Shown: in pieces, positions 1 to 64,000 of the stretch
Layout of the letters: every line of letters starts with the position of its first letter
Position numbering within the stretch: the first letter of the stretch is position 1
From: Geminocystis sp. NIES-3708
GTDB lineage: Bacteria; Cyanobacteriota; Cyanobacteriia; Cyanobacteriales; Cyanobacteriaceae
NCBI RefSeq assembly: GCF_001548095.1
Contig: NZ_AP014815.1
Location: forward strand, 682,001-746,000
Length of the DNA: 64,000 nucleotides
Reading direction: 5' to 3'
Position numbers and translations under genes: made by a program
Notes under the pieces: generated by a model
What the model was told of the DNA's origin: nothing
What the model saw: the letters and a program-made list of their open reading frames with translations, nothing else
The model's database searches: none

Positions 1-552
1 TAATTCTTTTAAAGCCTCTAAATTAGGACCAATTAAAGTACCATCTCGACTAATATCAGTATAAATAATGGCGGCGGCTTTGTTAGAAATTTTTTGAGCT
101 AAATCTGTGGCTTCTACCGTCGAAGTTTCTAACCATCCTTTCGTGGCAACCTTACCATCACGAGCATCGATGCCAACGGCGATTTTATTGGGAAAAACCT
201 CACATAATTCTGTAACTAAATCAGGATTTTCTACCGCCACAGTACCAACTATAGCTCTTTCTACCCCTAAATTGAAAAGACGTTCCACGGAAATACGATC
301 TCGTAAACCACCACCTACTTGCACAGGAATAGTTAAAGTTTCAACAATAGTTTTAATAATATCTAAATTAACTGTTGTTCCTTCTTTTGCCCCATCTAAA
401 TCCACTAAATGTAAGCGTGTAGCTCCTTGATTTTGCCACTGTAAAGCAACTTCTAAAGGATTTTCGTTAAAAATTTGAGATTGTTCATAATCACCTTGAT
501 ATAATCTAACGCAACGCCCTGCTAATAAATCAATGGCGGGTATAACTTCCAT
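1..552 (-). CDS. hisA: Phosphoribosylformimino-5-aminoimidazole carboxamide ribotide isomerase (HisA), 3' truncated by window edge
   Basis: Reading the minus strand from the ATG at 552 gives an open frame to the window edge (184 codons of the usual ~255), beginning [20 protein letters not shown]. HisA is a cytoplasmic (beta/alpha)8 barrel that performs the Amadori isomerisation of ProFAR to PRFAR in histidine synthesis. Visible family hallmarks are the N-terminal catalytic Asp in IPAIDLL, the phosphate-binding strand [11 protein letters not shown] near residue 80, and the second catalytic Asp region [15 protein letters not shown] near residue 130. The last part visible reads [18 protein letters not shown], also typical. 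The C-terminal barrel strands lie outside the window. No neighbouring his gene is present, which is usual in cyanobacteria. Confidence 0.95.
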
Positions 553-764
553 AAAAATTTAATCATAAGTTAAGAGAATCACTATTATATCATCATTTTC
601 AATGGACATTAAATTATAGACAATGAAGAATAAACCATGAACATTTTTTATTTTTTAATATTTTTTATTTTTTAAGAAATGCTGATAAACATTTTTCTGT
701 ATAGGGTTTAGCTTTTAGTATTTGAAATTTATTCTCAAAATTTACCTAAAATTTAAGATCTTCA

Positions 765-793
765 TTGACAGTTTTAAAAAAAAGAGCTATACT
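765..793 (+). promoter_or_regulatory. Strong sigma70-type promoter
   Basis: A consensus -35 TTGACA (765-770) and -10 TATACT (788-793) are separated by exactly 17 bp. Predicted transcription starts near 800. The nearest downstream structure is a hairpin followed by a T-run, which makes a short independent transcript more likely than a simple leader for the glutathione transferase at 913. Confidence 0.7.
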
Positions 794-799
794 AACAAA

Positions 800-893
800 C
801 ATAGAGGATTAAACATCCGCTTCTGGTGTGAGTGAATTAAATAGAGAAGCCTTTAGGGTCGAAACATGGCAAGACTCCTAAGGGTTTTTTCTC
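800..893 (+). ncRNA. Candidate small RNA, possibly Yfr2-like, with Rho-independent terminator
   Basis: A near-consensus promoter lies just upstream (765-793). The predicted ~90-nt transcript ends in a long imperfect hairpin: AGAGAA and CCTTTAGGGTC on the left arm pair with GACTCCTAAGGG and TTCTCT on the right, around the loop GAAACATGGCAA, followed by TTTTTT. The transcript holds no convincing ORF. An exposed loop with GAAACA recalls the cyanobacterial Yfr2 RNA family as I remember it, but I cannot align it here. It could alternatively be an attenuator-like leader of the downstream gene, since the hairpin ends only about 20 nt before its ATG. Confidence 0.45.
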
Positions 894-912
894 TTTTAGA
901 GCATAATTTATC

Positions 913-1863
913 ATGACCAAAAAAAATCAATCTTTACCAACATCGTTTCTTATTATCACTGGTAAATTTGTCTGGAAAAAATTATGGTTATTGATGATGT
1001 CGAATTTAGCACCTAGTAATAATAAAGGTAGTTATAATCGTCCATCAAGTCAATTTCGTCACCAAATCAATCAAGAAAAAAACAGTATTTATACACCAGA
1101 AAAAGGGCGTTATAGTTTATACATAGGCATAAGTTGTCCTTGGGCTCATCGTACTTTAATTGTAAGGACATTAAAAGGCTTAGAGGATGTTATCGAGGTT
1201 AATATTCTTATTCCTGCTGTAAATGAAGGCGGTTGGGTAATGGAAAAAACTTCTGAAAATTGTCAAACTTTGCGACAACTTTATCAATTATCTCAACCTA
1301 ATTATAAAGGACGTTGTACCGTGCCAGTTTTATGGGATAAAAAAACAAAAACTATTGTCAATAATGAAAGTAGTGAGATCATAATTTTACTAAATAGTGA
1401 GTTTAATAATTTTGCTAAAAATGCTAATTTAAACTTATATCCCGATGACTTAAAGATAAAAATTGAATCATGGAATGAGAAGATTTATCATAATATAAAT
1501 AATGGTGTTTATCGTTGCGGTTTTGCTCAAACTCAATCAGTTTATGAGGAGGCTTGTAAAGAATTATTTACCCTTTTAGATGAAATTGAGACATATTTAA
1601 GTCATAATCATTATCTATGTGGTGATCGCCTTACTTTAGCGGATATTCGCTTATTTACTACTCTAATTCGTTTTGATACAGTTTATTATAGTTTGTTTAA
1701 ATGTAGCTTAAAAATGATTAAAGATTATAAAAACTTGAGTAGATATTTGGATAATATTAATAACTTATCACAAATAAAAAATACTTATGATTTAACAGTT
1801 ATCAAAAAAGATTATTATGGTAACTTATTTCCTCTTAACCCCAGTGGAATAATACCTTTGTAA
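913..1863 (+). CDS. Xi-class glutathione S-transferase / glutathionyl-hydroquinone reductase
   Basis: The 316-residue protein has the length and architecture of glutathionyl-hydroquinone reductases (YqjG/ECM4-type). These reduce glutathionyl-quinones with GSH, releasing hydroquinone and GSSG, in the cytoplasm. The signature SCPWAHRT (catalytic Cys75) lies in an extended N-terminal thioredoxin-like domain, followed by a GxCTVPVLWDKKT stretch and NNESSEII for glutathione binding. The C-terminal all-helical domain carries HYLCGDRLTLADIRLFTTLIRFD, the usual GST helix-6 signature. The ATG at 913 is used; the first ~30 residues are poorly conserved, so a start at the later MSNLAPS cannot be excluded. 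The gene stands alone and may share a transcript with the small-RNA candidate upstream. Confidence 0.9.
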   Translation: MTKKNQSLPTSFLIITGKFVWKKLWLLMMSNLAPSNNKGSYNRPSSQFRHQINQEKNSIYTPEKGRYSLYIGISCPWAHRTLIVRTLKGLEDVIEVNILIPAVNEGGWVMEKTSENCQTLRQLYQLSQPNYKGRCTVPVLWDKKTKTIVNNESSEIIILLNSEFNNFAKNANLNLYPDDLKIKIESWNEKIYHNINNGVYRCGFAQTQSVYEEACKELFTLLDEIETYLSHNHYLCGDRLTLADIRLFTTLIRFDTVYYSLFKCSLKMIKDYKNLSRYLDNINNLSQIKNTYDLTVIKKDYYGNLFPLNPSGIIPL

Positions 1864-2004
1864 TACATAAATTGGGCATCATAACAATACTGAAAGCAGT
1901 GCAAAGAGATAATTAGGAGGTTTTAGTTTTGCTTTAAAGGCGATGCTAAAAACATAATCTTCCTATTTCTTTGTTAATTTGTCTTTCATATCAGTCATCA
2001 CTTA

Positions 2005-2027
2005 TTTTTATATCTAACTCAGGTTAA
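2005..2027 (+). repeat. Solo MITE end (TATATCTAACTCAGGT type)
   Basis: The sequence TTTTTATATCTAACTCAGGT matches the right terminus of the MITE-like family described at 33327-33529. The preceding CAGTCATCAC is shared with the copy at the nadB end (22152-22183), so these two form a subtype. No matching left end is visible nearby. Confidence 0.6.
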
Positions 2028-2054
2028 GGGTTAAGGGCTTAAAAAAATTAACCC
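2028..2054 (+). terminator. Possible terminator hairpin between convergent genes
   Basis: A 7-bp perfect stem, GGGTTAA/TTAACCC, encloses a 13-nt A-rich loop and lies between the 3' ends of the glutathione transferase and the glycosyltransferase on the opposite strand. The U-tract after the stem is weak, so termination is plausible but not certain. Confidence 0.4.
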
Positions 2055-2105
2055 TGATTTTGAAAATATTTTAATGTAACTATTTCATATCTTTTTTCCG
2101 TAATT

Positions 2106-3848
2106 TTATCTTTTTAGTCTAATTAATTTATATGCACCTTTTTCTGAGACTAATTGATAATCAGTATTTCGTAAATCACTATTTTTTAAATAGTTTGATT
2201 CAGCAACAATTAATATACTATTATTTTTTATTTTATTAGTTTCTAAGTAAGTTTTTAAAGCCTCTGTATTATCTACAAAATTAACTGGATTTTCACCATA
2301 ATAAACTATACTATATCGAGTAAATCCTATTAAAAATATTTCTTCTTCTGGCTGAATTTCTTGTTTAATTTCAATAGATAATTCTCGAAAAGATTTTTGT
2401 CTTTCAGTATCTAACAGAGGAATTAAAGGAGGAAAAACAAAAGTGGTAAAGGAAAAAAAGGCGATTAAATTTGCACTCCATAACCAACGCCATAAAGATT
2501 TTTTAAATAATATAATAACTGCAATTAATACTCCTAATCCCCAAGAAATTGCAGAAATGATGGGTATTCCTGATGCTATTAAATTATCTGCTAATGTGGG
2601 TGCAGAAGGATCATTACCTACTAATTTACCACTAATAGCCGATGCTATAGCTAAAATTGTGAGAATAAGAATATTAACAATAGCAGTTATAAGAAATAGC
2701 CAATTATTTTGTCTTTCTGGTTTTTTTTGATTGAATTTATCCCCCCAAAATAAAGCAATAATGATAACAACGGCAGGAGTAACTGGGAGAATATAACCTT
2801 GAAGTTTCGTAGCGGCGGCGGAAAAAAATATAAAAATAGTAATAAACCATGTAAAACAATATAAGCCTAATTGAGAGTTACGAGGAGATTGTTTTACTTT
2901 CCTCCATTGCCAACAAGATAAATTTTTAATACCCAGAGGAAAATATACTGACCATGGTAACATTAAAATAGTACCCCAGATAATATAATAATACCAAGGT
3001 CCTGGATGATTAAAAACCACATTAGTAAAGCGTTTAAAGTTACTAACAGCTAAAAATTCGTTAACAAATATTTCCCCATCAAGAATAATAGCGGCAATAT
3101 ACCACGGTAATGCAACTACAAAAAATATAATAGTTGTGCGAATGGGGTTGATTTCCCCAAAAATTTCCCAAAATTTGCCCACATATAACAAAAAACTACC
3201 AATTCCTAGTATCGGTAAAATAACTCCAATTGGTCCTTTGACTAATACAGCGATCGCCATTAATATAGGAAAAAGACAATAGCATAACTGTTGGAATTTT
3301 GGTTTTTCAGGTTGAGCATAACCTAAAAAAAACACTAACATAGCACAAGCAATAGCAGAAGATAATAACATATCTGATACAGCTACTCTTCCCCATGCAA
3401 TCCAGGCAGGATTTAATGCCATCATACCGCTACCAATCCATGCCGTTAACCATAATTGCCAAGAATTATTATCAGGTTTGTGGTGAGTAAAACCAAAGTA
3501 ACGAAGAATATAAAATACTAAAAAGACAACGACAATGGCACTTAAAGCCACAGGAAATCTTGCCGCCCATTCTGTAACACCAAATATTTTAAAACTTAAT
3601 GCTAAAAACCAATAACCCCCCGCAGGATAAGAATAAAAATAATTATTATTCCAATGAGGACTAATCCAATTATTAGTTAAAACCATCTGCCGAGCTACTT
3701 CTACATATAAAGCCTCAGTTTTATCAATCAAGCCAATATTACCAAGATTAGCTAAAAAAGCAATCCAACTAATTAACAATAAACCAAGAATGGAAATAAT
3801 CCATAATTTTTTTGGCTGTTTTCGTAATAATTCTTCATTAAATTGCAC
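2106..3848 (-). CDS. ArnT/PMT-like integral membrane glycosyltransferase (GT39/GT83-type)
   Basis: This 580-residue polytopic protein has the outline of dolichyl-phosphate-mannose mannosyltransferase or undecaprenyl-phosphate-arabinose (ArnT) enzymes, GT-C fold. After a first TM (about 14-34) comes the periplasmic loop GLIDKTEALYVEVARQMV, with the acidic DKTEA motif at the place of the catalytic DE/DExR loop, then YPAGGYWFLALSFKIFG and about ten further hydrophobic segments. Family members move a sugar from a polyprenyl-phosphate carrier to lipid or protein on the outer face of the plasma membrane. The soluble C-terminal tail (~res 480-580) fits. The substrate cannot be read from sequence. 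The downstream PAP2 phosphatase (same strand, 67 bp away in coordinates but transcribed first) could recycle a polyprenyl phosphate, which is inference. Confidence 0.8.
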   Translation of the reverse strand: MQFNEELLRKQPKKLWIISILGLLLISWIAFLANLGNIGLIDKTEALYVEVARQMVLTNNWISPHWNNNYFYSYPAGGYWFLALSFKIFGVTEWAARFPVALSAIVVVFLVFYILRYFGFTHHKPDNNSWQLWLTAWIGSGMMALNPAWIAWGRVAVSDMLLSSAIACAMLVFFLGYAQPEKPKFQQLCYCLFPILMAIAVLVKGPIGVILPILGIGSFLLYVGKFWEIFGEINPIRTTIIFFVVALPWYIAAIILDGEIFVNEFLAVSNFKRFTNVVFNHPGPWYYYIIWGTILMLPWSVYFPLGIKNLSCWQWRKVKQSPRNSQLGLYCFTWFITIFIFFSAAATKLQGYILPVTPAVVIIIALFWGDKFNQKKPERQNNWLFLITAIVNILILTILAIASAISGKLVGNDPSAPTLADNLIASGIPIISAISWGLGVLIAVIILFKKSLWRWLWSANLIAFFSFTTFVFPPLIPLLDTERQKSFRELSIEIKQEIQPEEEIFLIGFTRYSIVYYGENPVNFVDNTEALKTYLETNKIKNNSILIVAESNYLKNSDLRNTDYQLVSEKGAYKLIRLKR

Positions 3849-3881
3849 AAATTTTCTCCTTCACTAACTGAATATATATCC

Positions 3882-3922
3882 GATTAATTGTTAATTATTT
3901 ATGTATGGTTAATTATTAATTA
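3882..3922. repeat. AT-rich heptamer tract (TTAATTG/TTAATTA)
   Basis: Degenerate tandem units of the ATTAATTG/GTTAATT type run between the PAP2 gene and the glycosyltransferase. This is one of several such tracts in the window and part of the tract enters the 3' end of the PAP2 gene. Confidence 0.5.
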
Positions 3923-4572
3923 CTTTTACTACTTTTTAGCAAAGTAATTGACAAACTAAACATGATGTATCCTATAGTATAAGAAGCTAAAATATCTGTC
4001 ACCCAATGCACTCTTAAATAAGCACTACTAATACCCATTAAAATAATTAAAAAAGTAGCAATAAAATAGAAATAATTTTTAAATTTAGGAAAAGATTGAG
4101 AGAAAATATAAGCTAATAAAAAGTATAATAATAAATTACCAGAAGCATGACCACTGGGAAAACTATTACCGAAAGCATTTTCTACTAAACGATTATCAGG
4201 GCGAGGAATATCAAAAAAAGGCTTAAGAATTTTGTCGATTAAAATTAAAATAGATAAAGTCGATAAAGCAATAACTTGTGCTTCTTCCCAATATTTTTTC
4301 CACAGTAAAAAGCCTAAACTAAATAAGACAATAAATACCGCAACTTCCGCTTCACCAATAAAGTAAGAAGCCTTAGCAATATAAATAAACCAACTAGGTA
4401 AAATTCTATGAATTGTGGTTAATAAGTTATTATCAAACGTCTTTAGTTTTCCCGTTAATACTAAATGACTTAAAATGATAAAAAAAGATAATGCTATACT
4501 AGAAAAAAACAGATTAATTTTATTTATATGCTGAAAAAAGTTTTTTGGCTTTAATAAATATTTAATTTTCAT
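3916..4572 (-). CDS. PAP2-family membrane phosphatase
   Basis: The 218-residue protein shows the complete lipid-phosphatase signature: KPFFDIPRP (K117, K-x6-RP, C1), PSGH at residues 139-142 (C2), and YLRVHWVTD near 187-195 (C3, Arg-x-His...Asp). These form the phosphohistidine active site facing the periplasm. Five to six hydrophobic segments are visible, including TMs around 22-40, 76-90 and 100-115. Likely substrates are undecaprenyl diphosphate, phosphatidic acid or a related lipid phosphate, but sequence does not decide. It is transcribed in the same direction as the glycosyltransferase that follows, which suggests a shared role in envelope glycolipid chemistry. Confidence 0.9.
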   Translation of the reverse strand: MKIKYLLKPKNFFQHINKINLFFSSIALSFFIILSHLVLTGKLKTFDNNLLTTIHRILPSWFIYIAKASYFIGEAEVAVFIVLFSLGFLLWKKYWEEAQVIALSTLSILILIDKILKPFFDIPRPDNRLVENAFGNSFPSGHASGNLLLYFLLAYIFSQSFPKFKNYFYFIATFLIILMGISSAYLRVHWVTDILASYTIGYIMFSLSITLLKSSKSN

Positions 4573-4688
4573 TTAACTTTTATAAAAGTGCTTTTTCTGC
4601 CAAAATCAATAAATTATTTATGATTAATTGTCAATCTAATATATTAACATAAAAATTAAAGTTAAGTAAAATATCAAGACTTTCCGTG

Positions 4689-5240
4689 TTAACGAGGAGA
4701 TAAAAAATAAAAGAGAAACATTCCTGCACTAAAACCTATGGATGCTAACACAAAAATAAAACTAAATATTTGCCAATTTTTAAAACTTAATTTTTGCAAA
4801 TCTAAACGAAATAATATAGTAGCGGAAGTGATCACTAATAAATCTGCAAAATGATCAAAATAACAAAAAATAAAAATTAACGCAATAGACCAAAATAAAA
4901 TAGCAATAAACGCTTTAACATCAGAGTTTATCGTCTCTTCAAAAACAAAAGTAATTAAAGCAATGGGAGTACTTAAAAGCAAGGAAATTAAAATTAGCAT
5001 TGAAAATGCAAATATTCTAGTTATCCATAAACCAATATCTTCTTCAATTACTAAATGAAAAGAGAGACTTTGTTCTCTTATTACCATAGCCCAATGCTCT
5101 AAATCATCAGCAATTAACCATCCCAAAACTGTATAAGTACATAAAAAAATACTGAAGGATAGGAAAAGATTTTTATCTAGCCAAGAAGATTCTTTTTCGA
5201 GATTATTAAAGGAGTGTTTACTTGGCATAGTAATGAGCAA
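4689..5240 (-). CDS. Hypothetical membrane protein
   Basis: I do not recognise this 183-residue protein. It begins MLITMPSKHSFNNLEKESSW, then has about five hydrophobic stretches (about residues 25-45, 70-100, 105-130, 130-150, 155-180) and ends at the membrane with little tail. The first Met may be replaced by the Met at position 5. It is minus-strand, as are the PAP2 gene and apcD on either side, with 116-bp and 104-bp gaps, so co-transcription is possible but not shown. No catalytic motif is visible. Confidence 0.6.
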   Translation of the reverse strand: MLITMPSKHSFNNLEKESSWLDKNLFLSFSIFLCTYTVLGWLIADDLEHWAMVIREQSLSFHLVIEEDIGLWITRIFAFSMLILISLLLSTPIALITFVFEETINSDVKAFIAILFWSIALIFIFCYFDHFADLLVITSATILFRLDLQKLSFKNWQIFSFIFVLASIGFSAGMFLFYFLSPR

Positions 5241-5344
5241 TTATTACACAAAAATTAGCAATTAATAACTATAAAATCTTTAAAAACTATCCCATCATTA
5301 GCCATCAACAATCACAAAAATTTTTCTTAAAAAACAAGTTAAAT

Positions 5345-5830
5345 TTAAGACATAAATTGAGCCATATAATCGAAATAAGGTGCTGCTTCTTCCGCTTCTT
5401 CTTTACTCAGTAAACCTAAAGACGCTTCTTTAAGACAACGAATAGACTCCACCATTCCATCTAAAGGCACTCCCAAGGAATTATACATTTCTTTAGCTCC
5501 TATTAAACCGATGCTTTCAATAGGTTCTTTATCTCCTGATAAAATACCATAAGTGGCTAAACGTAAATACCAGCCAAAATCTCTTAAACACTGATTATAC
5601 TGTTTTTGTCCAGAGGCATTACCACCCGATGCACGAAAATCAGGGCGTTTTCTAAATAACTCTCGACTAGCTTTTTCAACGATTTTTTTTTCGTTTTCTG
5701 TTAAAGTTTCAACAATTTTTAATCTTTGTAAACCTGAGTCTAAAAAAGACTTAATTCCTTGTAATTCGCCACTGCTGGGGTAGCGTAATTCATCATCTGC
5801 TTTGAGAATAACTTGACTAACTATGCTCAT
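5345..5830 (-). CDS. apcD: Allophycocyanin-B alpha subunit (ApcD)
   Basis: At 161 residues this is a phycobiliprotein, and [23 protein letters not shown] matches the ApcD branch rather than ApcA (which typically starts MSIVTKSIVNADAEARY). Cys81 in [14 protein letters not shown] is the phycocyanobilin attachment residue. ApcD is a minor core-cylinder alpha subunit and one of the terminal emitters of the phycobilisome, carrying excitation energy mainly to photosystem I. The C-terminal [14 protein letters not shown] is also typical of ApcD. As usual for apcD it is not with apcAB. The long upstream region (5831-6026) on the minus strand has a TATAAT-like element but I could not assign a promoter with certainty. 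Confidence 0.95.
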
Positions 5831-6026
5831 TTTATTAACGAGTATTATTTATATGATTAGTTTAACGTGACATTAGCACTTATTTATTGCCTACAGTCTA
5901 TCACAAAAACGACTAATTTTTTAGACATGAAAATCTAAATTATAAGACCGATGTTTTCTTTATTTAAACTTTGTATATAAGGGCAAAATGGAACAAACTT
6001 TTCAAAAAAATCATAAATCTTAACAT

Positions 6027-6440
6027 TTAAAATAATTCCCATACTTCTCGACAAAATTCTTTAAGTTTATCTCTAACTTCTTGTGTTGGTAAACATCTAC
6101 CTTCCAACTGCCAATTATCAACGGTAGAAAATCGCCATACTTCTCCTGTATAGTTAAATCCAGCAGTTTCGATTCCGATTAAACCTAGTTTATTTTCCTC
6201 TACATCTTGATGAAATCTAATTTGTATTAAAATACTCCTACTTTGAATTTTGCGACTCCATCCGGGAAAATGAAAGCCAATATCAATAGAGTCAGGATCA
6301 ACTAAATTAATTGTATCAGGATCATTATGCCATGGTTGCAAATCTCCTTTAGCATCAGGAAAATATTGTTTAAACAAATTGACAATAGAAGCTATTTTGC
6401 TAGTAATTTCTAATCCTTTTGCTTGTTCAGATGCGTTCAT
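6027..6440 (-). CDS. Conserved hypothetical protein
   Basis: The 137-residue soluble protein is not one I can name. It starts MNASEQAKGLEITSKIASIV, has no signal peptide or membrane segment, and contains alternating hydrophobic patterns suggesting beta structure (SIDIGFHFPGWSRKIQSRSI, FNYTGEVWRFSTVDNWQ). It ends with a short amphipathic helix (EVRDKLKEFCREVWELF). It looks like a real gene: codon usage is like its neighbours and the ATG is well placed. It lies between apcD and sufE on the same strand with gaps of more than 120 bp, so no operon is implied. Confidence 0.65.
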   Translation of the reverse strand: MNASEQAKGLEITSKIASIVNLFKQYFPDAKGDLQPWHNDPDTINLVDPDSIDIGFHFPGWSRKIQSRSILIQIRFHQDVEENKLGLIGIETAGFNYTGEVWRFSTVDNWQLEGRCLPTQEVRDKLKEFCREVWELF

Positions 6441-6567
6441 AGATGAATTTCTTTGTAGTTACATTTGACTTTAAGATAAGATTAAGTATAAGCAATCTTA
6501 TCTAAGTTGTTATATTTTGATGAAGCTAGGAAATTAAGAGATAATAACGAGCCAATAAATATTGGTT

Positions 6568-7002
6568 TTAATGAGTGCTACTTAAAAGTAAGGCTTGTTG
6601 TTGCATTTTTTTAAAAATATTAAGAAAGCCATTAGCACGAGAAGGGGTGAGACTAACTTGTAATCCAGTTTCCTCAATAAAGTCAGGGGTTAAAGTAAGA
6701 ATTTGTGTAGGAGTTAATCCGTTTAAACCTTCAATCAAAAATGCAACTAATCCTTTAACTAATTGTGCATCAGAATCTCCTTGATAAAATATTTTATCTT
6801 CTTCTAATTTAGAAGTTATGTAAACCTGAGAAACACATCCTAACACTTTATTCTCTTCCGTTTTTCCTTCTTCTGACATCGGTGCTAGTTTTTTCCCATA
6901 CCAGAGTAACTGCTCATATTTTTGTTTCGGATTATCACGACGCTTAAATTTTTCAACTATTTTATCAAGGTTTTCAGGTCTTGTGAAAGAATTGGATACC
7001 AT
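6568..7002 (-). CDS. sufE: SufE-family cysteine-desulfurase activator
   Basis: The 144-residue protein fits SufE. These proteins accept persulfide sulfur from the cysteine desulfurase SufS and pass it to the SufBCD scaffold for Fe-S cluster assembly. The acceptor residue is Cys56 in NKVLGCVSQVYI, in the expected loop, and the N-terminal helix contains KYEQLLWYGKKLAPM. The C-terminal part includes GLTPTQILTLTPDFIEETGL, another family landmark. The suf operon genes are not in this window, which is common for cyanobacterial sufE. The gene is divergent from the secreted-protein gene at 7085. Confidence 0.93.
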   Translation of the reverse strand: MVSNSFTRPENLDKIVEKFKRRDNPKQKYEQLLWYGKKLAPMSEEGKTEENKVLGCVSQVYITSKLEEDKIFYQGDSDAQLVKGLVAFLIEGLNGLTPTQILTLTPDFIEETGLQVSLTPSRANGFLNIFKKMQQQALLLSSTH

Positions 7003-7084
7003 AAAGTTAATAATAATTATCAGAACATTTTGTAAGTGCTTCTCGTCTATTGTAATTAATAACTAGATCTTAAAGTTGATTAAC

Positions 7085-7513
7085 ATGGCTTTTAATTCAA
7101 TTTTTCCTTTCAAATCTCTTTCTTTTGGTGGCATAATAACAATTATATTTTTATTTAACCTAATACCGTCAAATTCCATCGCTCAAATTCCTAAAAATCA
7201 GGAAATAAAAGGTACAACAGGAGGAAATAATAATAGTGGTGACTGTGGTTATATTGGCAATCAACCTAGTCATATTATTAACTTAAGCCAACAAGTATAT
7301 TCATTAAATATAGTAGTTGAAACAAATCAAGGTAAACCAACCCTTTTAGTAGTAGGTCCAGGAAATAATGATCGTTTTTGTATTTTAGGAGAAGCAAGTC
7401 CGGGTAAATACCCTAAAATGGGCGGTGTTTGGGCGGCGGGAAAATACCTCATCTATGTTGGCGATATTCAAGGAAATCAAAATCCTTTCACCTTAAAAAT
7501 AACAACTCAATAA
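7085..7513 (+). CDS. Secreted conserved hypothetical protein with one probable disulfide
   Basis: I place the start at the ATG at 7085 rather than the in-frame TTG three codons earlier, giving 142 residues. Residues about 12-36 form a signal peptide (FGGIITIIFLFNLIPSNSIAQ, with a likely cleavage after SIA). The mature part is beta-rich, with two cysteines (in GDCGYIG and DRFCILG) that may form a disulfide, and a Gly/Trp-rich end MGGVWAAGKYLIYVGDI. It resembles short secreted cyanobacterial proteins without known function. It is transcribed toward mnhE with a 97-bp gap. Confidence 0.7.
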   Translation: MAFNSIFPFKSLSFGGIITIIFLFNLIPSNSIAQIPKNQEIKGTTGGNNNSGDCGYIGNQPSHIINLSQQVYSLNIVVETNQGKPTLLVVGPGNNDRFCILGEASPGKYPKMGGVWAAGKYLIYVGDIQGNQNPFTLKITTQ

Positions 7514-7610
7514 AGTTAATAAAAAACATTAGTATGTTACAATGACCTAAGTTTTTCAAAAAATTGCCATTTAAAAGCCTTCAATAATTATTCATTAGTA
7601 ATGATTTATT

Positions 7611-7994
7611 ATGATTTTTTCTCTAATCTTAAGACTAACTATTTGGTTTCTTCTCACTTCTGATTTAAGTATTTTGAATATTATTATTGGTATAGCTATT
7701 GCTGTTTTATTACCCCGTAGTCAAGTAGAAAAAGAATCAATCAAAGAATGGATAAAAGTCTTAGGAAAATTATTAATTGCTATCCCTCAAGCCTATTATG
7801 AAGCTATAGAAATAATGATTTTCCCTCATCCCTATGAAGGCTTAACTTTAGAAAGAGTCAAACCAAAACGTTCTAGAAATTTAATTTTTTTAGACATATT
7901 TTTAATTACCTTTACACCTAAAACTATTGTTTTAAAATATTACAAACAAGGATTATTTCAAATTCATAGAATTTTAAGAAAGAAAAACTCATGA
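7611..7994 (+). CDS. mnhE: MnhE/MrpE-like subunit of a multisubunit Na+/H+ antiporter
   Basis: The 127-residue protein matches the MrpE family: two N-terminal membrane helices (about 1-35), then the polar KVLGKLLIAIPQAYYEAIEIM, and the C-terminal ITFTPKTIVLKYYKQGLFQIH with the conserved TP(G/K)T element. Mrp antiporters exchange cytoplasmic Na+ for protons at the plasma membrane and are built from subunits A-G. The stop overlaps the next start by ATGA (7991-7994), indicating translational coupling with the MrpF-like gene. The large A/D subunits and G are absent from this window, so the complex must be completed by genes elsewhere, or the pair has another role. Confidence 0.8.
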   Translation: MIFSLILRLTIWFLLTSDLSILNIIIGIAIAVLLPRSQVEKESIKEWIKVLGKLLIAIPQAYYEAIEIMIFPHPYEGLTLERVKPKRSRNLIFLDIFLITFTPKTIVLKYYKQGLFQIHRILRKKNS

Positions 7995-8245
7995 ATATTA
8001 TTTTAACAATCATGATTGTAACTTTATTAATACCCATTTATCAGTCTTGGAAAGACGAAAATATATGGCAAAAAATGTTAGCCTTTGCTAGTCTTTCTTC
8101 AAAAAGTGCCATCATGATTTTATTTATTTCTGTTTTGCGAGATGATTGGATGATTGGCATTGTCGGAGTAATTATTTTAACGGTTGGTAATGCGGGATTA
8201 ATGTTATTAGCACAAGTAGTTAAACGTATGACAATAAACAATTAA
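7991..8245 (+). CDS. mnhF: MnhF/MrpF-like small membrane subunit
   Basis: This 84-residue protein has three membrane helices (about 2-17, 30-47, 53-75), the organisation of MrpF, with Arg-Asp-Asp in the second loop (ISVLRDDWMIG). Sequence similarity to canonical MrpF is weak by eye; position behind mnhE with a 4-base ATGA overlap is the main support. It would be part of the small-subunit module of the Mrp antiporter. It converges with the penicillin-binding-protein gene; a short CAAAC-TAAG-GTTTG hairpin at 8258-8271 lies between them. Confidence 0.65.
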   Translation: MNIILTIMIVTLLIPIYQSWKDENIWQKMLAFASLSSKSAIMILFISVLRDDWMIGIVGVIILTVGNAGLMLLAQVVKRMTINN

Positions 8246-8307
8246 ATATTCTTGCATCAAACTAAGGTTTGTAATAGACACTGTCGCCATAGACTAAAAA
8301 CAAAACT

Positions 8308-10233
8308 TTATGGTTTAGGCTTAGTAAATTGAGAAGCCGCAGGAAAATATTTAACAGGCTCATTTTGTAAAGCCTTACTCATAAACTGTCGCCAAATTGG
8401 TGCGGCATATCCTCCCCCTGTTACCCCCCTACCCAAACTACGATTGTAATCATCATTGCCAATCCATACTGCTGTTGAAAGTTGAGGTACATAACCCACA
8501 AACCAAACATCTCTTTCTCCTGATGTAGTACCTGTTTTACCAGCCGCTGGTCTGCCAATATTGGCACTACTAGCAGTACCACCATTAATAACATTCTGTA
8601 AAGTACTGGTTAAAGAGGCTGTTGCCCACTCATTTAATACTAATTGAGGTTTTGGGGTATTATCTAACATGAGATTTCCTAAACTATCTGTAACTTGCAT
8701 GATCATAGTTGTATCTGATTGCCAACCATTACTTGCAAAAGTAGCATAAGCTTTCGCCATTTCCATGGGTGTTACCCCAATAGGACCTAAAGGTAAAGAT
8801 ACGACAGGTTGTAAAGGACTCTCAATACCTAGAGTACGACAAACTTCGATGACTTTATCTAAACCGACTCTCTGCCCTAAAACTACTGCTGGAATATTAA
8901 GGGATGTAGCTAAGGCATGGGTAATACTAACGCTTCCTCCACCTTGCCCACCGCCATAGTTTTGCGGACGATAATAACCACCTCCTTCTCGAAAACCTCT
9001 GGTATAATTAGGAACACTAGAATAAGGTGTATATTTACCTGAAGCAAATGCTGTATAATAAACAAAAGGTTTAAAGGCTGAACCGGGTTGCCGACGAGAT
9101 TGTAATACTCTGTTAAATTGACTTTTTTCATAATCAATTCCTCCTACTACTGCTTTAACGAAATGAGTGCGAGGATCGATTGCTACTAATGCCACCTGAT
9201 CGGCTCTAACTCCTGAACCTCTTAGATTACGATGGGCTCTTTTAACAATTTCTTCTGCTTCGGTTTGTAATTTATAGTCAATCGTTGTTTGAACATTAAT
9301 GCCTCCTTTAGTGACAGTATCCATCCCAAAACGCTGAATTAATTCTTCTTTCACCGCATCCGTAACATAGGGTAACTTACTTGTTTGCCATGCCCTTCTT
9401 TTGCCTATGAGTACGGGTGCATTTTTCGCTTTATCTGCTTCTTCTTTACTAATCCAACCGATGTCAACCATCCGATTAAGTACTATAGCTTGTCTTTCTT
9501 TAGCTAAGGGATAATCAGCAAATGGACTATAGACTTCTGGAGCTTGAATTATTCCTGCCATCATCGCTCCTTCTGCTAAAGTCAAATCCTTTGCGGATTT
9601 ATTAAAATAACTTTGTGCTGCGGTTTCTGCACCATAATTATTATGACCCCAATAAATATTATTCAGATACATTTCTAAAATATCATCCTTACCAAACACT
9701 TGTTCTACTCGTAATGCTAAAACCGCTTCTGCTAATTTTCGAGAAAAAGTTCGTTGATGAGAAAGAAAAACATTTTTAACTAATTGCATGGTTAAGGTAG
9801 AAGCACCTTCTACCACTGAACCACTTTGAAAGTTAACAACTACTGCCCTAGCAATACCATTAGGACTAATTCCTTTATGGGTATAAAAATTACTATCTTC
9901 GATCGCCATCACTGCTCTTTTTAGTTGTGGCGATATTTCTTCTAGTGGTACATTAGTCCTATGTTCTTCTCCATGAAAAGTGGTTAATAACAAACCTTTC
10001 ACATCATAAATGTAGCTTGTTTGAGAAGGAACATAATTATTTAATACTCTTACATCAGGCAAATTGCGAAAACTAATAGCTAAACCAACGATTCCTCCTG
10101 CTATTGCTGATGTAGTTAATAAAGTTAAGCCGAGAAATGTTCCTCCAGCTACTTTTGCTACCCCTTTGACAAAATTGGAGGGAGTAGAAGGTTTTTGATC
10201 CTTAGTTTTTCGTTTAATGGTGGTTGATGACAC
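8308..10233 (-). CDS. Class A penicillin-binding protein (PBP1A-type, bifunctional)
   Basis: The 641-residue protein polymerises lipid II glycan strands and cross-links the peptides in the periplasm. Order: cytoplasmic basic N-terminus, TM about 27-53, GT51 transglycosylase with catalytic Glu112 in AIEDSNFYTHKG and the motifs QLVKNVFLSHQRTFSRK and EMYLNNIYWGHNNYGAETAA, then transpeptidase with SxxK (Ser385-Lys388 in GSAFKPF), SLN (444-446) and KTGT (566-569). All catalytic residues are present. A Gly-rich insertion (residues about 418-434, GGGYYRPQNYGGGQGGG) sits near the transpeptidase cleft. It stands alone between convergent mnhF and divergent ndhC. Cyanobacteria carry several class A PBPs, so I give no symbol. 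Confidence 0.95.
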   Translation of the reverse strand: MSSTTIKRKTKDQKPSTPSNFVKGVAKVAGGTFLGLTLLTTSAIAGGIVGLAISFRNLPDVRVLNNYVPSQTSYIYDVKGLLLTTFHGEEHRTNVPLEEISPQLKRAVMAIEDSNFYTHKGISPNGIARAVVVNFQSGSVVEGASTLTMQLVKNVFLSHQRTFSRKLAEAVLALRVEQVFGKDDILEMYLNNIYWGHNNYGAETAAQSYFNKSAKDLTLAEGAMMAGIIQAPEVYSPFADYPLAKERQAIVLNRMVDIGWISKEEADKAKNAPVLIGKRRAWQTSKLPYVTDAVKEELIQRFGMDTVTKGGINVQTTIDYKLQTEAEEIVKRAHRNLRGSGVRADQVALVAIDPRTHFVKAVVGGIDYEKSQFNRVLQSRRQPGSAFKPFVYYTAFASGKYTPYSSVPNYTRGFREGGGYYRPQNYGGGQGGGSVSITHALATSLNIPAVVLGQRVGLDKVIEVCRTLGIESPLQPVVSLPLGPIGVTPMEMAKAYATFASNGWQSDTTMIMQVTDSLGNLMLDNTPKPQLVLNEWATASLTSTLQNVINGGTASSANIGRPAAGKTGTTSGERDVWFVGYVPQLSTAVWIGNDDYNRSLGRGVTGGGYAAPIWRQFMSKALQNEPVKYFPAASQFTKPKP

Positions 10234-10459
10234 AGTGTTTAAGGAGTAAATAAATAAAATTTTAATTAAAAATTCAACGATTACATATTAGTTTAAAATT
10301 ATACTAATACAATTGAGTTAAAAAATAACTGCGCTTGATCCTAGCATAAAGCTCATATAATAAATCAAGATTTAAGTAATAAAACTCAAAATCAACTAGC
10401 AAAAATTTTCCTTATCCATCAAAGTTATTTGATTAAATTATTAGGAGTATAATTAAACG

Positions 10460-10822
10460 ATGTTTGTTCTTAGTGGTTACGAATATTTTTTAGGTTTTTT
10501 AATTATTAGCAGTTCTGTTCCTATTTTAGCTTTAACCGCATCTAAATTACTACGACCAAAAACAGGTGGTCCTGAAAGGCACATTACCTATGAGTCTGGA
10601 ATGGAACCTTTTGGCGGTGCATGGATTCAATTTAATATTCGCTACTATATGTTTGCTCTTGTATTTGTGGTTTTTGATGTGGAAACAGTCTTTCTATATC
10701 CTTGGGCTGTTGCCTTCAATACTTTAGGTTTATTAGCTTTCATCGAAGCCCTAATTTTTATTTCTATTCTCGTTCTTGCTTTAGTTTATGCCTGGCGTAA
10801 AGGTGCTTTAGAATGGTCATAA
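10460..10822 (+). CDS. ndhC: NAD(P)H-quinone oxidoreductase subunit 3 (NdhC)
   Basis: The 120-residue protein has three membrane helices and the highly conserved loop [24 protein letters not shown], where quinone-site conformational changes are transmitted in complex I. The second helix region [20 protein letters not shown] is also diagnostic. NdhC is part of the membrane arm of cyanobacterial NDH-1, which works in respiration and cyclic electron flow around PSI. It opens the classical ndhC-ndhK-ndhJ cluster. The putative SD TTAGGAG at 10440-10446 precedes the ATG by about 13 nt. Confidence 0.97.
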
Positions 10823-10824
10823 TC

Positions 10825-10848
10825 AATTTAACAATTAACAATTGACAA
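10825..10848. repeat. AATTAAC heptamer tract in the ndhC-ndhK gap
   Basis: Short units of the ACAATTA type (AATTTAACAATTAACAATTGACAA) follow the ndhC stop directly. The same unit recurs at other gene ends in this window. Confidence 0.55.
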
Positions 10849-10920
10849 CGAATCTGTTTTCGGGTCTTAATGATTAAGTTACCTTAAAATATAGATAATG
10901 CTATTTTCTTTAAATAAATT

Positions 10921-11664
10921 ATGAGTAATTCCACACCAGATTTAGCTACACTACAAAAACAAGCTACAGAAAAAATCCTTAACCCCATTGCTAGAAGTCA
11001 GGTAACACAGGATTTATCGGAAAATGTAATTCTTACCACCGTTGATGATTTACATAACTGGGCTAGGCTTTCTAGTTTATGGCCTTTACTTTATGGTACA
11101 GCTTGTTGCTTTATCGAATTTGCGGCTTTAATTGGCTCTCGATTCGATTTTGATCGATTTGGGTTAGTTCCCCGTTCAAGTCCCCGTCAAGCAGATTTAC
11201 TCATCACTGCGGGAACAGTTACGATGAAGATGGCACCTGCTTTAGTGCGTTTATATGAACAAATGCCCGAACCTAAATATGTTATTGCCATGGGTGCTTG
11301 TACTATTACAGGTGGAATGTTTAGCAGTGACTCGACTACGGCAGTTAGGGGTGTAGATAAATTAATCCCCGTTGATGTTTATATTCCGGGTTGTCCTCCT
11401 CGTCCTGAAGCTATTTTTGATGCTATTATCAAACTCAGAAAAAAAGTTGCTAATGAATCTATACAAGAACGAGGCACTGTTCAAAGTCAAACTCATAGAT
11501 ATTATTCCACAACCCATAATTTGAAAGTTGTTGAACCAATCTTGACAGGAGAATATATGCGCAGCAAAACTAGACATAATCCACCAGCTGAATTAGCTGC
11601 GGCGATGGGATTACCGGTCTCTCCCGCTTTAGAAACTACGACAGCAAAACAAGAGGTAGAATAA
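10921..11664 (+). CDS. ndhK: NAD(P)H-quinone oxidoreductase subunit K (NdhK)
   Basis: The 247-residue protein is the peripheral-arm subunit that carries the terminal 4Fe-4S cluster N2, the direct electron donor to plastoquinone. Cluster ligands are visible in order: the Cys-Cys pair in [11 protein letters not shown], one Cys in [11 protein letters not shown], and one in [15 protein letters not shown]. The C-terminal extension after ~residue 185 is poorly conserved, as is usual in cyanobacteria. Its stop (TAA 11662-11664) overlaps the ndhJ ATG by one base, which supports translational coupling. Confidence 0.97.
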
Positions 11665-12191
11665 TGACCGAAGTTAATAATACTCCTGAAAATACCGAAA
11701 ATGCACCTTTAGTTCAAGCAGGTGTAGCTTCTCAGTGGCTAACAGAAAATGGTTTTGATCATCAATCCCTCGAAAAAGATCACTCAGGCATAGAATTAAT
11801 CAAAGTTGAAGCTGAATATTTAATTCCCATTGCTACTGCTTTATATGCCTACGGCTTTAATTATCTCCAATGTCAAGGTGCTTATGATTTAGGAGCGGGA
11901 AAAGAGTTAGTAAGTTTTTATCATCTTATTAAAGTTAGTGATAATGTTACAAGCCCCGAAGAAATACGTATAAAAGTATATCTTAATCGGGAAGATCCTA
12001 AAGTACCTTCTCTATATTGGATTTGGAAAGCCGCCGATTGGCAAGAAAGAGAAAGCTACGAAATGTATGGCATTATCTACGAAGGGCATCCTAATCTCAA
12101 GCGTTTGTTAATGCCTGAAGATTGGATAGGTTGGCCTTTACGGAAAGATTATATTTCTCCCGATTTTTACGAACTCCAAGACGCATATTAA
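11664..12191 (+). CDS. ndhJ: NAD(P)H-quinone oxidoreductase subunit J (NdhJ)
   Basis: The 175-residue protein is the 30-kDa (NuoC-like) subunit of the NDH-1 peripheral arm. The signature is present near residues 110-140: [30 protein letters not shown], followed by [23 protein letters not shown]. The N-terminal 40 residues are variable. It overlaps ndhK by one base. After its stop there is a dense tract of AATTAAC/AATTAAT units, then the YciI-like gene, which may be cotranscribed. Confidence 0.97.
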
Positions 12192-12230
12192 TAATTAATA
12201 ATTAACAATTAACAATTAATAATTAATTAT
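12187..12230. repeat. AATTAAT/AATTAAC heptamer tract after ndhJ
   Basis: About six near-tandem 7-8-nt units begin at the last base pairs of ndhJ and fill the gap to the YciI-like gene. Part of the tract is self-complementary (TTAATAATTAATTATTAA type) and could fold, but no T-run marks it as a terminator. Confidence 0.6.
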
Positions 12231-12245
12231 CTACTTAATCAATAA

Positions 12246-12509
12246 ATGCTTTGGTTTGTCAAAATTGAAAAAGGGATTGTTTCTAAAGAAAATTTTGATC
12301 AATACGTTGATGATCATATTGCCTATGTTAAACAACTAATTACTAATGGTCACGAGGCAAAAACCGGTTATTGGGCAGAATTAGGAGGAGGAATGATGAT
12401 TTTTAAAGCCAATTCAAGGGATGAAGCGGAATCAATTATCAGAAATGATCCTCTTGTTAAAAATAATTGTGTTGAGTATGAATTACATCAATGGCAAATT
12501 GTTGTCTAA
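12246..12509 (+). CDS. YciI-family (YCII-related) small protein
   Basis: The 87-residue protein has the ferredoxin-like alpha/beta pattern of YciI proteins: MLWFVKIEKG strand, FDQYVDDHIAYVKQLITNGHEAKTGYW with the conserved His (DDHIAYV) and Gly, AELGGGMMIFKANSRDEAESIIRNDPL, then a final strand VEYELHQWQIVV. The conserved Asp-His pair is the presumed active or binding site, but no substrate is established for most members. It lies 54 bp after ndhJ on the same strand. Confidence 0.85.
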   Translation: MLWFVKIEKGIVSKENFDQYVDDHIAYVKQLITNGHEAKTGYWAELGGGMMIFKANSRDEAESIIRNDPLVKNNCVEYELHQWQIVV

Positions 12510-12648
12510 AACTGATTATTAGTGTTCAAGTAATGCTACTATTGGCCCGATAAATAATTTTTATGATTTTGTCAACTTTATTCAGTGGCACGGTGTCGGC
12601 GATCGCAGTAGAATATAAAGAAGAATTAAACTAAAACTGAAAAAAGTA

Positions 12649-14577
12649 ATGACAGAAAGTTCCACTATTCAGAAAAAAAGCTCTAAAGTAGAAGGTATTA
12701 AAGACCGTAGTAATTTTTTAAGAGAGCCAATAGCTACAGAGTTACAACAAAATACAACCCATTTTAGTGAAGACGGTATTCAAATTCTGAAATTTCACGG
12801 TTCATATCAACAAGATAATCGAGATAATAGAGTAAAAGGTCAAGAAAAAGATTATCAATTCATGTTACGCACCCGTAATCCCGGTGGTTTTATTCCTCCG
12901 CAACTATATCTCGCCCTCGAAAACTTATCCGAAGAATATGGTAATCAGACACTGAGAGTTACAACCAGACAAGGTTATCAAATTCACGGAATTCTTAAAA
13001 AAAATCTCAAGGCAGTAATTAGTCGTATTGTTAAAAATATGGGCTCAACTTTAGGAGCTTGTGGTGACTTAAATCGTAACGTGATGGCACCTCCAGCACC
13101 CTATAAAAATCGCCCTGATTATCAGTATGCGTGGGAATATGCGGAAAAAATCGCTGATTTACTCACCCCTCAAACTGGTGCGTATTATGAAATTTGGTTA
13201 GATGGCGAAAAAGCTATTACCGCAGAAGAATCCCCAGAAATTAAAGCTTATCGTCAAAAAGATCTTAATGGTAGTAACTTCACCGATTCTGAAGAGCCTA
13301 TTTATGGCACTCATTATATGCCTCGTAAGTTCAAATGTTCAGTTACCGTTCCAGGAGATAACTCTATTGATATTTATACCCATGATCTTAGTTTAGTGGT
13401 TATTACCAATAAAAAAGGAGAATTAGAAGGTTTTAATATTCTTGCAGGAGGAGGCTTAGGGCGCACCCATCGTAAAAATGAAACCTTTGCCCGTAGTGCT
13501 GATAAAATTGGATATGTAAAAAAAGAGGATGTTTTTGATTTAGTTAAAGCCGTAGTAGCCACTCAACGAGATTATGGGGATCGTACAGATAGAAGACACG
13601 CTCGGATGAAATACTTAATTAATGATTGGGGGGTAGAAAAATTTACCACTAAATTAGAAGAGTTTTTCGGTAAAAAATTAGAGAGTTTTAAACCATTACC
13701 AGAATGGCAATATGAGGACTATTTAGGATGGCATGAGCAAGGAGACGGAAAACTATTTATTGGTATTTCTGTTGAAAATGGACGAGTAAAAAATGAAGGG
13801 AAATTGCAATTAAAAGAAGCCTTAAAAAAAGTCATTGAAAAATATGAATTACCAACTCGTTTGACAGCTAACCATAACATTATTCTTTACGAAATTGATC
13901 CTCAATGGCAAGAAGATATAAGCCAAATTTTTATAACTCACGGCATAGAAATTAACCCTGAAAATGTTAATCATCTTACCCGTTATTCCATGGCTTGTCC
14001 AGCATTACCCACTTGCGGATTAGCTACCACAGAATCAGAGCGAATTTTACCAAGTATTTTAGAAAGAATTGATGTCTTATTAGCTCAATTAGGTATCCCA
14101 GAAGAAAACATCGTTATTCGCATGACAGGATGTCCGAATGGTTGTGCTCGCCCTTATATGGCAGAATTAGGCTTTGTAGGAGATTCACCCAATGTTTATC
14201 AAATGTGGCTAGGTGGTTGTCCGAATCAAACTCGTTTAGCTAGAGTTTATGTAGATAAATTAAATATAGCTAACCTAGAAAAATTTTTAGAACCATTATT
14301 TGTTTTTTTCCGTGACAGTAAACAAAAAAAAGAGACTTTTGGGGATTTTTGTAATCGTCTTGGTTTTGATGCTTTACGCACATTTGCTGATACATATCAA
14401 CCTACTAACAAAAAAATAGTTAAAAAAGGTGAAAAACAACCTCGTAAAAAACGTAATGAACATCGTATCAGTGTTAATGAGGAATGGTATCAAAAGTTAA
14501 AAACTACTTCCAGTGAACAGAAAAAAGGTATGAATCAAATTGTTTCGGAAGCCTTAGCTGCTTATTTTGGTGAGTAA
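12649..14577 (+). CDS. sir: Ferredoxin-sulfite reductase with C-terminal RHH-like extension
   Basis: The 642-residue enzyme reduces sulfite to sulfide with six electrons from ferredoxin, using a coupled siroheme and 4Fe-4S cluster. Cluster ligands are CPALPTC (C-x5-C) near residue 450 and CPNGC (C-x3-C) near 495; the siroheme-site motifs [10 protein letters not shown] and [11 protein letters not shown] are intact. Length (~640) and the ferredoxin-type N-terminus distinguish it from nitrite reductase (~510). Residues about 595-642 form an extra tail, rich in Lys/Arg and reading [19 protein letters not shown] then [13 protein letters not shown], the pattern of a ribbon-helix-helix fold (strand, helix, helix). 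Known plant Sir also binds DNA in plastid nucleoids, but the tail's function here is inference. HIP1 lies just upstream at 12599. Confidence 0.95.
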
Positions 14578-14578
14578 A

Positions 14579-14604
14579 ATCGTTAACAATTAACAATTAA
14601 CGAT
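14579..14604. terminator. Inverted repeat between convergent sir and thrB
   Basis: ATCGTTAA and TTAACGAT form a perfect 8-bp stem around a 10-nt loop, made entirely from heptamer-repeat sequence (ACAATTA units, 14581-14614). It lies between two convergent genes and may act as a weak bidirectional terminator; no clear T-run follows. Confidence 0.35.
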
Positions 14605-14621
14605 TAACAATTGATCTTAAC

Positions 14622-15536
14622 TTATTCTATAGTTGCCCCTTGAGTATCTAAATTTAAACTCTTAACATCAGCTTTTATTCCTATATTTTGCCATGTATTT
14701 TTCATTGCATTAATAACATCATCAGCGTATAGACTAGAACTTAAAGCTAATAAACTTGGACCTGCACCACTAATTACCATTCCGTAACCTTTTGCTTTAA
14801 TCACTGCCTCATAAATATCATCATAACCAGTGATTAAACTTTTACGATATGGTTGATGTAATTTATCTTTCAAGGCTTCCGTTAACCAATCTGGATTACC
14901 TGTTTCTAAACCTTTAATTAATAACCCCAAATGCGCGATATTAAAAATAGCATCCGAATAACTTAATTGTTTTGGTAATACTGCTCTAGCCGCTTCTGTT
15001 GATAATTCAAAATTAGGTATTGCCACAATAAACTTAATATCAGGATTAGAAGTAATGGGAACAAAATGCCATTTACTATCTTCGCCTACAGATAAAATAC
15101 AATTACCTAAAAATGCAGGGACAACATTATCTGGATGACCTTCAATGGCGATCGCTAAATTAATCAAATCATCTTGAGAAAGCTTTTGGGTGGAAAAATA
15201 ATTAGCCGCTAATAAACCCGCCACAATGGCTGTTGCTGAACTACCTAAACCTCTAGCTAAGGGGACATTTATGCTAATTTTAGTATCGATGGCAGGAGGC
15301 GTTAAATTGATGTGTTGATAAAAATGTAAAAAAGATTGATAAAGCAAGTTATCTTCTTTCAAACTAATTTTATCTGCACCATCACCAATAACTTGAAAAG
15401 TAGTTTTATCGTTATTACTTAAACTAAATTCAAATTGATTATAAAGACTTAACGCAGTACCGATACAATCAAAGCCAGAGCCTAAATTAGCCGTTGTGGC
15501 GGGTACTTGAATAAGAATAGAATTAGATTGACTCAT
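14622..15536 (-). CDS. thrB: Homoserine kinase (ThrB)
   Basis: This 304-residue GHMP-superfamily kinase phosphorylates homoserine with ATP, the penultimate step of threonine synthesis, in the cytoplasm. The N-terminus IQVPATTANLGSGFDCIG is the ThrB signature. The nucleotide-binding loop is VPLARGLGSSATAIVAGLLA near residue 95, and the C-terminal GHMP motif GMVISGAGPSLLAL is at about 250. Length is normal. The ATG at 15536 leaves no good alternative. It converges with sir and stands alone. Confidence 0.97.
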   Translation of the reverse strand: MSQSNSILIQVPATTANLGSGFDCIGTALSLYNQFEFSLSNNDKTTFQVIGDGADKISLKEDNLLYQSFLHFYQHINLTPPAIDTKISINVPLARGLGSSATAIVAGLLAANYFSTQKLSQDDLINLAIAIEGHPDNVVPAFLGNCILSVGEDSKWHFVPITSNPDIKFIVAIPNFELSTEAARAVLPKQLSYSDAIFNIAHLGLLIKGLETGNPDWLTEALKDKLHQPYRKSLITGYDDIYEAVIKAKGYGMVISGAGPSLLALSSSLYADDVINAMKNTWQNIGIKADVKSLNLDTQGATIE

Positions 15537-15618
15537 TTACAATTGATAAAAATTAGATGGTGATGACCAGAAAACATTGTATCAGTTAGTTTGTAGTTAT
15601 AGAAGAAAGAAAAACTGA

Positions 15619-16629
15619 TCAATCTTGATCGAGAATGATACGATAACGAGCTTTTCCTGATTTTAGACGTGCCATTGCTTGATTAACTTGACTCATAGGA
15701 AAATGTTCGGTTACAGGTTTAATATTATGAAGTTGACAAAATTCTAGCATCTGAGCAATGATTGCAGGACTTCCTACAGGAGAACCCGATACAGATTTCT
15801 GTCCAAAAATCATCGACATAACATTAAGATTCACAGGTTCAATTACAGCACCTAATAGATGAAGACGACCTTGTGGTTTTAAAGTTTCTAAATAACCATT
15901 CCAATCAAGTTTGACGTTCACTGTGGACAAAATTAGATCAAAACGTCCTTTAGCTGATGAGAGAATTTCTGGGTCTCTGGAATTAAGAGTATCATGGGCT
16001 CCCAATTTTAAGGCTTCTTCTTTTTTCGATTCACTGGAAGTAAATGCGGTAACTCGACAACCCCATGCTCGTAAAAACTGTAAAGCCATGTGACCTAAAC
16101 CACCAATACCAATAACCCCCACACTAGCAGTTGGTAAAATATTAAACTGGATTAAGGGATTAAATACTGTAATACCACCACAAAATAATGGTCCTGCTGT
16201 AGTGGCATCAATATTATCAGGTAATTTGATTACACTAGGCACTTTTGCTCTGACAATATCAGCAAAACCTCCATGTCTGCCTACAATTGTTCCTACAGCA
16301 TTGTTACACATATTCTGATAGCCAGTTAAGCATTGCTGACAAGTTAAACAGTAACCTGAATGCCATCCTAAACCAACATAATCACCTATCTTTAGATTAG
16401 TTACATCTTTGCCGATGGCTCTAACTGTTCCAATTACTTCGTGCCCTGGTACAAAGGGATATTGTGTCACACCCCAAGCATTTTCCAACATACTTAAATC
16501 ACTATGGCAAATACCACAATGTTTAACAGCAATATCAACTTCATAAGCACCAATTTCTCCCAATTCATACTGAAAAGGTTTCAAAGTTCCATCTACTTCA
16601 CTAGCGGCATAAGCATTAACAGTAGTCAT
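15619..16629 (-). CDS. Zinc-dependent alcohol dehydrogenase (CAD/YahK-type, AdhA-like)
   Basis: The 336-residue medium-chain dehydrogenase interconverts alcohols and aldehydes, probably with NADP(H). Catalytic zinc ligands are Cys in HCGICHSD and the GHE motif in [10 protein letters not shown]; the structural zinc site is [16 protein letters not shown]. The Rossmann loop is [16 protein letters not shown], and the following stretch [12 protein letters not shown] favours NADP. Length matches the Synechocystis AdhA homologue (336) as I remember it. An imperfect inverted repeat (16644-16705) lies just before the start and may be regulatory. Confidence 0.9.
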
Positions 16630-16643
16630 AATTTTTTGATTCG

Positions 16644-16705
16644 ATTAAGTTATCTTGGTTGAATTGATTAAATTTTTCAATGATTCAAGATAATCTTAAC
16701 TTAAT
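16644..16705 (-). promoter_or_regulatory. Imperfect inverted repeat upstream of the alcohol dehydrogenase gene
   Basis: The left arm ATTAAGTTATCTTGGTTGAA (16644-16663) matches the complement of the right arm (16683-16705) with one 3-nt insertion and one mismatch, enclosing ~18 AT-rich bases. The position, ending about 15 bp before the adh ATG, suits a leader hairpin or a regulator site. No known operator was recognised. Confidence 0.35.
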
Positions 16706-16909
16706 TGCAAAAGAAGTTTAGGGATGTGGTACTTCACACCTAGAAGCACTTAAAATTAACTTTAGTTTCCCTCCTTAGGTAATGATCAATTAATTTACTC
16801 ATAACCGTCTTTGTGTTATCATCTTTGAATGCTTAGACAAAAAGCGATTATGCTAACCTTATTTAAGCTATAAAATAAACCACTTGTAAATCAGTTAGCC
16901 ATATAAGGC

Positions 16910-17434
16910 ATGGTTTGGTTACAGAAATTGTTTACAAAAACAGATAACGATAATAATCTCTCTGACAAAATCTATGAGAGACATTGGATTACCCTTGATC
17001 CTAAAATATTCGGACAAAGTAAAATATACTTTAGTAGTAATCAAGAAATTGATTTATATGAATTAGAAGAATTGTGCGACTCCGTAGGATGGGCAAGAAG
17101 ACCTTTACGTAAAGTGAGAAAAGCCCTGGAAAATAGCTACCTAGTTTCTTCAGCATGGGAAGTAAAAGGAGCAACAACATCGATGATCGGATTTGCCCGT
17201 GCGACATCAGATCATGCTTTCAATGCTACTATTTGGGATGTAGTGATACACCCTCGTTTCCAAAATAAAGGCTTGGGTAAAACATTTATGAAATATATGA
17301 TCAAAAAGTTACGTAGTGATGATATTAGTAATGTAACTTTATTTGCTGATCCTCACGTTATCGATTTTTATAAGCGATTGGGTTTTGTTTTAGATCCTGA
17401 AGGAATAAAGGGGATGTTTTGGTATCCTGATTAA
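16910..17434 (+). CDS. GNAT-family N-acetyltransferase (plastid NSI/Ycf52-type)
   Basis: The 174-residue protein carries a GNAT fold: [23 protein letters not shown] is motif A with the acetyl-CoA loop Q-x-x-G-x-G, and [21 protein letters not shown] is motif B. The N-terminal [20 protein letters not shown] plus [23 protein letters not shown] is the signature of the cyanobacterial/plastid group that includes red-algal Ycf52 and the plant plastid GNATs, which acetylate protein lysines and N-termini and affect light-harvesting state changes. A substrate in this organism is not known. It is a single gene. Confidence 0.85.
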
Positions 17435-17590
17435 TAGTAAAAACACTTAAACTCTTCTATATAGTTGTTTTAGCTTATTTTAATAAGGTAACAAGATTAA
17501 CAAGAATGTTATTTATGTTAATCTTGTTATCAAGAATTTAATGTCAAAATAATGCAGAATTTATTGGATGAGACAAACACTTAATTATCT

Positions 17591-17657
17591 CGATTGAAGT
17601 CGTTGCAACGAGAGAATTCTTTCTCAGTACAAGAAACGCTCCCACCGAAAAGTGGAG
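17591..17657 (+). promoter_or_regulatory. Structured leader upstream of pflB (candidate regulatory RNA or operator)
   Basis: Within the 412-bp gap before pflB this segment is more GC-rich than its surroundings and holds three consecutive foldable elements: the perfect 12-bp palindrome TCGTTGCAACGA (17600-17611), GAGAGAATTCTTTCTC (17610-17625), and the hairpin CTCCCACCGAAAAGTGGAG (17639-17657). It matches none of the cyanobacterial or pfl-linked riboswitch classes I know (ZTP, glutamine, cobalamin, c-di-GMP). Either a transcribed leader fold or a dimeric-protein operator would explain it. The rest of the gap is AT-rich with an SD-like AAGGAGG at 17803-17809 and a six-codon ORF (17783-17803). 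Confidence 0.45.
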
Positions 17658-17846
17658 ATGGTAATCGTCCTAAGCTAATATCAAATTTCTCTCAAATGTA
17701 AGGTTAATCCTGATGTAATCGGGTGCAAATAAGAAGAAAAGGCAATAGGCTCAATGATAAAAATTATATTGGAGCTTTATTCAATGAGTTATAATAATAA
17801 GTAAGGAGGCTCTAGTACATCAAAACAAAATACTAGATCATAACTG

Positions 17847-20123
17847 ATGGTTAATCTTACAGAAAAAACCACAAATAACCCTACACAAACTCCGTTTAAT
17901 CAGGCTTGGCAAGGCTTTAAAATCGGTCAGTGGACAAAGGAAGTTAACGTCAGAGATTTTATTCAAAAAAATTATACCCCTTATACTGGTGATGAATCTT
18001 TTTTAACAGATGCTACTTCTACTACTAATAGTCTATGGACAGAAGTTAAACTATTAATGAAAGAAGAAAGAGAAAAAGGTGTTTTAGATGCTGAAACTAA
18101 AATTCCCTCTAGTATTACCGCTTATTCTGCCGGTTATATCAATCAAGACTTAGAAAAAATAGTTGGCTTACAAACCGATAAACCCCTTAAACGAGCAATT
18201 ATGCCCTATGGTGGTATCAGAGTTGTTGCTACATCTTTGAAATCTTACGGTTATGACATAGATCCTCAAACGGAAGAAATTTTCACAAAATATCGTAAAA
18301 CTCATAATGACGGTGTTTTTTCCGCTTATACTACCGACATGAGAAAAGCTCGCAAATCTGGTATTATAACTGGTTTACCTGATGCTTATGGTAGGGGACG
18401 TATTATCGGTGATTATCGTCGAGTTGCTTTATATGGTGTCGATTTTCTGATCAATGATAAACAAGCACAGCTACTTTCTCTCGAAAATGACATCATGGAT
18501 GAAGACACTATTCGCTTGAGAGAGGAAACTACTGAACAAATTCAAGCCTTAAATGAGTTAAAAGAAATGGCTTTGAGTTATGGCTTTGACATCAGCATAC
18601 CTGCAACAACAGCTCAAGAAGCGGTGCAATGGACTTATTTTGCTTATCTTGCCGCCGTAAAAGAACAAAATGGTGCAGCAATGTCTCTTGGTCGTACTTC
18701 GACTTTCTTAGATATTTATATTACCAAAGATCTCAAAAATGGTATTATCACTGAAGTCCAAGCTCAAGAATTAATTGATCAATTTGTGATCAAGTTACGT
18801 ATGGTTCGTTTTTTGCGTGCTCCTGAATATAATCAACTTTTTGCGGCTGATCCCGTTTGGGTGACAGAAGTAATTGGTGGTATGGGTGCAGATGGAAGAG
18901 CTTTAGTAACTAAAAATAGTTTCCGTTTCTTACACACATTATATAACTTAGGTCCTGCACCTGAACCCAATTTAACGGTATTATGGTCAGAAAGATTGCC
19001 GACCTGCTTTAAACATTATTGTGCTAAAGTTTCTATCGATACCAGCTCTATTCAATACGAAAATGATGATTTGATGCACCCTGACTATGGGGATGATTAT
19101 GGTATTGCCTGTTGTGTGTCTGTGATGAAAATTGGTAAACAAATGCAATTTTTTGGAGCAAGAGTCAATTTAGCCAAGGCTTTACTCTATACCATCAACG
19201 GTGGCAAAGATGAAAATAGTGGAGTACAAGTTGCTCCCGCTTACGCACCCATTACAGGAGATTATTTAGAATATGAAGAAATCACCGCAAAATTTGATTT
19301 ACTCATGGCATGGTTAGCAAAATTATACGTTAACACTCTTAATGTTATTCATTATATGCACGATAAGTATTCTTATGAACGTTTAGAAATGGCATTACAT
19401 GATCGAGATGTTTATCGTACAATGGCTTGTGGTATTGCTGGTTTATCAGTCGTGGCTGATGCTTTATCTGCCATTAAATATAGTCGAGTTAAAATAATTC
19501 GCAATGAAGCAGGTTTAGCCGTTGATTATGAAGTTGAAGGGGATTATCCTAAATTCGGAAATAATGATGATCGAGTTGATAGTATTGCTATTGGGTTAAT
19601 GACAAAATTCATGAACCAAATTCGCAAAAATAAAACCTATCGTCATGCAACTCCCACTCAATCAGTTTTAACCATTACCTCTAATGTGGTTTATGGTAAA
19701 AAAACTGGTAGTACTCCCGACGGACGTAAAGCAGGTGAACCTTTTGCCCCTGGTGCAAATCCTATGCACGGACGTGATATAAAAGGTGCGATCGCCTCTA
19801 TGGAATCCATCGCAAAATTACCTTACGAGCACGCTCAAGATGGTATATCCTATACTTTTTCTATCGTACCAAATGCTTTAGGTAAAACTTCTGAAATGCG
19901 CATTAAAAACTTAGCAGGAATTTTGGACGGTTATTTTCATAATACGGGTCATCATATAAATGTTAACGTTTTTAATCGAGATACCTTATTAGATGCCATG
20001 GATCATCCAGAACAATATCCACAATTAACCATTCGTGTTTCAGGTTATGCTGTTAACTTCATTAAACTAACCCGTGAACAACAGTTAGATGTAATTAACC
20101 GAACCTTTCACGAACAACTATAG
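17847..20123 (+). CDS. pflB: Pyruvate formate-lyase (formate C-acetyltransferase)
   Basis: The 758-residue glycyl-radical enzyme cleaves pyruvate with CoA to acetyl-CoA and formate under anoxia. Active-site Cys421-Cys422 lie in [12 protein letters not shown] and the radical Gly733 in RVSGYAVNF near the C-terminus; both contexts are essentially those of the E. coli enzyme, as are [19 protein letters not shown] and [11 protein letters not shown]. So it should be active if its activating enzyme exists. PFL occurs in only some cyanobacteria, where it would serve dark fermentation of glycogen. The usual partner pflA (radical-SAM activase) is not next to it or anywhere in this window; recR follows instead. 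Only the ATG at 17847 fits the family start. Confidence 0.96.
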
Positions 20124-20283
20124 TAACTGATTTAACTATAAAAATAGTAAAAGACGGAACTTTTATGGCAGGGAGATGATGCCTTTTGTAAATCAAGAAA
20201 ATTATTTCAAAAAAGCACAAAGATTTAGCATTTTTCTACCTGTCAATTTGTTTTCGCCATTTTTCTTCTATGGAGCTGGGGTC

Positions 20284-20313
20284 TTGACAAATCCTCTTTT
20301 TATTATTTAATAC
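20284..20313 (+). promoter_or_regulatory. Possible promoter for recR
   Basis: A consensus -35 TTGACA (20284-20289) is followed after 16-18 bp by TTTAAT/TAATAC as a weak -10. It is the only good promoter-like element in the 303-bp gap between pflB and recR, which otherwise shows AT-rich sequence and no ORF. Confidence 0.4.
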
Positions 20314-20410
20314 AGTAAATATGATGATAAAAATCTTTTCACTTTATAAGAGAAAATAAGTCGCAAAAGATATAGATTAATTATCAGTAACCAATAAATA
20401 ATAATCATAA

Positions 20411-20416
20411 AAGGAG
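20411..20416 (+). promoter_or_regulatory. Shine-Dalgarno site that fixes the recR start
   Basis: AAGGAG sits 7 nt before ATC 20424 and 10 nt before ATT 20427. It is stronger than most ribosome sites in this window and supports initiation here despite the lack of a conventional start codon. Confidence 0.65.
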
Positions 20417-20426
20417 ACTAAAAATC

Positions 20427-21017
20427 ATTTTTACCCCGCCATTAGCACGATTAATCGAACAATTACAAAAATTACCCGGTATCGGACCAAAAAGTGCACA
20501 AAGATTAGCCTTTCATATCCTTAAACGTGCAGATAAAGATGCTGAAGCTTTAGCCCAAGCTATTCTTGACGCAAAAAGAAGAGTCGGTTTTTGTCAAAAA
20601 TGTTTTCATTTATCTGCTGATCCTATTTGTGAAATTTGTCGTAACCCCAGTAGAAATCAAAATCTTATTTGTGTAGTAGAAGATTCTAAAGATGTCATAG
20701 CCTTAGAAAAAACCAGAGAATATCAAGGTTTATATCATGTCTTAGGAGGGGTTATTTCCCCGATGGATGGAATTACACCCGAACAATTAAATATTCAACC
20801 TTTAATTCAAAGAATGGCACAGGGAAAGATTGAAGAAGTAATCATGGCAATCAGTCCTAGTATCGAAGGTGAAACCACTACTTTATATGTCGGTCAACTA
20901 TTAAAACCATTTACAAAAGTCACTCGCATTGCCTTTGGTTTACCCATGGGAGGAGATTTGGAATATGCAGATGAAGTCACTTTGGCAAGAGCATTAGAAG
21001 GACGTAGAGATCTTTAA
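20427..21017 (+). CDS. recR: Recombination protein RecR, apparently with an ATT (or ATC) start codon
   Basis: The full RecR reading frame runs from about 20421: [20 protein letters not shown], the helix-hairpin-helix [15 protein letters not shown], the four-Cys zinc site [16 protein letters not shown], the Toprim segment [17 protein letters not shown] and the C-terminal [20 protein letters not shown]. RecR joins RecF/RecO in loading RecA at gaps. Between an in-frame TAA (20388-20390) and the internal ATG at 20763 there is no ATG, GTG or TTG. A strong SD (AAGGAG, 20411-20416) points to ATC 20424 or ATT 20427. I chose ATT because it is a known rare start and because it gives MFTPPLARL, close to the usual family start; length is then 196, the family norm. 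The ATG at 20763 would cut off the zinc and HhH domains. Confidence 0.9.
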
Positions 21018-21050
21018 ATAAAGCCTTTAGCCGATAAATTTACATACTAA

Positions 21051-21108
21051 AAGCTCCCCAACCCCCAAAAAGGGGGAGTAACTTCGGAGAGTACTGCGGG
21101 GAGAGCTT
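21051..21108. repeat. GC-rich nested inverted repeat (AAGCTCCCC ... GGGGAGAGCTT)
   Basis: The outer arms AAGCTCCCC and GGGGAGAGCTT flank an inner hairpin CCCCC-AAAAA-GGGGG (21062-21076). It lies in the 318-bp gap between recR and exbD, directly followed by a heptamer tract. It looks like a small dispersed element or a recR terminator. A related AGAGCTTTTT/AAAAAGCTCT pair with a following CTCCTCCCCCC occurs at 31656-31770. Confidence 0.55.
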
Positions 21109-21113
21109 AATAG

Positions 21114-21144
21114 ACAATTAACAATTAACAATTAATAATAATTG
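21114..21144. repeat. ACAATTA heptamer tract between recR and exbD
   Basis: Three to four perfect ACAATTA units (GACAATTAACAATTAACAATTAATAATAATTG). The AATAGACAATTAACAATTA portion is repeated at 63557-63575. The remaining gap to exbD is AT-rich with no ORF. Confidence 0.6.
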
Positions 21145-21335
21145 TAACGTAAATATTCAAGCCTTGTCAATATATTCACGAGGTTTCCTAGAATATTTTT
21201 TTTGCTATCATTGAGTCTTTCCCCAATTTCTTTATAGCGATAACAAAATAAAAGAATTGATCGCGCTAAAATGGCAATCAGAAAACCATCGTCAAGATTA
21301 GATTAAACGTTAAACATTTCAACAATTAAGCTCTT

Positions 21336-21992
21336 ATGACTCAATTATCCGCAGAATCAAAGGTAACTGAAAAAAAAAGACATCATATTCATCATGGAAA
21401 ACATCCTGTCAAACCTTTTAAATTATGGCAAGATATTAGTGAGCAAGAAGTCAGAATCGAAATTGTACCAATGATTGACGTTATTTTTTGTATTTTAACG
21501 TTTTTCATTTTGGCAGCTGTAGGTTTTTCTCGCCAACAAGCCATTAGTTTGAATCTTCCAAAAGCGGCGACTGGCACGGCAGAAATGAGGGAGATGTTGG
21601 TAGTAAGTTTAGATAATCGGGGACAACTATATCTTGAAAAACAGCCTGTTAGTCAAGTACAACTTTATAGTGCAATCAAAAACTATCATAGTCTCAATCC
21701 CAGTGGATTAATGGTACTTCATGCTTCTCAGGAAGTGCGTTATAGTCAAGTCATTGAAGTATTAGATATGCTTAAAGAAGTAGGGGGAGAAAGAGTGGCT
21801 TTAGCAACTTTACCCGGAAAATCTCAAGCACCTAATCAAACTGTAGATCCTTATGGTGGCTTTAATCCTTATTACCCTAATTATGGTACTAATCAACCTT
21901 CCTCACAACCTCCAATTCAATCTCCCTCTCAATTATCTCCCCAACCATCTCCTCAAATTCCTATCCCAATTGAACCTCCTGCTCCTCAATAA
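21336..21992 (+). CDS. exbD: ExbD/TolR-family biopolymer transport protein with proline-rich tail
   Basis: The 218-residue protein has a basic His/Lys-rich cytoplasmic N-terminus, one TM around residues 43-66 with the essential Asp (IVPMIDVIFCILTFFILAA), and a periplasmic ExbD domain (EMREMLVVSLDNRGQLYLEKQP ... LHASQEVRYSQVIEVLDMLKEVGGERVALAT). ExbB-ExbD complexes use proton flux to energise TonB-dependent uptake. Residues about 170-218 are an added Pro/Gln/Ser tail (QPSPQIPIPIEPPAPQ type), longer than in classical ExbD. No exbB or tonB gene is in this window, which is atypical as exbB normally precedes it. Confidence 0.9.
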   Translation: MTQLSAESKVTEKKRHHIHHGKHPVKPFKLWQDISEQEVRIEIVPMIDVIFCILTFFILAAVGFSRQQAISLNLPKAATGTAEMREMLVVSLDNRGQLYLEKQPVSQVQLYSAIKNYHSLNPSGLMVLHASQEVRYSQVIEVLDMLKEVGGERVALATLPGKSQAPNQTVDPYGGFNPYYPNYGTNQPSSQPPIQSPSQLSPQPSPQIPIPIEPPAPQ

Positions 21993-22145
21993 TTAAAATG
22001 GTTTAAGAAGTAAATCACAAGTAACAAAATGATGAAGACAAAACAAGTGAACAAGTAGAAAAAATCCCAATATTTGTGCATTGTTAAAATAATATTTTAT
22101 TAAATTCACAAAAAACACAATCTCCCTGTGTGTTTATCTTCTAAG

Positions 22146-23852
22146 TCAGTCATCACCTATTTTTATATCGAACTCAGGTGATGTACTCCATTTTTCCCCT
22201 TTAATTAAAGTATGAGTTTTCCAGTTATCATCAGTATTGGGATAATCAAGACGATAATGTCCTCCTCTACTTTCCTTTCGATAGATAGCACTTTTGAGGA
22301 TTAAATAGCCAACATCCACTAAGTTTAAAGTCTCTGCTGCTAATTTTAATTGTTGTTCTGCGACAGGGGAAATTAATTCGTAAGATTGAGCTGATGTAAT
22401 ATTGCCTATGAATCGGCAAATTGAGAGTAACTTTAATTGATTATGCCAGTGTTCTACTTCTTTGATGGCTTTTTCTAATCCTGCTTCAGTACGACAAATC
22501 CCCGCTCCTTCCCATACTGTGATGGGTAAAGCATTTCTGATTTTAGTAATTAAGTCCATTTCTTCTTGCCAATCATCATTAATCTTTTGATAATTTATTG
22601 TTCGTAACATTAATTCATCACTAGAATTTAATGATAAATCACGGAAACTTTCGGCAAAGACAACACATTCTAAAAGAGAATTACTAGCTAAACGATTCGC
22701 TCCATGAACTCCAGTACTAGCCGTCTCTCCAATGGCGTATAAATTCTTGATTGAAGTTTCATTATTAAGATTAACGGCGACACCTCCCATCCAATAATGT
22801 GCGGCAGGAGAAACGGGAATTGGTTGAGAAAATAAATCTACTCCCCATTGTTGACACTTATTAATGATATTGGGGAAACGATATTCAATACGATCATGAG
22901 GAATAGGGCGTAAATCTAAGTAAACTTTACCATGAGCAGGATCTTGACTTATTTTATGTAAATGACTGAAAATAGCTCGACTAACTACGTCTCTTGGTGC
23001 TAATTCTCCTTTTTCGTGATAATCAAAAGCAAACCGCTTTCCTTGATCATCAATTAAATGAGCTCCTTCCCCCCTCACGGCTTCACTAATCAGAAAATGA
23101 GGTGCATTAGTAATATTTAACGCAGTGGGATGAAATTGGACAAATTCTAAGTCTCTTAAAATAGCTCCTTTACGCCATGCTAAAGCTACTCCATCCCCTG
23201 TACTAACTTTCGGATTGGTGGTTTGAGCAAATACTTGTCCTCCCCCTCCTGTGGCTAAAATAACGCCTTTTGCTGATAACCAATGAATTTTATTCTCATG
23301 AAGCAAACTCACCCCTTGGCATTGATTTTTGTTTTCATCTAACCATAAACTAAGAGCATAAGCCTGTTCATACACTTGAATATTTTTACTTTCTAGCACT
23401 TTCTGCCTTAAGATAGAGACGATTGCTCTTCCTGTTGTATCAGCGGCATGGAGCACACGAGGAAAAGAATGAGCGGCTTCTAAAGTCATCGCTAATGAAC
23501 TATTTTGATTATCCCCTTGTGTTGATGTGCGGTCAAAATCTACCCCCATTTGTAATAATGAGTTAATAGAAGTGGCGGCATTTTCTACTAAAAATTTAAC
23601 CGCTTTAACATCGCATAAACCAGCACCAGCTTTGAGAGTATCTTCTAAATGAAGTTGGGGAGAATCTTCAGGATTAATAGCCGCCGCAATGCCCCCTTGT
23701 GCCCAATCACTAGCACCTTTTTTTAGTTTATCTTTTGTAATGATCGCAATACGGAAATGATTTGGCAGACATAAAGCTGTGTATAAACCAGCCGCACCAG
23801 AACCAATAATTATTACATCAAAGTTACAAGGGAAAGAGGATTTTTCGTTCAA
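22146..23852 (-). CDS. nadB: L-aspartate oxidase (NadB); C-terminus formed by a repeat element
   Basis: The 568-residue FAD enzyme oxidises L-aspartate to iminoaspartate for de novo NAD synthesis. Evidence: the FAD dinucleotide loop IIIGSGAAGLYTALCL at the N-terminus, SDWAQGGIAAAINP, the substrate-binding region EFVQFHPTAL and SEAVRGEGAHLID, and YWMGGVAVNLNNETSIKNLYAIGETASTGVHGANRLASNSLLECV. It resembles succinate dehydrogenase flavoproteins, but the length and C-terminal region fit NadB. The last ~12 codons (SPEFDIKIGDD) and stop coincide with a copy of the ACCTGAGTTCGATATAAAAAT repeat (22152-22183), so the native 3' end seems to have been replaced. Confidence 0.95.
   Translation of the reverse strand: MNEKSSFPCNFDVIIIGSGAAGLYTALCLPNHFRIAIITKDKLKKGASDWAQGGIAAAINPEDSPQLHLEDTLKAGAGLCDVKAVKFLVENAATSINSLLQMGVDFDRTSTQGDNQNSSLAMTLEAAHSFPRVLHAADTTGRAIVSILRQKVLESKNIQVYEQAYALSLWLDENKNQCQGVSLLHENKIHWLSAKGVILATGGGGQVFAQTTNPKVSTGDGVALAWRKGAILRDLEFVQFHPTALNITNAPHFLISEAVRGEGAHLIDDQGKRFAFDYHEKGELAPRDVVSRAIFSHLHKISQDPAHGKVYLDLRPIPHDRIEYRFPNIINKCQQWGVDLFSQPIPVSPAAHYWMGGVAVNLNNETSIKNLYAIGETASTGVHGANRLASNSLLECVVFAESFRDLSLNSSDELMLRTINYQKINDDWQEEMDLITKIRNALPITVWEGAGICRTEAGLEKAIKEVEHWHNQLKLLSICRFIGNITSAQSYELISPVAEQQLKLAAETLNLVDVGYLILKSAIYRKESRGGHYRLDYPNTDDNWKTHTLIKGEKWSTSPEFDIKIGDD
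22152..22183 (-). repeat. MITE end fused into nadB
   Basis: CATCACCTATTTTTATATCG then AACTCAGGTGATG carries the MITE terminus and is itself palindromic at its edges (CACCT/AGGTG). The nadB stop (22146-22148) lies just beyond it, so the element supplies coding sequence. Confidence 0.6.
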
Positions 23853-24006
23853 GATTTTGATTTTTTGGCAGGAAGTGTATTTGTGCTAATTTTACCCAAT
23901 GATTTATACAAATCGCCATAAATAAAAATTTCCATAGAAGATTTTACTTTTATGTTTGACTTGTTTAAGTTAAAGTCACTTAGACTTCAGTTAGATGTAA
24001 AAAACT

Positions 24007-24185
24007 TTCAAAAATAAAGGTTTAAAACTGGTGATATACCAAATTTTACCCACTAAAAAAAATAAAGTTGATCAATAATTGACGAAAATCAATTTGAATA
24101 ATGTTTCAATCAATTTTCTCCCAGTATCCTAGACATCTAGTCCCCAGTCTCATTTTTGCTAAGGAATTTATATCAAACCTAGGTA
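24007..24185 (+). mobile_element. MITE-like element, copy R1
   Basis: From TTCAAAAATAAAGGTTTAAA to TATATCAAACCTAGGT this copy aligns by eye with copy R2 (31783-31946), sharing AAATTTTACCCACT, GAAAATCAATTT, CAATTTTCTCC and AGTCTCAT in order. The left terminal inverted repeat is not recognisable. It occupies most of the gap upstream of nadB and before the phasin-like gene; the remaining gap sequence is AT-rich with no ORF. Confidence 0.65.
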
Positions 24186-24271
24186 ATTAGAGGCGTTCAT
24201 TTGATCGTCTCTATTTTCTATTTTAATTTTTAGACTAAAATGAAGGAAAGTTTAATTTGATAGATAATTTT

Positions 24272-24598
24272 ATGGCAGATTCAGAAAATTTGTTACAAAA
24301 AGCATTTTATTTAGGTGTCGGTATTGCTAGTTATGCCGTGGAAAAAGCTAATGATAAATTTCAAGAATTAAAGCAACAAGCTGAAAAAATTGCCCTTACC
24401 CCTGATTTCCCTCAACAATTACAAAAAATAGCGGATGATATGGTAAGTAAAGGAAAAATGAGTGCAGAAGAGGCTCGTAATTTTGTTGATGAAATGTTGA
24501 AACAATCTCAATCTCAAGACACAAAAAAAGATAATCCTGATTCTCCCCCTCAACCACGCACCATTGAAATAGTAACGGATGATGAAAATGATCAATAA
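24272..24598 (+). CDS. Phasin-like/coiled-coil small protein
   Basis: I use the ATG at 24272 (MADSENLLQKAFYLGVGIAS), giving 108 residues; a TTG at 24257 sits closer to the SD GAAGGAAAG (24242-24250) and remains possible. The protein has one long amphipathic helix (SYAVEKANDKFQELKQQAEKIA), then a second with GKMSAEEARNFVDEMLKQ, and a disordered charged tail. This pattern (helix, then MSAEEARNFVDEM) is shared by cyanobacterial phasin-like proteins, which coat granules or membranes in other bacteria. Function here is not known. It precedes the CxxC protein at 24678 on the same strand. Confidence 0.7.
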   Translation: MADSENLLQKAFYLGVGIASYAVEKANDKFQELKQQAEKIALTPDFPQQLQKIADDMVSKGKMSAEEARNFVDEMLKQSQSQDTKKDNPDSPPQPRTIEIVTDDENDQ

Positions 24599-24677
24599 AG
24601 AATTAATAATTAATCAAATACACCAACCATTAATAATTAAGCTACATTAGAGTTTAGATCTTTTTTATTCTTTGGTA

Positions 24678-25130
24678 ATGATGGATAATTGGGAAAATAA
24701 TTTAATTGACTGGTTAAATACTGCTCAAAATGAATTGGAGTCATTTTATACACAAATGAACCAACATTGGCAAAAAAATAGCACTGAATGGGAAAAAACA
24801 TTTAATCAGTTAACAGAAGAAGTTGAGGAAACACTGACAATAGAATTGAATGAATTGCTTACAGAAGTAGATGATTTTTTCGTAGAAGTATTAAAATTAT
24901 TTCTTGATGATAATTATCTCAATGATGTTGACAATTACAGTTATTTTCTTGATGAAGATGATTTTAATTCATGGTTACAAGACACAAAAATCAAACCTAA
25001 CGCAGAAATAAATCCTGCTTGTCTCGGTTGTACTAATTATCATGGTCAAAGTTATAATGGTAACTTACTTGTATGCGGAATGCACCCCTATGGTTGGGAT
25101 GGGGAAAATTGTCCTGATTGGCAAGAGTAA
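24678..25130 (+). CDS. Conserved hypothetical protein with C-terminal four-Cys motif
   Basis: The start is the ATG at 24678 (or the adjacent ATG 24681); a TTG at 24672 is in frame but less likely. The 150-residue protein has an acidic, Trp-rich helical N-terminal region (WENNLIDWLNTAQNELESFY, HWQKNSTEWEKTFNQL), then a C-terminal CLGCTNYHGQSYNGNLLVCGMHPYGW with a further Cys in NCPDW. The CxxC...C...C spacing suggests metal binding or a redox site. The C-terminal motif is one I know from unnamed cyanobacterial proteins. No function is assigned. Confidence 0.65.
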   Translation: MMDNWENNLIDWLNTAQNELESFYTQMNQHWQKNSTEWEKTFNQLTEEVEETLTIELNELLTEVDDFFVEVLKLFLDDNYLNDVDNYSYFLDEDDFNSWLQDTKIKPNAEINPACLGCTNYHGQSYNGNLLVCGMHPYGWDGENCPDWQE

Positions 25131-25195
25131 AAAAATCCAAAAAAACTTTATCAATCAAAACGAATCTAAAAATTAATGACTTTGGCTATTTATAT

Positions 25196-25230
25196 AATTG
25201 TTAATTGTTAATTATTAATGATTAATTATT
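25196..25230. repeat. TTAATTG heptamer tract at the pyk 3' end
   Basis: AATTGTTAATTGTTAATTATTAATGATTAATTATT overlaps the last codons and stop of pyk (25222). It adds to the series of heptamer tracts at gene ends. Confidence 0.55.
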
Positions 25231-27012
25231 AAAACTATCAACTTCTCCTTGAGCGTTATCTGTGCCAAGATATACCAAACCTTGCTCGATTTTGAGGGTG
25301 ACAAAACTAGCATCTCGAATTAAACGGGTTGCTTCTTTTACCCCTACAATAACGGGAATACCTAAACGCATACCGATTTGAGCCGCATGAGATCTCACTC
25401 CCGTTTCTTCAGTGACGATTGCACCTGCTAAACGCATAGCGTCAACATATTGATTATCGGTAGATTTCGTTACTAATATATCTCCCTGAGCAAAATTACT
25501 CAATTGACTAACATCTTTAATAACTTTTGTTCTACCTGTAATAATTCCTTGCCCAATACCTACTCCTTCACTAAGTAAACCTTTGACAATTTCTACTTTG
25601 ATTAAATCCGTTGAACCGGCTACACCTTGTAATGTACCAGCAGTCATCACGACTAAGTTACCGTCATAGAGTAAGCCTTTTTCTCTGGCTACGTTGATAG
25701 CGGCTTGGAATACTTGACGCAATCCGGGTAAATCTAATAATAGTAAAGGTTTAATACCCCAAACTAATTGTAATTGACGAGAAACACTAACATGGGGAGT
25801 AATGGCAAAAATAGGAGTTTTAGGGCGAAATTTTGAAACATTACGAGCCGTTGCACCAGTTTTTGTTAATGTCATAATTGCCGATGCGTGAAGTTTTTTC
25901 GCAATTTGACTTACTGCACCAGCAATAGCTGTTGAAATATTTTCATTATCAAAATTGTCATTATAGGGTGCAACAATATTATCTCTTTCTTGTTCAATTC
26001 TAGCGGCAATTTTTGCCATAGTAGCCACTGCTTGAACAGGATATTTCCCCACGGCTGTTTCATTGGAAAGCATAACCGCATCGGTACCATCAAGAATTGC
26101 GTTAGCAACATCTGAAACTTCGGCACGGGTTGGGCTAGGGCTACTTGCCATACTATCTAACATCTGGGTAGCCGTAATGATGGGAATACCGAGACGGTTG
26201 GCTGTACGAATTAATCGTTTTTGTAAAATTGGTACGTCTTCTGCTGGTAATTCTACTCCCAAGTCTCCCCTTGCTACCATGACTCCATCACACAGAGAAA
26301 GTATTTCTTCCATTTGTTCGATGGCTTCGTGTTTTTCGATTTTTGCAATTACAGGGGTAGATTTTCCAGCACTACTGATTAAGTCTTTTATTTCTAATAC
26401 ATCTTGAGGATTACGAACGAAACTTAAGGCTACCCAATCAACTCTTTGATCTAAACCGAACATCAAGTCTTTTTTGTCTTTATCAGTTAAGGCTTTTACC
26501 GATAGATAAACGTTAGGAAAATTAACCCCTTTATTGCTAGAAAGTACACCCCCTACCACCACTTGACAATGCAAATCTTTATTTTCTAAATCTATCTCTT
26601 TAACTACCATCTCCACTCTACCATCATCGATTAAGATTCTGGCATTCACAGGTACTTCTTCTGCTAAATTTTCATAGCTAATACAACTTATTTCTTGATT
26701 ACACTTTACTTCCCTACTGGTTAAAATATAGTGATCACCTTCTTTAAGTTCTACAGAAACACATTCAAATTTTCCTAACCGAATTTTAGGTCCTTGTAAA
26801 TCTTGTAAAATACCAATGGGTATATTAAGTTCATTTTCTGCTTGACGAATCAGACGAATACTACGTTGATGCACTTCATGAGTGCCATGAGAAAAGTTGA
26901 GACGAAAAGTATTAGCGCCAGCAAGTATCATTTGACGTAAAGTTTCGGGGTTTGCACAACCTGGGCCAACAGTGGCTACAATTTTAGTACGGTGGGAAAA
27001 TTTGTCAGACAT
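25222..27012 (-). CDS. pyk: Pyruvate kinase with C-terminal PEP-utilising domain
   Basis: I place the start at the ATG at 27012 (MSDKFSHRTKIVATVGPGC), two codons inside a longer frame that would begin with TTG. The 596-residue enzyme makes pyruvate and ATP from PEP and ADP, in glycolysis. Core motifs: TFRLNFSHGTHEVH, LQDLQGPKIRLG, VIAKIEKHEAIE (catalytic Lys), VARGDLGVELP and ATQMLDSM. After the regulatory domain (ends about 475), residues about 500-595 form a PEP-utiliser-like mobile domain with TEETGVRSHAAQIGMRLGIPVIVG, found in long-type cyanobacterial and Bacillus enzymes. With pflB it would feed fermentation. Promoter not identified. Confidence 0.96.
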   Translation of the reverse strand: MSDKFSHRTKIVATVGPGCANPETLRQMILAGANTFRLNFSHGTHEVHQRSIRLIRQAENELNIPIGILQDLQGPKIRLGKFECVSVELKEGDHYILTSREVKCNQEISCISYENLAEEVPVNARILIDDGRVEMVVKEIDLENKDLHCQVVVGGVLSSNKGVNFPNVYLSVKALTDKDKKDLMFGLDQRVDWVALSFVRNPQDVLEIKDLISSAGKSTPVIAKIEKHEAIEQMEEILSLCDGVMVARGDLGVELPAEDVPILQKRLIRTANRLGIPIITATQMLDSMASSPSPTRAEVSDVANAILDGTDAVMLSNETAVGKYPVQAVATMAKIAARIEQERDNIVAPYNDNFDNENISTAIAGAVSQIAKKLHASAIMTLTKTGATARNVSKFRPKTPIFAITPHVSVSRQLQLVWGIKPLLLLDLPGLRQVFQAAINVAREKGLLYDGNLVVMTAGTLQGVAGSTDLIKVEIVKGLLSEGVGIGQGIITGRTKVIKDVSQLSNFAQGDILVTKSTDNQYVDAMRLAGAIVTEETGVRSHAAQIGMRLGIPVIVGVKEATRLIRDASFVTLKIEQGLVYLGTDNAQGEVDSFNN

Positions 27013-27186
27013 CACCAATTTATTACTGATAAAACGTGATTGATCATTATATCTTACTTTGGATTCGTTCCATTATCGTTAATTACCTCTGTGTCATTAT
27101 CATTGTTTCACTGAGTGAGAAAATTTATTTATCAAAGTAGGCAACTTAAACCAGTAGAATTAAATTCCTAATTGTTAATTTTTTGT

Positions 27187-27192
27187 TATAAT
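27187..27192 (+). promoter_or_regulatory. Extended -10 promoter for the ABC ATPase gene
   Basis: TGTTATAAT gives a consensus -10 (TATAAT) with the TGn extension. No good -35 is seen, as is common for extended -10 promoters. It lies 38 bp before the TTG start. Confidence 0.5.
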
Positions 27193-27229
27193 TTCACTTT
27201 GATGTTGTTTCATTAGGATTATTCTCATC

Positions 27230-28498
27230 TTGGCACAGGTTATTATTGACAATCTCTACAAAACCTATTTTTCGTCTGCCAGTAAGTTTTCTCCTTCTAT
27301 TTCTTTAGGAGTTGGAGTGATTGCTAATTCTCCTGATGTAGAACAAAATTTTTCTTCTTCTTCTACCCATGTTTTAAAAGGTATTAATCTTGAAATTCAA
27401 GAAGGAGAATTTATGGTTTTAGTTGGTCCTTCTGGATGTGGTAAAAGTACTTTATTGCGTTTAATAGCTGGTTTAGAAGAGATTACTGGAGGAAAAATTT
27501 TAATTGGCGATCGTATAGTTAATGATTTACCACCAAAAGCAAGAGATATAGCGATGGTATTTCAAAATTATGCTCTTTATCCTCATCTAAGTGTTTATGA
27601 TAATATCGCCTTTGGCTTACGAAGAATGAATCAACAAGTATCATCAACACCATTAGATAAAATTTTGACCGTCATTACCAGTAAATTTCCTTCCAAATGG
27701 CGTTATCTTTCCGACAGTGAAAAAGAGATTAACAAAAAAGTCGTCATTGTTGCACAAATGTTGCAAATAGAACACTTATTGGAACGTTTGCCCAAACAAC
27801 TATCAGGGGGACAAAAACAACGAGTTGCTTTAGGAAGAGCTATTGCTCGTAATCCTCATGTATTTTTAATGGACGAACCCTTATCAAATTTAGACGCTAA
27901 ATTAAGAACAGAAACACGAGGACAAATAGTTAAGCTACAAAAACAATTAAAGATAACAACTATTTATGTAACTCATGATCAGACAGAAGCCATGACGATG
28001 GGTGATCGTATTGCTATAATGAACCAAGGAGAAATACAGCAACTAGCCACACCTTTAGAGATATATCGTCAACCTGTGAATAAATTTGTAGCACAATTTA
28101 TTGGTAGTCCTCCCATGAATTTTTTGGAGGTGAATTATCAAAAACCAGATTTAATTGTTCATTCTCATTTTCAACTACTTTTATCAGCAGAATGGCAAGA
28201 GGTTTTTAAAGAATATAATTACGAAAAAATTTGGCTAGGAATACGCCCAGAATATTTTAGTTTATCCGAACCTTCACCATCAACAATTCCCGTGATAGTT
28301 AACCTAGTAGAAGCCTTAGGAAACGAATTTATTTTAACTGTTAATTTAGAGGGAAATAATCGAGAAAATTTGCAAGTAAAACTATTTTCTGATGACTTAA
28401 TAAAAATTGGAGATAAATTGAATTTAAGCATCAAATTAGACAAAGTTAATTTTTTTGATTGCTATCAAGAGAGAAATATTAGCTTAATAATTAGATAA
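27230..28498 (+). CDS. ABC transporter ATP-binding protein, MalK/UgpC-like
   Basis: The 422-residue ATPase begins with TTG ([14 protein letters not shown]), the expected family start; no ATG is nearby. Walker [11 protein letters not shown]-loop [18 protein letters not shown], signature [16 protein letters not shown], Walker [17 protein letters not shown] and His-loop THDQTEA are intact. The C-terminal beta-rich domain (about 300-422, [16 protein letters not shown]) is the MalK-type regulatory TOBE domain. Two insertions are unusual: about 30 residues before Walker A ([20 protein letters not shown]) and about 40 between the Q-loop and signature (residues ~145-180). It probably energises sugar or glycerol-phosphate/glucosylglycerol-type import. 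No permease is nearby, as is common when one ATPase serves several permeases. Confidence 0.9.
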
Positions 28499-28520
28499 AA
28501 TTTTAAATTATTCTAAAACT

Positions 28521-30050
28521 ATGATAAAGACCTCTTTTTTTCGAGAACCAATAGACAAAATTTGTTTTATTGTTATTGCTCTTCTCAGTTTTTTGATGGT
28601 TATTTTAGTTGGTGGAAGTAAAATTTGTAATGAAAATGGGTGTTTATTGAAAACTCAACCTCATGTAGAACAATTTAGCTGGGAAAATCAAAAGATCAAT
28701 GAAAAAGATCAAGGTTTTTCTTTAATTTTTGATCGCCCAATGTCTCCAGAAAGTGTTGAAGAAAATTTAGAAATAGAGCCACCTTTAGATGGTAAAATTA
28801 GTTGGTCAGGGAAACGTTTAGTTTATACTTTAAATCAAGTTATTCCTTATGGTAAAAATTACCGTTTATCATTAAAAAATGCCCAAGAAAAATTTAGAGG
28901 AAAAGAAAAATTAGGATCAAAAATAGAGCCATTTATCGCTGAATTTCAAAGTAGGGATAGGGCTTTCGCATACATTGGCAGTCAAAAAGAAGAAAGTGGT
29001 AAACTTATACTTAATAATTCAACTAAGCAAAATAAAACTATTCTGACTCCTGAGCATTTAACAGTAGTCGATTTTAAATTTACTCCTAATACAGAAAAAA
29101 TTATCTTTTCTGCGGTGAATGAAAATAAAACTCACGGCGATTTCAAAAAAATAGATTTGTATGAAGTTACTACAGGATTATCTAATGATTTAACAACAAA
29201 AATACCGGGTCAATTAAACTTAATTTTAGAAGGGGAAGAATATCAAAATAATAAATTTGATTTAGCTGGAAAAAATGGTGAAATAATTATTGTTCAAAGA
29301 ATTAAAAATGATGATCCCACTGATTTTGATTTATGGAAAATTGAACCGGGGAAAATTCCTCAAAGACTAAATACTAAAGGAGGAGATTTTCTTGTTACTC
29401 CAGATAAAAAAGCCGTTGCGATTGCTCAAGGAGAAGGAATAGCGATTATACCTGTGGGAACTGAAGAAAATCAATCTAACATCAATTTTTTGCCCAAATA
29501 TGGTCAAGTATTAACATTTTCTGCTGATGGTAATAGTGCGGCAATGATTAATTTTAATAAAGATAATGCTCAATTGCGTTACACTCGTTCTTTATTTTAT
29601 GTAAATAATCAGGGAGTAGAAAAAGAGTTACTGAATATAGAAGGATCAATTATTGATTGTAAATTTAATAGTAATGGAAAACAACTATTTTGTTTACTCA
29701 CAGAATTAACGGAAACGGAAACAGAATTTCAAGAAAAACCGTACTTTGTGGCTATAGATATTCAATCGGGAGATGTAATTCCTTTAGTCGCTTTACCCAA
29801 ATTTCAGGACATGAAAATTAGCATTGCCCCTGATGGATTTGGCATATTATTTGATCAGTTAATCACAGAAAATGATGTACCTCAAAACTCCTTAAAAACC
29901 GCTTTACCCGATGATGATTTACTAACTGACTCTGCTGAATTAATATTGAGTAGCCGACTATGGTTATTAACATTACCCTCTCAAGAATCAACACAGCCAA
30001 ACTTACAAGAATTACCCATTGCTGGATTTAAACCTCAATGGAGTCCATGA
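28521..30050 (+). CDS. Membrane-anchored protein with Ig-like (SbsA-type) domain and propeller-like repeats
   Basis: The 509-residue protein has one N-terminal TM (about 14-34, CFIVIALLSFLMVILVGG), then an Ig-like domain (residues about 55-150) of the Big_5/SbsA type: GFSLIFDRPMSPESVEENLEIEPPLDGKISWSGKRLVYTLNQ. This is followed by a long WD/TolB-like beta series, with TVVDFKFTPNTEKIIFSAVN, GQVLTFSADGNSAAMINF, IIDCKFNSNGKQLFCLL and MKISIAPDGFGILFDQL as blade-like repeats. This suggests a periplasmic scaffold or binding protein. No function is known. It follows the ABC ATPase by 22 bp on the same strand, so they may be co-transcribed. Confidence 0.75.
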   Translation: MIKTSFFREPIDKICFIVIALLSFLMVILVGGSKICNENGCLLKTQPHVEQFSWENQKINEKDQGFSLIFDRPMSPESVEENLEIEPPLDGKISWSGKRLVYTLNQVIPYGKNYRLSLKNAQEKFRGKEKLGSKIEPFIAEFQSRDRAFAYIGSQKEESGKLILNNSTKQNKTILTPEHLTVVDFKFTPNTEKIIFSAVNENKTHGDFKKIDLYEVTTGLSNDLTTKIPGQLNLILEGEEYQNNKFDLAGKNGEIIIVQRIKNDDPTDFDLWKIEPGKIPQRLNTKGGDFLVTPDKKAVAIAQGEGIAIIPVGTEENQSNINFLPKYGQVLTFSADGNSAAMINFNKDNAQLRYTRSLFYVNNQGVEKELLNIEGSIIDCKFNSNGKQLFCLLTELTETETEFQEKPYFVAIDIQSGDVIPLVALPKFQDMKISIAPDGFGILFDQLITENDVPQNSLKTALPDDDLLTDSAELILSSRLWLLTLPSQESTQPNLQELPIAGFKPQWSP

Positions 30051-30052
30051 TA

Positions 30053-30180
30053 ACCTGAGTTCTATACAAATTAGTTGACTAAGATAAGAGTAGGAGACTA
30101 GAAGACTAGGAGACTTGGAAGAGAATTGACTTGACTTAACTATTCTTAAAATTGATTTTCAATAAAATAATTAGTTTCTT
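30053..30180 (-). mobile_element. MITE-like element, copy R4 (minus orientation)
   Basis: ACCTGAGTTCTATACAAATTAG begins 2 bp after the stop of the preceding gene. Its reverse complement aligns with copies R2 and R3: AGTCTCCTAGTCTTCTAGTC then CTATTTGTATAGAACTCAGGT, preceded by GATTTTC. The far end is not sharply defined; no left inverted repeat was found. The rest of the gap to hemA is AT-rich. Confidence 0.6.
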
Positions 30181-30309
30181 AATTATTTATTCTTCATGAA
30201 GTTTCATTGCAAAAAGTTAAGAAAAAATTGCCAAACACATCATCATCAGTAATGATTAGAATTGTTTAAAAAGCATTTTTATAGTAACCAGATTATTTAA
30301 GATCACGAA

Positions 30310-31593
30310 ATGAATATTATTGTAGTAGGTCTTTCCCATAAAACCGCCGCCGTAGAGGTAAGAGAAAAATTAAGTATTCCTGAGCCTAAAATAGAAGATT
30401 CTATCCATCATCTTCTTACTTATCCTCATGTGGAAGAAGTAGGAATTATTAGCACCTGTAACCGATTAGAAATTTATGCAGTAGTCAAAGAAACAGAACA
30501 AGGTGTTAAGGAAATTAATCAATTTTTAGCAGAAATCGGTCATATTCCTTTACAACAATTAAGAAGACATTTATTTATACTTTTACATCAAGATGCAATT
30601 CGTCATCTAATGCGAGTTTCTGCAGGATTAGAAAGCCTCGTTTTAGGAGAAGGACAAATTTTAGCTCAAGTAAGAAATACCCATAAATTAGCAACAAAAT
30701 ATCAGGGTATGAGTCGATTATTGGATAGACTATTTAAACAAGCTATTAGTGCGGGAAAAAGAGTACGCACGGAAACAAATATCGGTACTGGTGCAGTATC
30801 CATAAGTTCGGCGGCGGTAGAGTTAGTAGATACAAAAATAGATGATTTATCTTGCCAAAAAGTTTGTATTATTGGTGCAGGAAAAATGTCTCGTTTATTA
30901 GTACAACATTTAGCTTCTAAAGGAGTCTCTAATATTGCAATCGTAAATCGTTCCGTCAGTCGATCTCAAGAATTAGCGAAACAATTTCCCCAAGTAACCT
31001 TACAACTTCACTCTCTCGAAGAGATGATGACAATAGTAAGTCAATCTGATATAGTATTTACCAGTACGGGGGCTACTCAACCGATTCTCCACAAGAATAA
31101 CCTATCTTCATTACAAGTATCTCAATCCATTATGTTGGTAGATATTTCTGTTCCTCGCAATGTATCTAGTGATGTTACTGAGTTAGATTTTATTGTATCT
31201 TATAACGTAGATGACTTAAAAGCAGTAGTCGCACAAAATCAAGCTAGTCGTCGGGAAATGGCAAGAGAAGCTGAGGTATTGTTAGAAGAAGAAATTGAGG
31301 CTTTTGAATTATGGTGGCAGTCTTTAGAAACAGTGCCAACGATTAGCTGTTTGCGCAGTAAAATTGAAGAAATCAGAGAACAAGAGTTAGAAAAAGCCTT
31401 ATCGAGATTAGGTTCAGAATTTGCTGAAAAACATCAAGAAGTTATCGAAGCATTAACCAGGGGTATCGTCAATAAAATTTTACATGATCCCATGGTGCAA
31501 TTAAGGGCACAACAAGATATAGAAGCAAGACGTAAGGCTTTACAAACTTTACAAACTTTATTTAATCTTGAAATTACCGAACAATTTGGTTAA
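30310..31593 (+). CDS. hemA: Glutamyl-tRNA reductase (HemA)
   Basis: The 427-residue enzyme reduces glutamyl-tRNA(Glu) to glutamate-1-semialdehyde with NADPH. This is the committed step of tetrapyrrole synthesis and supplies heme, chlorophyll and phycobilins. The catalytic Cys is in [12 protein letters not shown] near residue 50. Family segments [17 protein letters not shown]-type ([20 protein letters not shown]), [23 protein letters not shown], the Rossmann [17 protein letters not shown] and [13 protein letters not shown] are all present, as is the C-terminal dimerisation helix. Length is normal. A candidate -10 TATAGT lies 30 bp before the ATG, without a clear -35. Confidence 0.98.
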
Positions 31594-31655
31594 TAAAGGC
31601 AAAACAAACTTCAGTTTGACATCAAAAAAATTAAATATAATACATAAGGAGAAGT

Positions 31656-31760
31656 AGAGCTTTTTCTTTTTTTCAAAAAGGTAAGGGTTAAAAATCGGAT
31701 TGTAAAAGATTTTTAGTCTATTTTTTTGATTAATAAATCAATTATTAGAAAAAAAGCTCT
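31656..31760. repeat. Long-spaced inverted repeat (AGAGCTTTTT ... AAAAAGCTCT)
   Basis: Arms AGAGCTTTTTCTT (31656-31668) and AAAAAAAGCTCT (31749-31760) enclose ~80 bp, which itself holds AAAAATC...GATTTTT. It lies within the 406-bp gap after hemA, left of MITE copy R2. It may be a hemA terminator region or a separate small element; the CTCCTCCCCCC after the right arm recalls the element at 21051-21108. Confidence 0.5.
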
Positions 31761-31782
31761 CCTCCCCCCCGGTGGGAAAACC

Positions 31783-31946
31783 TTCAGAAATAAAAGTTTA
31801 AGACTGATGACAAACAAAATTTTACCCACTGAAAAGAATAAAATGTGATAAATAATTGTGGAAAATCAATTTTAATAATTTTTAAATCAATTTTCTCCTA
31901 GTCTTCTAGTCTCATCTTCGCCAACTAATTTATATCTAACTCAGGT
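31783..31946 (+). mobile_element. MITE-like element, copy R2
   Basis: From TTCAGAAATAAAAGTTTAAG to TATATCTAACTCAGGT. It shares with R1 the ordered blocks AAATTTTACCCACTGAAAAG, GAAAATCAATTTTAATAAT and CAATTTTCTCCTAGTC, and with R3 the last two. A degenerate left end (ACTTCAGTTTGACATC, 31608-31623) could make the whole element 31608-31946, with the inverted repeat at 31656-31760 nested inside; no target duplication is seen. Confidence 0.65.
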
Positions 31947-31999
31947 TAAGAGAGTTTGACAGTGAGGGTTAAACCAATTAACCTTAACATCAGCAACCT

Positions 32000-33280
32000 C
32001 TAATTACCAAAACCTTTTTTACTTTTACGAGGGGATATTTTCTTTAATTCGCCACTTTTTATCCAGTCTAAATGTTGTTTTAATAAGTCTTGAAGATTAT
32101 AGTTTTTGACAATAGTTTCTCTTGCTTTACTTCTAATTTTGGTCATAATTTCAGGATTATCTAAAGCATATTCTACCTTGTTAGCGATCGCCTCTGGAGA
32201 GAAAAAAGGTACTAATAAACCATTATAATTATCTTTAATTACTTCTTGTACGGGCTGAGTACTTGAAGCCACAAGAACACAACCAGTAGCCATAGACTCT
32301 AGCATTGACCATGATAAAACAAAAGGACGGGTTAAATAAATGTGTGCGGAAGATACTTGCAATACTTTAAGATAATCATCGTAGCCTAATAATCCCGTAA
32401 AATGAACTCGACTTAAATCAAGGGGTACTTTTTCTAGCATTACATCTTTATAGGTTTTACCATCAGGTAATTGTTTACCATAGGCAACTCGGTTATTGCC
32501 AACGATCACAAAATGAGTATGAGGACGACGTTTTTGTAGAATACCAATAGTTTCAATCAACTGCGGAAAACCCCGATAAGGTTCCATCCCTCTACCCACA
32601 TAAGTAATAATTTCAGAAGCATTACTTAAATCTAAATTAATTTGAGGTACAACTAGCTTCGTTTCAGTATTCGGTTTAAAATATTCTGTGTCTACTCCAT
32701 CATGTAAAACATTGATTTTCGATTGAAATTCTGGAGGAAATTGTTGTTTTTGCCACTGAGTCGGAGATAAACCTCGATCGCAACTATACAAATCAATTAG
32801 AATAGGTGCATTTTTCACCCTAATTCTTGCTTCATCATCCGCCGAAAGAGGATCACTCGGATCAAAATCGGCATCACTACCGTGTGAATTATAAAACCAC
32901 TCAAAATAACATAAAAATTTTGCACGGGGAAAAATATCTTTGATAAATAAAGTCGGACCCCACCCTGAATGACCATATACAATATCAGGATAGAAACCCA
33001 AGTCTTTTAACTGAGTTGCCACACGATATAATCCTTGACCTTGTAAAACAGCATTTTCTAAATTACGAACATAATGATGAGTCTCTATCCTTGCCTCTCT
33101 GGATGTCTGATAAATTATCTTTTTGACTCCATCTATTTGCCCTTCTTCTCGTTTAGTGGCATAGATTATTTCATAATTGGGATCTTTGCCCAAGGTTGTC
33201 GCTAAATGACGAAATTGTGCAGGAAAATTAGGATGTATAAATAATATTTTTGTTTTTTTTGCCGACATAAATTCTTTCAT
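32000..33280 (-). CDS. Glycosyltransferase family 4
   Basis: The 426-residue protein is a GT-B glycosyltransferase. The N-terminus KILFIHPNFPAQFRHLATTLG is a pattern of a GT4 group common in bacterial polysaccharide clusters. The C-terminal domain shows TYVGRGMEPYRGFPQLIETI with HFVIVGNNRVAYG, and the donor-binding segment YLTRPFVLSWSMLESMATGCVLVASSTQPVQEVI (E-x7-E-type). It has no membrane segment. The acceptor is unknown; cell-wall or exopolysaccharide assembly is likely. The start is the ATG at 33280; the Met at position 5 (33268) is an alternative. It stands alone, with MITE copies R2 and R3 on each side. Confidence 0.85.
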   Translation of the reverse strand: MKEFMSAKKTKILFIHPNFPAQFRHLATTLGKDPNYEIIYATKREEGQIDGVKKIIYQTSREARIETHHYVRNLENAVLQGQGLYRVATQLKDLGFYPDIVYGHSGWGPTLFIKDIFPRAKFLCYFEWFYNSHGSDADFDPSDPLSADDEARIRVKNAPILIDLYSCDRGLSPTQWQKQQFPPEFQSKINVLHDGVDTEYFKPNTETKLVVPQINLDLSNASEIITYVGRGMEPYRGFPQLIETIGILQKRRPHTHFVIVGNNRVAYGKQLPDGKTYKDVMLEKVPLDLSRVHFTGLLGYDDYLKVLQVSSAHIYLTRPFVLSWSMLESMATGCVLVASSTQPVQEVIKDNYNGLLVPFFSPEAIANKVEYALDNPEIMTKIRSKARETIVKNYNLQDLLKQHLDWIKSGELKKISPRKSKKGFGN

Positions 33281-33326
33281 CGATAATCAATAATTGTTCA
33301 TTGTAAACCTACTCGGCACTACTATT

Positions 33327-33529
33327 ACCTGAGTTCGACAGGAGAAAACAAAACTGATGGGGCAAGACAGAGGGGATTGTTCTCAAAATGACCCAATATC
33401 TAAATTAAATTCAATAAATAATTATCGAAAATCAATTTTAATAATGTTTAAGTGAATTTTCTCCTAGTCTTCTAATCTAGTAGTCTTAAGAGTCTCACCT
33501 TCACCCATAATTTTATATCGAATTCAGGT
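33327..33529 (+). mobile_element. MITE copy R3 with terminal inverted repeats and 7-bp target duplication
   Basis: Left end ACCTGAGTTCGA (33327-33338) and right end TCGAATTCAGGT (33518-33529) are inverted repeats with one mismatch, 203 bp apart. The element is flanked by a perfect 7-bp direct repeat TACTATT (33320-33326 and 33530-33536). The interior holds no ORF. It contains the blocks GAAAATCAATTTTAATAAT and TTTTCTCCTAGTCTTCTA shared with copies R1, R2 and R4. The remaining gap to the next gene (33537-33878) is AT-rich, with only a promoter candidate. Confidence 0.8.
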
Positions 33530-33812
33530 TACTATTCAGTCTTAGGTTCATTACAAAACTTTTTCTTTTATTTTTTTGATTATCTTTATTGTGAATGACT
33601 GAGTAAAAATACTCATAATTTTAAGATTGCTTTTTGATGAATTTTATAGATAGTAATTGAGAAAATTTTTTCTATACTTAAATTTAAAATAATTTGCTAA
33701 CATCTTGACAATAAATATAGTAAAATGATTAATTATTTGGAAAATATAGATAACTAAAATATCAAGATAATAATTAGTTATTTTTCATACTGAATAACTT
33801 TTGAGAACGTGT

Positions 33813-33818
33813 TATACT
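33813..33818 (+). promoter_or_regulatory. Extended -10 promoter for the DUF4278 gene
   Basis: TGTTATACT gives -10 TATACT with the TGn extension, 60 bp before the ATG. A TTGACA at 33705-33710 has no -10 at a suitable distance. Confidence 0.4.
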
Positions 33819-33878
33819 CAACCAGTTATTACAACTAAAAATTTTTCAATCCATAAATAAATATAAGAGGTTAATGTT

Positions 33879-34265
33879 ATGGAATTAATTACTTGTCTTG
33901 TTCTAGCAGTATCTGCTTTTGCATTACTAATTACTTCTATTATAGGTTTAGTTTCCGCACCTACCCCGATTCTTCTAGGTATTTTACTAGGAGGGATGTT
34001 ATTTACCCAAAAATCTATTAACAAGTTGACAGAAGTTGACGTAAATTTAATGGAAGAAAAAAATAAAAATAAAGTCGAAAAAGTAGAAATTGCATCTAAA
34101 GATATCATTCATGAAGATCAACAAAAAACCAAAAAATCATTAATTTATCGAGGTTTTAATTATAGTACTACTAATAATGAAGATAAAACTCTTAACTATA
34201 AACCAAGTCGTCTTACTCATTATAGAGGTGCGGTGATTGATAAAAATCGGAAAGAAGTTGTTTAA
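33879..34265 (+). CDS. Small membrane protein with DUF4278-type C-terminus
   Basis: The 128-residue protein starts with two tightly spaced membrane helices (residues about 1-25 and 27-47, ELITCLVLAVSAFALLITSI, TPILLGILLGGMLF), then a charged linker, then KKSLIYRGFNYST and SRLTHYRGAVIDKN. The YRG motif repeated twice is the pattern of the DUF4278 family, common in cyanobacteria and without known function. RBS AAGAGG lies 10 bp before the ATG. A long untranslated leader is implied if the promoter at 33813 is right. It stands alone. Confidence 0.75.
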   Translation: MELITCLVLAVSAFALLITSIIGLVSAPTPILLGILLGGMLFTQKSINKLTEVDVNLMEEKNKNKVEKVEIASKDIIHEDQQKTKKSLIYRGFNYSTTNNEDKTLNYKPSRLTHYRGAVIDKNRKEVV

Positions 34266-34277
34266 TTTAATTTAGGG

Positions 34278-34472
34278 TTACTGAAAAAGACGTAACAAAA
34301 CCGACAAATCTGGCGAATATAAACGCAAAACAACTAATTCAATAATGCGATCACAAATTACCACTGTGCGATCGCCTTGGATAATTTTAATCGTACTCAT
34401 TCTATTTATAAGCCAACCAAGACGATCTTTGTTAAGATTTTGAGCAATTTTATCAAGATTTGGTGATAGATT
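34278..34472 (-). pseudogene. Gene remnant or 40-codon ORF (DxTVVICDRIIELVVLRLYS)
   Basis: On the minus strand an open frame of ~64 codons ends at 34278. It reads NLDKIAQNLNKDRLGWLINRM then STIKIIQGDRTVVICDRIIE, and ends LRLYSPDLSVLLRLFQ. This looks like genuine protein and contains HIP1 (34366), but its upstream side runs straight into a stop. Either it is the C-terminal fragment of a decayed gene, or translation starts at the ATG at 34400 to give 40 residues. The remainder of the 34266-34694 gap is AT-rich with a 19-bp tandem duplication at 34640-34677. Confidence 0.35.
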
Positions 34473-34639
34473 TCAAAAATCAATCTCCAATAATTTTGAA
34501 TCAAAACAAAGATGATTGCTTTATTTCTTGATAAAAATTTCTGATTTTCCGCTCAACATACTAATAAAACAGTTGTCGATGTGATAAATCTATATTTACA
34601 GATACAGCATTGGTTATTTGCTGATATTTTTGTGTAGTA

Positions 34640-34677
34640 AAGTAGCATTAATTTTATAAAGTAGCATTAATTTTATA
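34640..34677. repeat. Two tandem copies of a 19-bp unit, adjoining a MITE end
   Basis: AAGTAGCATTAATTTTATA is present twice without change (34640-34658, 34659-34677). The second copy runs into the MITE-type end TTTTATATCGAACTCACGTG (34671-34690), just downstream of purD's stop. Confidence 0.7.
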
Positions 34678-34694
34678 TCGAACTCACGTGATTA

Positions 34695-35954
34695 TCAAGA
34701 AATTCGATGACCAATATCTCTTCGGTAATACATATCATCAAATTTTATTTTTTCTACTGCTTGATAAGCAGAAGCGATGGCACTTTTAAAATCGGCTTCC
34801 CTACTGGTAACCCCTAAAACTCTACCACCATCAGTAATAATTTCTGCTCCTACTAATTTTGTCCCAGCATGAAAAACTGTTACACCTTGGGTTTCAGCTT
34901 CAGTAATACCTGTAATAACTTTTCCTTTTTCATAACTGGCAGGATAACCACCTGCGGCGATAACCACACAGACTGCACTACCTTTGTGCCATTCTAAGGG
35001 TGGTAAATCAGCTAACCTTTGTTGAGCACAAGCCAATAATACTTCTGCTAAGGGAGTTTTTAACATTGGTAACACCGCTTGAGTTTCAGGATCACCAAAA
35101 CGACAATTAAATTCTAAGGTTTTCGGATCGCCTTCGGGAGTAATCATCAATCCTGCATATAAAACTCCTCGATAATCAATACCTCGTTTTTGTAATTCTT
35201 TTAATGTTGGTTCTAAAATTTCTTTGGTAATGCGGTCACTTAAATGATCATCAACTAAAGGAGTTGGAGCATAAGCACCCATGCCACCAGTATTAGCCCC
35301 TGTATCACCTTCACCGATTTGTTTATGATCTTGAGCAGGAATTAAAGAGCGAATTGTTTTGCCATCTGTTAGAGCTAAAACCGATACTTCTTGACCTGTT
35401 AGAAACTCCTCTATTACCACTTTACTGAAGTTTTGGGCAAAAAGTTCCTCTATGGCATCGATCGCCTCATCATCACTCATCGCCACCACAACACCTTTTC
35501 CAGCCGCTAACCCGTCCGCTTTAACAACAATGGGTGCTCCTTCTTGAAGAATATAATTTTTTGCTCCTTCTTTATCGGTAAAAGTAGCTGATTTTGCCGT
35601 AGGAATACCTCCAGCTATCATTAAATCTTTTGCCCATGATTTACTAGCTTCGATGGTTGCACCAGCTTTATTTGGTCCAAAAACATTGATTTGATGAGAT
35701 TGTAAATAGTCGGTAATTCCAAGAGATAAAGGTAATTCTGGACCGATAACCGCTAAATTAATCCCTTTTTCTTCAATTAACTTTAAAAGACTTTCAAAAT
35801 CATCCACAGCGATCGCCACATTTTCACAATTGTTCAATACAGCAGTACCACCATTACCCGGAGTACAAAAAACTTTTTCGACTGTATCAGATTGTAATAA
35901 CTGACTTGCTAAAGCGTGTTCTCTTCCGCCACTACCAACAACTAAAACTTTCAC
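34695..35954 (-). CDS. purD: Phosphoribosylamine-glycine ligase (PurD)
   Basis: I place the start at the GTG at 35954, giving MKVLVVGSGGREHALA in frame as V-K-V-L (read as M-K-V-L), 419 residues; a longer frame to 36020 would add 22 residues unrelated to the family and overlap another ORF. This ATP-grasp enzyme joins glycine to phosphoribosylamine in purine synthesis. Motifs: GGREHALA, GPELPLSLGITD, IVVKADGLAAGKGVVVA, NCRFGDPETQAVLP and GVLYAGLMITPEGDPK. The small CxxC ORF (35962-36126) ends 7 bp before it, so translation may be coupled. HIP1 is inside the gene (35809). Confidence 0.95.
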   Translation of the reverse strand: MKVLVVGSGGREHALASQLLQSDTVEKVFCTPGNGGTAVLNNCENVAIAVDDFESLLKLIEEKGINLAVIGPELPLSLGITDYLQSHQINVFGPNKAGATIEASKSWAKDLMIAGGIPTAKSATFTDKEGAKNYILQEGAPIVVKADGLAAGKGVVVAMSDDEAIDAIEELFAQNFSKVVIEEFLTGQEVSVLALTDGKTIRSLIPAQDHKQIGEGDTGANTGGMGAYAPTPLVDDHLSDRITKEILEPTLKELQKRGIDYRGVLYAGLMITPEGDPKTLEFNCRFGDPETQAVLPMLKTPLAEVLLACAQQRLADLPPLEWHKGSAVCVVIAAGGYPASYEKGKVITGITEAETQGVTVFHAGTKLVGAEIITDGGRVLGVTSREADFKSAIASAYQAVEKIKFDDMYYRRDIGHRIS

Positions 35955-35961
35955 TATGATC

Positions 35962-36126
35962 TCAATTCCTTTGATGAATACCGTTGTTAATTTTAGCGGA
36001 AATATATCCTTTTCCTTCAAAGGAGGAACATTTTTGAGGATAATAGTCTGTAAAGTGCTTATAAGAAGAGTTACAACTCTTAATTAAAATTATTCCTTTT
36101 CCCTGACAGTTAAAACATATTTTCAT
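35962..36126 (-). CDS. 54-residue CxxCxGxG protein upstream of purD
   Basis: The ORF MKICFNCQGKGIILIKSCNS runs 54 codons and ends QRN-stop at 35962, 7 bp before the purD GTG. It has CFNCQGKG, the CxxCxGxG motif of DnaJ-type zinc repeats, and two later cysteines (KSC, QKCSS) that could complete a four-Cys zinc site, although spacing is not the DnaJ one. It lies between the Mo-nitro_C gene and purD, all on the same strand with small gaps (50 bp and 7 bp), which favours a real small gene over chance. Its function is unknown. Confidence 0.5.
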   Translation of the reverse strand: MKICFNCQGKGIILIKSCNSSYKHFTDYYPQKCSSFEGKGYISAKINNGIHQRN

Positions 36127-36176
36127 AATTTTTACTTATTAATTAGCTTTGAAGGTTAATCAAGATTGGATAAAAA

Positions 36177-36470
36177 TTATTGACAATAAGGAGTTATATC
36201 TTCTCCTATTTCACACAAAAAAGATAAAGCACGGAAACGTAAAATCATTAAATCTTCATAAAAAGGATTCAATTTACATAGAGGTGGAATCTTTCCTACA
36301 TAAAAGTTAAAGAGCTTAATTTCTCTGGCAAAAGGACATTGATTAGGAATTAAACGAACAATTTTTTTTGCTGTTTCTTTTTCTTTAATTTCTAATTTTT
36401 CTAGTTTTATTTTGATAACTCCTAGAGAAGACAACAAGGTTTTTCTAATTAGACTGTTAATTTTTGACAT
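36177..36470 (-). CDS. Mo-dependent nitrogenase C-terminus-like family protein (Mo-nitro_C)
   Basis: The 97-residue protein matches the cyanobacterial family whose domain name comes from similarity to part of a nitrogenase-linked protein, not because it fixes nitrogen. The core is IPNQCPFAREIKLFNFYVGKIPPLCKLNPFYEDLMILRFRALSFL, followed by GEDITPYC. Three cysteines (CPF, LCKLN, YC) are conserved in the family as I know it. No nitrogenase genes are present. It precedes the CxxC ORF and purD on the same strand; that grouping may be incidental. Confidence 0.85.
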   Translation of the reverse strand: MSKINSLIRKTLLSSLGVIKIKLEKLEIKEKETAKKIVRLIPNQCPFAREIKLFNFYVGKIPPLCKLNPFYEDLMILRFRALSFLCEIGEDITPYCQ

Positions 36471-36739
36471 TGTGGAATCTGTTTATTGATAACTTTTGCT
36501 TAATTATTATTAGTTTAATCATAAATAAAAAATATAACAACTAAATATTAATATAAATATCTTTTATACTATATAAGGTTAACTGAAGACACCTAACAAT
36601 TCTATCTGAGTAGAACCTAAGAGGGCGACAATTAAGCTAAACACATTATGCAGTTTTAGATAAAGATAAGATATTTTCAGTTTTTATATTAATTGCTATA
36701 GAAAAAGATTTATCAACTCCCTCAATTTTCTTAGGATTA

Positions 36740-36952
36740 TTTAAAAAATCAGTTTAATTTACCCCAATATTTAATTCCTTTTAGTGAATTTATTTCAAGT
36801 CAGCTTATTCATCAAGAATGGGTAATGAAGATAATAAAAGTAATTGGTTTCCCATTTAAACATCATGGATTATTAAAGAATGGGAATTCAAAAAAATCAT
36901 CTATTTAGTCATTGATAGAACACAGGGGGAAAATATTAATATATTAATGTAA
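36740..36952 (+). pseudogene. IS4-type transposase relic
   Basis: In the 509-bp gap before the kinase genes, the plus strand still reads WIIKEWEFKKIIYLVIDRTQ then GENINILM-stop (36866-36952). The segment IYLxIDRTQ...NxLM is the conserved DDE-transposase strand found in IS4/ISH3-like proteins. Upstream in another register is FNLPQYLIPFSEFISSQLIH (36751-36810), separated by a frame change. No terminal repeats remain. The rest of the gap (36471-36740) is AT-rich without ORFs. Confidence 0.5.
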
Positions 36953-36979
36953 GTTTAGTTTATAATCCGTTAAGGTTAA

Positions 36980-38512
36980 TTAAAATACCTTCCACCAACG
37001 ACGACTACCATCAGGAAAAGTAGTAGTCCAATTTATCCTTGCATCTTTTAATTGTTGCTGATTAATTTTTGCATTTTTTAAGTTTGCACCACATAAATTA
37101 GTATTCGTTAAATTCGCATTTGTTAAATCAGCACTAGCTAAATTTGCTCCTTTTAAATCGGCATTTTCTAAATTGGACTTAGAAAAATAAGTTTGAACTA
37201 GATTAGCATTGGTTAAATTAGCATTACTTAAATCAGCACCATAAAAATTAGCTTGAGATAAATTCGTATCTGCTAACATAATTTCTTGTAATTGAGAATA
37301 ACGAAAAATACATTTATTCAGCTTACTGCCTTGTAAATTTAAACCTTGTAAATCTTGATCACTAAAATCTTTTTTACCACTATTAAAAGCCGTTAAAAAT
37401 TTTTCTTCATCCCACTTTAAAGAAATATTTTTATTTTGTGTTTTATTGCGTCTTTGTTGGATTGCTTTTTGGATTTTCTCGGTGGCAGAAATAGTTTTTG
37501 TCGCTTGGGTGTGACCGTCATCTAGATTCCCAACTCCTAGTTGACTCAAATCGATTCTACTATCTTTTGATGCTTGATTGTTAACAATATTTTGGCTTAA
37601 ACTTTGTTGAAAAGGTTGAATATTAAGGGCTTCAATCAATTCATCCACGGTTTTATAACGCTCACGAGTATCTTGAGCTAACATTTTTTGAATTATTTTT
37701 AGCAAACCACTGCTAATATTAACATCTTGTTGCCATAGTAGTTGACCTGTATTCGGATCAATACTAAAATTCTTGGGGGATTTACCCGTGATCAAATAGA
37801 CACAAGTAGCACCCAGAGCATAAATATCACTGGAATATACTGGACGCATTGCTAACTGTTCTGGAGGTGCATAGCCCATTGTGCCAACAGAAAACTTTGT
37901 TAAAGCTGTTTGCCCCATAGTTTTTGCTAATTGAGTATTAACTTGATCTTTAACTGCCCCAAAATCAATAAGTATTAATTTACCATCTTTTTTTTGTCGC
38001 AAAATATTAGCAGGTTTAATATCTCGATGAATAACTTTTTCTGAATGAAGATATTTAAGGATAGGAGTAATCTCCTCTAAAAACCTTCTGATGGCAATTT
38101 CTCCATAAACTCCTTGATTTTTAATTTCTCGCTGTAAATTTTGACCATTAATTAATTCTTGAATCAGATAAAATTGTCCTTGATCTGCAAAATAGTCCAT
38201 TAGTTTTGGTATTTGAGGGTGGCTTATTTTATCTAAAGTTTTTGCTTCTCTTTCAAATAAACTAATAGCCGTTTTTAGGGCTTGAGGATCATCAGCCATC
38301 GGGCGTAATTGTTTCACAACACATAACGGATCACCAATTACAGTTAAATCAACACCTACAAAAGTTGCTCCAAAACCACCTTTTCCTAACATTTTGATCA
38401 CTCGATAACGATTATTCAAAATTAAACTAGAGCCACAATTATTACACTTTTTTAATTTTGGGTGATTTTTTGGTTCAGAACAGTTAGGGTTAACACAGTA
38501 ACTAATAATCAT
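36980..38512 (-). CDS. Serine/threonine protein kinase with N-terminal Cys motif and pentapeptide repeats
   Basis: The 510-residue protein is a Hanks-type kinase of the SpkB-like group. Residues 1-33 carry a zinc-ribbon-like set (YCVNPNCSEPKN ... KKCNNCGSSL). The kinase domain has the glycine loop LGKGGFGATFVG, Lys in CVVKQL, catalytic loop VIHRDIKPANIL, DFG in LIDFGAVKDQ, and GTMGYAPPEQLAMRPVYSSD. A linker leads to pentapeptide repeats (about 390-490, patterns ADLSNANLTNANLVQ, ADLTNANLTNTNLCG), and it ends TFPDGSRRWW. It is about 105 bp from its paralogue on the same strand. Ligand and targets are unknown. Confidence 0.92.
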   Translation of the reverse strand: MIISYCVNPNCSEPKNHPKLKKCNNCGSSLILNNRYRVIKMLGKGGFGATFVGVDLTVIGDPLCVVKQLRPMADDPQALKTAISLFEREAKTLDKISHPQIPKLMDYFADQGQFYLIQELINGQNLQREIKNQGVYGEIAIRRFLEEITPILKYLHSEKVIHRDIKPANILRQKKDGKLILIDFGAVKDQVNTQLAKTMGQTALTKFSVGTMGYAPPEQLAMRPVYSSDIYALGATCVYLITGKSPKNFSIDPNTGQLLWQQDVNISSGLLKIIQKMLAQDTRERYKTVDELIEALNIQPFQQSLSQNIVNNQASKDSRIDLSQLGVGNLDDGHTQATKTISATEKIQKAIQQRRNKTQNKNISLKWDEEKFLTAFNSGKKDFSDQDLQGLNLQGSKLNKCIFRYSQLQEIMLADTNLSQANFYGADLSNANLTNANLVQTYFSKSNLENADLKGANLASADLTNANLTNTNLCGANLKNAKINQQQLKDARINWTTTFPDGSRRWWKVF

Positions 38513-38616
38513 CGTTTTGCCATGAATTTGTAAGTAAATTTAATTGAGCGTAGTTTTGATAAGGGAAGAAAAGAAGAGGGAAAAGAGAAATTTTCAAATA
38601 ATTAATGATGAATTAT

Positions 38617-40140
38617 TTACCACCATCTTCTTTTACCGTCGGGAAAAACAGTACGCCAGTTAGTTTTAGCGGTTTTGAGTTGTTCATCATCGACTTTTGC
38701 ACCCCGAAGATTTGCACCTCCTAAATTCGCATCTTTTAAAATAGCACTATTGAGATTTGCACCCATTAAATCTGCTCCCTGTAAATCAGCATTTTTTAAA
38801 TTTGCTTTATATAATTCCGCCCGTTGTAAATTTGCTTCCTTTAAATTTGCTTGAGCTAAATTAGCATTATAAAAATTAGTGCGATAGAGATTAGCTTTTT
38901 GTAAATTGATTCCAATTAATTTGCTTTGAGAAAAACTTGCTCCCGCTAATTTTAATCCTTCTAAATCTAATTCATTTAAAACCTGTTGACTAAAATTACG
39001 ATTTCCTTGGCGATAGTCTTGAACAATCATTTCTGGAGTTAACTGTAATTTGGGCTGACTCAAAGATGCAATATTAGGTTGATTTCTTGCTCCCCCAATA
39101 TTACCCCCTAACTTCTCCTTTCGTTTTCTAATAGCATCAGCTAAGTTTTGAGAAGTTGAACTAGCAATGGTAACTTCTTCCTCTTCATCTCCTGAATCTT
39201 TTCCACTACTTAAATTAACCATACTTCCAGCTAATTCTTGTTCATAAGGCACTAATTCTAAGGCTTTAATAACGTCATCTGCCGAAGGATAACGTTTACG
39301 CACATCTAACTCTAGCATTTTGTTTAAAACTTTAGCAAAAGTACCACTGACAGTAGTATGTTTTTCCCATGCTAATTCCCCTGTAGTGTTATCACATAAA
39401 TCTTTTGGTGCTTTTCCTGTTAATAAAAAAATACAAGTTGCCGCTAGAGCATAAATATCACTGGAATATACTGGACGCATTGCTAACTGTTCTGGAGGTG
39501 CAAAACCCATTGTGCCTACGGAGATTTTTGTGAAAGCACTTTGAGGATTTTGACTCATTAATTGAGTGTTGGCTTGTTCTTTTACTGCCCCAAAATCAAT
39601 TAAAAATAATTTATTTGTTTCTTTTTCCCTTAAAATGTTTCCGGGTTTAATATCCCGATGGATTACCTTTTGAGAATGAATATACTTCAATACAGGTAAC
39701 ATATTACGCAGAAACTGTTTTGCAGAACTTTCCTGATAAATACTCCCTTTTTTGATTTCTTTTTCCAAATCTTTACCCAAGACAAAATCTTGAATTAGGT
39801 AAAACTGTTCATTTTCTTCAAAATAATCTAATAATTTCGGAATTTGGGGATGATCCAATTTCGCAAGAGTTTTAGCTTCCCTTGCAAATAAATCTAATGC
39901 TGTACGATGAGATTCAGGATTAGAGGCGGCAAGTTCTAGTTGTTTTACCACACAATAACGATTTTTTTGAGCCATATCCACGGCTAAATAAGTTGTCCCG
40001 AACCCCCCTCGACCAATTTTTTTGATAGCCACATAACGCCTGTGGAGTATCAGATTAGACTGACAACTCCGACATTTTTTGGTTTTCGTATCATTTTTAG
40101 GATCTTCACAGTGGGGGTTGAGGCAATAAATAACGCTCAT
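38617..40140 (-). CDS. Serine/threonine protein kinase with pentapeptide repeats, paralogue
   Basis: The 507-residue protein is laid out like the preceding-coordinate kinase: N-terminal CLNPHCEDPKN...KKCRSCQSNL, glycine loop IGRGGFGTTYLAVD, VIHRDIKPGNIL, LIDFGAVKEQ, GTMGFAPPEQLAMRPVYSSD, then pentapeptide repeats (ANLYRTNFYNANLAQANLKE, ADLQGADLMGANLNSAILKD) and TVFPDGKRRWW. The two share long near-identical stretches, so they come from tandem duplication with later divergence, chiefly in the linker between kinase and repeats. The same strand carries two unknown proteins directly upstream. Confidence 0.92.
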   Translation of the reverse strand: MSVIYCLNPHCEDPKNDTKTKKCRSCQSNLILHRRYVAIKKIGRGGFGTTYLAVDMAQKNRYCVVKQLELAASNPESHRTALDLFAREAKTLAKLDHPQIPKLLDYFEENEQFYLIQDFVLGKDLEKEIKKGSIYQESSAKQFLRNMLPVLKYIHSQKVIHRDIKPGNILREKETNKLFLIDFGAVKEQANTQLMSQNPQSAFTKISVGTMGFAPPEQLAMRPVYSSDIYALAATCIFLLTGKAPKDLCDNTTGELAWEKHTTVSGTFAKVLNKMLELDVRKRYPSADDVIKALELVPYEQELAGSMVNLSSGKDSGDEEEEVTIASSTSQNLADAIRKRKEKLGGNIGGARNQPNIASLSQPKLQLTPEMIVQDYRQGNRNFSQQVLNELDLEGLKLAGASFSQSKLIGINLQKANLYRTNFYNANLAQANLKEANLQRAELYKANLKNADLQGADLMGANLNSAILKDANLGGANLRGAKVDDEQLKTAKTNWRTVFPDGKRRWW

Positions 40141-40288
40141 TCACTCTCGTTTCTCCAGTGAGGTAATTTTGATTATTCATCTCAAGACGTAATTATAGTG
40201 TATCGCAATTTTTGAACACCAAGAACAACTTTATCGAAACTTCATTTAGTAATTTTTAATAAAAAACAAATAGATACCATTGAAACTC

Positions 40289-41155
40289 TTAACTAATTTC
40301 CTCCTCTTCTTGCCAATCTTCTTGATTCCAGTCAATCTCTGGAGAATCATGCTCTCCATTGTGGTTAGATGAATTATCTTCTTCTAACCATTCTTGCCAA
40401 TCGTCATCTACTTCTAAACTAGGAGAATCCTCATTTATTACAGGACTGATTACGACTTCTTCTTTAATAATTGTTTCTTCTTCTGGTATTTCATCGATAA
40501 AATCGTCCCAGTTTTCTTCTTCTTCCACTTTATTTTCAGTAACGGAGATTTCTTCTTCAGCCATCATTTCCACATCTAAAGAAATACCATCGAAACTTTC
40601 TGCTTCATCAATATTTTTATTCGATTCTTCTGTTTCGTTTTCTAGATCATCAATCCAATTTTCTTCTTCCTCTGGCTCTTGGTATTCTTGAGTTTCTTGA
40701 TAATTCAAAGAATTTTCTAGGGTAGAATCTGATTCAAAATTGCTAAAATCATCTTCAAAACTTGTATCTTCTATATAATTTTCTGGTGCGGCTAATGGGA
40801 ATAATTCTTCAGATTTTTCTTCAATCGAAGAAGTTATTTTTACATTATTACCCGCAATTATTTGTAATAGTTTAACTAAAGTTTCCCTATTTTTTTCCCA
40901 CGTTTCATAAGCATTTTCTACTTGTTTTTGATGAAAATTTAAGCCATGATTATTATTAGAAATTAAAGTATCAGCACTTATTTTAGTAGTTAATCCCTTT
41001 AATAAGTTAATTTTAGTTTCAATATTCGTTGTGGTATTTTTCGCTGTAGAAGTCGTAGTTAGTTTTAATTTTAAGCTGTTACTCAAGGCAATCAAAAGAA
41101 CTTGCTTTAATTTTTTTTTGTGTAATAGTTCTTTAACATCTTCATGATTACTCAT
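40289..41155 (-). CDS. Unknown acidic protein with Trp-acidic repeats
   Basis: The 288-residue protein has no recognised domain. Residues about 1-105 resemble the whole of the neighbouring 104-residue protein: ALSNSLKLKLTTT, HQKQVENAYETWEKNRETL and a final IIAGN compared with AMSEVMKIEIVTTT, HFQEVEKAHEKILQNAQSL and ILQTN. The rest is extremely acidic, with Trp embedded in acidic runs: EEENWIDDLEN, EEENWDDFIDE, VDDDWQEWLEE, IDWNQEDWQEEEE. Such motifs can serve as docking sites or as mimics of nucleic acid, but this is inference. It is 57 bp from its relative, same strand, and 148 bp before the kinases. Confidence 0.65.
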   Translation of the reverse strand: MSNHEDVKELLHKKKLKQVLLIALSNSLKLKLTTTSTAKNTTTNIETKINLLKGLTTKISADTLISNNNHGLNFHQKQVENAYETWEKNRETLVKLLQIIAGNNVKITSSIEEKSEELFPLAAPENYIEDTSFEDDFSNFESDSTLENSLNYQETQEYQEPEEEENWIDDLENETEESNKNIDEAESFDGISLDVEMMAEEEISVTENKVEEEENWDDFIDEIPEEETIIKEEVVISPVINEDSPSLEVDDDWQEWLEEDNSSNHNGEHDSPEIDWNQEDWQEEEEIS

Positions 41156-41211
41156 TAATTTTACTCCTTCGTCTAAAATTTATTTTTCTTGATTTTAAAT
41201 ATTAACAATAA

Positions 41212-41526
41212 CTAATTAAATTCTGATATATTTGTTTGTAAAATATTAAACATTTTTTGTAAACTTTGAGCATTTTGGAGTATTTTTTCATGAGCTTTTT
41301 CTACTTCTTGAAAATGCAAATTTTCTACTTGATTCTCTCCTAAATCATGCTCTATTTCATTTTGTAACAAATCAATAAAAGTCCGATAAGATGAGGATGA
41401 AGAATTATTTTGGTCATTAGTTGTCGTCACTATTTCTATTTTCATTACCTCTGACATTGCCATCGCCATTGCTTCTTCTATTTCTCCGTTTCTAATTTTG
41501 GCTTTTACTTCTTCAATTTTGCTCAT
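41212..41526 (-). CDS. Small unknown protein related to the N-terminus of its neighbour
   Basis: The 104-residue protein is predicted helical: MSKIEEVKAKIRNGEIEEAM, then a Ser/Asn-rich linker, then HFQEVEKAHEKILQNAQSLQKMFNIL. I do not recognise a named family, but its resemblance to residues 1-105 of the 288-residue protein marks a shared domain, likely from duplication. It sits between maf and the acidic protein on the same strand (60 and 57 bp gaps). Cytoplasmic, no Cys, no membrane segment. Confidence 0.6.
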   Translation of the reverse strand: MSKIEEVKAKIRNGEIEEAMAMAMSEVMKIEIVTTTNDQNNSSSSSYRTFIDLLQNEIEHDLGENQVENLHFQEVEKAHEKILQNAQSLQKMFNILQTNISEFN

Positions 41527-41586
41527 GATTTAGATTACCTTAAATTTTTTCTTTCAATTAGCTTAACTCAAATTGTCTTTAACAAC

Positions 41587-42171
41587 TTACCAAAAATCCG
41601 TCACCTCAAAGTTTAAATCTCTTAACATTTTTCTTAATAATGGTAAACTTAACCCAATTACATTACTGTGACAACCAACGATTTTATCCACAAAAACCCC
41701 TCCTTTTCCTTCCAAAGCAAAACTACCAGCACACTTCAATGGTTCTTCTGTGGCTACATAGGCTTTAATTAGAGAGTCATCAATATTCGCAAAATACACT
41801 TCTGTAATGCCACAATTAATAACTTTTGCTTGAGTGTCAGTGTTAATTAAAGCATGACCTGTATATAGTTTCCCCATTTTTCCCCGCATTTTTTGCCAAC
41901 GTGCGATCGCAATATCTTGATTTTCAGGTTTACCAAAAATTTCACCATCGACTTGTAAAACCGAATCACATCCCAAAACTAAAGTAGAGGGAAAAATAGG
42001 GGCTACAGTTTCCGCTTTTTTCGATGCTAAAGTATTGACTAAATCGACAACATCAGTTAAATTTATTAAGGATTCGTCATAATTACTATGGTAAACAATG
42101 GCTTCGATACCAATCATTTTTAATAGTTTTAAACGAGCAGGAGAAGCAGACGCAAGAACAAATTTAGTCAT
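41587..42171 (-). CDS. maf: Maf-like nucleoside triphosphate pyrophosphatase
   Basis: The 194-residue protein has the Maf fold marks: [18 protein letters not shown] at the start (phosphate site Ser-Ser-x-Arg type), [12 protein letters not shown] with conserved Lys, [19 protein letters not shown] with the catalytic Asp, and [28 protein letters not shown] near the C-terminus. Maf proteins hydrolyse non-canonical NTPs to NMP and pyrophosphate. Whether it prefers dTTP/UTP or a methylated nucleotide is not decided by eye. Length is normal. It follows the PsbP-like gene on the same strand with a 52-bp gap. HIP1 lies inside (41906). Confidence 0.93.
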
Positions 42172-42223
42172 AAAGTAGAGTTAATTAGCAAAAGTTTTTA
42201 ATGGATAAAAATTTTCGATATTT

Positions 42224-42775
42224 TTAAGAGAGGCTGAAAGATTTAGTTACAGTTTTAAATAAGTCTTCCACATTTTGCCAACGAGATTCTGTCGTCGAAA
42301 TATTAAAAGTATATAGTTTACCATTTTTGGTAGCAACACTCGCCAAATTATGACGGTATTGATTATCAGATAATTTCACTTTATATTCTAATAAGTAATA
42401 ATCTTGTAAATTTTGTTCTCTTTTTTCTGCAGAGATTAATTCTGCTTCTCTTTGATTACTGGAATCTTGGTTAACCATTTTCATAAATCTATAACCAACA
42501 TCCGTGGGAGTCCCTAAATCTGCTAAGTTTTTATTAGAGTCAATTTTACTAACAATTACACTTAAATTTTCACTAGGTTCAAGAAAATCTTTATAAACTA
42601 CATCTAACCCTTCACTAGCATTTTTCACATCTACTGACATCCAACCATTAGGATATAGAAATTGATAACCGTCAATATTGTCAACGTATCCTTGTAAACC
42701 ACTCAGTGCAGAAGTACAAGAAGTCAAGGTAATGGTAAAAATAATCAGTATAAGCGAGATTATCGATTTTAACAT
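42224..42775 (-). CDS. PsbP-like lipoprotein of photosystem II (CyanoP)
   Basis: The 183-residue protein starts with a lipoprotein signal: hydrophobic residues 4-18 then lipobox LTSC with Cys20. The mature part has the PsbP pattern GYVDNIDGYQFLYPNGWMSVDV, VVYKDFLEPSENLSVIVSKI and YLLEYKVKLSDNQYRHNLASVATKNGKLYTFNISTTESRW. CyanoP is a lumenal peripheral protein involved in PSII assembly. The usual length is met. Maf lies downstream on the same strand. Confidence 0.92.
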   Translation of the reverse strand: MLKSIISLILIIFTITLTSCTSALSGLQGYVDNIDGYQFLYPNGWMSVDVKNASEGLDVVYKDFLEPSENLSVIVSKIDSNKNLADLGTPTDVGYRFMKMVNQDSSNQREAELISAEKREQNLQDYYLLEYKVKLSDNQYRHNLASVATKNGKLYTFNISTTESRWQNVEDLFKTVTKSFSLS

Positions 42776-42824
42776 AACAGATATTGAAAAAGTAGTTTAC
42801 TAATTTATTATGTCATGAACTGAG

Positions 42825-42845
42825 ATCACCTGAGTTTGATGTAAT
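42825..42845 (-). repeat. Solo MITE end
   Basis: ATCACCTGAGTTTGATGTAAT matches the left or inverted right end of the MITE family, just upstream of the PsbP-like gene. No partner end is seen in the 196-bp gap. Confidence 0.45.
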
Positions 42846-42971
42846 TTGTTTTTAATTAATGATCATTTTTTCTTTAATATTAAGCATCAATCATCAAAAA
42901 TTTAAACAATGTAGAAAAATATTTTAACTTACATATATAATATTAAAAATAATTAATTCAAATCAATAACT

Positions 42972-43871
42972 ATGAAAAAATCATTGCTATTATTATTAAT
43001 TCCTATAGTTATTAATACTTCTATTTTACCGATTTATGCTAGTCAATTATCTCAAACTTCAATTGCATTGAAGAATAAATCAGTTGAATCTATGACAGCA
43101 GAAGATTATTATCGGAGAGGATTTACTCTTTATGAAAATGAAGATTATCAAAAAGCTATTATTGACTTCACGAAAGCCATTGAATTAAACTCAAATGATT
43201 TTTCTAGTTATCTTTATCGAGGCAAATCTTATTATTTTTTAGATCAAGAAGAAAAAGCTGTTATAGATTTAACACAAGCAATAAAACTAAACTCTCAGAA
43301 TGCAGAAACCTATTATTTTAGAGGAGAAAGTTATTTTTATCTTAGAGAATATCAAAATGCTATTGCTGACTTTAATCAAGCCATAAAATTAGAAGCCGAT
43401 ACCAGTCTTCCTTATATAAGTTTAGGGAAAGTTTTTAATACTATTGAAGAATATCAAAAAGCTGTAGATATTTTAAATTTAGCTTTAAAAATTAACCCTG
43501 AATCTCAGTTTGCTTATCAATTAAGGGGAGATGCTTATCTTGATTTAGAAAAATATCAACAAGCCATTAACGATTATACTTCTGCCCTAAAAATATCAGA
43601 AAATCCTCTTACTTATCACCTAAGAGGCATTGCTTATGGATATTTAGATCAATATCAAAAAACTTTAATGGATCAAAATAAAGCTATTGAATTAGATCCT
43701 AATAAGCCAGATTACTATTATATCAGAGGTATAACTTATTGGACTTTAGAACAAAATAAAAATGCTATTGATGATTTAGAAAAAGCAACGGATTTATATA
43801 AACAATTAGGAAACCAACAAAAATTAGAACAAATTCAAAAACTTATTAATGAAATTCGAGGGAATAAGTAA
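42972..43871 (+). CDS. Secreted tetratricopeptide-repeat protein
   Basis: The 299-residue protein has a signal peptide (residues 1-23, KKSLLLLLIPIVINTSILPIYA) and then about seven canonical 34-residue TPRs from residue 42 on: DYYRRGFTLYENEDYQKAII, AETYYFRGESYFYLREYQNA, QFAYQLRGDAYLDLEKYQQA, PDYYYIRGITYWTLEQNKNA. TPR proteins of this kind serve as adaptors for complexes at the thylakoid or periplasm; no partner is evident. It is followed after 132 bp by the giant repeat protein, which uses a quite different repeat (13 residues). Confidence 0.85.
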   Translation: MKKSLLLLLIPIVINTSILPIYASQLSQTSIALKNKSVESMTAEDYYRRGFTLYENEDYQKAIIDFTKAIELNSNDFSSYLYRGKSYYFLDQEEKAVIDLTQAIKLNSQNAETYYFRGESYFYLREYQNAIADFNQAIKLEADTSLPYISLGKVFNTIEEYQKAVDILNLALKINPESQFAYQLRGDAYLDLEKYQQAINDYTSALKISENPLTYHLRGIAYGYLDQYQKTLMDQNKAIELDPNKPDYYYIRGITYWTLEQNKNAIDDLEKATDLYKQLGNQQKLEQIQKLINEIRGNK

Positions 43872-44003
43872 GAATAAAAACTTTTAATTAATTTGCCTTA
43901 ATCATAATATAATTATCTTTAAGATAGAATTTAATTTACTTCCTATCTTTTCATATATTTATACAATTTTATTATCACTTCTTTTAATTTAATTATCGCA
44001 CTA

Positions 44004-47000
44004 ATGAAAAATAAATATTCCCTCAGTCTTAGTAATAGTTTAAGAAAGAAAATAAATTTACTAAATTCTTCATACCAACAGACTATTTTAGCAAACTTAG
44101 AAAGCATTATTTATCATCATTTATTAACTTCAGAACTTGAAAAAAGAAAAGAAGAAAAAGTAATTTATCGCCTTAACTATAACTATAAGCTAGAAATATT
44201 TATTACTCAGATTATTTGTGATAAAGAAAATGTTGTTAAAGTTTTAAATATTTTTGATAAAAATAAACTAAAACGAATTATTGTTTTTAAAGAAGGATTC
44301 TCTGCCAAAATTATTGATATTGATATTAATATTAATAGAGAAGATAATTTAATTAATACAGAAATTATTAATAACTTTAAAAGCAAAGAAAATTTAAAAA
44401 TACAAATGGAAGACTTTGAAAATAAATTTGATGACTTTTTTTGTCATAGTTTACAAAGTTTAAATATTTCCCAAACTAATACTAATAAACTTCTTATATC
44501 TTTAGAAGAAATTGATAATATTCAAAAACCCTTACCTTTACTTTTACAAGGATTTAATAATACAGGAAAAACAACGGTATCTTTAATCAAAGCTATTCAA
44601 GGTAGTAAAGAAAATCTCGAAGAAAAAATTCTTTATCTCAGTGATAGTTTTAGCAATAAGTATCATACTCAATATTTATCTCAAGAATTGTTGCAAGGAG
44701 AAAAGATAAATAACTTAATTATTGATGATTTTGTTCATTGTATTCGTAAATTTGCTCAAGATAATCATATTTTAGAAAATAATATTTTTCTGAGAAGTAA
44801 ACAAGTTAACTATAACAAATTCAAAGATAAATTTTTAGCTAACCAAGAAATAGAAGATATAGAATCATGGCATCTTTGGCAAGAAATTTATTATTTAATT
44901 AAAGGAAATCAGAATTACTCAAAAAATAATGATTATTTAATTTCCTTGGAAGATTATCAACAACAAATTCAAGCATTTAGTTTTTTGCCCCAAGATATTA
45001 ACCCTAAACAAATTTATCAATTAGCCGTTAAATATCAACAATGGTTAACAAAAAATAACTATTGGGATGAAACCGATTTAAGTAATTATATTTTTAGAAA
45101 TATTTCTGACAATTTTAGAGGAATTTATGCACAAGTTTACTGGGATAATATCCATCAATTTAATGATATAGCTTTAAAACTAATTCTCTCTTTAACGAAA
45201 AAAGATTCTGAGCAAAATTTGACTACTAATTTCTGTTTTACCTATGATAGTCAAAAATCTATTTATAATTCGACAACTTTTATCCGTAAAATTGAAAAAT
45301 TTATTTCTCCCGAAAAAGCCTTGACAATTAATCAAGGAAAATTAACTTTTAATTTGATTGCTAATGAAAATTTAACTAATTTTAGTCAAGGATTATTAAA
45401 TCTGGATTTAAGTAAAAAAACATCTAGTCAAGATATTCTGAAAAATAATCGGATTCTTCCACAAAATAGTCATTGTTTATGGATTATTACCCCAGAATCA
45501 AAATTATTAAATTTAGGAAAAAATTTTGGTGTCGATAAATGTATAGTCGTTGTTAATAGTCAGGAAAAAGAAAAGTTACTCACTATTTTTAACACTAATC
45601 AAGAAATTTTCAACAGTCGCATTCTTACTGTTAATGAAATCGATGGTTTAAAATTTAACGAAATTATCCTCTGGAATTTTTTTAGTTACTTTAACAACAT
45701 TAAATATAATAGTCTGACAACAGATTTATTGAAAAAATATCTATATCTTTGTTTGGGATGTGTGAAGGAAAAAATTTACTGCTGTGAAAGCAATTTTAAT
45801 CTTACTCAAAACTATCCTGATTTAGAAAATTATTTAAGTAAAGGTAATCTTGAAAATTTAGAAGAGTTTTTTACTATTTCTGCCGATGAAAATATTAAAA
45901 CTATTGCTCAAGTTTATCATCAACAAGGGTCATGGCAACAGGCTTATGAATGTTATTGGCAGATAAAAAACTATAAACAAGCCAAACTAATTCAACCTTA
46001 CATCGCCGAAAATCAAGGTAATTGGGGAAAAGCAGGAGATTTATGGAATATTTTAGAAAAATGGCAAAAAGCTGTTAACTGTTGGCAAGAAATTGATAAA
46101 AATTTATGGTTAAAAAAATGGGGTAATTTAACTCCTTTACAATGGCAGGAAAAAGGAAGATATTTTCAACAACACCACCATTATGACTTAGCAATTGTTT
46201 GTTATGAAAAAGCAGATGATAGTGACAATTATTTACGTTGTTTAAAACTTTCTCAAGCATGGGAAAAAGCAGGAGACGAATATAAAAAACAAGGTAATGA
46301 TGAAGAGGCGGAGAAATGTTATCTTATGGCGGAAAAAAAATATCGTCAAAATAATAATTTATCTCGTTGTGCTTTGATGTGGGAAAAACAAGAAGCATGG
46401 GAAAAAATTGCCTTAATCAGAGAAGAAGAAAGTCAATGGCAAAAAGCCGCTTTAGAATGGGAAAAAATTGATAAATGGGAAAAGGCTGCTATTTGTTATC
46501 AAAAAAATTCTCAGTGGGAAAAAGCCGAAATTTGTTGGCGAAAATTAAATAATTGGCAAAAAATTGCTTTATGCTGTCAAGCACAAAAAAAATGGCAAGA
46601 ATCAGCAAAAATTTGGGAAAAATTACAGCAGTGGCAAAAAGCTGCACAAAATTATTTAAAAATTCCGCAACTTCCTCAAGCTGCCGAAAGTTATCAGCGA
46701 GGAATGTATTGGCAAGAAGCAGAAACTTGTTGGCGTAAACTTAATGATTTACCGAATATCGCTAATTGTTGTGAATCTCAACATAAATGGCAATCCGCCG
46801 CACAAATTTGGCAACAGTTACAAAATTGGCAAAAAGCTGGTTACGCATGGGAAATGACGAAGGATATAAAAAAAGCTGGTTTATGTTATGAAAAAGCCAA
46901 ACTTTGGTCAAAAGCAGAAGAATGTTGGCTAAACTTAAAAAATTGGGGAAGACTTGCCCTTATTTATCAAAAAATAGGAGAATGGGAAAAAGCAGGGGAA

Positions 47001-49298
47001 ACATGGTTAAAAATTGATGAAAAAAAATCGGCTGCTAAATGTTACTCTCAAGGAAAATTATGGAATTTAGCAGAAAAATTATGGCGAGAATTAGAAAATT
47101 GGCAAGAAGTCGCTTTTTGTTGTTATCAACAGCAAGATTATGAAACCGCCGCTAATCTTTGGGAAAAATTACAACTGTTTTCCGAAGCTGGAAAAGCATG
47201 GCAACAATTAGAAGAATACTCTCAAGCGGCTTGGTGTTATGAAAAAGTTAAGGCATGGAAAGAAGCGGAATTTTGTTGGCAAAAATTGGAAGAATGGGAA
47301 AAAGTCGCTATAACTTGTCAAAAACAAAATCATTGGCAAAAGTCAGGCGACATTTGGTTACAGTTAGGCAATTTATCTCAGGCTTCTCTTGATTATGAAT
47401 TAGCAAAAAATTGGCAAAAAGCTGAAGACTGTTGGCGACAATTACAACAATGGGTTAATGTTGCCATCATGTGTGAAAGACAAGAAAAATGGTTAGAAGC
47501 CGCACAAACTTGGCAAAAAGTTAAACCCGTAGAAAAAGCAGCTTGGTGTTATGAAAAAGTCAAGGCATGGAAAGAAGCCGAAAACTGTTGGCGAAAATTG
47601 GAAGAATGGGAAAAAGTCGCAATTCTTTGTGAAAAACAAGAAAAATGGCAAGATTCAGCGATGCTGTGGCAACAATTAAGTCAATGGCAAAAAGCCGCTA
47701 CTCAATGGGAAAAAATTAATCAACTAGATTCAGCCGCGATTTGTTATGAAAATGCAGAAAATTGGCAAAAAACTGAAGAATGTTGGCATAAATTAAAAAA
47801 TTGGCATAAATTAGCCGAAGTTTATCAAAAACAAAATAAGTGGGAATTTGCTTCTCATTTGTGGGAAAAACAACAAGTATGGCAAAAAGCTGCTGAAGCA
47901 TGGTTAAAAATAGAAGAAATCGAAAAAGCAGGTAACTGTTACGAAAAGGTTGAAAATTGGCAAAAAGCAGAAGATTGTTGGCGAAAATTAGAAGACTGGG
48001 AAAAAGTTGCCTTAACTTGTGAAAAACAAGAGGCATGGGAAAAAGCCGCCGAAGCATGGTTAAAAATAGAAGAAATCGAAAAAGCAGGTAACTGTTACGA
48101 AAAAGTTGAAAATTGGCAAAAAGCAGAAGATTGTTGGCGAAAATTAGAAGACTGGGAAAAAGTTGCCTTAACTTGTGAAAAACAAAAGGCATGGGAAAAA
48201 GCCGCCGAAGCATGGTTAAAAATAGAAGAAATCGAAAAAGCAGGTAACTGTTACGAAAAAGTTGAAAATTGGAAAAAAGCAGAAGATTGTTGGCGAAAAC
48301 TGCAAAATTGGCAAAAAGTCGCCTTAACTTGTGAGAAACAAAAGGCATGGGAAAAAGCCGCTGAAGCATGGTTGGCTATTGAAGCAGTAGAAAATGCCGC
48401 TAAATGTTATGAAGTAATTGAAAACTGGGGAAAAGCCGAATCTTGTTGGTTAGTAATGGGTAATTGGGAAAAAGCTGCTGAGATGGCGGAAAAACAATCT
48501 AAGTGGGAAACCGCCGCCGATATTTGGCAAACTCAACAACAATGGCAAAAAGCCGCCCAAGCATGGTTACAAATTTATCAATTAGACAATGCCGCCGTTT
48601 GTTATCAACAAGGAGAGTTTTGGGATTTAGCCGAAAACCTTTGGCGACAACTAGAAAACTGGGAAAATGTCGCTTTCACTTGTGAAAAACAAAACCAATT
48701 TGAAAAAGCAGCATTCGCTTACCTTCTTAATAATAACTATCAATTAAGTGCAGAAATTTATGAGAAAATTGAACTCTATTCCGAAGCCGAAAAATGTTGG
48801 CGACAACTAGAAAACTGGGAAAATGTCGCTCTTCTCTGTGAAAAACAATCTAAGTGGCAAGAGGCAGGAGAAGCATGGCAATTAATATTAGACTGGGAAA
48901 AAGCAGCTTTCGCCTATCAAAATGGTCAATTATGGCAGAAAAATGCTGATTGTTGGCTAAATTTAGCCCGATATGATATGATGGCGATCGCCTATCAACA
49001 ACAAAAACAATGGCAAAAAGCAGGGGAAACTTGGCTATTAAGTCAAGAAAAAGATAAAACTATTAAAGCTGCCCTTTGCTACGAACAAGGATTATACTGG
49101 TCATTAGCTGAAGAATGTTGGCGTAAAATAGAGCAATGGGATAAAGTTGCCTATACTTGTGAGCAACAGGGTAAAGATAAGTGGGATAATGCGGTTGAAG
49201 CTTGGCAACTAGCTGGGAATAAATTAAAAGCCGCTAATTTACTCCGTAAAATGGGTAAATGGAAACAAGCCGCATTAATGTTAACCAATAGAAGCTAA
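44004..49298 (+). CDS. Giant 13-residue-repeat protein with degenerate superfamily-1 helicase-like N-terminus
   Basis: The 1764-residue protein has two parts. Residues about 165-640 resemble the UvrD/TRANK1-type helicase-like fold: Walker A in LLLQGFNNTGKTTVSLI, a WDETDLSNYI element, VYWDNIHQFNDIALKLILSL at the motif II position, and LTVNEIDGLKFNEIILWNFF at motif V. The motif II Asp-Glu is Asp-Asn here, so helicase activity is doubtful. From about residue 790 to the end come ~75 consecutive 13-residue units (AEECWRKLENWEK type: small-x-x-Cys/Trp ... Trp-x-Lys), in a fourfold order CY / CW / CE / W units of 52 residues. These probably form a long helical solenoid. Possible earlier, looser units start at ~640. 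Function unknown. It lies 132 bp after the TPR gene and 124 bp before the GIDE-like gene. Confidence 0.9.
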   Translation: MKNKYSLSLSNSLRKKINLLNSSYQQTILANLESIIYHHLLTSELEKRKEEKVIYRLNYNYKLEIFITQIICDKENVVKVLNIFDKNKLKRIIVFKEGFSAKIIDIDININREDNLINTEIINNFKSKENLKIQMEDFENKFDDFFCHSLQSLNISQTNTNKLLISLEEIDNIQKPLPLLLQGFNNTGKTTVSLIKAIQGSKENLEEKILYLSDSFSNKYHTQYLSQELLQGEKINNLIIDDFVHCIRKFAQDNHILENNIFLRSKQVNYNKFKDKFLANQEIEDIESWHLWQEIYYLIKGNQNYSKNNDYLISLEDYQQQIQAFSFLPQDINPKQIYQLAVKYQQWLTKNNYWDETDLSNYIFRNISDNFRGIYAQVYWDNIHQFNDIALKLILSLTKKDSEQNLTTNFCFTYDSQKSIYNSTTFIRKIEKFISPEKALTINQGKLTFNLIANENLTNFSQGLLNLDLSKKTSSQDILKNNRILPQNSHCLWIITPESKLLNLGKNFGVDKCIVVVNSQEKEKLLTIFNTNQEIFNSRILTVNEIDGLKFNEIILWNFFSYFNNIKYNSLTTDLLKKYLYLCLGCVKEKIYCCESNFNLTQNYPDLENYLSKGNLENLEEFFTISADENIKTIAQVYHQQGSWQQAYECYWQIKNYKQAKLIQPYIAENQGNWGKAGDLWNILEKWQKAVNCWQEIDKNLWLKKWGNLTPLQWQEKGRYFQQHHHYDLAIVCYEKADDSDNYLRCLKLSQAWEKAGDEYKKQGNDEEAEKCYLMAEKKYRQNNNLSRCALMWEKQEAWEKIALIREEESQWQKAALEWEKIDKWEKAAICYQKNSQWEKAEICWRKLNNWQKIALCCQAQKKWQESAKIWEKLQQWQKAAQNYLKIPQLPQAAESYQRGMYWQEAETCWRKLNDLPNIANCCESQHKWQSAAQIWQQLQNWQKAGYAWEMTKDIKKAGLCYEKAKLWSKAEECWLNLKNWGRLALIYQKIGEWEKAGETWLKIDEKKSAAKCYSQGKLWNLAEKLWRELENWQEVAFCCYQQQDYETAANLWEKLQLFSEAGKAWQQLEEYSQAAWCYEKVKAWKEAEFCWQKLEEWEKVAITCQKQNHWQKSGDIWLQLGNLSQASLDYELAKNWQKAEDCWRQLQQWVNVAIMCERQEKWLEAAQTWQKVKPVEKAAWCYEKVKAWKEAENCWRKLEEWEKVAILCEKQEKWQDSAMLWQQLSQWQKAATQWEKINQLDSAAICYENAENWQKTEECWHKLKNWHKLAEVYQKQNKWEFASHLWEKQQVWQKAAEAWLKIEEIEKAGNCYEKVENWQKAEDCWRKLEDWEKVALTCEKQEAWEKAAEAWLKIEEIEKAGNCYEKVENWQKAEDCWRKLEDWEKVALTCEKQKAWEKAAEAWLKIEEIEKAGNCYEKVENWKKAEDCWRKLQNWQKVALTCEKQKAWEKAAEAWLAIEAVENAAKCYEVIENWGKAESCWLVMGNWEKAAEMAEKQSKWETAADIWQTQQQWQKAAQAWLQIYQLDNAAVCYQQGEFWDLAENLWRQLENWENVAFTCEKQNQFEKAAFAYLLNNNYQLSAEIYEKIELYSEAEKCWRQLENWENVALLCEKQSKWQEAGEAWQLILDWEKAAFAYQNGQLWQKNADCWLNLARYDMMAIAYQQQKQWQKAGETWLLSQEKDKTIKAALCYEQGLYWSLAEECWRKIEQWDKVAYTCEQQGKDKWDNAVEAWQLAGNKLKAANLLRKMGKWKQAALMLTNRS
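47901..48368 (+). repeat. Three near-identical tandem 156-bp units inside the giant gene
   Basis: Units start at 47901, 48057 and 48213, each 156 bp (52 codons), with few substitutions. They encode copies of the four-unit block beginning WLKIEEIEKAGNCYEKVENW. A fourth start at 48369 has diverged. It signals recent expansion by recombination. Confidence 0.85.
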
Positions 49299-49422
49299 CA
49301 TTCTTATTAAGAACATTCTTAATAAAAAATATTACTTATTGTTTTATTTTCTCAATAAATTGCATTTTTAGACATTGGATTTTTTCTAAAATTAAATGAA
49401 ATTCTGAGGTTTTATCAATATT

Positions 49423-50211
49423 ATGAGTATTATCGGTATTGTTTTTATGGCGATCGCAATTATTCTTGTAGTAATACGTCATTTTCAGGCACAAGAGTAT
49501 TCAAGTTTACAATTGGCAAGAAGTACTAACGTCGAAGAATTAAAATCAACTTCAATAGCTATTAAAGAACAGATTGGAGGAGGTAACTGGAGAGATTATG
49601 TTAAAATATGGGGAAAAATCTCTGTCTCTGAGCCTATTCTATCAGAAATCAAACAAGAACCTTGCGTTTATTATCAAATGTTGGTAAAACGAGAATATGA
49701 AGAAAAAGTGCGATCGCAAAATAGTGAAGGAAAAACCGAAGAAAGAATCGTTAAAAAATCTGAAATTATCGCTGAAAATAACCGTTCGATTTCCTTTACC
49801 ATAACAGATAATACAGGAGAGATTATAATTAATCCACAAGGTGCAAAATTTGACACCATTAAAATACTAGACGAGTTTCGTCCTGAAGAATCAAGAGGGG
49901 GAATGCTTAAATATGGTAGTTTTTCTTTACTGTTGAAAAGTGATTATTCTCAAACTCGCACTTTGGGTTATCGTTATCAAGAATTTATTTTGCCTGTGGG
50001 GGAGGAAGTTTTAGTCGTAGGCACAGTTAGTGATGAGACTGGTAATTTAAGGATTACACAACCTGTCAATGAAAAAGAAATGTTTATGATTTCTCTGAAA
50101 ACAGATGAAACATTAACGGCTAACTATGTTCGTAACCATAAAAACTTTACTTATGGCGTATATACTTGTTCTATTATCGGTTTGATTTGTATAATTATTG
50201 GTATTTTTTAG
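49423..50211 (+). CDS. GIDE/MULAN-like membrane protein
   Basis: The 262-residue protein has a TM at each end (residues about 2-20 and 243-262) and a central domain with YVKIWGKISVSEPILSEIKQEPCVYYQMLVKREYEEK, then SFTITDNTGEIIINPQGA and LGYRYQEFILPVGEEVLVVGTVSD. This is the GIDE domain known from eukaryotic MULAN-type membrane E3 ligases and from bacterial proteins without the RING finger. There is no RING finger here, so no ligase activity is implied. Role unknown. The gene follows the giant repeat protein by 124 bp; two HIP1 sites lie inside (49451, 49714). Confidence 0.8.
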   Translation: MSIIGIVFMAIAIILVVIRHFQAQEYSSLQLARSTNVEELKSTSIAIKEQIGGGNWRDYVKIWGKISVSEPILSEIKQEPCVYYQMLVKREYEEKVRSQNSEGKTEERIVKKSEIIAENNRSISFTITDNTGEIIINPQGAKFDTIKILDEFRPEESRGGMLKYGSFSLLLKSDYSQTRTLGYRYQEFILPVGEEVLVVGTVSDETGNLRITQPVNEKEMFMISLKTDETLTANYVRNHKNFTYGVYTCSIIGLICIIIGIF

Positions 50212-50378
50212 CAAAATATTCATTATCTAATCACAAAGTTTCCGCAAAAATAATTTTAAAGAAAATAGTTAAAAATAAATTAAATATATAAGCTGAATCT
50301 ACAAAAAAAATTTATAAATATAAGAAAATTTAAGATAAAATTACTTTTTATGACAACATTATTAAACAAATTAAATTA

Positions 50379-51194
50379 ATGTTTAAATCATTTCAATTAT
50401 CAGGTATTGGGCTTCATTCAGGAGCAAAAACCACAGTTAAAATTTCTCCAGCACCAAAAGGAAAAGGACGTTATTTTGTTAGAATAGATTTACCAAATAA
50501 ACCGATTATTCCTGCTAACATTGACTATATTGCCACTACTACTTTATCAACAGAATTGAGTAATGAAGGTGCTAAAATTAGGACAGTTGAACATTTATTA
50601 GCATCTTTAATTGGTTGTGGTATTGATGATGCACAAATTGAGATTGATGGTTCTGAAGTTCCTTTGTTAGATGGCTCTGCACAAGAGTGGGTAAATAATC
50701 TTGATTATATTTCTGATAAACCTTTTGAGTCAGTAATAGATACTATTACTGAAGCTATTTGGGTGAGAAAAGATGATGCTTTTTGTGCGGTTTTACCTTC
50801 TACTGAAATAAAATTTAGTTACGGTGTTGACTATCCTTACTCTGTCTTACAAAATCAGTGGTTTAGTTGGTATCCTCAACGAGAAAGTTTTGTAACTGCT
50901 ATTGCACCTGCTCGTACTTTTGGTTTTGCTGATCAAATTGAACAATTGCAAAAAGCTGGTTTAATAAAAGGGGGAAGTTTAGAAAATGCCTTAGTTTGTG
51001 ATAAAGACGGTTGGTTAAATCCACCTTTAAGATTTGAAAATGAAGCTGTCAGACATAAATTATTAGATTTAATCGGTGACTTAAGTTTATTAGGTAAAAT
51101 TCCCACTGCACATTATTTAGCTTATAAAGCCAGTCATCAACTTCATACAGAATTAGCGAAAAAAATCAAACAATCTTTAGCAATTAATAATTAA
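50379..51194 (+). CDS. lpxC: UDP-3-O-acyl-N-acetylglucosamine deacetylase (LpxC)
   Basis: The 271-residue zinc enzyme removes acetate from UDP-3-O-acyl-GlcNAc, the committed step in lipid A synthesis. Family marks: [18 protein letters not shown] at the N-terminus, [25 protein letters not shown] with the first zinc His, [39 protein letters not shown], and [15 protein letters not shown] with the second zinc His and Asp; catalytic His in [11 protein letters not shown]. The final codons AINN-stop lie inside a tract of AATTAATA units, so its end is set by repeat sequence. Other lpx genes are not in this window. Confidence 0.96.
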
Positions 51195-51209
51195 TAATTA
51201 ATAATTAAA
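51182..51209. repeat. AATTAATA tract overlapping the lpxC stop
   Basis: Three perfect AATTAATA-type units run through the last four lpxC codons and into the intergenic gap. One of several heptamer/octamer tracts at gene ends. Confidence 0.6.
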
Positions 51210-51257
51210 TTACTAACTCTTTTACGACTAAATATTACTTATCAATAATTGATTATT

Positions 51258-51266
51258 CTGGTATAA
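51258..51266 (+). promoter_or_regulatory. Extended -10 promoter for rplI
   Basis: TGGTATAAT carries a perfect -10 TATAAT (51261-51266) with a TG extension, 61 bp before the rplI ATG. A -35 is not evident. Confidence 0.55.
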
Positions 51267-51326
51267 TGGTAATTTGTGGCTAAATATGCTAATTATAAAA
51301 AATTTTTCTATTGAATAGAGGACAAA

Positions 51327-51785
51327 ATGGCAAAAAGATTACAACTATTGTTAAATAAAGACGTTAACAAATTAGGCAAAAGAGGCGATTTGGTTGATGT
51401 AGCACCGGGCTACGCTCGTAACTATCTCGTGCCTCAAGGTTTCGGAGTATTAGTAACTGAAGGTATTTTACGTCAAGTTGACCAAAGAAGAGAAAAGGAA
51501 AGATTACGTTTATTAGCGATTTTGGAAGAAGCTAAATCTCGTAAAACTGCTTTACAAACTATCAATAATTTTGTGATTCGTAAGCAAGTGGGCGAACAAG
51601 ATGCTATCTTTGGTACTGTCACCACTCAAGAAGTTGTTGATATTATCAAGCAAAATGCTGGTTTAGAAATTGAGCGTCAAGCTATTACTCTACCTGAAAT
51701 CAAGAAAACTGGCAAATATCCTACTGATATTAAACTTCACGCTGAAATAACTGCACAAATTATCATCGAAGTTGCACCACTTTAA
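51327..51785 (+). CDS. rplI: Large-subunit ribosomal protein bL9
   Basis: The 152-residue protein has the two L9 domains linked by a long helix: MAKRLQLLLNKDVNKLGKRGDLVDVAPGYARNYLVPQGFGV is the N-terminal 23S rRNA-binding domain signature, and the C-terminal part has VGEQDAIFGTVTTQEVVDII. L9 binds the base of the L1 stalk and affects translational fidelity. Length is normal. It has its own extended -10 promoter at 51261. In many cyanobacteria it lies near dnaB; here recQ follows on the opposite strand. Confidence 0.98.
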   Translation: MAKRLQLLLNKDVNKLGKRGDLVDVAPGYARNYLVPQGFGVLVTEGILRQVDQRREKERLRLLAILEEAKSRKTALQTINNFVIRKQVGEQDAIFGTVTTQEVVDIIKQNAGLEIERQAITLPEIKKTGKYPTDIKLHAEITAQIIIEVAPL

Positions 51786-51862
51786 TTCAAGTAGGAAAAC
51801 TAGGAGGCTGAGAGATTAGGAAATTAAGAGACTAGAAGACAAGACTAGGAGACTAGGAGATA
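51786..51862. repeat. GACTAGGAGACTAGAA-type purine-rich repeat
   Basis: Degenerate units of GACTAGGA/GACTAGAA (AAACTAGGAGGCTGAGAGAT, GAGACTAGAAGACAAGACTA) fill the gap between rplI and recQ. Similar runs are inside the MITE copies (30092-30118, complement at 31901, 33466) and at 63290-63328. Confidence 0.55.
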
Positions 51863-51878
51863 TTTTTATTATTAATTC

Positions 51879-53342
51879 CTAATTCCTAATTAACTTCAGG
51901 CAATTATCGCATTTACCGCAACGAAAATTTGTCGAAGGAGAAAAGCCAAAAGCTGATAATAAAAAACTCCAACGACATATTTTAGTGGTTAAATACTCAT
52001 GGGTTTGTTTAATCAATTTTTTTTGTCGATTTATCAGCAATTCTATTGATTGATGAGTTTTTGAGAGATTTAAGCAATAATTATAAGGATCAATCCACTG
52101 CAATTGTTGGCTACTATTTAAAATGGACAGATATAGTTGATAGTTAGGGTTATTAATTTTTTTTGATAATTCTTCAATATTTCCCCTTGTTGGTATTTCC
52201 TTTAAAAATCTTTCGGCTTGTTGATAAAGTTTGATTTGTTGGTTTAAAAAATACTCTCTTCTATTTTTATCTTCTGGATTCAACCAACCACTAGCTTCAC
52301 TCATCAAGGTTATAACTTCCGTAAGTATTCCGTCTCTGCCACCTCTGCCAATCTCTTGGATATATTCTGATAATAATAACGGTGCTTGGTAATGAAAAAT
52401 CCATCGTAAGTTACTTTTATTTATACCCATACCAAAGGCACAAGTACAAACTACGAATTTTATTTTCTCCGTTAGCCAATCAGATTCAACTTTTCGGCGA
52501 ATATTACCACTTAACCCACCGTGATAGGCTTGATTTTCATATCCTTCTTTCTTGAGTAAATTTGCTAATTCTTCGCTATCTTTTCTCGTGCGTACATAAA
52601 TTAAGCCACTTTTCTTTTTATTTCTTTCAATATATTTAATTAACTCTTGTTTTCTTCCTCTTGGTGTCCAAATAGTTTTTATTTGTATCTTGAGGTTATC
52701 ACGGTAAGGACTGATTAAAAATTTTTCAGGATTAAATAATTGTAAAGATTGAATAATAGTTTTTTGGGTATTAATATCCGCAGTGGCAGTAAAACAGGCG
52801 ATCGCTATTTTAGTATCGGATGTTTTATTATTAAGTAATAATGGGCGAATATTGCCTAAACGTCGATAAGTTGGGCGAAAAGATTCTCCCCATTGTGCTA
52901 AACAGTGAGCTTCATCTACAATTAAACCATTAATCTTAATTTCTGGGTGGCTGATAATTTTCCAGATTGGCGGAGAAAGTAAGGTTTCTGGGGATAAATA
53001 AAGCAATCTTAATTGTTGCGATTCTAACGCTGAAATGGTATTTTTACGTTCAACTTTACTTACTTCACTGTGTAAAATTCCTGCGGGTAAATTTTTTTCT
53101 CGTAATTCTTGTACTTGATTTTCCATTAAGGCAACTAAAGGAGAAATAACCAAAGTTAACCCTTCTTGTAATAACGCTGGTAACTGAAAACAAAGAGATT
53201 TTCCTCCTCCCGTTGGCATGACAATTAAACAATCTTTTCCCGTCAAAATTGCTTCAATAATTTCTGCCTGTGGCTTGCGAAAATCATCATAACCCCAGTA
53301 TTTTTTAAGAGTATCTTTTAATCTTTCTATCTCATTTTTCAT
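51879..53342 (-). CDS. recQ: ATP-dependent DNA helicase RecQ (short form without HRDC)
   Basis: The 487-residue helicase unwinds DNA 3'-5'. Motifs: YWGYDDFRKPQAEII (motif 0), MPTGGGKSLCFQLPALL (Walker A), LVISPLVALMENQV, LIVDEAHCLAQWGESFRPTYRRLG (DEAH and aromatic-rich loop), SGLIYVRTRKDSEEL, CTCAFGMGINKSNLRWIFHY and EIGRGGRDG (arginine finger). A zinc-binding Cys set is in the C-terminal region (ICRW ... FRCGKCDNCLKL). It ends after that site; the winged-helix part is unclear and there is no HRDC domain, unlike E. coli RecQ of about 610 residues. It stands alone on the minus strand. Confidence 0.93.
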   Translation of the reverse strand: MKNEIERLKDTLKKYWGYDDFRKPQAEIIEAILTGKDCLIVMPTGGGKSLCFQLPALLQEGLTLVISPLVALMENQVQELREKNLPAGILHSEVSKVERKNTISALESQQLRLLYLSPETLLSPPIWKIISHPEIKINGLIVDEAHCLAQWGESFRPTYRRLGNIRPLLLNNKTSDTKIAIACFTATADINTQKTIIQSLQLFNPEKFLISPYRDNLKIQIKTIWTPRGRKQELIKYIERNKKKSGLIYVRTRKDSEELANLLKKEGYENQAYHGGLSGNIRRKVESDWLTEKIKFVVCTCAFGMGINKSNLRWIFHYQAPLLLSEYIQEIGRGGRDGILTEVITLMSEASGWLNPEDKNRREYFLNQQIKLYQQAERFLKEIPTRGNIEELSKKINNPNYQLYLSILNSSQQLQWIDPYNYCLNLSKTHQSIELLINRQKKLIKQTHEYLTTKICRWSFLLSAFGFSPSTNFRCGKCDNCLKLIRN

Positions 53343-53459
53343 TTTATCAAAAATTACTTATATAAAATAATAAAATGTGAGCTAAATTTTTTGAAATAAA
53401 AATAGATAAATTCCCAACTATTATATAATATATATGATTTATTGATACATTTAACTATA

Positions 53460-54380
53460 ATGAAACAATTACTTAAAGATAAAATAGACAATTTTTTATT
53501 AAAAGTAAAAATTCCTTATCTTTCTTTTTTAGTATCTCGTAATAAAGAACTTGAAAAACTTTCCACAGATTTAGAAAATATCCGTCAAAAACAACAAGAT
53601 ATTCTTGATAAATTAGGTACTAAATTTCGCTCAGAAATCGATAACAAAGATTCAAGATACTTTATCTCAAAAAACGATAACTTTCAAGTAGAAATTAAAC
53701 CATTTGATATTTATCCTCATACTTTTATTAAAGTAATAAATAATGAAAATATTTTTGAAGAAAAATTATTATATAGCCATTTAGGATTAGCAAAATTAAT
53801 TACAGACTATGAATTTAATCATGTTTTAGATATTGGTTCTCGGAATGGTACAAGTGCCAGATTATTCTCTTTTTTAGGGAAAAATGTAACAACTATCGAA
53901 ATGTCAGAAGATTTTGAAGCTGATTATGTAGGAGATTATTTAGACGTTTCTTTCCCTCATAAATTTGATGCTATTTGGTGCAGTCATGTATTAGAACATC
54001 AAAGAAATATTGGCACTTTTTTAGACAAAATATATCAAGATTTGAGAGAAGATGGTATATTAACAATTACTGTACCTTCTTCTTTATGTCCTTTAATGAT
54101 TGGACACCCAAATATTTTTACTCCTTTACATTTAGTTTATCATTTAGTTTTAGCTGGTTTTGATTGTCAAAATGCAAGAATTAAATATTATGATTGGCAA
54201 TACACAATTTTATTGAAAAAAAAGAGTAATGGTATCAAATCTATTAGTTTAGCTTCTACTCACTACCCTGATTCAACACCGATTGCTTTAGTCGAAGATT
54301 TATTGAATTATTTTCCTTTAAATATTCCTGAAAATGGTCATATTTGGGGTGAAATAGAATCTTTAAATTGGGAAATATAA
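53460..54380 (+). CDS. Class I SAM-dependent methyltransferase
   Basis: I use the ATG at 53460 (MKQLLKDKIDNFLLKVKIPY), giving 306 residues; a TTG at 53442 is in frame but adds nothing conserved. After a helical N-terminal region (LEKLSTDLENIRQKQQDILDK), the SAM-binding core has HVLDIGSRNGTSARLFSFLG (motif I), TTIEMSEDF and FDAIWCSHVLEHQRNIGTFLDKI, then GILTITVPSS. It resembles methyltransferases of polysaccharide or glycan clusters. The substrate is unknown; no partner genes adjoin it. Confidence 0.8.
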   Translation: MKQLLKDKIDNFLLKVKIPYLSFLVSRNKELEKLSTDLENIRQKQQDILDKLGTKFRSEIDNKDSRYFISKNDNFQVEIKPFDIYPHTFIKVINNENIFEEKLLYSHLGLAKLITDYEFNHVLDIGSRNGTSARLFSFLGKNVTTIEMSEDFEADYVGDYLDVSFPHKFDAIWCSHVLEHQRNIGTFLDKIYQDLREDGILTITVPSSLCPLMIGHPNIFTPLHLVYHLVLAGFDCQNARIKYYDWQYTILLKKKSNGIKSISLASTHYPDSTPIALVEDLLNYFPLNIPENGHIWGEIESLNWEI

Positions 54381-54404
54381 ATTAAAAATTATCATTGATT
54401 AATG

Positions 54405-54902
54405 TTAACTATTAAAGTCTTCAAATGCTAGGCGAATTTGCTCCAAACGACGACGATTCACTCCCAAATCTGACTCTCCTAAACGAGAAGCAGAACGCCA
54501 ATATATCATATTTTTATCTGAGGGAAAATAAAATTCCCCATCATCTACAAAACCCATAATTTTACTTCGAGATTCTGTGCGAATATAATTCTCTTTTTGT
54601 TCAACAATTTTTGTGTTTGGTACTACAGATAAAATTTTCACTAGAGAATTAAAGGCTTGAGTACGATCACCTTCATATTGTAAAGGATCAATATAATGAT
54701 TTTCATCACCATCTTGACTGACAACACAATTAGGAGAAGGAGGACAATTAAGTAGTTTTCCATCGGTTACACCTAAATTAGGTATCTTTCCTTCAAAGTG
54801 AAAAATAGCCCCGAAAATCGGCAAATGTGGAGAAAAAGACAGATAAAATGAAGAAAAAGAAAGAATAAATATAGTAAAAAGTGAAACAATTGACGTTAGC
54901 AT
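54405..54902 (-). CDS. DUF1499-family protein
   Basis: The 165-residue protein starts with a signal-anchor (residues 5-24, IVSLFTIFILSFSSFYLSF), and then a DUF1499 domain: LLNCPPSPNCVVSQ with two Cys, EYHYIDPLQYEGD-type (NHYIDPLQYEGDRTQAF), IRTESRSKIMGFVDDGEFYF, and the end IYWRSASRLGESDLGVNRRRLEQIR. The last stretch is the strongest family marker. The function of DUF1499 is not known; several members are chloroplast or thylakoid lumen proteins. It converges with the methyltransferase. Confidence 0.88.
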   Translation of the reverse strand: MLTSIVSLFTIFILSFSSFYLSFSPHLPIFGAIFHFEGKIPNLGVTDGKLLNCPPSPNCVVSQDGDENHYIDPLQYEGDRTQAFNSLVKILSVVPNTKIVEQKENYIRTESRSKIMGFVDDGEFYFPSDKNMIYWRSASRLGESDLGVNRRRLEQIRLAFEDFNS

Positions 54903-55307
54903 AGCAGGATTTAGTTTTTTATGGTTCTGATAAAAATCTAAGTTATAGTAAGATAGATTTTCTTTTTAAGAATACTATTAATTCGCAATCAATAGAAACT
55001 CATTTCCAATATTTAATGCAAGTAGTCTTATCTTTTAATCAAAACTAGGTCTTAGATGAGATTTTTAATAATTTGATTAGTTTAGACTAACATTTCTTTA
55101 CACAAATATCTTATTTTCTGCATATCTCTGCTCTAACCCTAATGCACCATAGAAGTTTATAAATGAAGATAACAAAATTTATTGTTATGATTAAAGACTC
55201 TTTTCCAAAAACCTATCTCTAAATATATGTAAAATTTTATGTATTTCTACTAATGAAAAAGAAATATAATAATAAAATTAAGAGCATAAAATAAGATTTC
55301 TACTTGA

Positions 55308-55820
55308 ATGGAAATAAATACTGATAATCAAGTATTTTTAATCATGGAACAACTCAAAAATCAACTCAAAAAAATTTGTTCTTCATCACTTTTTTTCCAG
55401 TGGAATTTGGGTTTATTTTACTAATTATAAAATTTTCGCTAGATCACAATATGATATTAATATTTATGCCTTTTCTAAGGCGATTATTAGTCCATTAGTG
55501 GCGGCTAAAGCCGTGGTAATTATTACATGACTCCTATATTAAATAATTATAGTGAATAATTTTACTTTGCCAATATACTACATAAAATTTTTCTTTAGAC
55601 TTTTGCGGTTTTTGTGATTAGCGTTATTGAAAATCTTTTCTATACTTATAAGGAAACTAAAGCCATTGGAGGGGCGATAGAGCTATTTTTAGAAACCTGT
55701 CATTTTTCTTATTTTTTAGCAGTAACTTTATGTGTATCAGTGATTTTTTGATTCATAATATTTTCCGAGAAATTGATAATTATCTAGGGAAAGGAAACTT
55801 GAGTAAATGATTTTTTGCTT
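55308..55820 (+). pseudogene. Decayed membrane-protein gene with several frameshifts and stops
   Basis: On the plus strand, protein-like pieces occur in order but in changing frames: MEINTDNQVFLIMEQLKNQL from 55308; VYFTNYKIFARSQYDINIYA and FSKAIISPLVAAKAVVIIT to a stop near 55529; VISVIENLFYTYKETKAIGG and AIELFLETCHFSYFLAVTLC to a stop at 55749; then NIFREIDNYLGKGNLSK. The pieces read like one conserved cyanobacterial membrane protein with at least three helices. Sequence 55820-55990 still has scattered coding-like stretches (EVLVKKYLDNEFKVEIFSN). The preceding gap 54903-55307 is AT-rich and I see nothing in it. Confidence 0.6.
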
Positions 55821-56035
55821 AAAAATAATCTGAAATAACATAACATTATTGATGAGTTGAAAAATATTAAATATTAGTTTTTATCAGAAGTTTTAGTTAA
55901 AAAATATTTAGACAATGAATTTAAAGTTGAGATTTTTAGCAATATCTTGGGCTGTAGCTCAAATAAATATGGTTATTTCAATTAAGTTTGAGACACGTTG
56001 AAAAAATTTTGTAGGGTTGGCATCGCCTACTATCT

Positions 56036-56101
56036 AGGTTTTTGAGATAAATATTACTGTTCTTAAACTGTTTCATTCTTATTTGAAACGACTATATATA
56101 T
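56036..56101 (+). repeat. Left arm of a 65-bp inverted repeat (IS-end-like)
   Basis: AGGTTTTTGAGA ... AAACTGTTTCATTCTTATTT ... GACTATATAT matches, inverted, the right arm at 57000-57062 (about 85% by eye in the conserved parts). The outward form suggests the ends of two separate elements, with the intact gene at 56428 between them. Just upstream, GTAGGGTTGGCATCGCCTAC (56012-56031) is a short palindrome of a type dispersed in cyanobacteria. Confidence 0.6.
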
Positions 56102-56219
56102 CAAAAGAAAAAAATAGTTATTTTACCAAGAAAGAATAAATTATTATCGTCAGGTACGACAATTAATCAAAATGTATAGTACTGAAAATCTTGTATATAA
56201 TATAATAAGGGAAATAACA

Positions 56220-56353
56220 AAAAGTGCAGGACATAAAGTTCTATTTTTACCCAAATCCCCCCAGATTTGAATCTGATTAAACATGATTTCAAGGCATTGA
56301 AAAAGATTATTATTGTGAGATTTAGTACTCTATTTTTACTTGAAATGACTATA
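56220..56353 (+). pseudogene. IS630-type transposase 3' relic
   Basis: The plus strand reads GHKVLFLP (56229-56252) and, after a frameshift, PDLNLIKHDFKALKKI (56261-56308). This is the C-terminal DDE strand of IS630-type transposases (usually GHxxxFLPPYSPDLNxIEHDFxALK), with the catalytic Glu changed to Lys. It is followed by ACTTGAAATGACTATA (56338-56353), which resembles the two 65-bp arms' ends and is probably the old element terminus. The rest of 56102-56427 holds nothing further. Confidence 0.6.
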
Positions 56354-56427
56354 ACAATTAATTTTCTGAATAATAAATAATCGTTATATGAAAAGTTAGT
56401 TAATAAATATCATCAAAAGAATTGACA

Positions 56428-56901
56428 ATGACAAAGCCTGAAAAAGATATTGAATTAGAAAGAGACATTCTCAAAGATAGAAAATTCTCTCTAGCAGAAT
56501 TAATAGGCAAAGAAGGAGGTAGTTTTCTTAAAGGAGAATCTCCAGTACCAAAAATAGTTCAATTAAAAACAGAAATCAAACTTTTTATTAGTAATAATCT
56601 AAAAGATTTATCGGGTGCATTACAAGCCGTTTTAAATGATAAAGTTGATGGAGAAGACGAAAAAATAAGTTCTCATCAAGAAAAACCTCTTCAAGCTTTA
56701 CAATTAATGATTGAAGAAATTATCAGTAATGAGCATATATATCACCAATTTGTTAAACAGGTAGATTTAAAATGGGGAAATATGAATGGTGAACGTCCTC
56801 ATTTTCAACTACCAGGTCAACCACCTCACCCAGATGATGAATATACTCATGAATCAGTAAAAACACAATTAATAAATCTACTAAAAATTATTCCAAAATA
56901 A
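56428..56901 (+). CDS. Conserved hypothetical protein in a decayed-element region
   Basis: The start is the ATG at 56428 (MTKPEKDIELERDILKDRKF); the TTG at 56422 is in frame but less likely. The 157-residue soluble protein has FSLAELIGKEGGSFLKGESPVPKIVQLKTEIKLFI, a helical middle, and a strongly patterned end QVDLKWGNMNGERPHFQLPGQPPHPDDEYTHESVKTQLINLL. I recall similar proteins in other cyanobacteria, without function. There is no Cys and no membrane segment. It is the only intact gene in a 2.4-kb stretch of pseudogenes and element ends. Confidence 0.7.
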   Translation: MTKPEKDIELERDILKDRKFSLAELIGKEGGSFLKGESPVPKIVQLKTEIKLFISNNLKDLSGALQAVLNDKVDGEDEKISSHQEKPLQALQLMIEEIISNEHIYHQFVKQVDLKWGNMNGERPHFQLPGQPPHPDDEYTHESVKTQLINLLKIIPK

Positions 56902-56988
56902 TAATCAAATTCCATCTCAAAGGTGATAAATATATTAATTTTGTACTTACTTTTTCTATTTGTTCTCTGATAATTTCTTCTATAAATT

Positions 56989-57062
56989 TACCTGAATTCG
57001 ATATATAGTCATTTTAAATAAGAATGAAACAGTTTAATAATATTAAAAATTCTCAAAAACCT
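56989..57062 (-). repeat. Right arm of the 65-bp inverted repeat, joined to a MITE end
   Basis: GATATATAGTC...AAATAAGAATGAAACAGTTT...TCTCAAAAACCT (57000-57062) is the inverted partner of 56036-56101. Directly left, TTACCTGAATTCGATATATA (56989-57008) matches the MITE terminus. The remainder of the 56902-57366 gap contains only the ftsH terminator and AT-rich sequence. Confidence 0.6.
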
Positions 57063-57190
57063 TGATTTGTGAGCATTATTCATCCTGAACATTTTTTCTA
57101 ACTGTCTCAGTGTTATTTTAATTAACTATAAAAATAGATGATTCTCGTTGATAGGCTTAAAAAGATATTTTATTGATTCACAAAAAAATT

Positions 57191-57231
57191 AAAAAAAATG
57201 GACAGATATTAAGAATTTTTTTATCTGTCCA
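57191..57231 (-). terminator. Rho-independent terminator of ftsH
   Basis: On the minus strand, TGGACAGATA and TATCTGTCCA form a perfect 10-bp stem with a 13-nt loop, followed by eight T (A-run 57191-57198). It lies 135 bp after the ftsH stop and is the clearest intrinsic terminator in this window. Confidence 0.8.
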
Positions 57232-57366
57232 ATCTTTTATTTATCCATCTGTCTTGTCTTGATCATTTTTATTCTGTAGAACTAAGATGTAAATCTAGTT
57301 TCTATGGCACCAATCGCACTATATACTAATTACTCCTTTTGATCAAAAAAACCTGTTCTGAAAAAT

Positions 57367-59250
57367 TTATATTTGGGGTACAAATTGTTCTTTTTCAGGT
57401 ACAGTTGTATATTCAGCTACGATTTGACGAAACTCTTCGCCGTCAATGGTTTCTTTTTCAATGAGTAAATCAACTAGACGATCAATAACTTCCCGATTTT
57501 CACGAATAATTTGACGGGCGATTTGATGTCCATGTTCAGCTAACATTTTGATTTGAGCATCAATACGAGCAGCACTTTCTTCAGAATATTCCGCACGATT
57601 CATAAAACCGCCACCGAGGAAGACTTCTCCTCCTTGTCCTTCTAGGGAAAGAGGCCCTAAATCACTCATCCCGAAACGTGTCACCATCTGACGTGCCATG
57701 CCTGTTACCTGCTGTAAATCACCTCCTGCACCAGTAGTTACTTCATCATCCCCAAAAACTTCTTCTTCTGCGGCTCTTCCACCCATTGCCCCGGCAATTC
57801 TCGCCATTAACTGAGCTTTGGTTGTTAATCCTTGTTCTTCGTTGGGAGTAAACCATGTTAAACCTTGAGCTTGTCCGCGAGGAATTAAGGTTACTTTTTG
57901 TACAGGATCATGATCTTTAACTAAAGTACCAACTATCGCATGACCAACTTCATGATAAGCAATTAAGCGTTTACTTTTACTATCGACTAATGGAGTGCCT
58001 TCCATACCAGCGATGACACGATCAACGGCTGCATCAATTTCTGATAAGGTAATTTCGGGTTTACGACGACGGGCAGTTAAAATAGCTGCTTCGTTGAGCA
58101 AGTTAGCTAAATCTGCACCACTGAATCCAGGGGTACGACGGGCGATCGCCTCAAGAGAGACACTAGAAGCTAATTTTTTGTTTCGGGCATGAACATCCAA
58201 AATACCCATTCTGCCTTTAAAATCAGGGGGATCAACCATTACTTGACGGTCAAAACGACCCGGACGCATTAACGCTGAATCAAGGACATCTGCACGGTTA
58301 GTAGCGGCAATGACGATGATTCCAGTGTTACCTTCAAAACCATCCATTTCCGTTAATAATTGGTTCAAAGTTTGTTCTCTTTCATCGTTGCCACCGCCGA
58401 TACCTGCACCTCTTTGTCTTCCCACAGCGTCAATCTCATCAATAAAGATTAAACAAGGAGCATTTTCTTTCGCTTTTTTGAATAAATCCCGTACACGAGA
58501 AGCACCAACACCGACAAACATTTCTACAAATTCTGAACCAGAAATGCTGAAGAAAGGCACACCAGCTTCCCCAGCGATGGCTTTAGCTAGTAAAGTTTTA
58601 CCCGTACCAGGAGGTCCTACAAGTAAAACACCTTTAGGAATTCTTGCACCAACGGCGGTGAATTTTTCGGGTTGCTTAAGGAAAGTAACAACTTCTTCTA
58701 ACTCTTCTTTTGCTTCTTCAATACCAGCCACGTCATCAAATTGAATTCCTGTTTTAGCATCCATTTGAAAACGAGCTTTGGATTTGCCAAAATTCATGGC
58801 TTGTCCTGGTCCTCCGGGCATATTACTAGAACGACGGAAGAGGAAGAATAAAGAGGCAATCAATAGCACTGGAAAAACTAAGTTACCTAAAATACCCCAG
58901 ATAGCACCTTCATTACGCAAAGGATGTGAATCGAAATTAATTCCAGATTCTCTTAACTTAGTGATTAATTCGGGAGATGTACCGGGTAAATCAACTCTTA
59001 ACCTTTGTACTTGACGTAATTCAGGATCGATCGCCTCAACGATTGCTGTACGTCCATTTTCATATAAATCAACACTGCTGACTCTGCCTTTTTCTATATA
59101 TTCTAAGAATCTTCCATAAGTCATACGAGTACTAGCCGTATTATTACTGTCATCATTTATATTTGTAGCAAAACTACCCTGCCAAATGAAAAAGCCGATT
59201 ACTAAAAATGGTATTGTCCATAATAGGACTGTACGCCAAGATAATTTCAT
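57367..59250 (-). CDS. ftsH: ATP-dependent zinc metalloprotease FtsH (FtsH2-type)
   Basis: The 627-residue thylakoid/plasma-membrane AAA+ protease degrades damaged photosystem II D1 and other membrane proteins. It has an N-terminal TM (about 7-25), lumenal domain, second TM (about 112-136), Walker [14 protein letters not shown], Walker [20 protein letters not shown] with [12 protein letters not shown], and zinc site HEVGH in [21 protein letters not shown]-terminal landmarks include [21 protein letters not shown]. Both length (627) and sequence fit the FtsH2 (Slr0228) group, the main partner with FtsH3 in PSII repair. HIP1 lies inside (58141). A clear terminator follows. Confidence 0.97.
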
Positions 59251-59430
59251 AATTTTCTTATTTTATTATTTGATGGAGTTGAATAAGTAGTTAACTTGTT
59301 CTAATCTCTGTTTTTTACTTAATATCAATTGTAACAACTATTTCTTAACTAAACTTAACATAACTCTCATTTTTTGTGCAACGAAGGAAAAAATTAATTT
59401 TTGATTATTGATTGTTAACTGTTCATTGAT

Positions 59431-60192
59431 TTAATAGTCTCGTTTTTCAATACAACTTCTAATTTCGTTGAGATCAATGTATCTATCAGTAGCATTTCGC
59501 AGTTCACGAGCAATCATACCATCAGTGGATACTACTGTAATATGGGTATTTTTGGATCTTAAAAGTTCGATAGCTCTTTCAAAATCACCATCACCGCTAA
59601 ATAAAACCACTCGATCATATTGATCAACGGTGTTAAACATATCAACCACAATTTCAATATCAAGGTTTGCTTTCTGAGAAAAACGCCCAGAACTATCATC
59701 GTAATACTCTTTAAGTATCTTTGTCCGCACTGTATAACCGAGGCTAATTAAAGCATCTCGAAAACCTCGTTGATCTTGAGAATCTTTTAATCCTGTGTAC
59801 CAAAAAGAATTAATTAACATAAATCCTGATTCTTCGGAAAAAAAATCAATTACTTTGCGAGGATCGAAAAACCAACCGTTTTTTTGTTGAGCATAAAACA
59901 TATTATTTCCATCAACAAATATAGAGATTCTATCTCTAAGTCTGTGCTGACTAATATGATGATTATGATGATTGTGATTTATTTCTGTATTAGTTGAATT
60001 AATAATAGTAGTTGAATTAACTTGATATTCTGGATTATATTCAGGTCTAGGAATTAATTGCGGTTTAGGATTTAAAACATTATGCCCATTATTTTCTTCG
60101 GTATAATTTGTAGTTGAATTTAGTTCTGAATTTAATTCTAAATACTTTTTTTCAAGGCTATAATTGCTATTATTAAGGTCAAAGTTGTGCAT
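59431..60192 (-). CDS. NYN-domain (LabA/DUF88-type) protein
   Basis: The 253-residue protein has a low-complexity Asn-rich N-terminus (about 1-85), ending with His-rich HNHHNHHISQHRLRDR, then an NYN domain: RISIFVDGNNMFYAQQKNGWFFDPRKVIDFFS (first catalytic Asp), AKLDIEIVVDMFNT-type (NLDIEIVVDMFNTVDQ) and VVLFSGDGDFERAIELLRSKNTHITVVSTDG. NYN domains are PIN-like metal-dependent ribonucleases; the acidic residues (D in VDGNN, VVD, DGDF) are kept. The cyanobacterial relative LabA acts in circadian output, but assignment to that role is inference. The 361-bp upstream gap 60193-60553 is AT-rich and holds no gene that I can see. Confidence 0.88.
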   Translation of the reverse strand: MHNFDLNNSNYSLEKKYLELNSELNSTTNYTEENNGHNVLNPKPQLIPRPEYNPEYQVNSTTIINSTNTEINHNHHNHHISQHRLRDRISIFVDGNNMFYAQQKNGWFFDPRKVIDFFSEESGFMLINSFWYTGLKDSQDQRGFRDALISLGYTVRTKILKEYYDDSSGRFSQKANLDIEIVVDMFNTVDQYDRVVLFSGDGDFERAIELLRSKNTHITVVSTDGMIARELRNATDRYIDLNEIRSCIEKRDY

Positions 60193-60553
60193 AAAAATAA
60201 CATCTTATTTAATAAGGTAAAAATAAAAATAGAATAGTTTTTTTTGATATATATTTATGATTATATTCTATACTAATTTTTAAAGATTTAGCCATAGAAT
60301 TTAGAACTTAAAAGACTCTAAATACTTTTCAAACAATACTTTTCTTCTAAATATTTGGTAACAAAATATACTTTTAAATAAGTACCTAAATGTATATTTA
60401 ATTTTTAAATTATTAATTAGTTTGTATTTGTTTTTAGTATTATTTTTATCTAAAAAGTATATAGATAAATAGAGAAAGTTACTATAAAATTCAAATTATC
60501 TAATTTTTTAGTAATAGATAATATAACTATAAATAAATAATAAAATAGAATAA

Positions 60554-61384
60554 TTAATTAAAATTTTCGGGATAAGAACACCAATCACTCCATCCCCCTG
60601 CATATAATTTACAATGATGAATATTAATGGTTTTTAAAGCAAAAATATCGACACAAGCCGTTACTCCTGAACCACAATACACAATAATTTCCTGATAATT
60701 TTTATATTGATGCCAAATTGCCTCTAATTCTGTCACTGATTTGAGGTTGCTATTAGTAGTCATATCTTGCCAAAAAACGTTTTTAGCAGATGGAATACTA
60801 CCAGCTACAGGATCAATCGGTTCAACTTTTCCCTGATAGCGTTCACGCGCTCTAGCATCAATAATGACTGTAGAATCAGAGTTTTGATGATTTTTTACAT
60901 AATCAATATCTACCAACCAGTTAGATTGCGGTTGTACAGAAAATGATCCTTGACTAAAACTAGGCTTTCTACTATTTATAGGATAATTGAGTCGAATCCA
61001 CTCTTGCCAACCACCATCAAGAATAAACACTTGATTATGACCTAAATATTGTAGTAACCACCACAAACGAGAAGCAAAAGCAAAACGAGAATCATCATAG
61101 ACTATGACATTAGTCTGATTTTTGATAATACCAATAGCCTTTAATTTTTCAGCAAAAATCTCAAGATTAGGTAACGGATGCCTTCCGCCATGAGTTTGAA
61201 TTAGACTTGACAGATCTTTGTTTAAATCTAAATAATAAGCATTTTCAATATGGCTTTGGTTATATTGTTGATAACCCCAATCACTTTCAGAAAGACGAAA
61301 GCGACAATCAATAATTTTGACGTTAGGATTATCTATATTCTCTCTGAGCCATTGTGCTGAGACGATAGTCTGAGTTTGACCCAT
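60554..61384 (-). CDS. Two-domain rhodanese (thiosulfate/3-mercaptopyruvate sulfurtransferase)
   Basis: The 276-residue protein has two rhodanese domains. The N-terminal inactive one contains VSAQWLRENIDNPNVKIIDCRF, NAYYLDLNKDL, and WWLLQYLGHNQVFILDGGWQEW. The C-terminal active domain contains IDARARERYQGKVEPIDPVAGSIPSAKN and active-site loop VYCGSGVTACVDIFAL with the persulfide Cys. The loop CGSGVTA agrees with members using mercaptopyruvate or thiosulfate. It moves sulfane sulfur to cyanide or other thiols in the cytoplasm. It may serve sulfur metabolism together with sir and sufE, which are elsewhere in this window. It stands alone. Confidence 0.93.
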   Translation of the reverse strand: MGQTQTIVSAQWLRENIDNPNVKIIDCRFRLSESDWGYQQYNQSHIENAYYLDLNKDLSSLIQTHGGRHPLPNLEIFAEKLKAIGIIKNQTNVIVYDDSRFAFASRLWWLLQYLGHNQVFILDGGWQEWIRLNYPINSRKPSFSQGSFSVQPQSNWLVDIDYVKNHQNSDSTVIIDARARERYQGKVEPIDPVAGSIPSAKNVFWQDMTTNSNLKSVTELEAIWHQYKNYQEIIVYCGSGVTACVDIFALKTINIHHCKLYAGGWSDWCSYPENFN

Positions 61385-61523
61385 TCTTTATAGTGTTAAT
61401 TAAATGATAAATAAATATATGATAAATAAAAATATATAGCTATTAGTTTAGCTTTATAGTTGAACTAAATATAATTAGCTACTAATGAATTTTAACAGTC
61501 AAAACTCCCCAATGACCAAATTC

Positions 61524-63236
61524 TTAATTCTTGACCAAATTATTCCCTACACGAGATCGAGCAATACGATAACTTAAGATGATGACTGGTAAAATCCCTA
61601 CTAAAATAATTGTCAATGCTGGAGCAGAGGCTTCTATCAGTCTTTCATCGGAAGCATATTGATAAACTCTCACCGCAAGAGTATCAAAGTTAAAGGGACG
61701 CATTACTAATGTAGCTGGTAATTCTTTTAAAACATCTACAAATACTAGCATGACGGCAGTTAAAATTCCTCCCCACATTAAGGGTAAATGTACTTTAAAT
61801 AAGGTCGAAAATGCTCCATATCCTAAACTACGAGAAGCATCATCAAGGTTCGGTTTGATCTTGCTCAAACTTGATTCAACGGTATTAAAAGAGACAGCTA
61901 AAAATCTAACTAAATACGCATAAATTAAACCGAAAATTGTACCACTTAATAATAATCCTGTGGAAATATTAAAATTATTCATCATCCAAGCGTCAAGACT
62001 ATTATCAAAATTACCTAAAGGGATTAAAATACCCACTGCAATTACTGAACCAGGTATTGCATAACCCATAGAAGCAATTCGCACAGAAATATTAATGATA
62101 AAATGAGGAATTAATCTTTGTCCATAAGCCATAAAAAAACCAACAATAATAGCAATAAATGCACTAATAATAGCAAGAATAAAACTATTTTTTGATAGTT
62201 CCCAAAAGCTATCATTTAAAGTTTCTTCTTGATTACTTAAAGTTAAATTTAATAGGTATATACTGGGAATAATAAATCCTAAAATCACTGGAATTGAACA
62301 CAAAATAAAAGCTAAACTTCCTCTAAAAAAATTAAGGCTATACCGAGGTAATTTTTGGTTACTATTGTTAGTTTGATAATAACGGGCTTGTGATCGAGAT
62401 AATCTTTCTACCACAATTAAAATAACGATAAACACCATTAAAAAAGATGCTAATTGTGCCGCCGCGACTCTTTCTCCCATGCCAAACCATGTACGATAAA
62501 TTCCTGTAGTAAAAGTACTTACTCCAAAATATTGTACTGTGCCAAAATCATTAAGAGTTTCCATGAGTGCTAGTGCCAAACCAGCTACAATGGAAGGGCG
62601 TGAAGCGGGTAAAGCTACTTTTATAAAACTTTGCCAAGGATTATAACCCAATGAACGACTTGCTTCTAGGGTACAAACTGATTGTTCTAAAAAAGCTACC
62701 CTTGCTAAAAGATAAACGTATGGATACAGTACTAATACTAACATAGCGATCGCTCCCCACATATTACGAATAGATGGAAACCAATAATCATCAATACTTT
62801 CCCAAGCAAAAATACTTCTGAGCCAAGTTTGTACGGGACCAAAATATGACAACATATCCGTGTAACTAAAAGCAAGAATATAAGCTGGTGCGGCTAAAGG
62901 CATTAACAGTAACCACTCTAAAATATTAGAACCAATAAATTCGCACATGGTAACTAACCAAGCACAACCTACTCCAATGATTAAAACTCCAACCGTTACT
63001 CCTAACATTAAGTAAAGAGTATTGAGGATATAATCTTTTAAAACCGTATCAATTAAATGTTGCCAAATATCTTGATGATCAGCAAAAATACCCATCAAAA
63101 CACTAAAAATAGGTACAGAAATCAACAAAGCTACCACTATTACGGATAAATACCATAAATAAATTGGCATATTATTGAATAACTGTTTAAATATAAGATT
63201 ACTTTTTCTTCCCGTAGGAGAATCTACTTCAAACAT
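61524..63236 (-). CDS. futB: Iron(III) ABC transporter permease (FutB/FbpB-type)
   Basis: The 570-residue protein is a fused double permease with about twelve TMs, each half bearing an EAA-type loop: CTLEASRSLGYNPWQSFIKVALPASRPSI (about 185-213) and DDASRSLGYGAFSTLFKVHLPLMWGGI (about 470-496). Motifs EAxRSLG...PLxxP are typical of FbpB/SfuB/FutB, which import ferric iron released by the periplasmic binding protein FutA, with ATPase FutC. Neither partner is in this window. A Fur-type box was not found upstream (63237-63345). Symbol is by analogy; a molybdate or thiamine permease would be shorter. HIP1 lies inside (62745). Confidence 0.85.
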   Translation of the reverse strand: MFEVDSPTGRKSNLIFKQLFNNMPIYLWYLSVIVVALLISVPIFSVLMGIFADHQDIWQHLIDTVLKDYILNTLYLMLGVTVGVLIIGVGCAWLVTMCEFIGSNILEWLLLMPLAAPAYILAFSYTDMLSYFGPVQTWLRSIFAWESIDDYWFPSIRNMWGAIAMLVLVLYPYVYLLARVAFLEQSVCTLEASRSLGYNPWQSFIKVALPASRPSIVAGLALALMETLNDFGTVQYFGVSTFTTGIYRTWFGMGERVAAAQLASFLMVFIVILIVVERLSRSQARYYQTNNSNQKLPRYSLNFFRGSLAFILCSIPVILGFIIPSIYLLNLTLSNQEETLNDSFWELSKNSFILAIISAFIAIIVGFFMAYGQRLIPHFIINISVRIASMGYAIPGSVIAVGILIPLGNFDNSLDAWMMNNFNISTGLLLSGTIFGLIYAYLVRFLAVSFNTVESSLSKIKPNLDDASRSLGYGAFSTLFKVHLPLMWGGILTAVMLVFVDVLKELPATLVMRPFNFDTLAVRVYQYASDERLIEASAPALTIILVGILPVIILSYRIARSRVGNNLVKN

Positions 63237-63289
63237 AAAATATGGAGAGTTAATATATAAAGATGAACCTTATATTATCACAGGCAATA

Positions 63290-63328
63290 GACTAAGGAGA
63301 CTAGCAGATTAGGAAGACTAAAAGATTT
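63290..63328. repeat. GACTAAGGAGACTAGCAGA-type purine-rich repeat
   Basis: Units of GACTAAGGA/GACTAGCAGA/AGACTAAAAGA between futB and psbI. It is the same type as 51786-51862 and as stretches inside the MITE. Confidence 0.5.
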
Positions 63329-63415
63329 GTAAATAAATCAAATTTTATGAGAATATTTACTCTCCTCTTTGCGATAAGATATATTAAGCATCAAATCATT
63401 GGAGTATATAAAAAA

Positions 63416-63532
63416 ATGTTAACTTTAAAAATTGTTGTAAATGTTGTTGTAGCCTTTTTCTTGTTATTATTTATCTTCGGTTTTCTTTCTGGAGATCCAG
63501 CTCGTAACCCCGGAAGTAAAGACTTAGAATAA
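63416..63532 (+). CDS. psbI: Photosystem II reaction-centre protein I (PsbI)
   Basis: The correct frame begins at the ATG at 63416, giving [20 protein letters not shown] and ending [17 protein letters not shown], 38 residues, the length of PsbI. A longer frame to 63347 adds 23 residues with no family support. GGAG (63401-63404) lies 11 nt before this ATG. PsbI is a single-TM subunit that binds D1 early in photosystem II assembly. The C-terminal [13 protein letters not shown] is nearly invariant in the family. The gene stands alone, divergent from futB. Confidence 0.96.
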
Positions 63533-63556
63533 GTTTCTGAGATTTAATTACTTACT

Positions 63557-63580
63557 AATAGACAATTAACAATTACAATA
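63557..63580. repeat. ACAATTA heptamer tract after psbI
   Basis: AATAGACAATTAACAATTAC repeats the start of the tract at 21110-21144. Confidence 0.5.
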
Positions 63581-63631
63581 ATAAAATTTTTTGGCGGATA
63601 TTTTTCTATAACTTTTTAATTACAAACACAA

Positions 63632-63640
63632 TGCTATAAT
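63632..63640 (+). promoter_or_regulatory. Orphan extended -10 promoter
   Basis: TGCTATAAT has a consensus -10 with TGn. On the plus strand it faces the 3' end of pyrR, and no ORF follows within the window. A small hairpin TTGTGACAATCACAA lies at 63674-63688. The transcript would be a small RNA or antisense to pyrR. Confidence 0.35.
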
Positions 63641-63787
63641 CATAAGTCTGGTGAGAGATATATTTCAAATGTTGTGACAATCACAAAAGTTGATTATATA
63701 ATTGTTAATTTATCAGAATGATAGCGTTTTTATCAAAATCTACTCTTTTGCTCGTTACTTTTTGCTTGATTGTCTAAAACAAATTTC

Positions 63788-64000
63788 TTATTTAATCAAC
63801 TCTACAGCATCTTTTCCATCAACAGATTCTAAATAAACCTTTACTTGCTCTTCTTTTGCCGTAGGGAGAGATTTACCAATAAAATCGGGGTGTATTGGTA
63901 ATTGTCTATGTCCTCTATCTACTAATACCACTAATTTAATCATTTCTGGTCTGCCATATTCACTAACAGCATTTAAAGCAGCTCTAATTGTCCTCCCCCT
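63788..64000 (-). CDS. pyrR: PyrR bifunctional regulator / uracil phosphoribosyltransferase, 5' truncated by window edge
   Basis: The minus strand from the window edge gives 70 codons, reading [41 protein letters not shown] and [16 protein letters not shown], then the stop at 63788. [17 protein letters not shown] and LVDRGHRxLPIxxDxxGK are diagnostic for PyrR, which binds pyr mRNA in response to UMP in Firmicutes and has phosphoribosyltransferase activity; the regulatory role in cyanobacteria is unproven. The PRPP-loop is outside the window. Confidence 0.93.

Follow-up and report, generated by a model that had tools for sequence, protein, structure and literature searches.

A putative nucleotide-binding pseudo-helicase head on a giant array of 13-residue units in Geminocystis sp. 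NIES-3708

Background

In SF1 helicases roles are assigned to single motif residues, among them the catalytic Glu, the Mg-binding Asp and the arginine fingers. TRANK1 combines a UvrD-like SF1 helicase with repeats (TPR and ankyrin), a general plan like that of the protein described here; our literature searches found no paper linking TRANK1 to the present family. The helices of TPRs follow a residue pattern of their own, which served for comparison with the array of this protein.

In AddB and RecC, inactivated SF1 helicase domains have a non-motor role in Chi recognition and sequence scanning, as described in passages of PMC4824097. Besides these two, other inactivated SF1 helicases may exist. 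The protein described here is encoded in a window of 64,000 nucleotides, the whole stretch of DNA that was analysed. It and its relatives resemble AddB and RecC in that a UvrD-like SF1 fold has lost its catalytic motifs, but they differ from them in carrying a giant solenoid and in having kept the P-loop and the motif II Asp in 23 of 23 inactive members. The Pfam model ADDB_N matches one shorter relative (L044, class B below) weakly, with an E-value of 0.009 that lies below the cut-off. No AddA/RecB partner was found among the neighbours scanned (20 of the 53 listed window ORFs, the window protein included), and the window protein has no Pfam match to a nuclease domain. By analogy, AddB and RecC would be the best precedent, that of a motor turned reader or anchor, for a protein that is not a member of their group.

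With the SF1A helicases UvrD, PcrA and Rep the family shares the order of the motifs and an alignable conserved stretch, YQxWL...D..DL, ahead of motif II, whereas its classes B and C have lost the catalytic Glu, the Gln of motif III and both Arg. Among outgroup relatives (class D) L050 and L053 combine UvrD and TPR in one chain, and L049 from Crinalium is annotated as 'UvrD-helicase domain-containing protein'; classes A to C contain 13-residue units instead of 34-residue TPRs. No description of the family was found in literature searches judged by titles and abstract openings.

Results and Discussion

The gene and its relatives

The frame at 44004-49298 is intact over 1764 codons from an ATG start, which bears out the 1764-residue protein that an earlier note had read from this DNA. 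The gene and the two parts that precede its solenoid are:

44004..49298, + strand: complete gene (1764 aa), a long (class C) representative of the pseudo-helicase/solenoid family (open reading frame)
44004..44348, + strand: N-terminal module, roughly residues 1-115 (order of elements in the AlphaFold model)
44481..45803, + strand: helicase-like domain (SF1A, UvrD/PcrA-derived), residues about 160-600 (family profile, motif alignment)

The window genome (G000; 4.04 Mb in 6 contigs) contains a single paralogue of the window protein, of 1310 aa. Matches to the head at E<=1e-3 comprised 39 ORFs in 41 loci, and 35 entered the tree and the motif table. All helicase motifs are intact in class A (three rows from the cyanobacterial family of the window genome) and in L047, which comes from another family. 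Catalytic residues are lost in the 13 rows of class B (about 1300 aa) and in the 10 rows of class C, which include the window protein and are mostly 1660-1790 aa long. An active relative with a shorter tail, L075, was found in a Negativicutes MAG.

Class C forms a clade with support 100/100, and classes B and C group together at 93/98 in the tree that includes the motif columns. When these columns are left out, the inactive rows still lie on one side of a branch, with weak support (43/82; one change); as bootstrap trees need one or two changes, there was either a single loss of catalysis or two. Sisters with intact motifs have an array of the same kind, which makes the solenoid and the dead head two distinct events.

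Class A occurs in three of the 15 family genomes (G008, G009 and G011), as judged from a window-head search of all 15 genomes and a class A search of seven. Class B occurs in 13 and class C in 10 of the 15; class C is absent or broken in five, one of them only 67% complete. Eleven of the 15 genomes thus contain an inactive but no detected active form, so that the inactive forms do not have to act as regulators of an active paralogue. Across the phylum, the class A head finds some match in 54 of the 386 genomes drawn from it; matches below 1e-80 are confined to the family and G038, and the next, at 8e-47, comes from G109 (unclassified). Incomplete copies were also seen: G003 additionally holds an unclassified fragment, G005 (the 67% complete genome) an interrupted homologue with two TGA codons (L048), and G011 a broken class C-like relic, L043, with four stops (one TAG, three TAA).

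The helicase-like head

Pfam finds no UvrD match in the window protein alone, and a PF00580 search of the window genome did not recover it. Kinship becomes visible at the level of the family: an 18-row family profile run against the PDB matches PcrA at E 3e-4 over the whole sequence (best single stretch 0.027) and aligns the motif II/III region to PcrA too, if not significantly, and outgroup D proteins match PF00580 at 1e-15 to 5e-20 (three of five rows scanned). These comparisons indicate that the head is a descendant of UvrD/PcrA-type SF1 helicases. The motif positions of the window protein are:

44550..44573, + strand: Walker A GFNNTGKT (residues 183-190), kept (K and S/T in 23/23 class B and C rows)
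45144..45158, + strand: motif II DNIHQ (381-385), with the Asp kept and Asn in place of the catalytic Glu (alignment)
45243..45260, + strand: motif III position YDSQKS (414-419) for GDxxQS (alignment)
45342..45362, + strand: motif IV position LTFNLIA (447-453), Arg lost (Arg in 0/23 class B and C rows)
45627..45656, + strand: motif V position TVNEIDGLKF (542-551) for TxHxxKGLEF (alignment)
45744..45764, + strand: motif VI position YLCLGCV (581-587), with Cys586 in place of the arginine-finger Arg (Arg in 0/22 aligned class B and C rows, one gapped)

Alignment with the genome's own PcrA-like protein placed GFNNTGKT, DNIHQ and TVNEIDGLKF as the earlier note had described them. To its list has to be added the loss of both arginine fingers (motifs IV and VI): in the window protein the motif III Gln has become K, the motif IV Arg I452 and the motif VI Arg C586.

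This pattern extends across classes B and C. The Walker A Lys, the Ser/Thr next to it and the motif II Asp are each present in 23 of 23 rows, while the catalytic Glu is kept in one of 23, the motif III Gln in two of 23, the motif IV Arg in none of 23 and the motif VI Arg in none of the 22 that align. By comparison, Lys, Asp, Glu, Gln and both Arg are found in all ten active rows (three of class A, L047, five of class D and the one from Negativicutes), and three class E rows keep Lys, Asp, Glu, Gln and the motif IV Arg, their motifs V and VI being unaligned. Of the 588 well-filled columns, 25 are invariant in classes B and C, among them those of the Gly and Lys in the P-loop and of the Asp in motif II. 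Most of the 25 fall within the first RecA-like half, at the P-loop, LWxEI...KG, YQxWL....WD..D and the Asp of motif II.

Retention of the P-loop and of the Asp could also mean that these proteins are divergent but still active NTPases or helicases that use other catalytic residues; the class A sisters look fully active, and L066, the class B gene of the window's own genome, has kept the Glu (DE) as the only one of the 23. Against this, the Glu is not the only loss: the two arginine fingers have gone with it, and so has the Gln of motif III in 21 of 23. The substitutes of the Glu, D (10), N (7) or G (5), provide no single conserved alternative, and we regard continued activity as highly unlikely. 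For some members, residual hydrolysis is possible in view of DD in 10 of 23 and DE in L066.

Selection on the putatively inactive head

Rates of dN/dS were estimated by the method of Nei and Gojobori. Between the window gene and its G003 orthologue they are 0.25 for the N-terminal module, 0.20 for the helicase-like part and 0.16 for the solenoid; for the window gene and G002, where dS is near 0.8-1.0, the corresponding values are 0.39, 0.32 and 0.18. The helicase-like part gives 0.21 between G002 and G004. A dead head evolving at 0.20-0.32 is not that of a decaying gene. In the single matched pair, G011 and G008, the helicase domain gives 0.10 for the active class A and 0.08 for the inactive class B, so that constraint on the dead head is not visibly weaker in this pair. 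The earlier note's view of a helicase-derived head in which NTP binding is possible and hydrolysis doubtful agrees well with this purifying selection and with the motif pattern of the 23 homologues.

Two other explanations of the inactive head have to be considered at this point. The gene might be a decaying helicase pseudogene, as could be read from the lost catalytic residues and from the G011 relic with its four stops. An open frame of 1764 codons, dN/dS of 0.16-0.39 over all modules in the window comparisons and the collinearity of the genus orthologues largely refute this reading and make it scarcely credible. Alternatively, the head might be only structural, with the P-loop holding the fold and the solenoid doing all the work. 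Such a division would fit the lower dN/dS of the solenoid (0.15-0.18, against 0.20-0.32 for the helicase-like part) in all three class C comparisons; for folding by itself, however, not all three of Lys, Ser/Thr and Asp would be required, which are present in 23 of 23 while the other catalytic residues drift, and we judge a purely structural head to be unlikely.

The N-terminal module

AlphaFold places a strand, three helices and further strands in the N-terminal module, with block-mean pLDDT of 35-64. Each of the four outgroup D heads scanned has a match to YoeB or HigB that falls short of the curated cut-off (best E-value of each head between 4e-4 and 4e-3); no such match was obtained in the same scan for the window head, three class A/L047 heads and L075. 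Comparison of the heads of classes A to C with the RelE-like heads of class D by hhalign (P 0.15) gives no support either. From the predicted order of elements and the outgroup matches, a RelE-like module is a possible guess. In class B the module is loose in two pairs other than G011 and G008 (dN/dS 0.60 and 0.70). Many of the wider relatives (L105-L107, L109-L114 and L116-L121) have more than 300 residues before the P-loop, a region in which a small domain may be present twice.

The array of 13-residue units

The remainder of the protein is a repeat region with the following parts:

45879..46355, + strand: irregular start of the solenoid, residues 626-784 (AlphaFold helices)
46356..49046, + strand: regular array of 69 thirteen-residue units, residues 785-1681 (lag identity, score matrix, unit typing)
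47865..48478, + strand: recently duplicated 156-bp (52-aa) super-units (period 156, 3.9 copies, 88% matches)
49047..49295, + strand: C-terminal end of the solenoid, residues 1682-1764, a few units out of register (lag identity, score matrix)

Among lags 1-119, self-identity in residues 621-1764 is highest at 52, 117, 104, 65, 26 and 13 (0.22-0.33), as compared to a shuffled maximum of 0.104 on average and of 0.117 in the highest of 200 shuffles; residues 1-620 are free of such a signal in the same scan. A 13-residue score matrix finds 80 matches above 6 bits in the window protein and, on 200 shuffles, a mean of 1.1 and at most 5. Since the matrix was built from 66 core units of the window protein itself, its 80 matches measure regularity and are not an independent test. 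The register is unbroken over the 69 units from 785 to 1681, one of which (798) scores below the cut, and irregular units flank the regular array on both sides, beginning at about residue 630. The earlier count of about 75 units from about residue 790 is close.

Trp occupies position 2 in 47 of the 66 core units, and Ala or Val position 5 in 55. Position 6 has Ala, Gly or Ser in 52 units and Glu in the 14 others; Trp, Tyr or Cys is found at position 9 in 65, and Lys or Gln at position 11 in 49. When the units are typed by a simple rule, those of type a recur seven times at a spacing of four units (52 aa, mostly abcd) and six times at a spacing of five (65 aa, mostly abccd). The fourfold superperiod of 52 residues proposed before thus holds for seven spacings, and six follow a fivefold one. 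The order of 52- and 65-residue steps is the same in the window protein and its G003 orthologue over the first nine steps, and both lags are present too in class B and in the active class A proteins. The G003 orthologue lacks one exact block of 104 residues and is otherwise collinear with the window protein. Judging from this gap and from the recent 156-bp copies (3.3 copies with 94% matches at 47865-48373), the array grows and shrinks by whole super-units. On the opposite strand the array contains an ORF of 217 aa (47716-48369, - strand), very likely a by-product of the codon usage of the repeats.

What kind of solenoid might these units form? The array scores with the Pfam models Clathrin (5.7e-17) and TPR_2 (9.7e-14), and in a phmmer search of PDB sequences the whole chain matches IFT172 (4.7e-6) and IFT144 (3.2e-5), the sole matches at E<=0.01, with best single stretches that are modest (IFT144 1.4e-4, IFT172 0.016). 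In such repeat-rich sequence these matches point to a kinship of pattern rather than to proven common descent. The spacing W2-A5-A/G6-aromatic9 resembles the TPR helix pattern. The array differs from TPR, clathrin and IFT solenoids in having 13 instead of 17 residues per helix and in combining a register without break over 69 units with a mixture of four- and five-unit super-units. A lag of 34, the period of TPR, is outside the 12 best lags of the window protein. The earlier statement that the array is not TPR is hence only partly right: the period is 13 and not 34, but the array resembles TPR, clathrin and IFT172/IFT144 solenoids.

AlphaFold models of two pieces, built from shallow alignments of four and three sequences, reach mean pLDDT of only 46.7 and 38.0, and block means of 72-89 are confined to about residues 631-730. 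Helices are modelled there at 644-653, 657-670, 674-683 and 687-697, with turns of three residues before the Trp or Tyr that opens a unit. The core array mostly has pLDDT below 50, at which the model proves nothing on its fold. As the turn residues of the core array are similar to those of the modelled stretch, helices of about 10 residues joined by three-residue turns would be expected, and the helices of the array may be described as TPR-like helices about one turn shorter. The solenoid is probably TPR-derived. Many helices of the second model span two units (about 23 residues), which would suit 52-residue hairpins, but at pLDDT below 50 these are evidence neither way; super-units of five helices flip parity and sit awkwardly with a fixed two-layer hairpin solenoid. 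Array matches at E<1e-20 occur in 10 of 148 genomes of the order, namely nine of the window's family and G038.

A probable former motor on a proposed scaffold

No known family accounts for the function of the protein. From the sequence pattern, the history of the family, the purifying selection and the regularity of the repeats, we lean towards the explanation that it is a nucleotide-binding, non-hydrolysing pseudo-helicase head on a shortened-TPR-like, protein-binding scaffold. Within one cyanobacterial family, a UvrD-like helicase that already carried a solenoid of 13-residue units was duplicated. The paralogous lines B and C lost the Glu of motif II, the Gln of motif III and the two arginine fingers but kept the P-loop Lys, the Ser/Thr and the Mg-binding Asp. 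The head would then bind NTP, or a related ligand, together with Mg but without turnover. The bound state may set the conformation or stability of the head and hence the docking of partners, possibly with single-stranded nucleic acid among them, lying in the old track. The solenoid would serve as a protein-binding scaffold whose length changes by whole super-units. In other words, a former motor has probably been turned into a switch or anchor on a scaffold, and we infer that the head senses NTP. A bolder version, in which an SF1 helicase has become a nucleotide-gated, non-hydrolysing switch that controls a giant coat-like (IFT/clathrin-type) solenoid, often with two paralogues per genome, is offered tentatively and seems to us rather doubtful. 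No such scaffold of 13-residue helices was found described in bacteria in our literature searches.

The family provides a natural series in harmless cyanobacteria, intact class A against the inactive classes B and C on the same kind of solenoid, which allows one to test, one residue after another, how catalysis is lost while the nucleotide pocket is kept. In addition, the unusually regular 13-residue helical repeat may serve the design of repeat proteins and studies of the origin of IFT-type solenoids.

Genomic neighbourhood

Ordinary genes adjoin the window gene, namely those for PsbP, Maf, a GIDE-domain protein, LpxC, ribosomal protein L9 and a RecQ-like helicase, and PsbP lies within about 1.3 kb in three of the four genus members with class C (the window, G003 and G002). 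Class C orthologues within the genus are collinear. Clustering of the neighbours of 30 loci, which covered nine of the ten class C loci (L038 was too short) and the window with only 1.5 kb of flank on each side, found no gene that more than two or three class C loci have in common. The idea of an 'undescribed system', also raised in the earlier note, is so far not supported, as no partner gene recurs beside class C. At filters of E 1e-8 and half-length, the upstream 299-aa TPR gene (42972-43871) was rejected as an operon partner because it has no match beside the G003 orthologue, and the genes for the GIDE-domain protein, LpxC and L9 because they have none in the 3.6-5.9 kb downstream of other class C genes.

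Could the protein act in defence or conflict, with a head that senses foreign nucleic acid and a solenoid that recruits an effector? Active relatives score with the GajB and RTasHel models (class A L064 at 1.4e-8, outgroup L053 at 2.8e-22 and L075 at 7.9e-14), although these models may match any UvrD-like helicase, and two outgroup relatives are located on plasmids, one of them adjoining a ParA gene and near genes for DUF262 and DUF3696 proteins. The window protein, however, matches none of the PADLOC families at E up to 1. No relatives were found on viral contigs in three single-protein scans that reach only close relatives, or in phages with a class A query. Moreover, class C is present in 10 of 15 family genomes, in the genus mostly near PsbP, and no effector gene recurs beside it. 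A defence role thus appears quite improbable, and a phage or mobile origin was rejected in view of the lack of viral or phage relatives in these scans and of only two plasmid copies, both in the outgroup.

Several neighbours were noted besides. In genus g3 all three class C loci (L039, L040 and L041) have, at a distance of about 2 kb, a gene that we take, from the look of its sequence, to encode a DNA photolyase. Upstream of the window gene, about 4 kb away, two tandem Ser/Thr kinases with pentapeptide repeats are encoded (36980-40140). A Ser/Thr kinase 38-40% identical is found upstream of class B, on the same strand, in three g3 loci (L059, L060 and L061), starting 1.8 kb upstream in two of them and ending 0.13 kb away in the third. 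The distance from the window gene to the gene for the RecQ-like helicase downstream (51879-53342) is 2.6 kb. The same three g3 loci have a RecQ homologue, with about 38% identity, no more than about 5 kb from class B; this proximity to both classes may be due to chance. Finally, the frame at 49423-50211 encodes the GIDE domain (Pfam PF12483, E 3.7e-38), which is named for an E3 ubiquitin ligase family.
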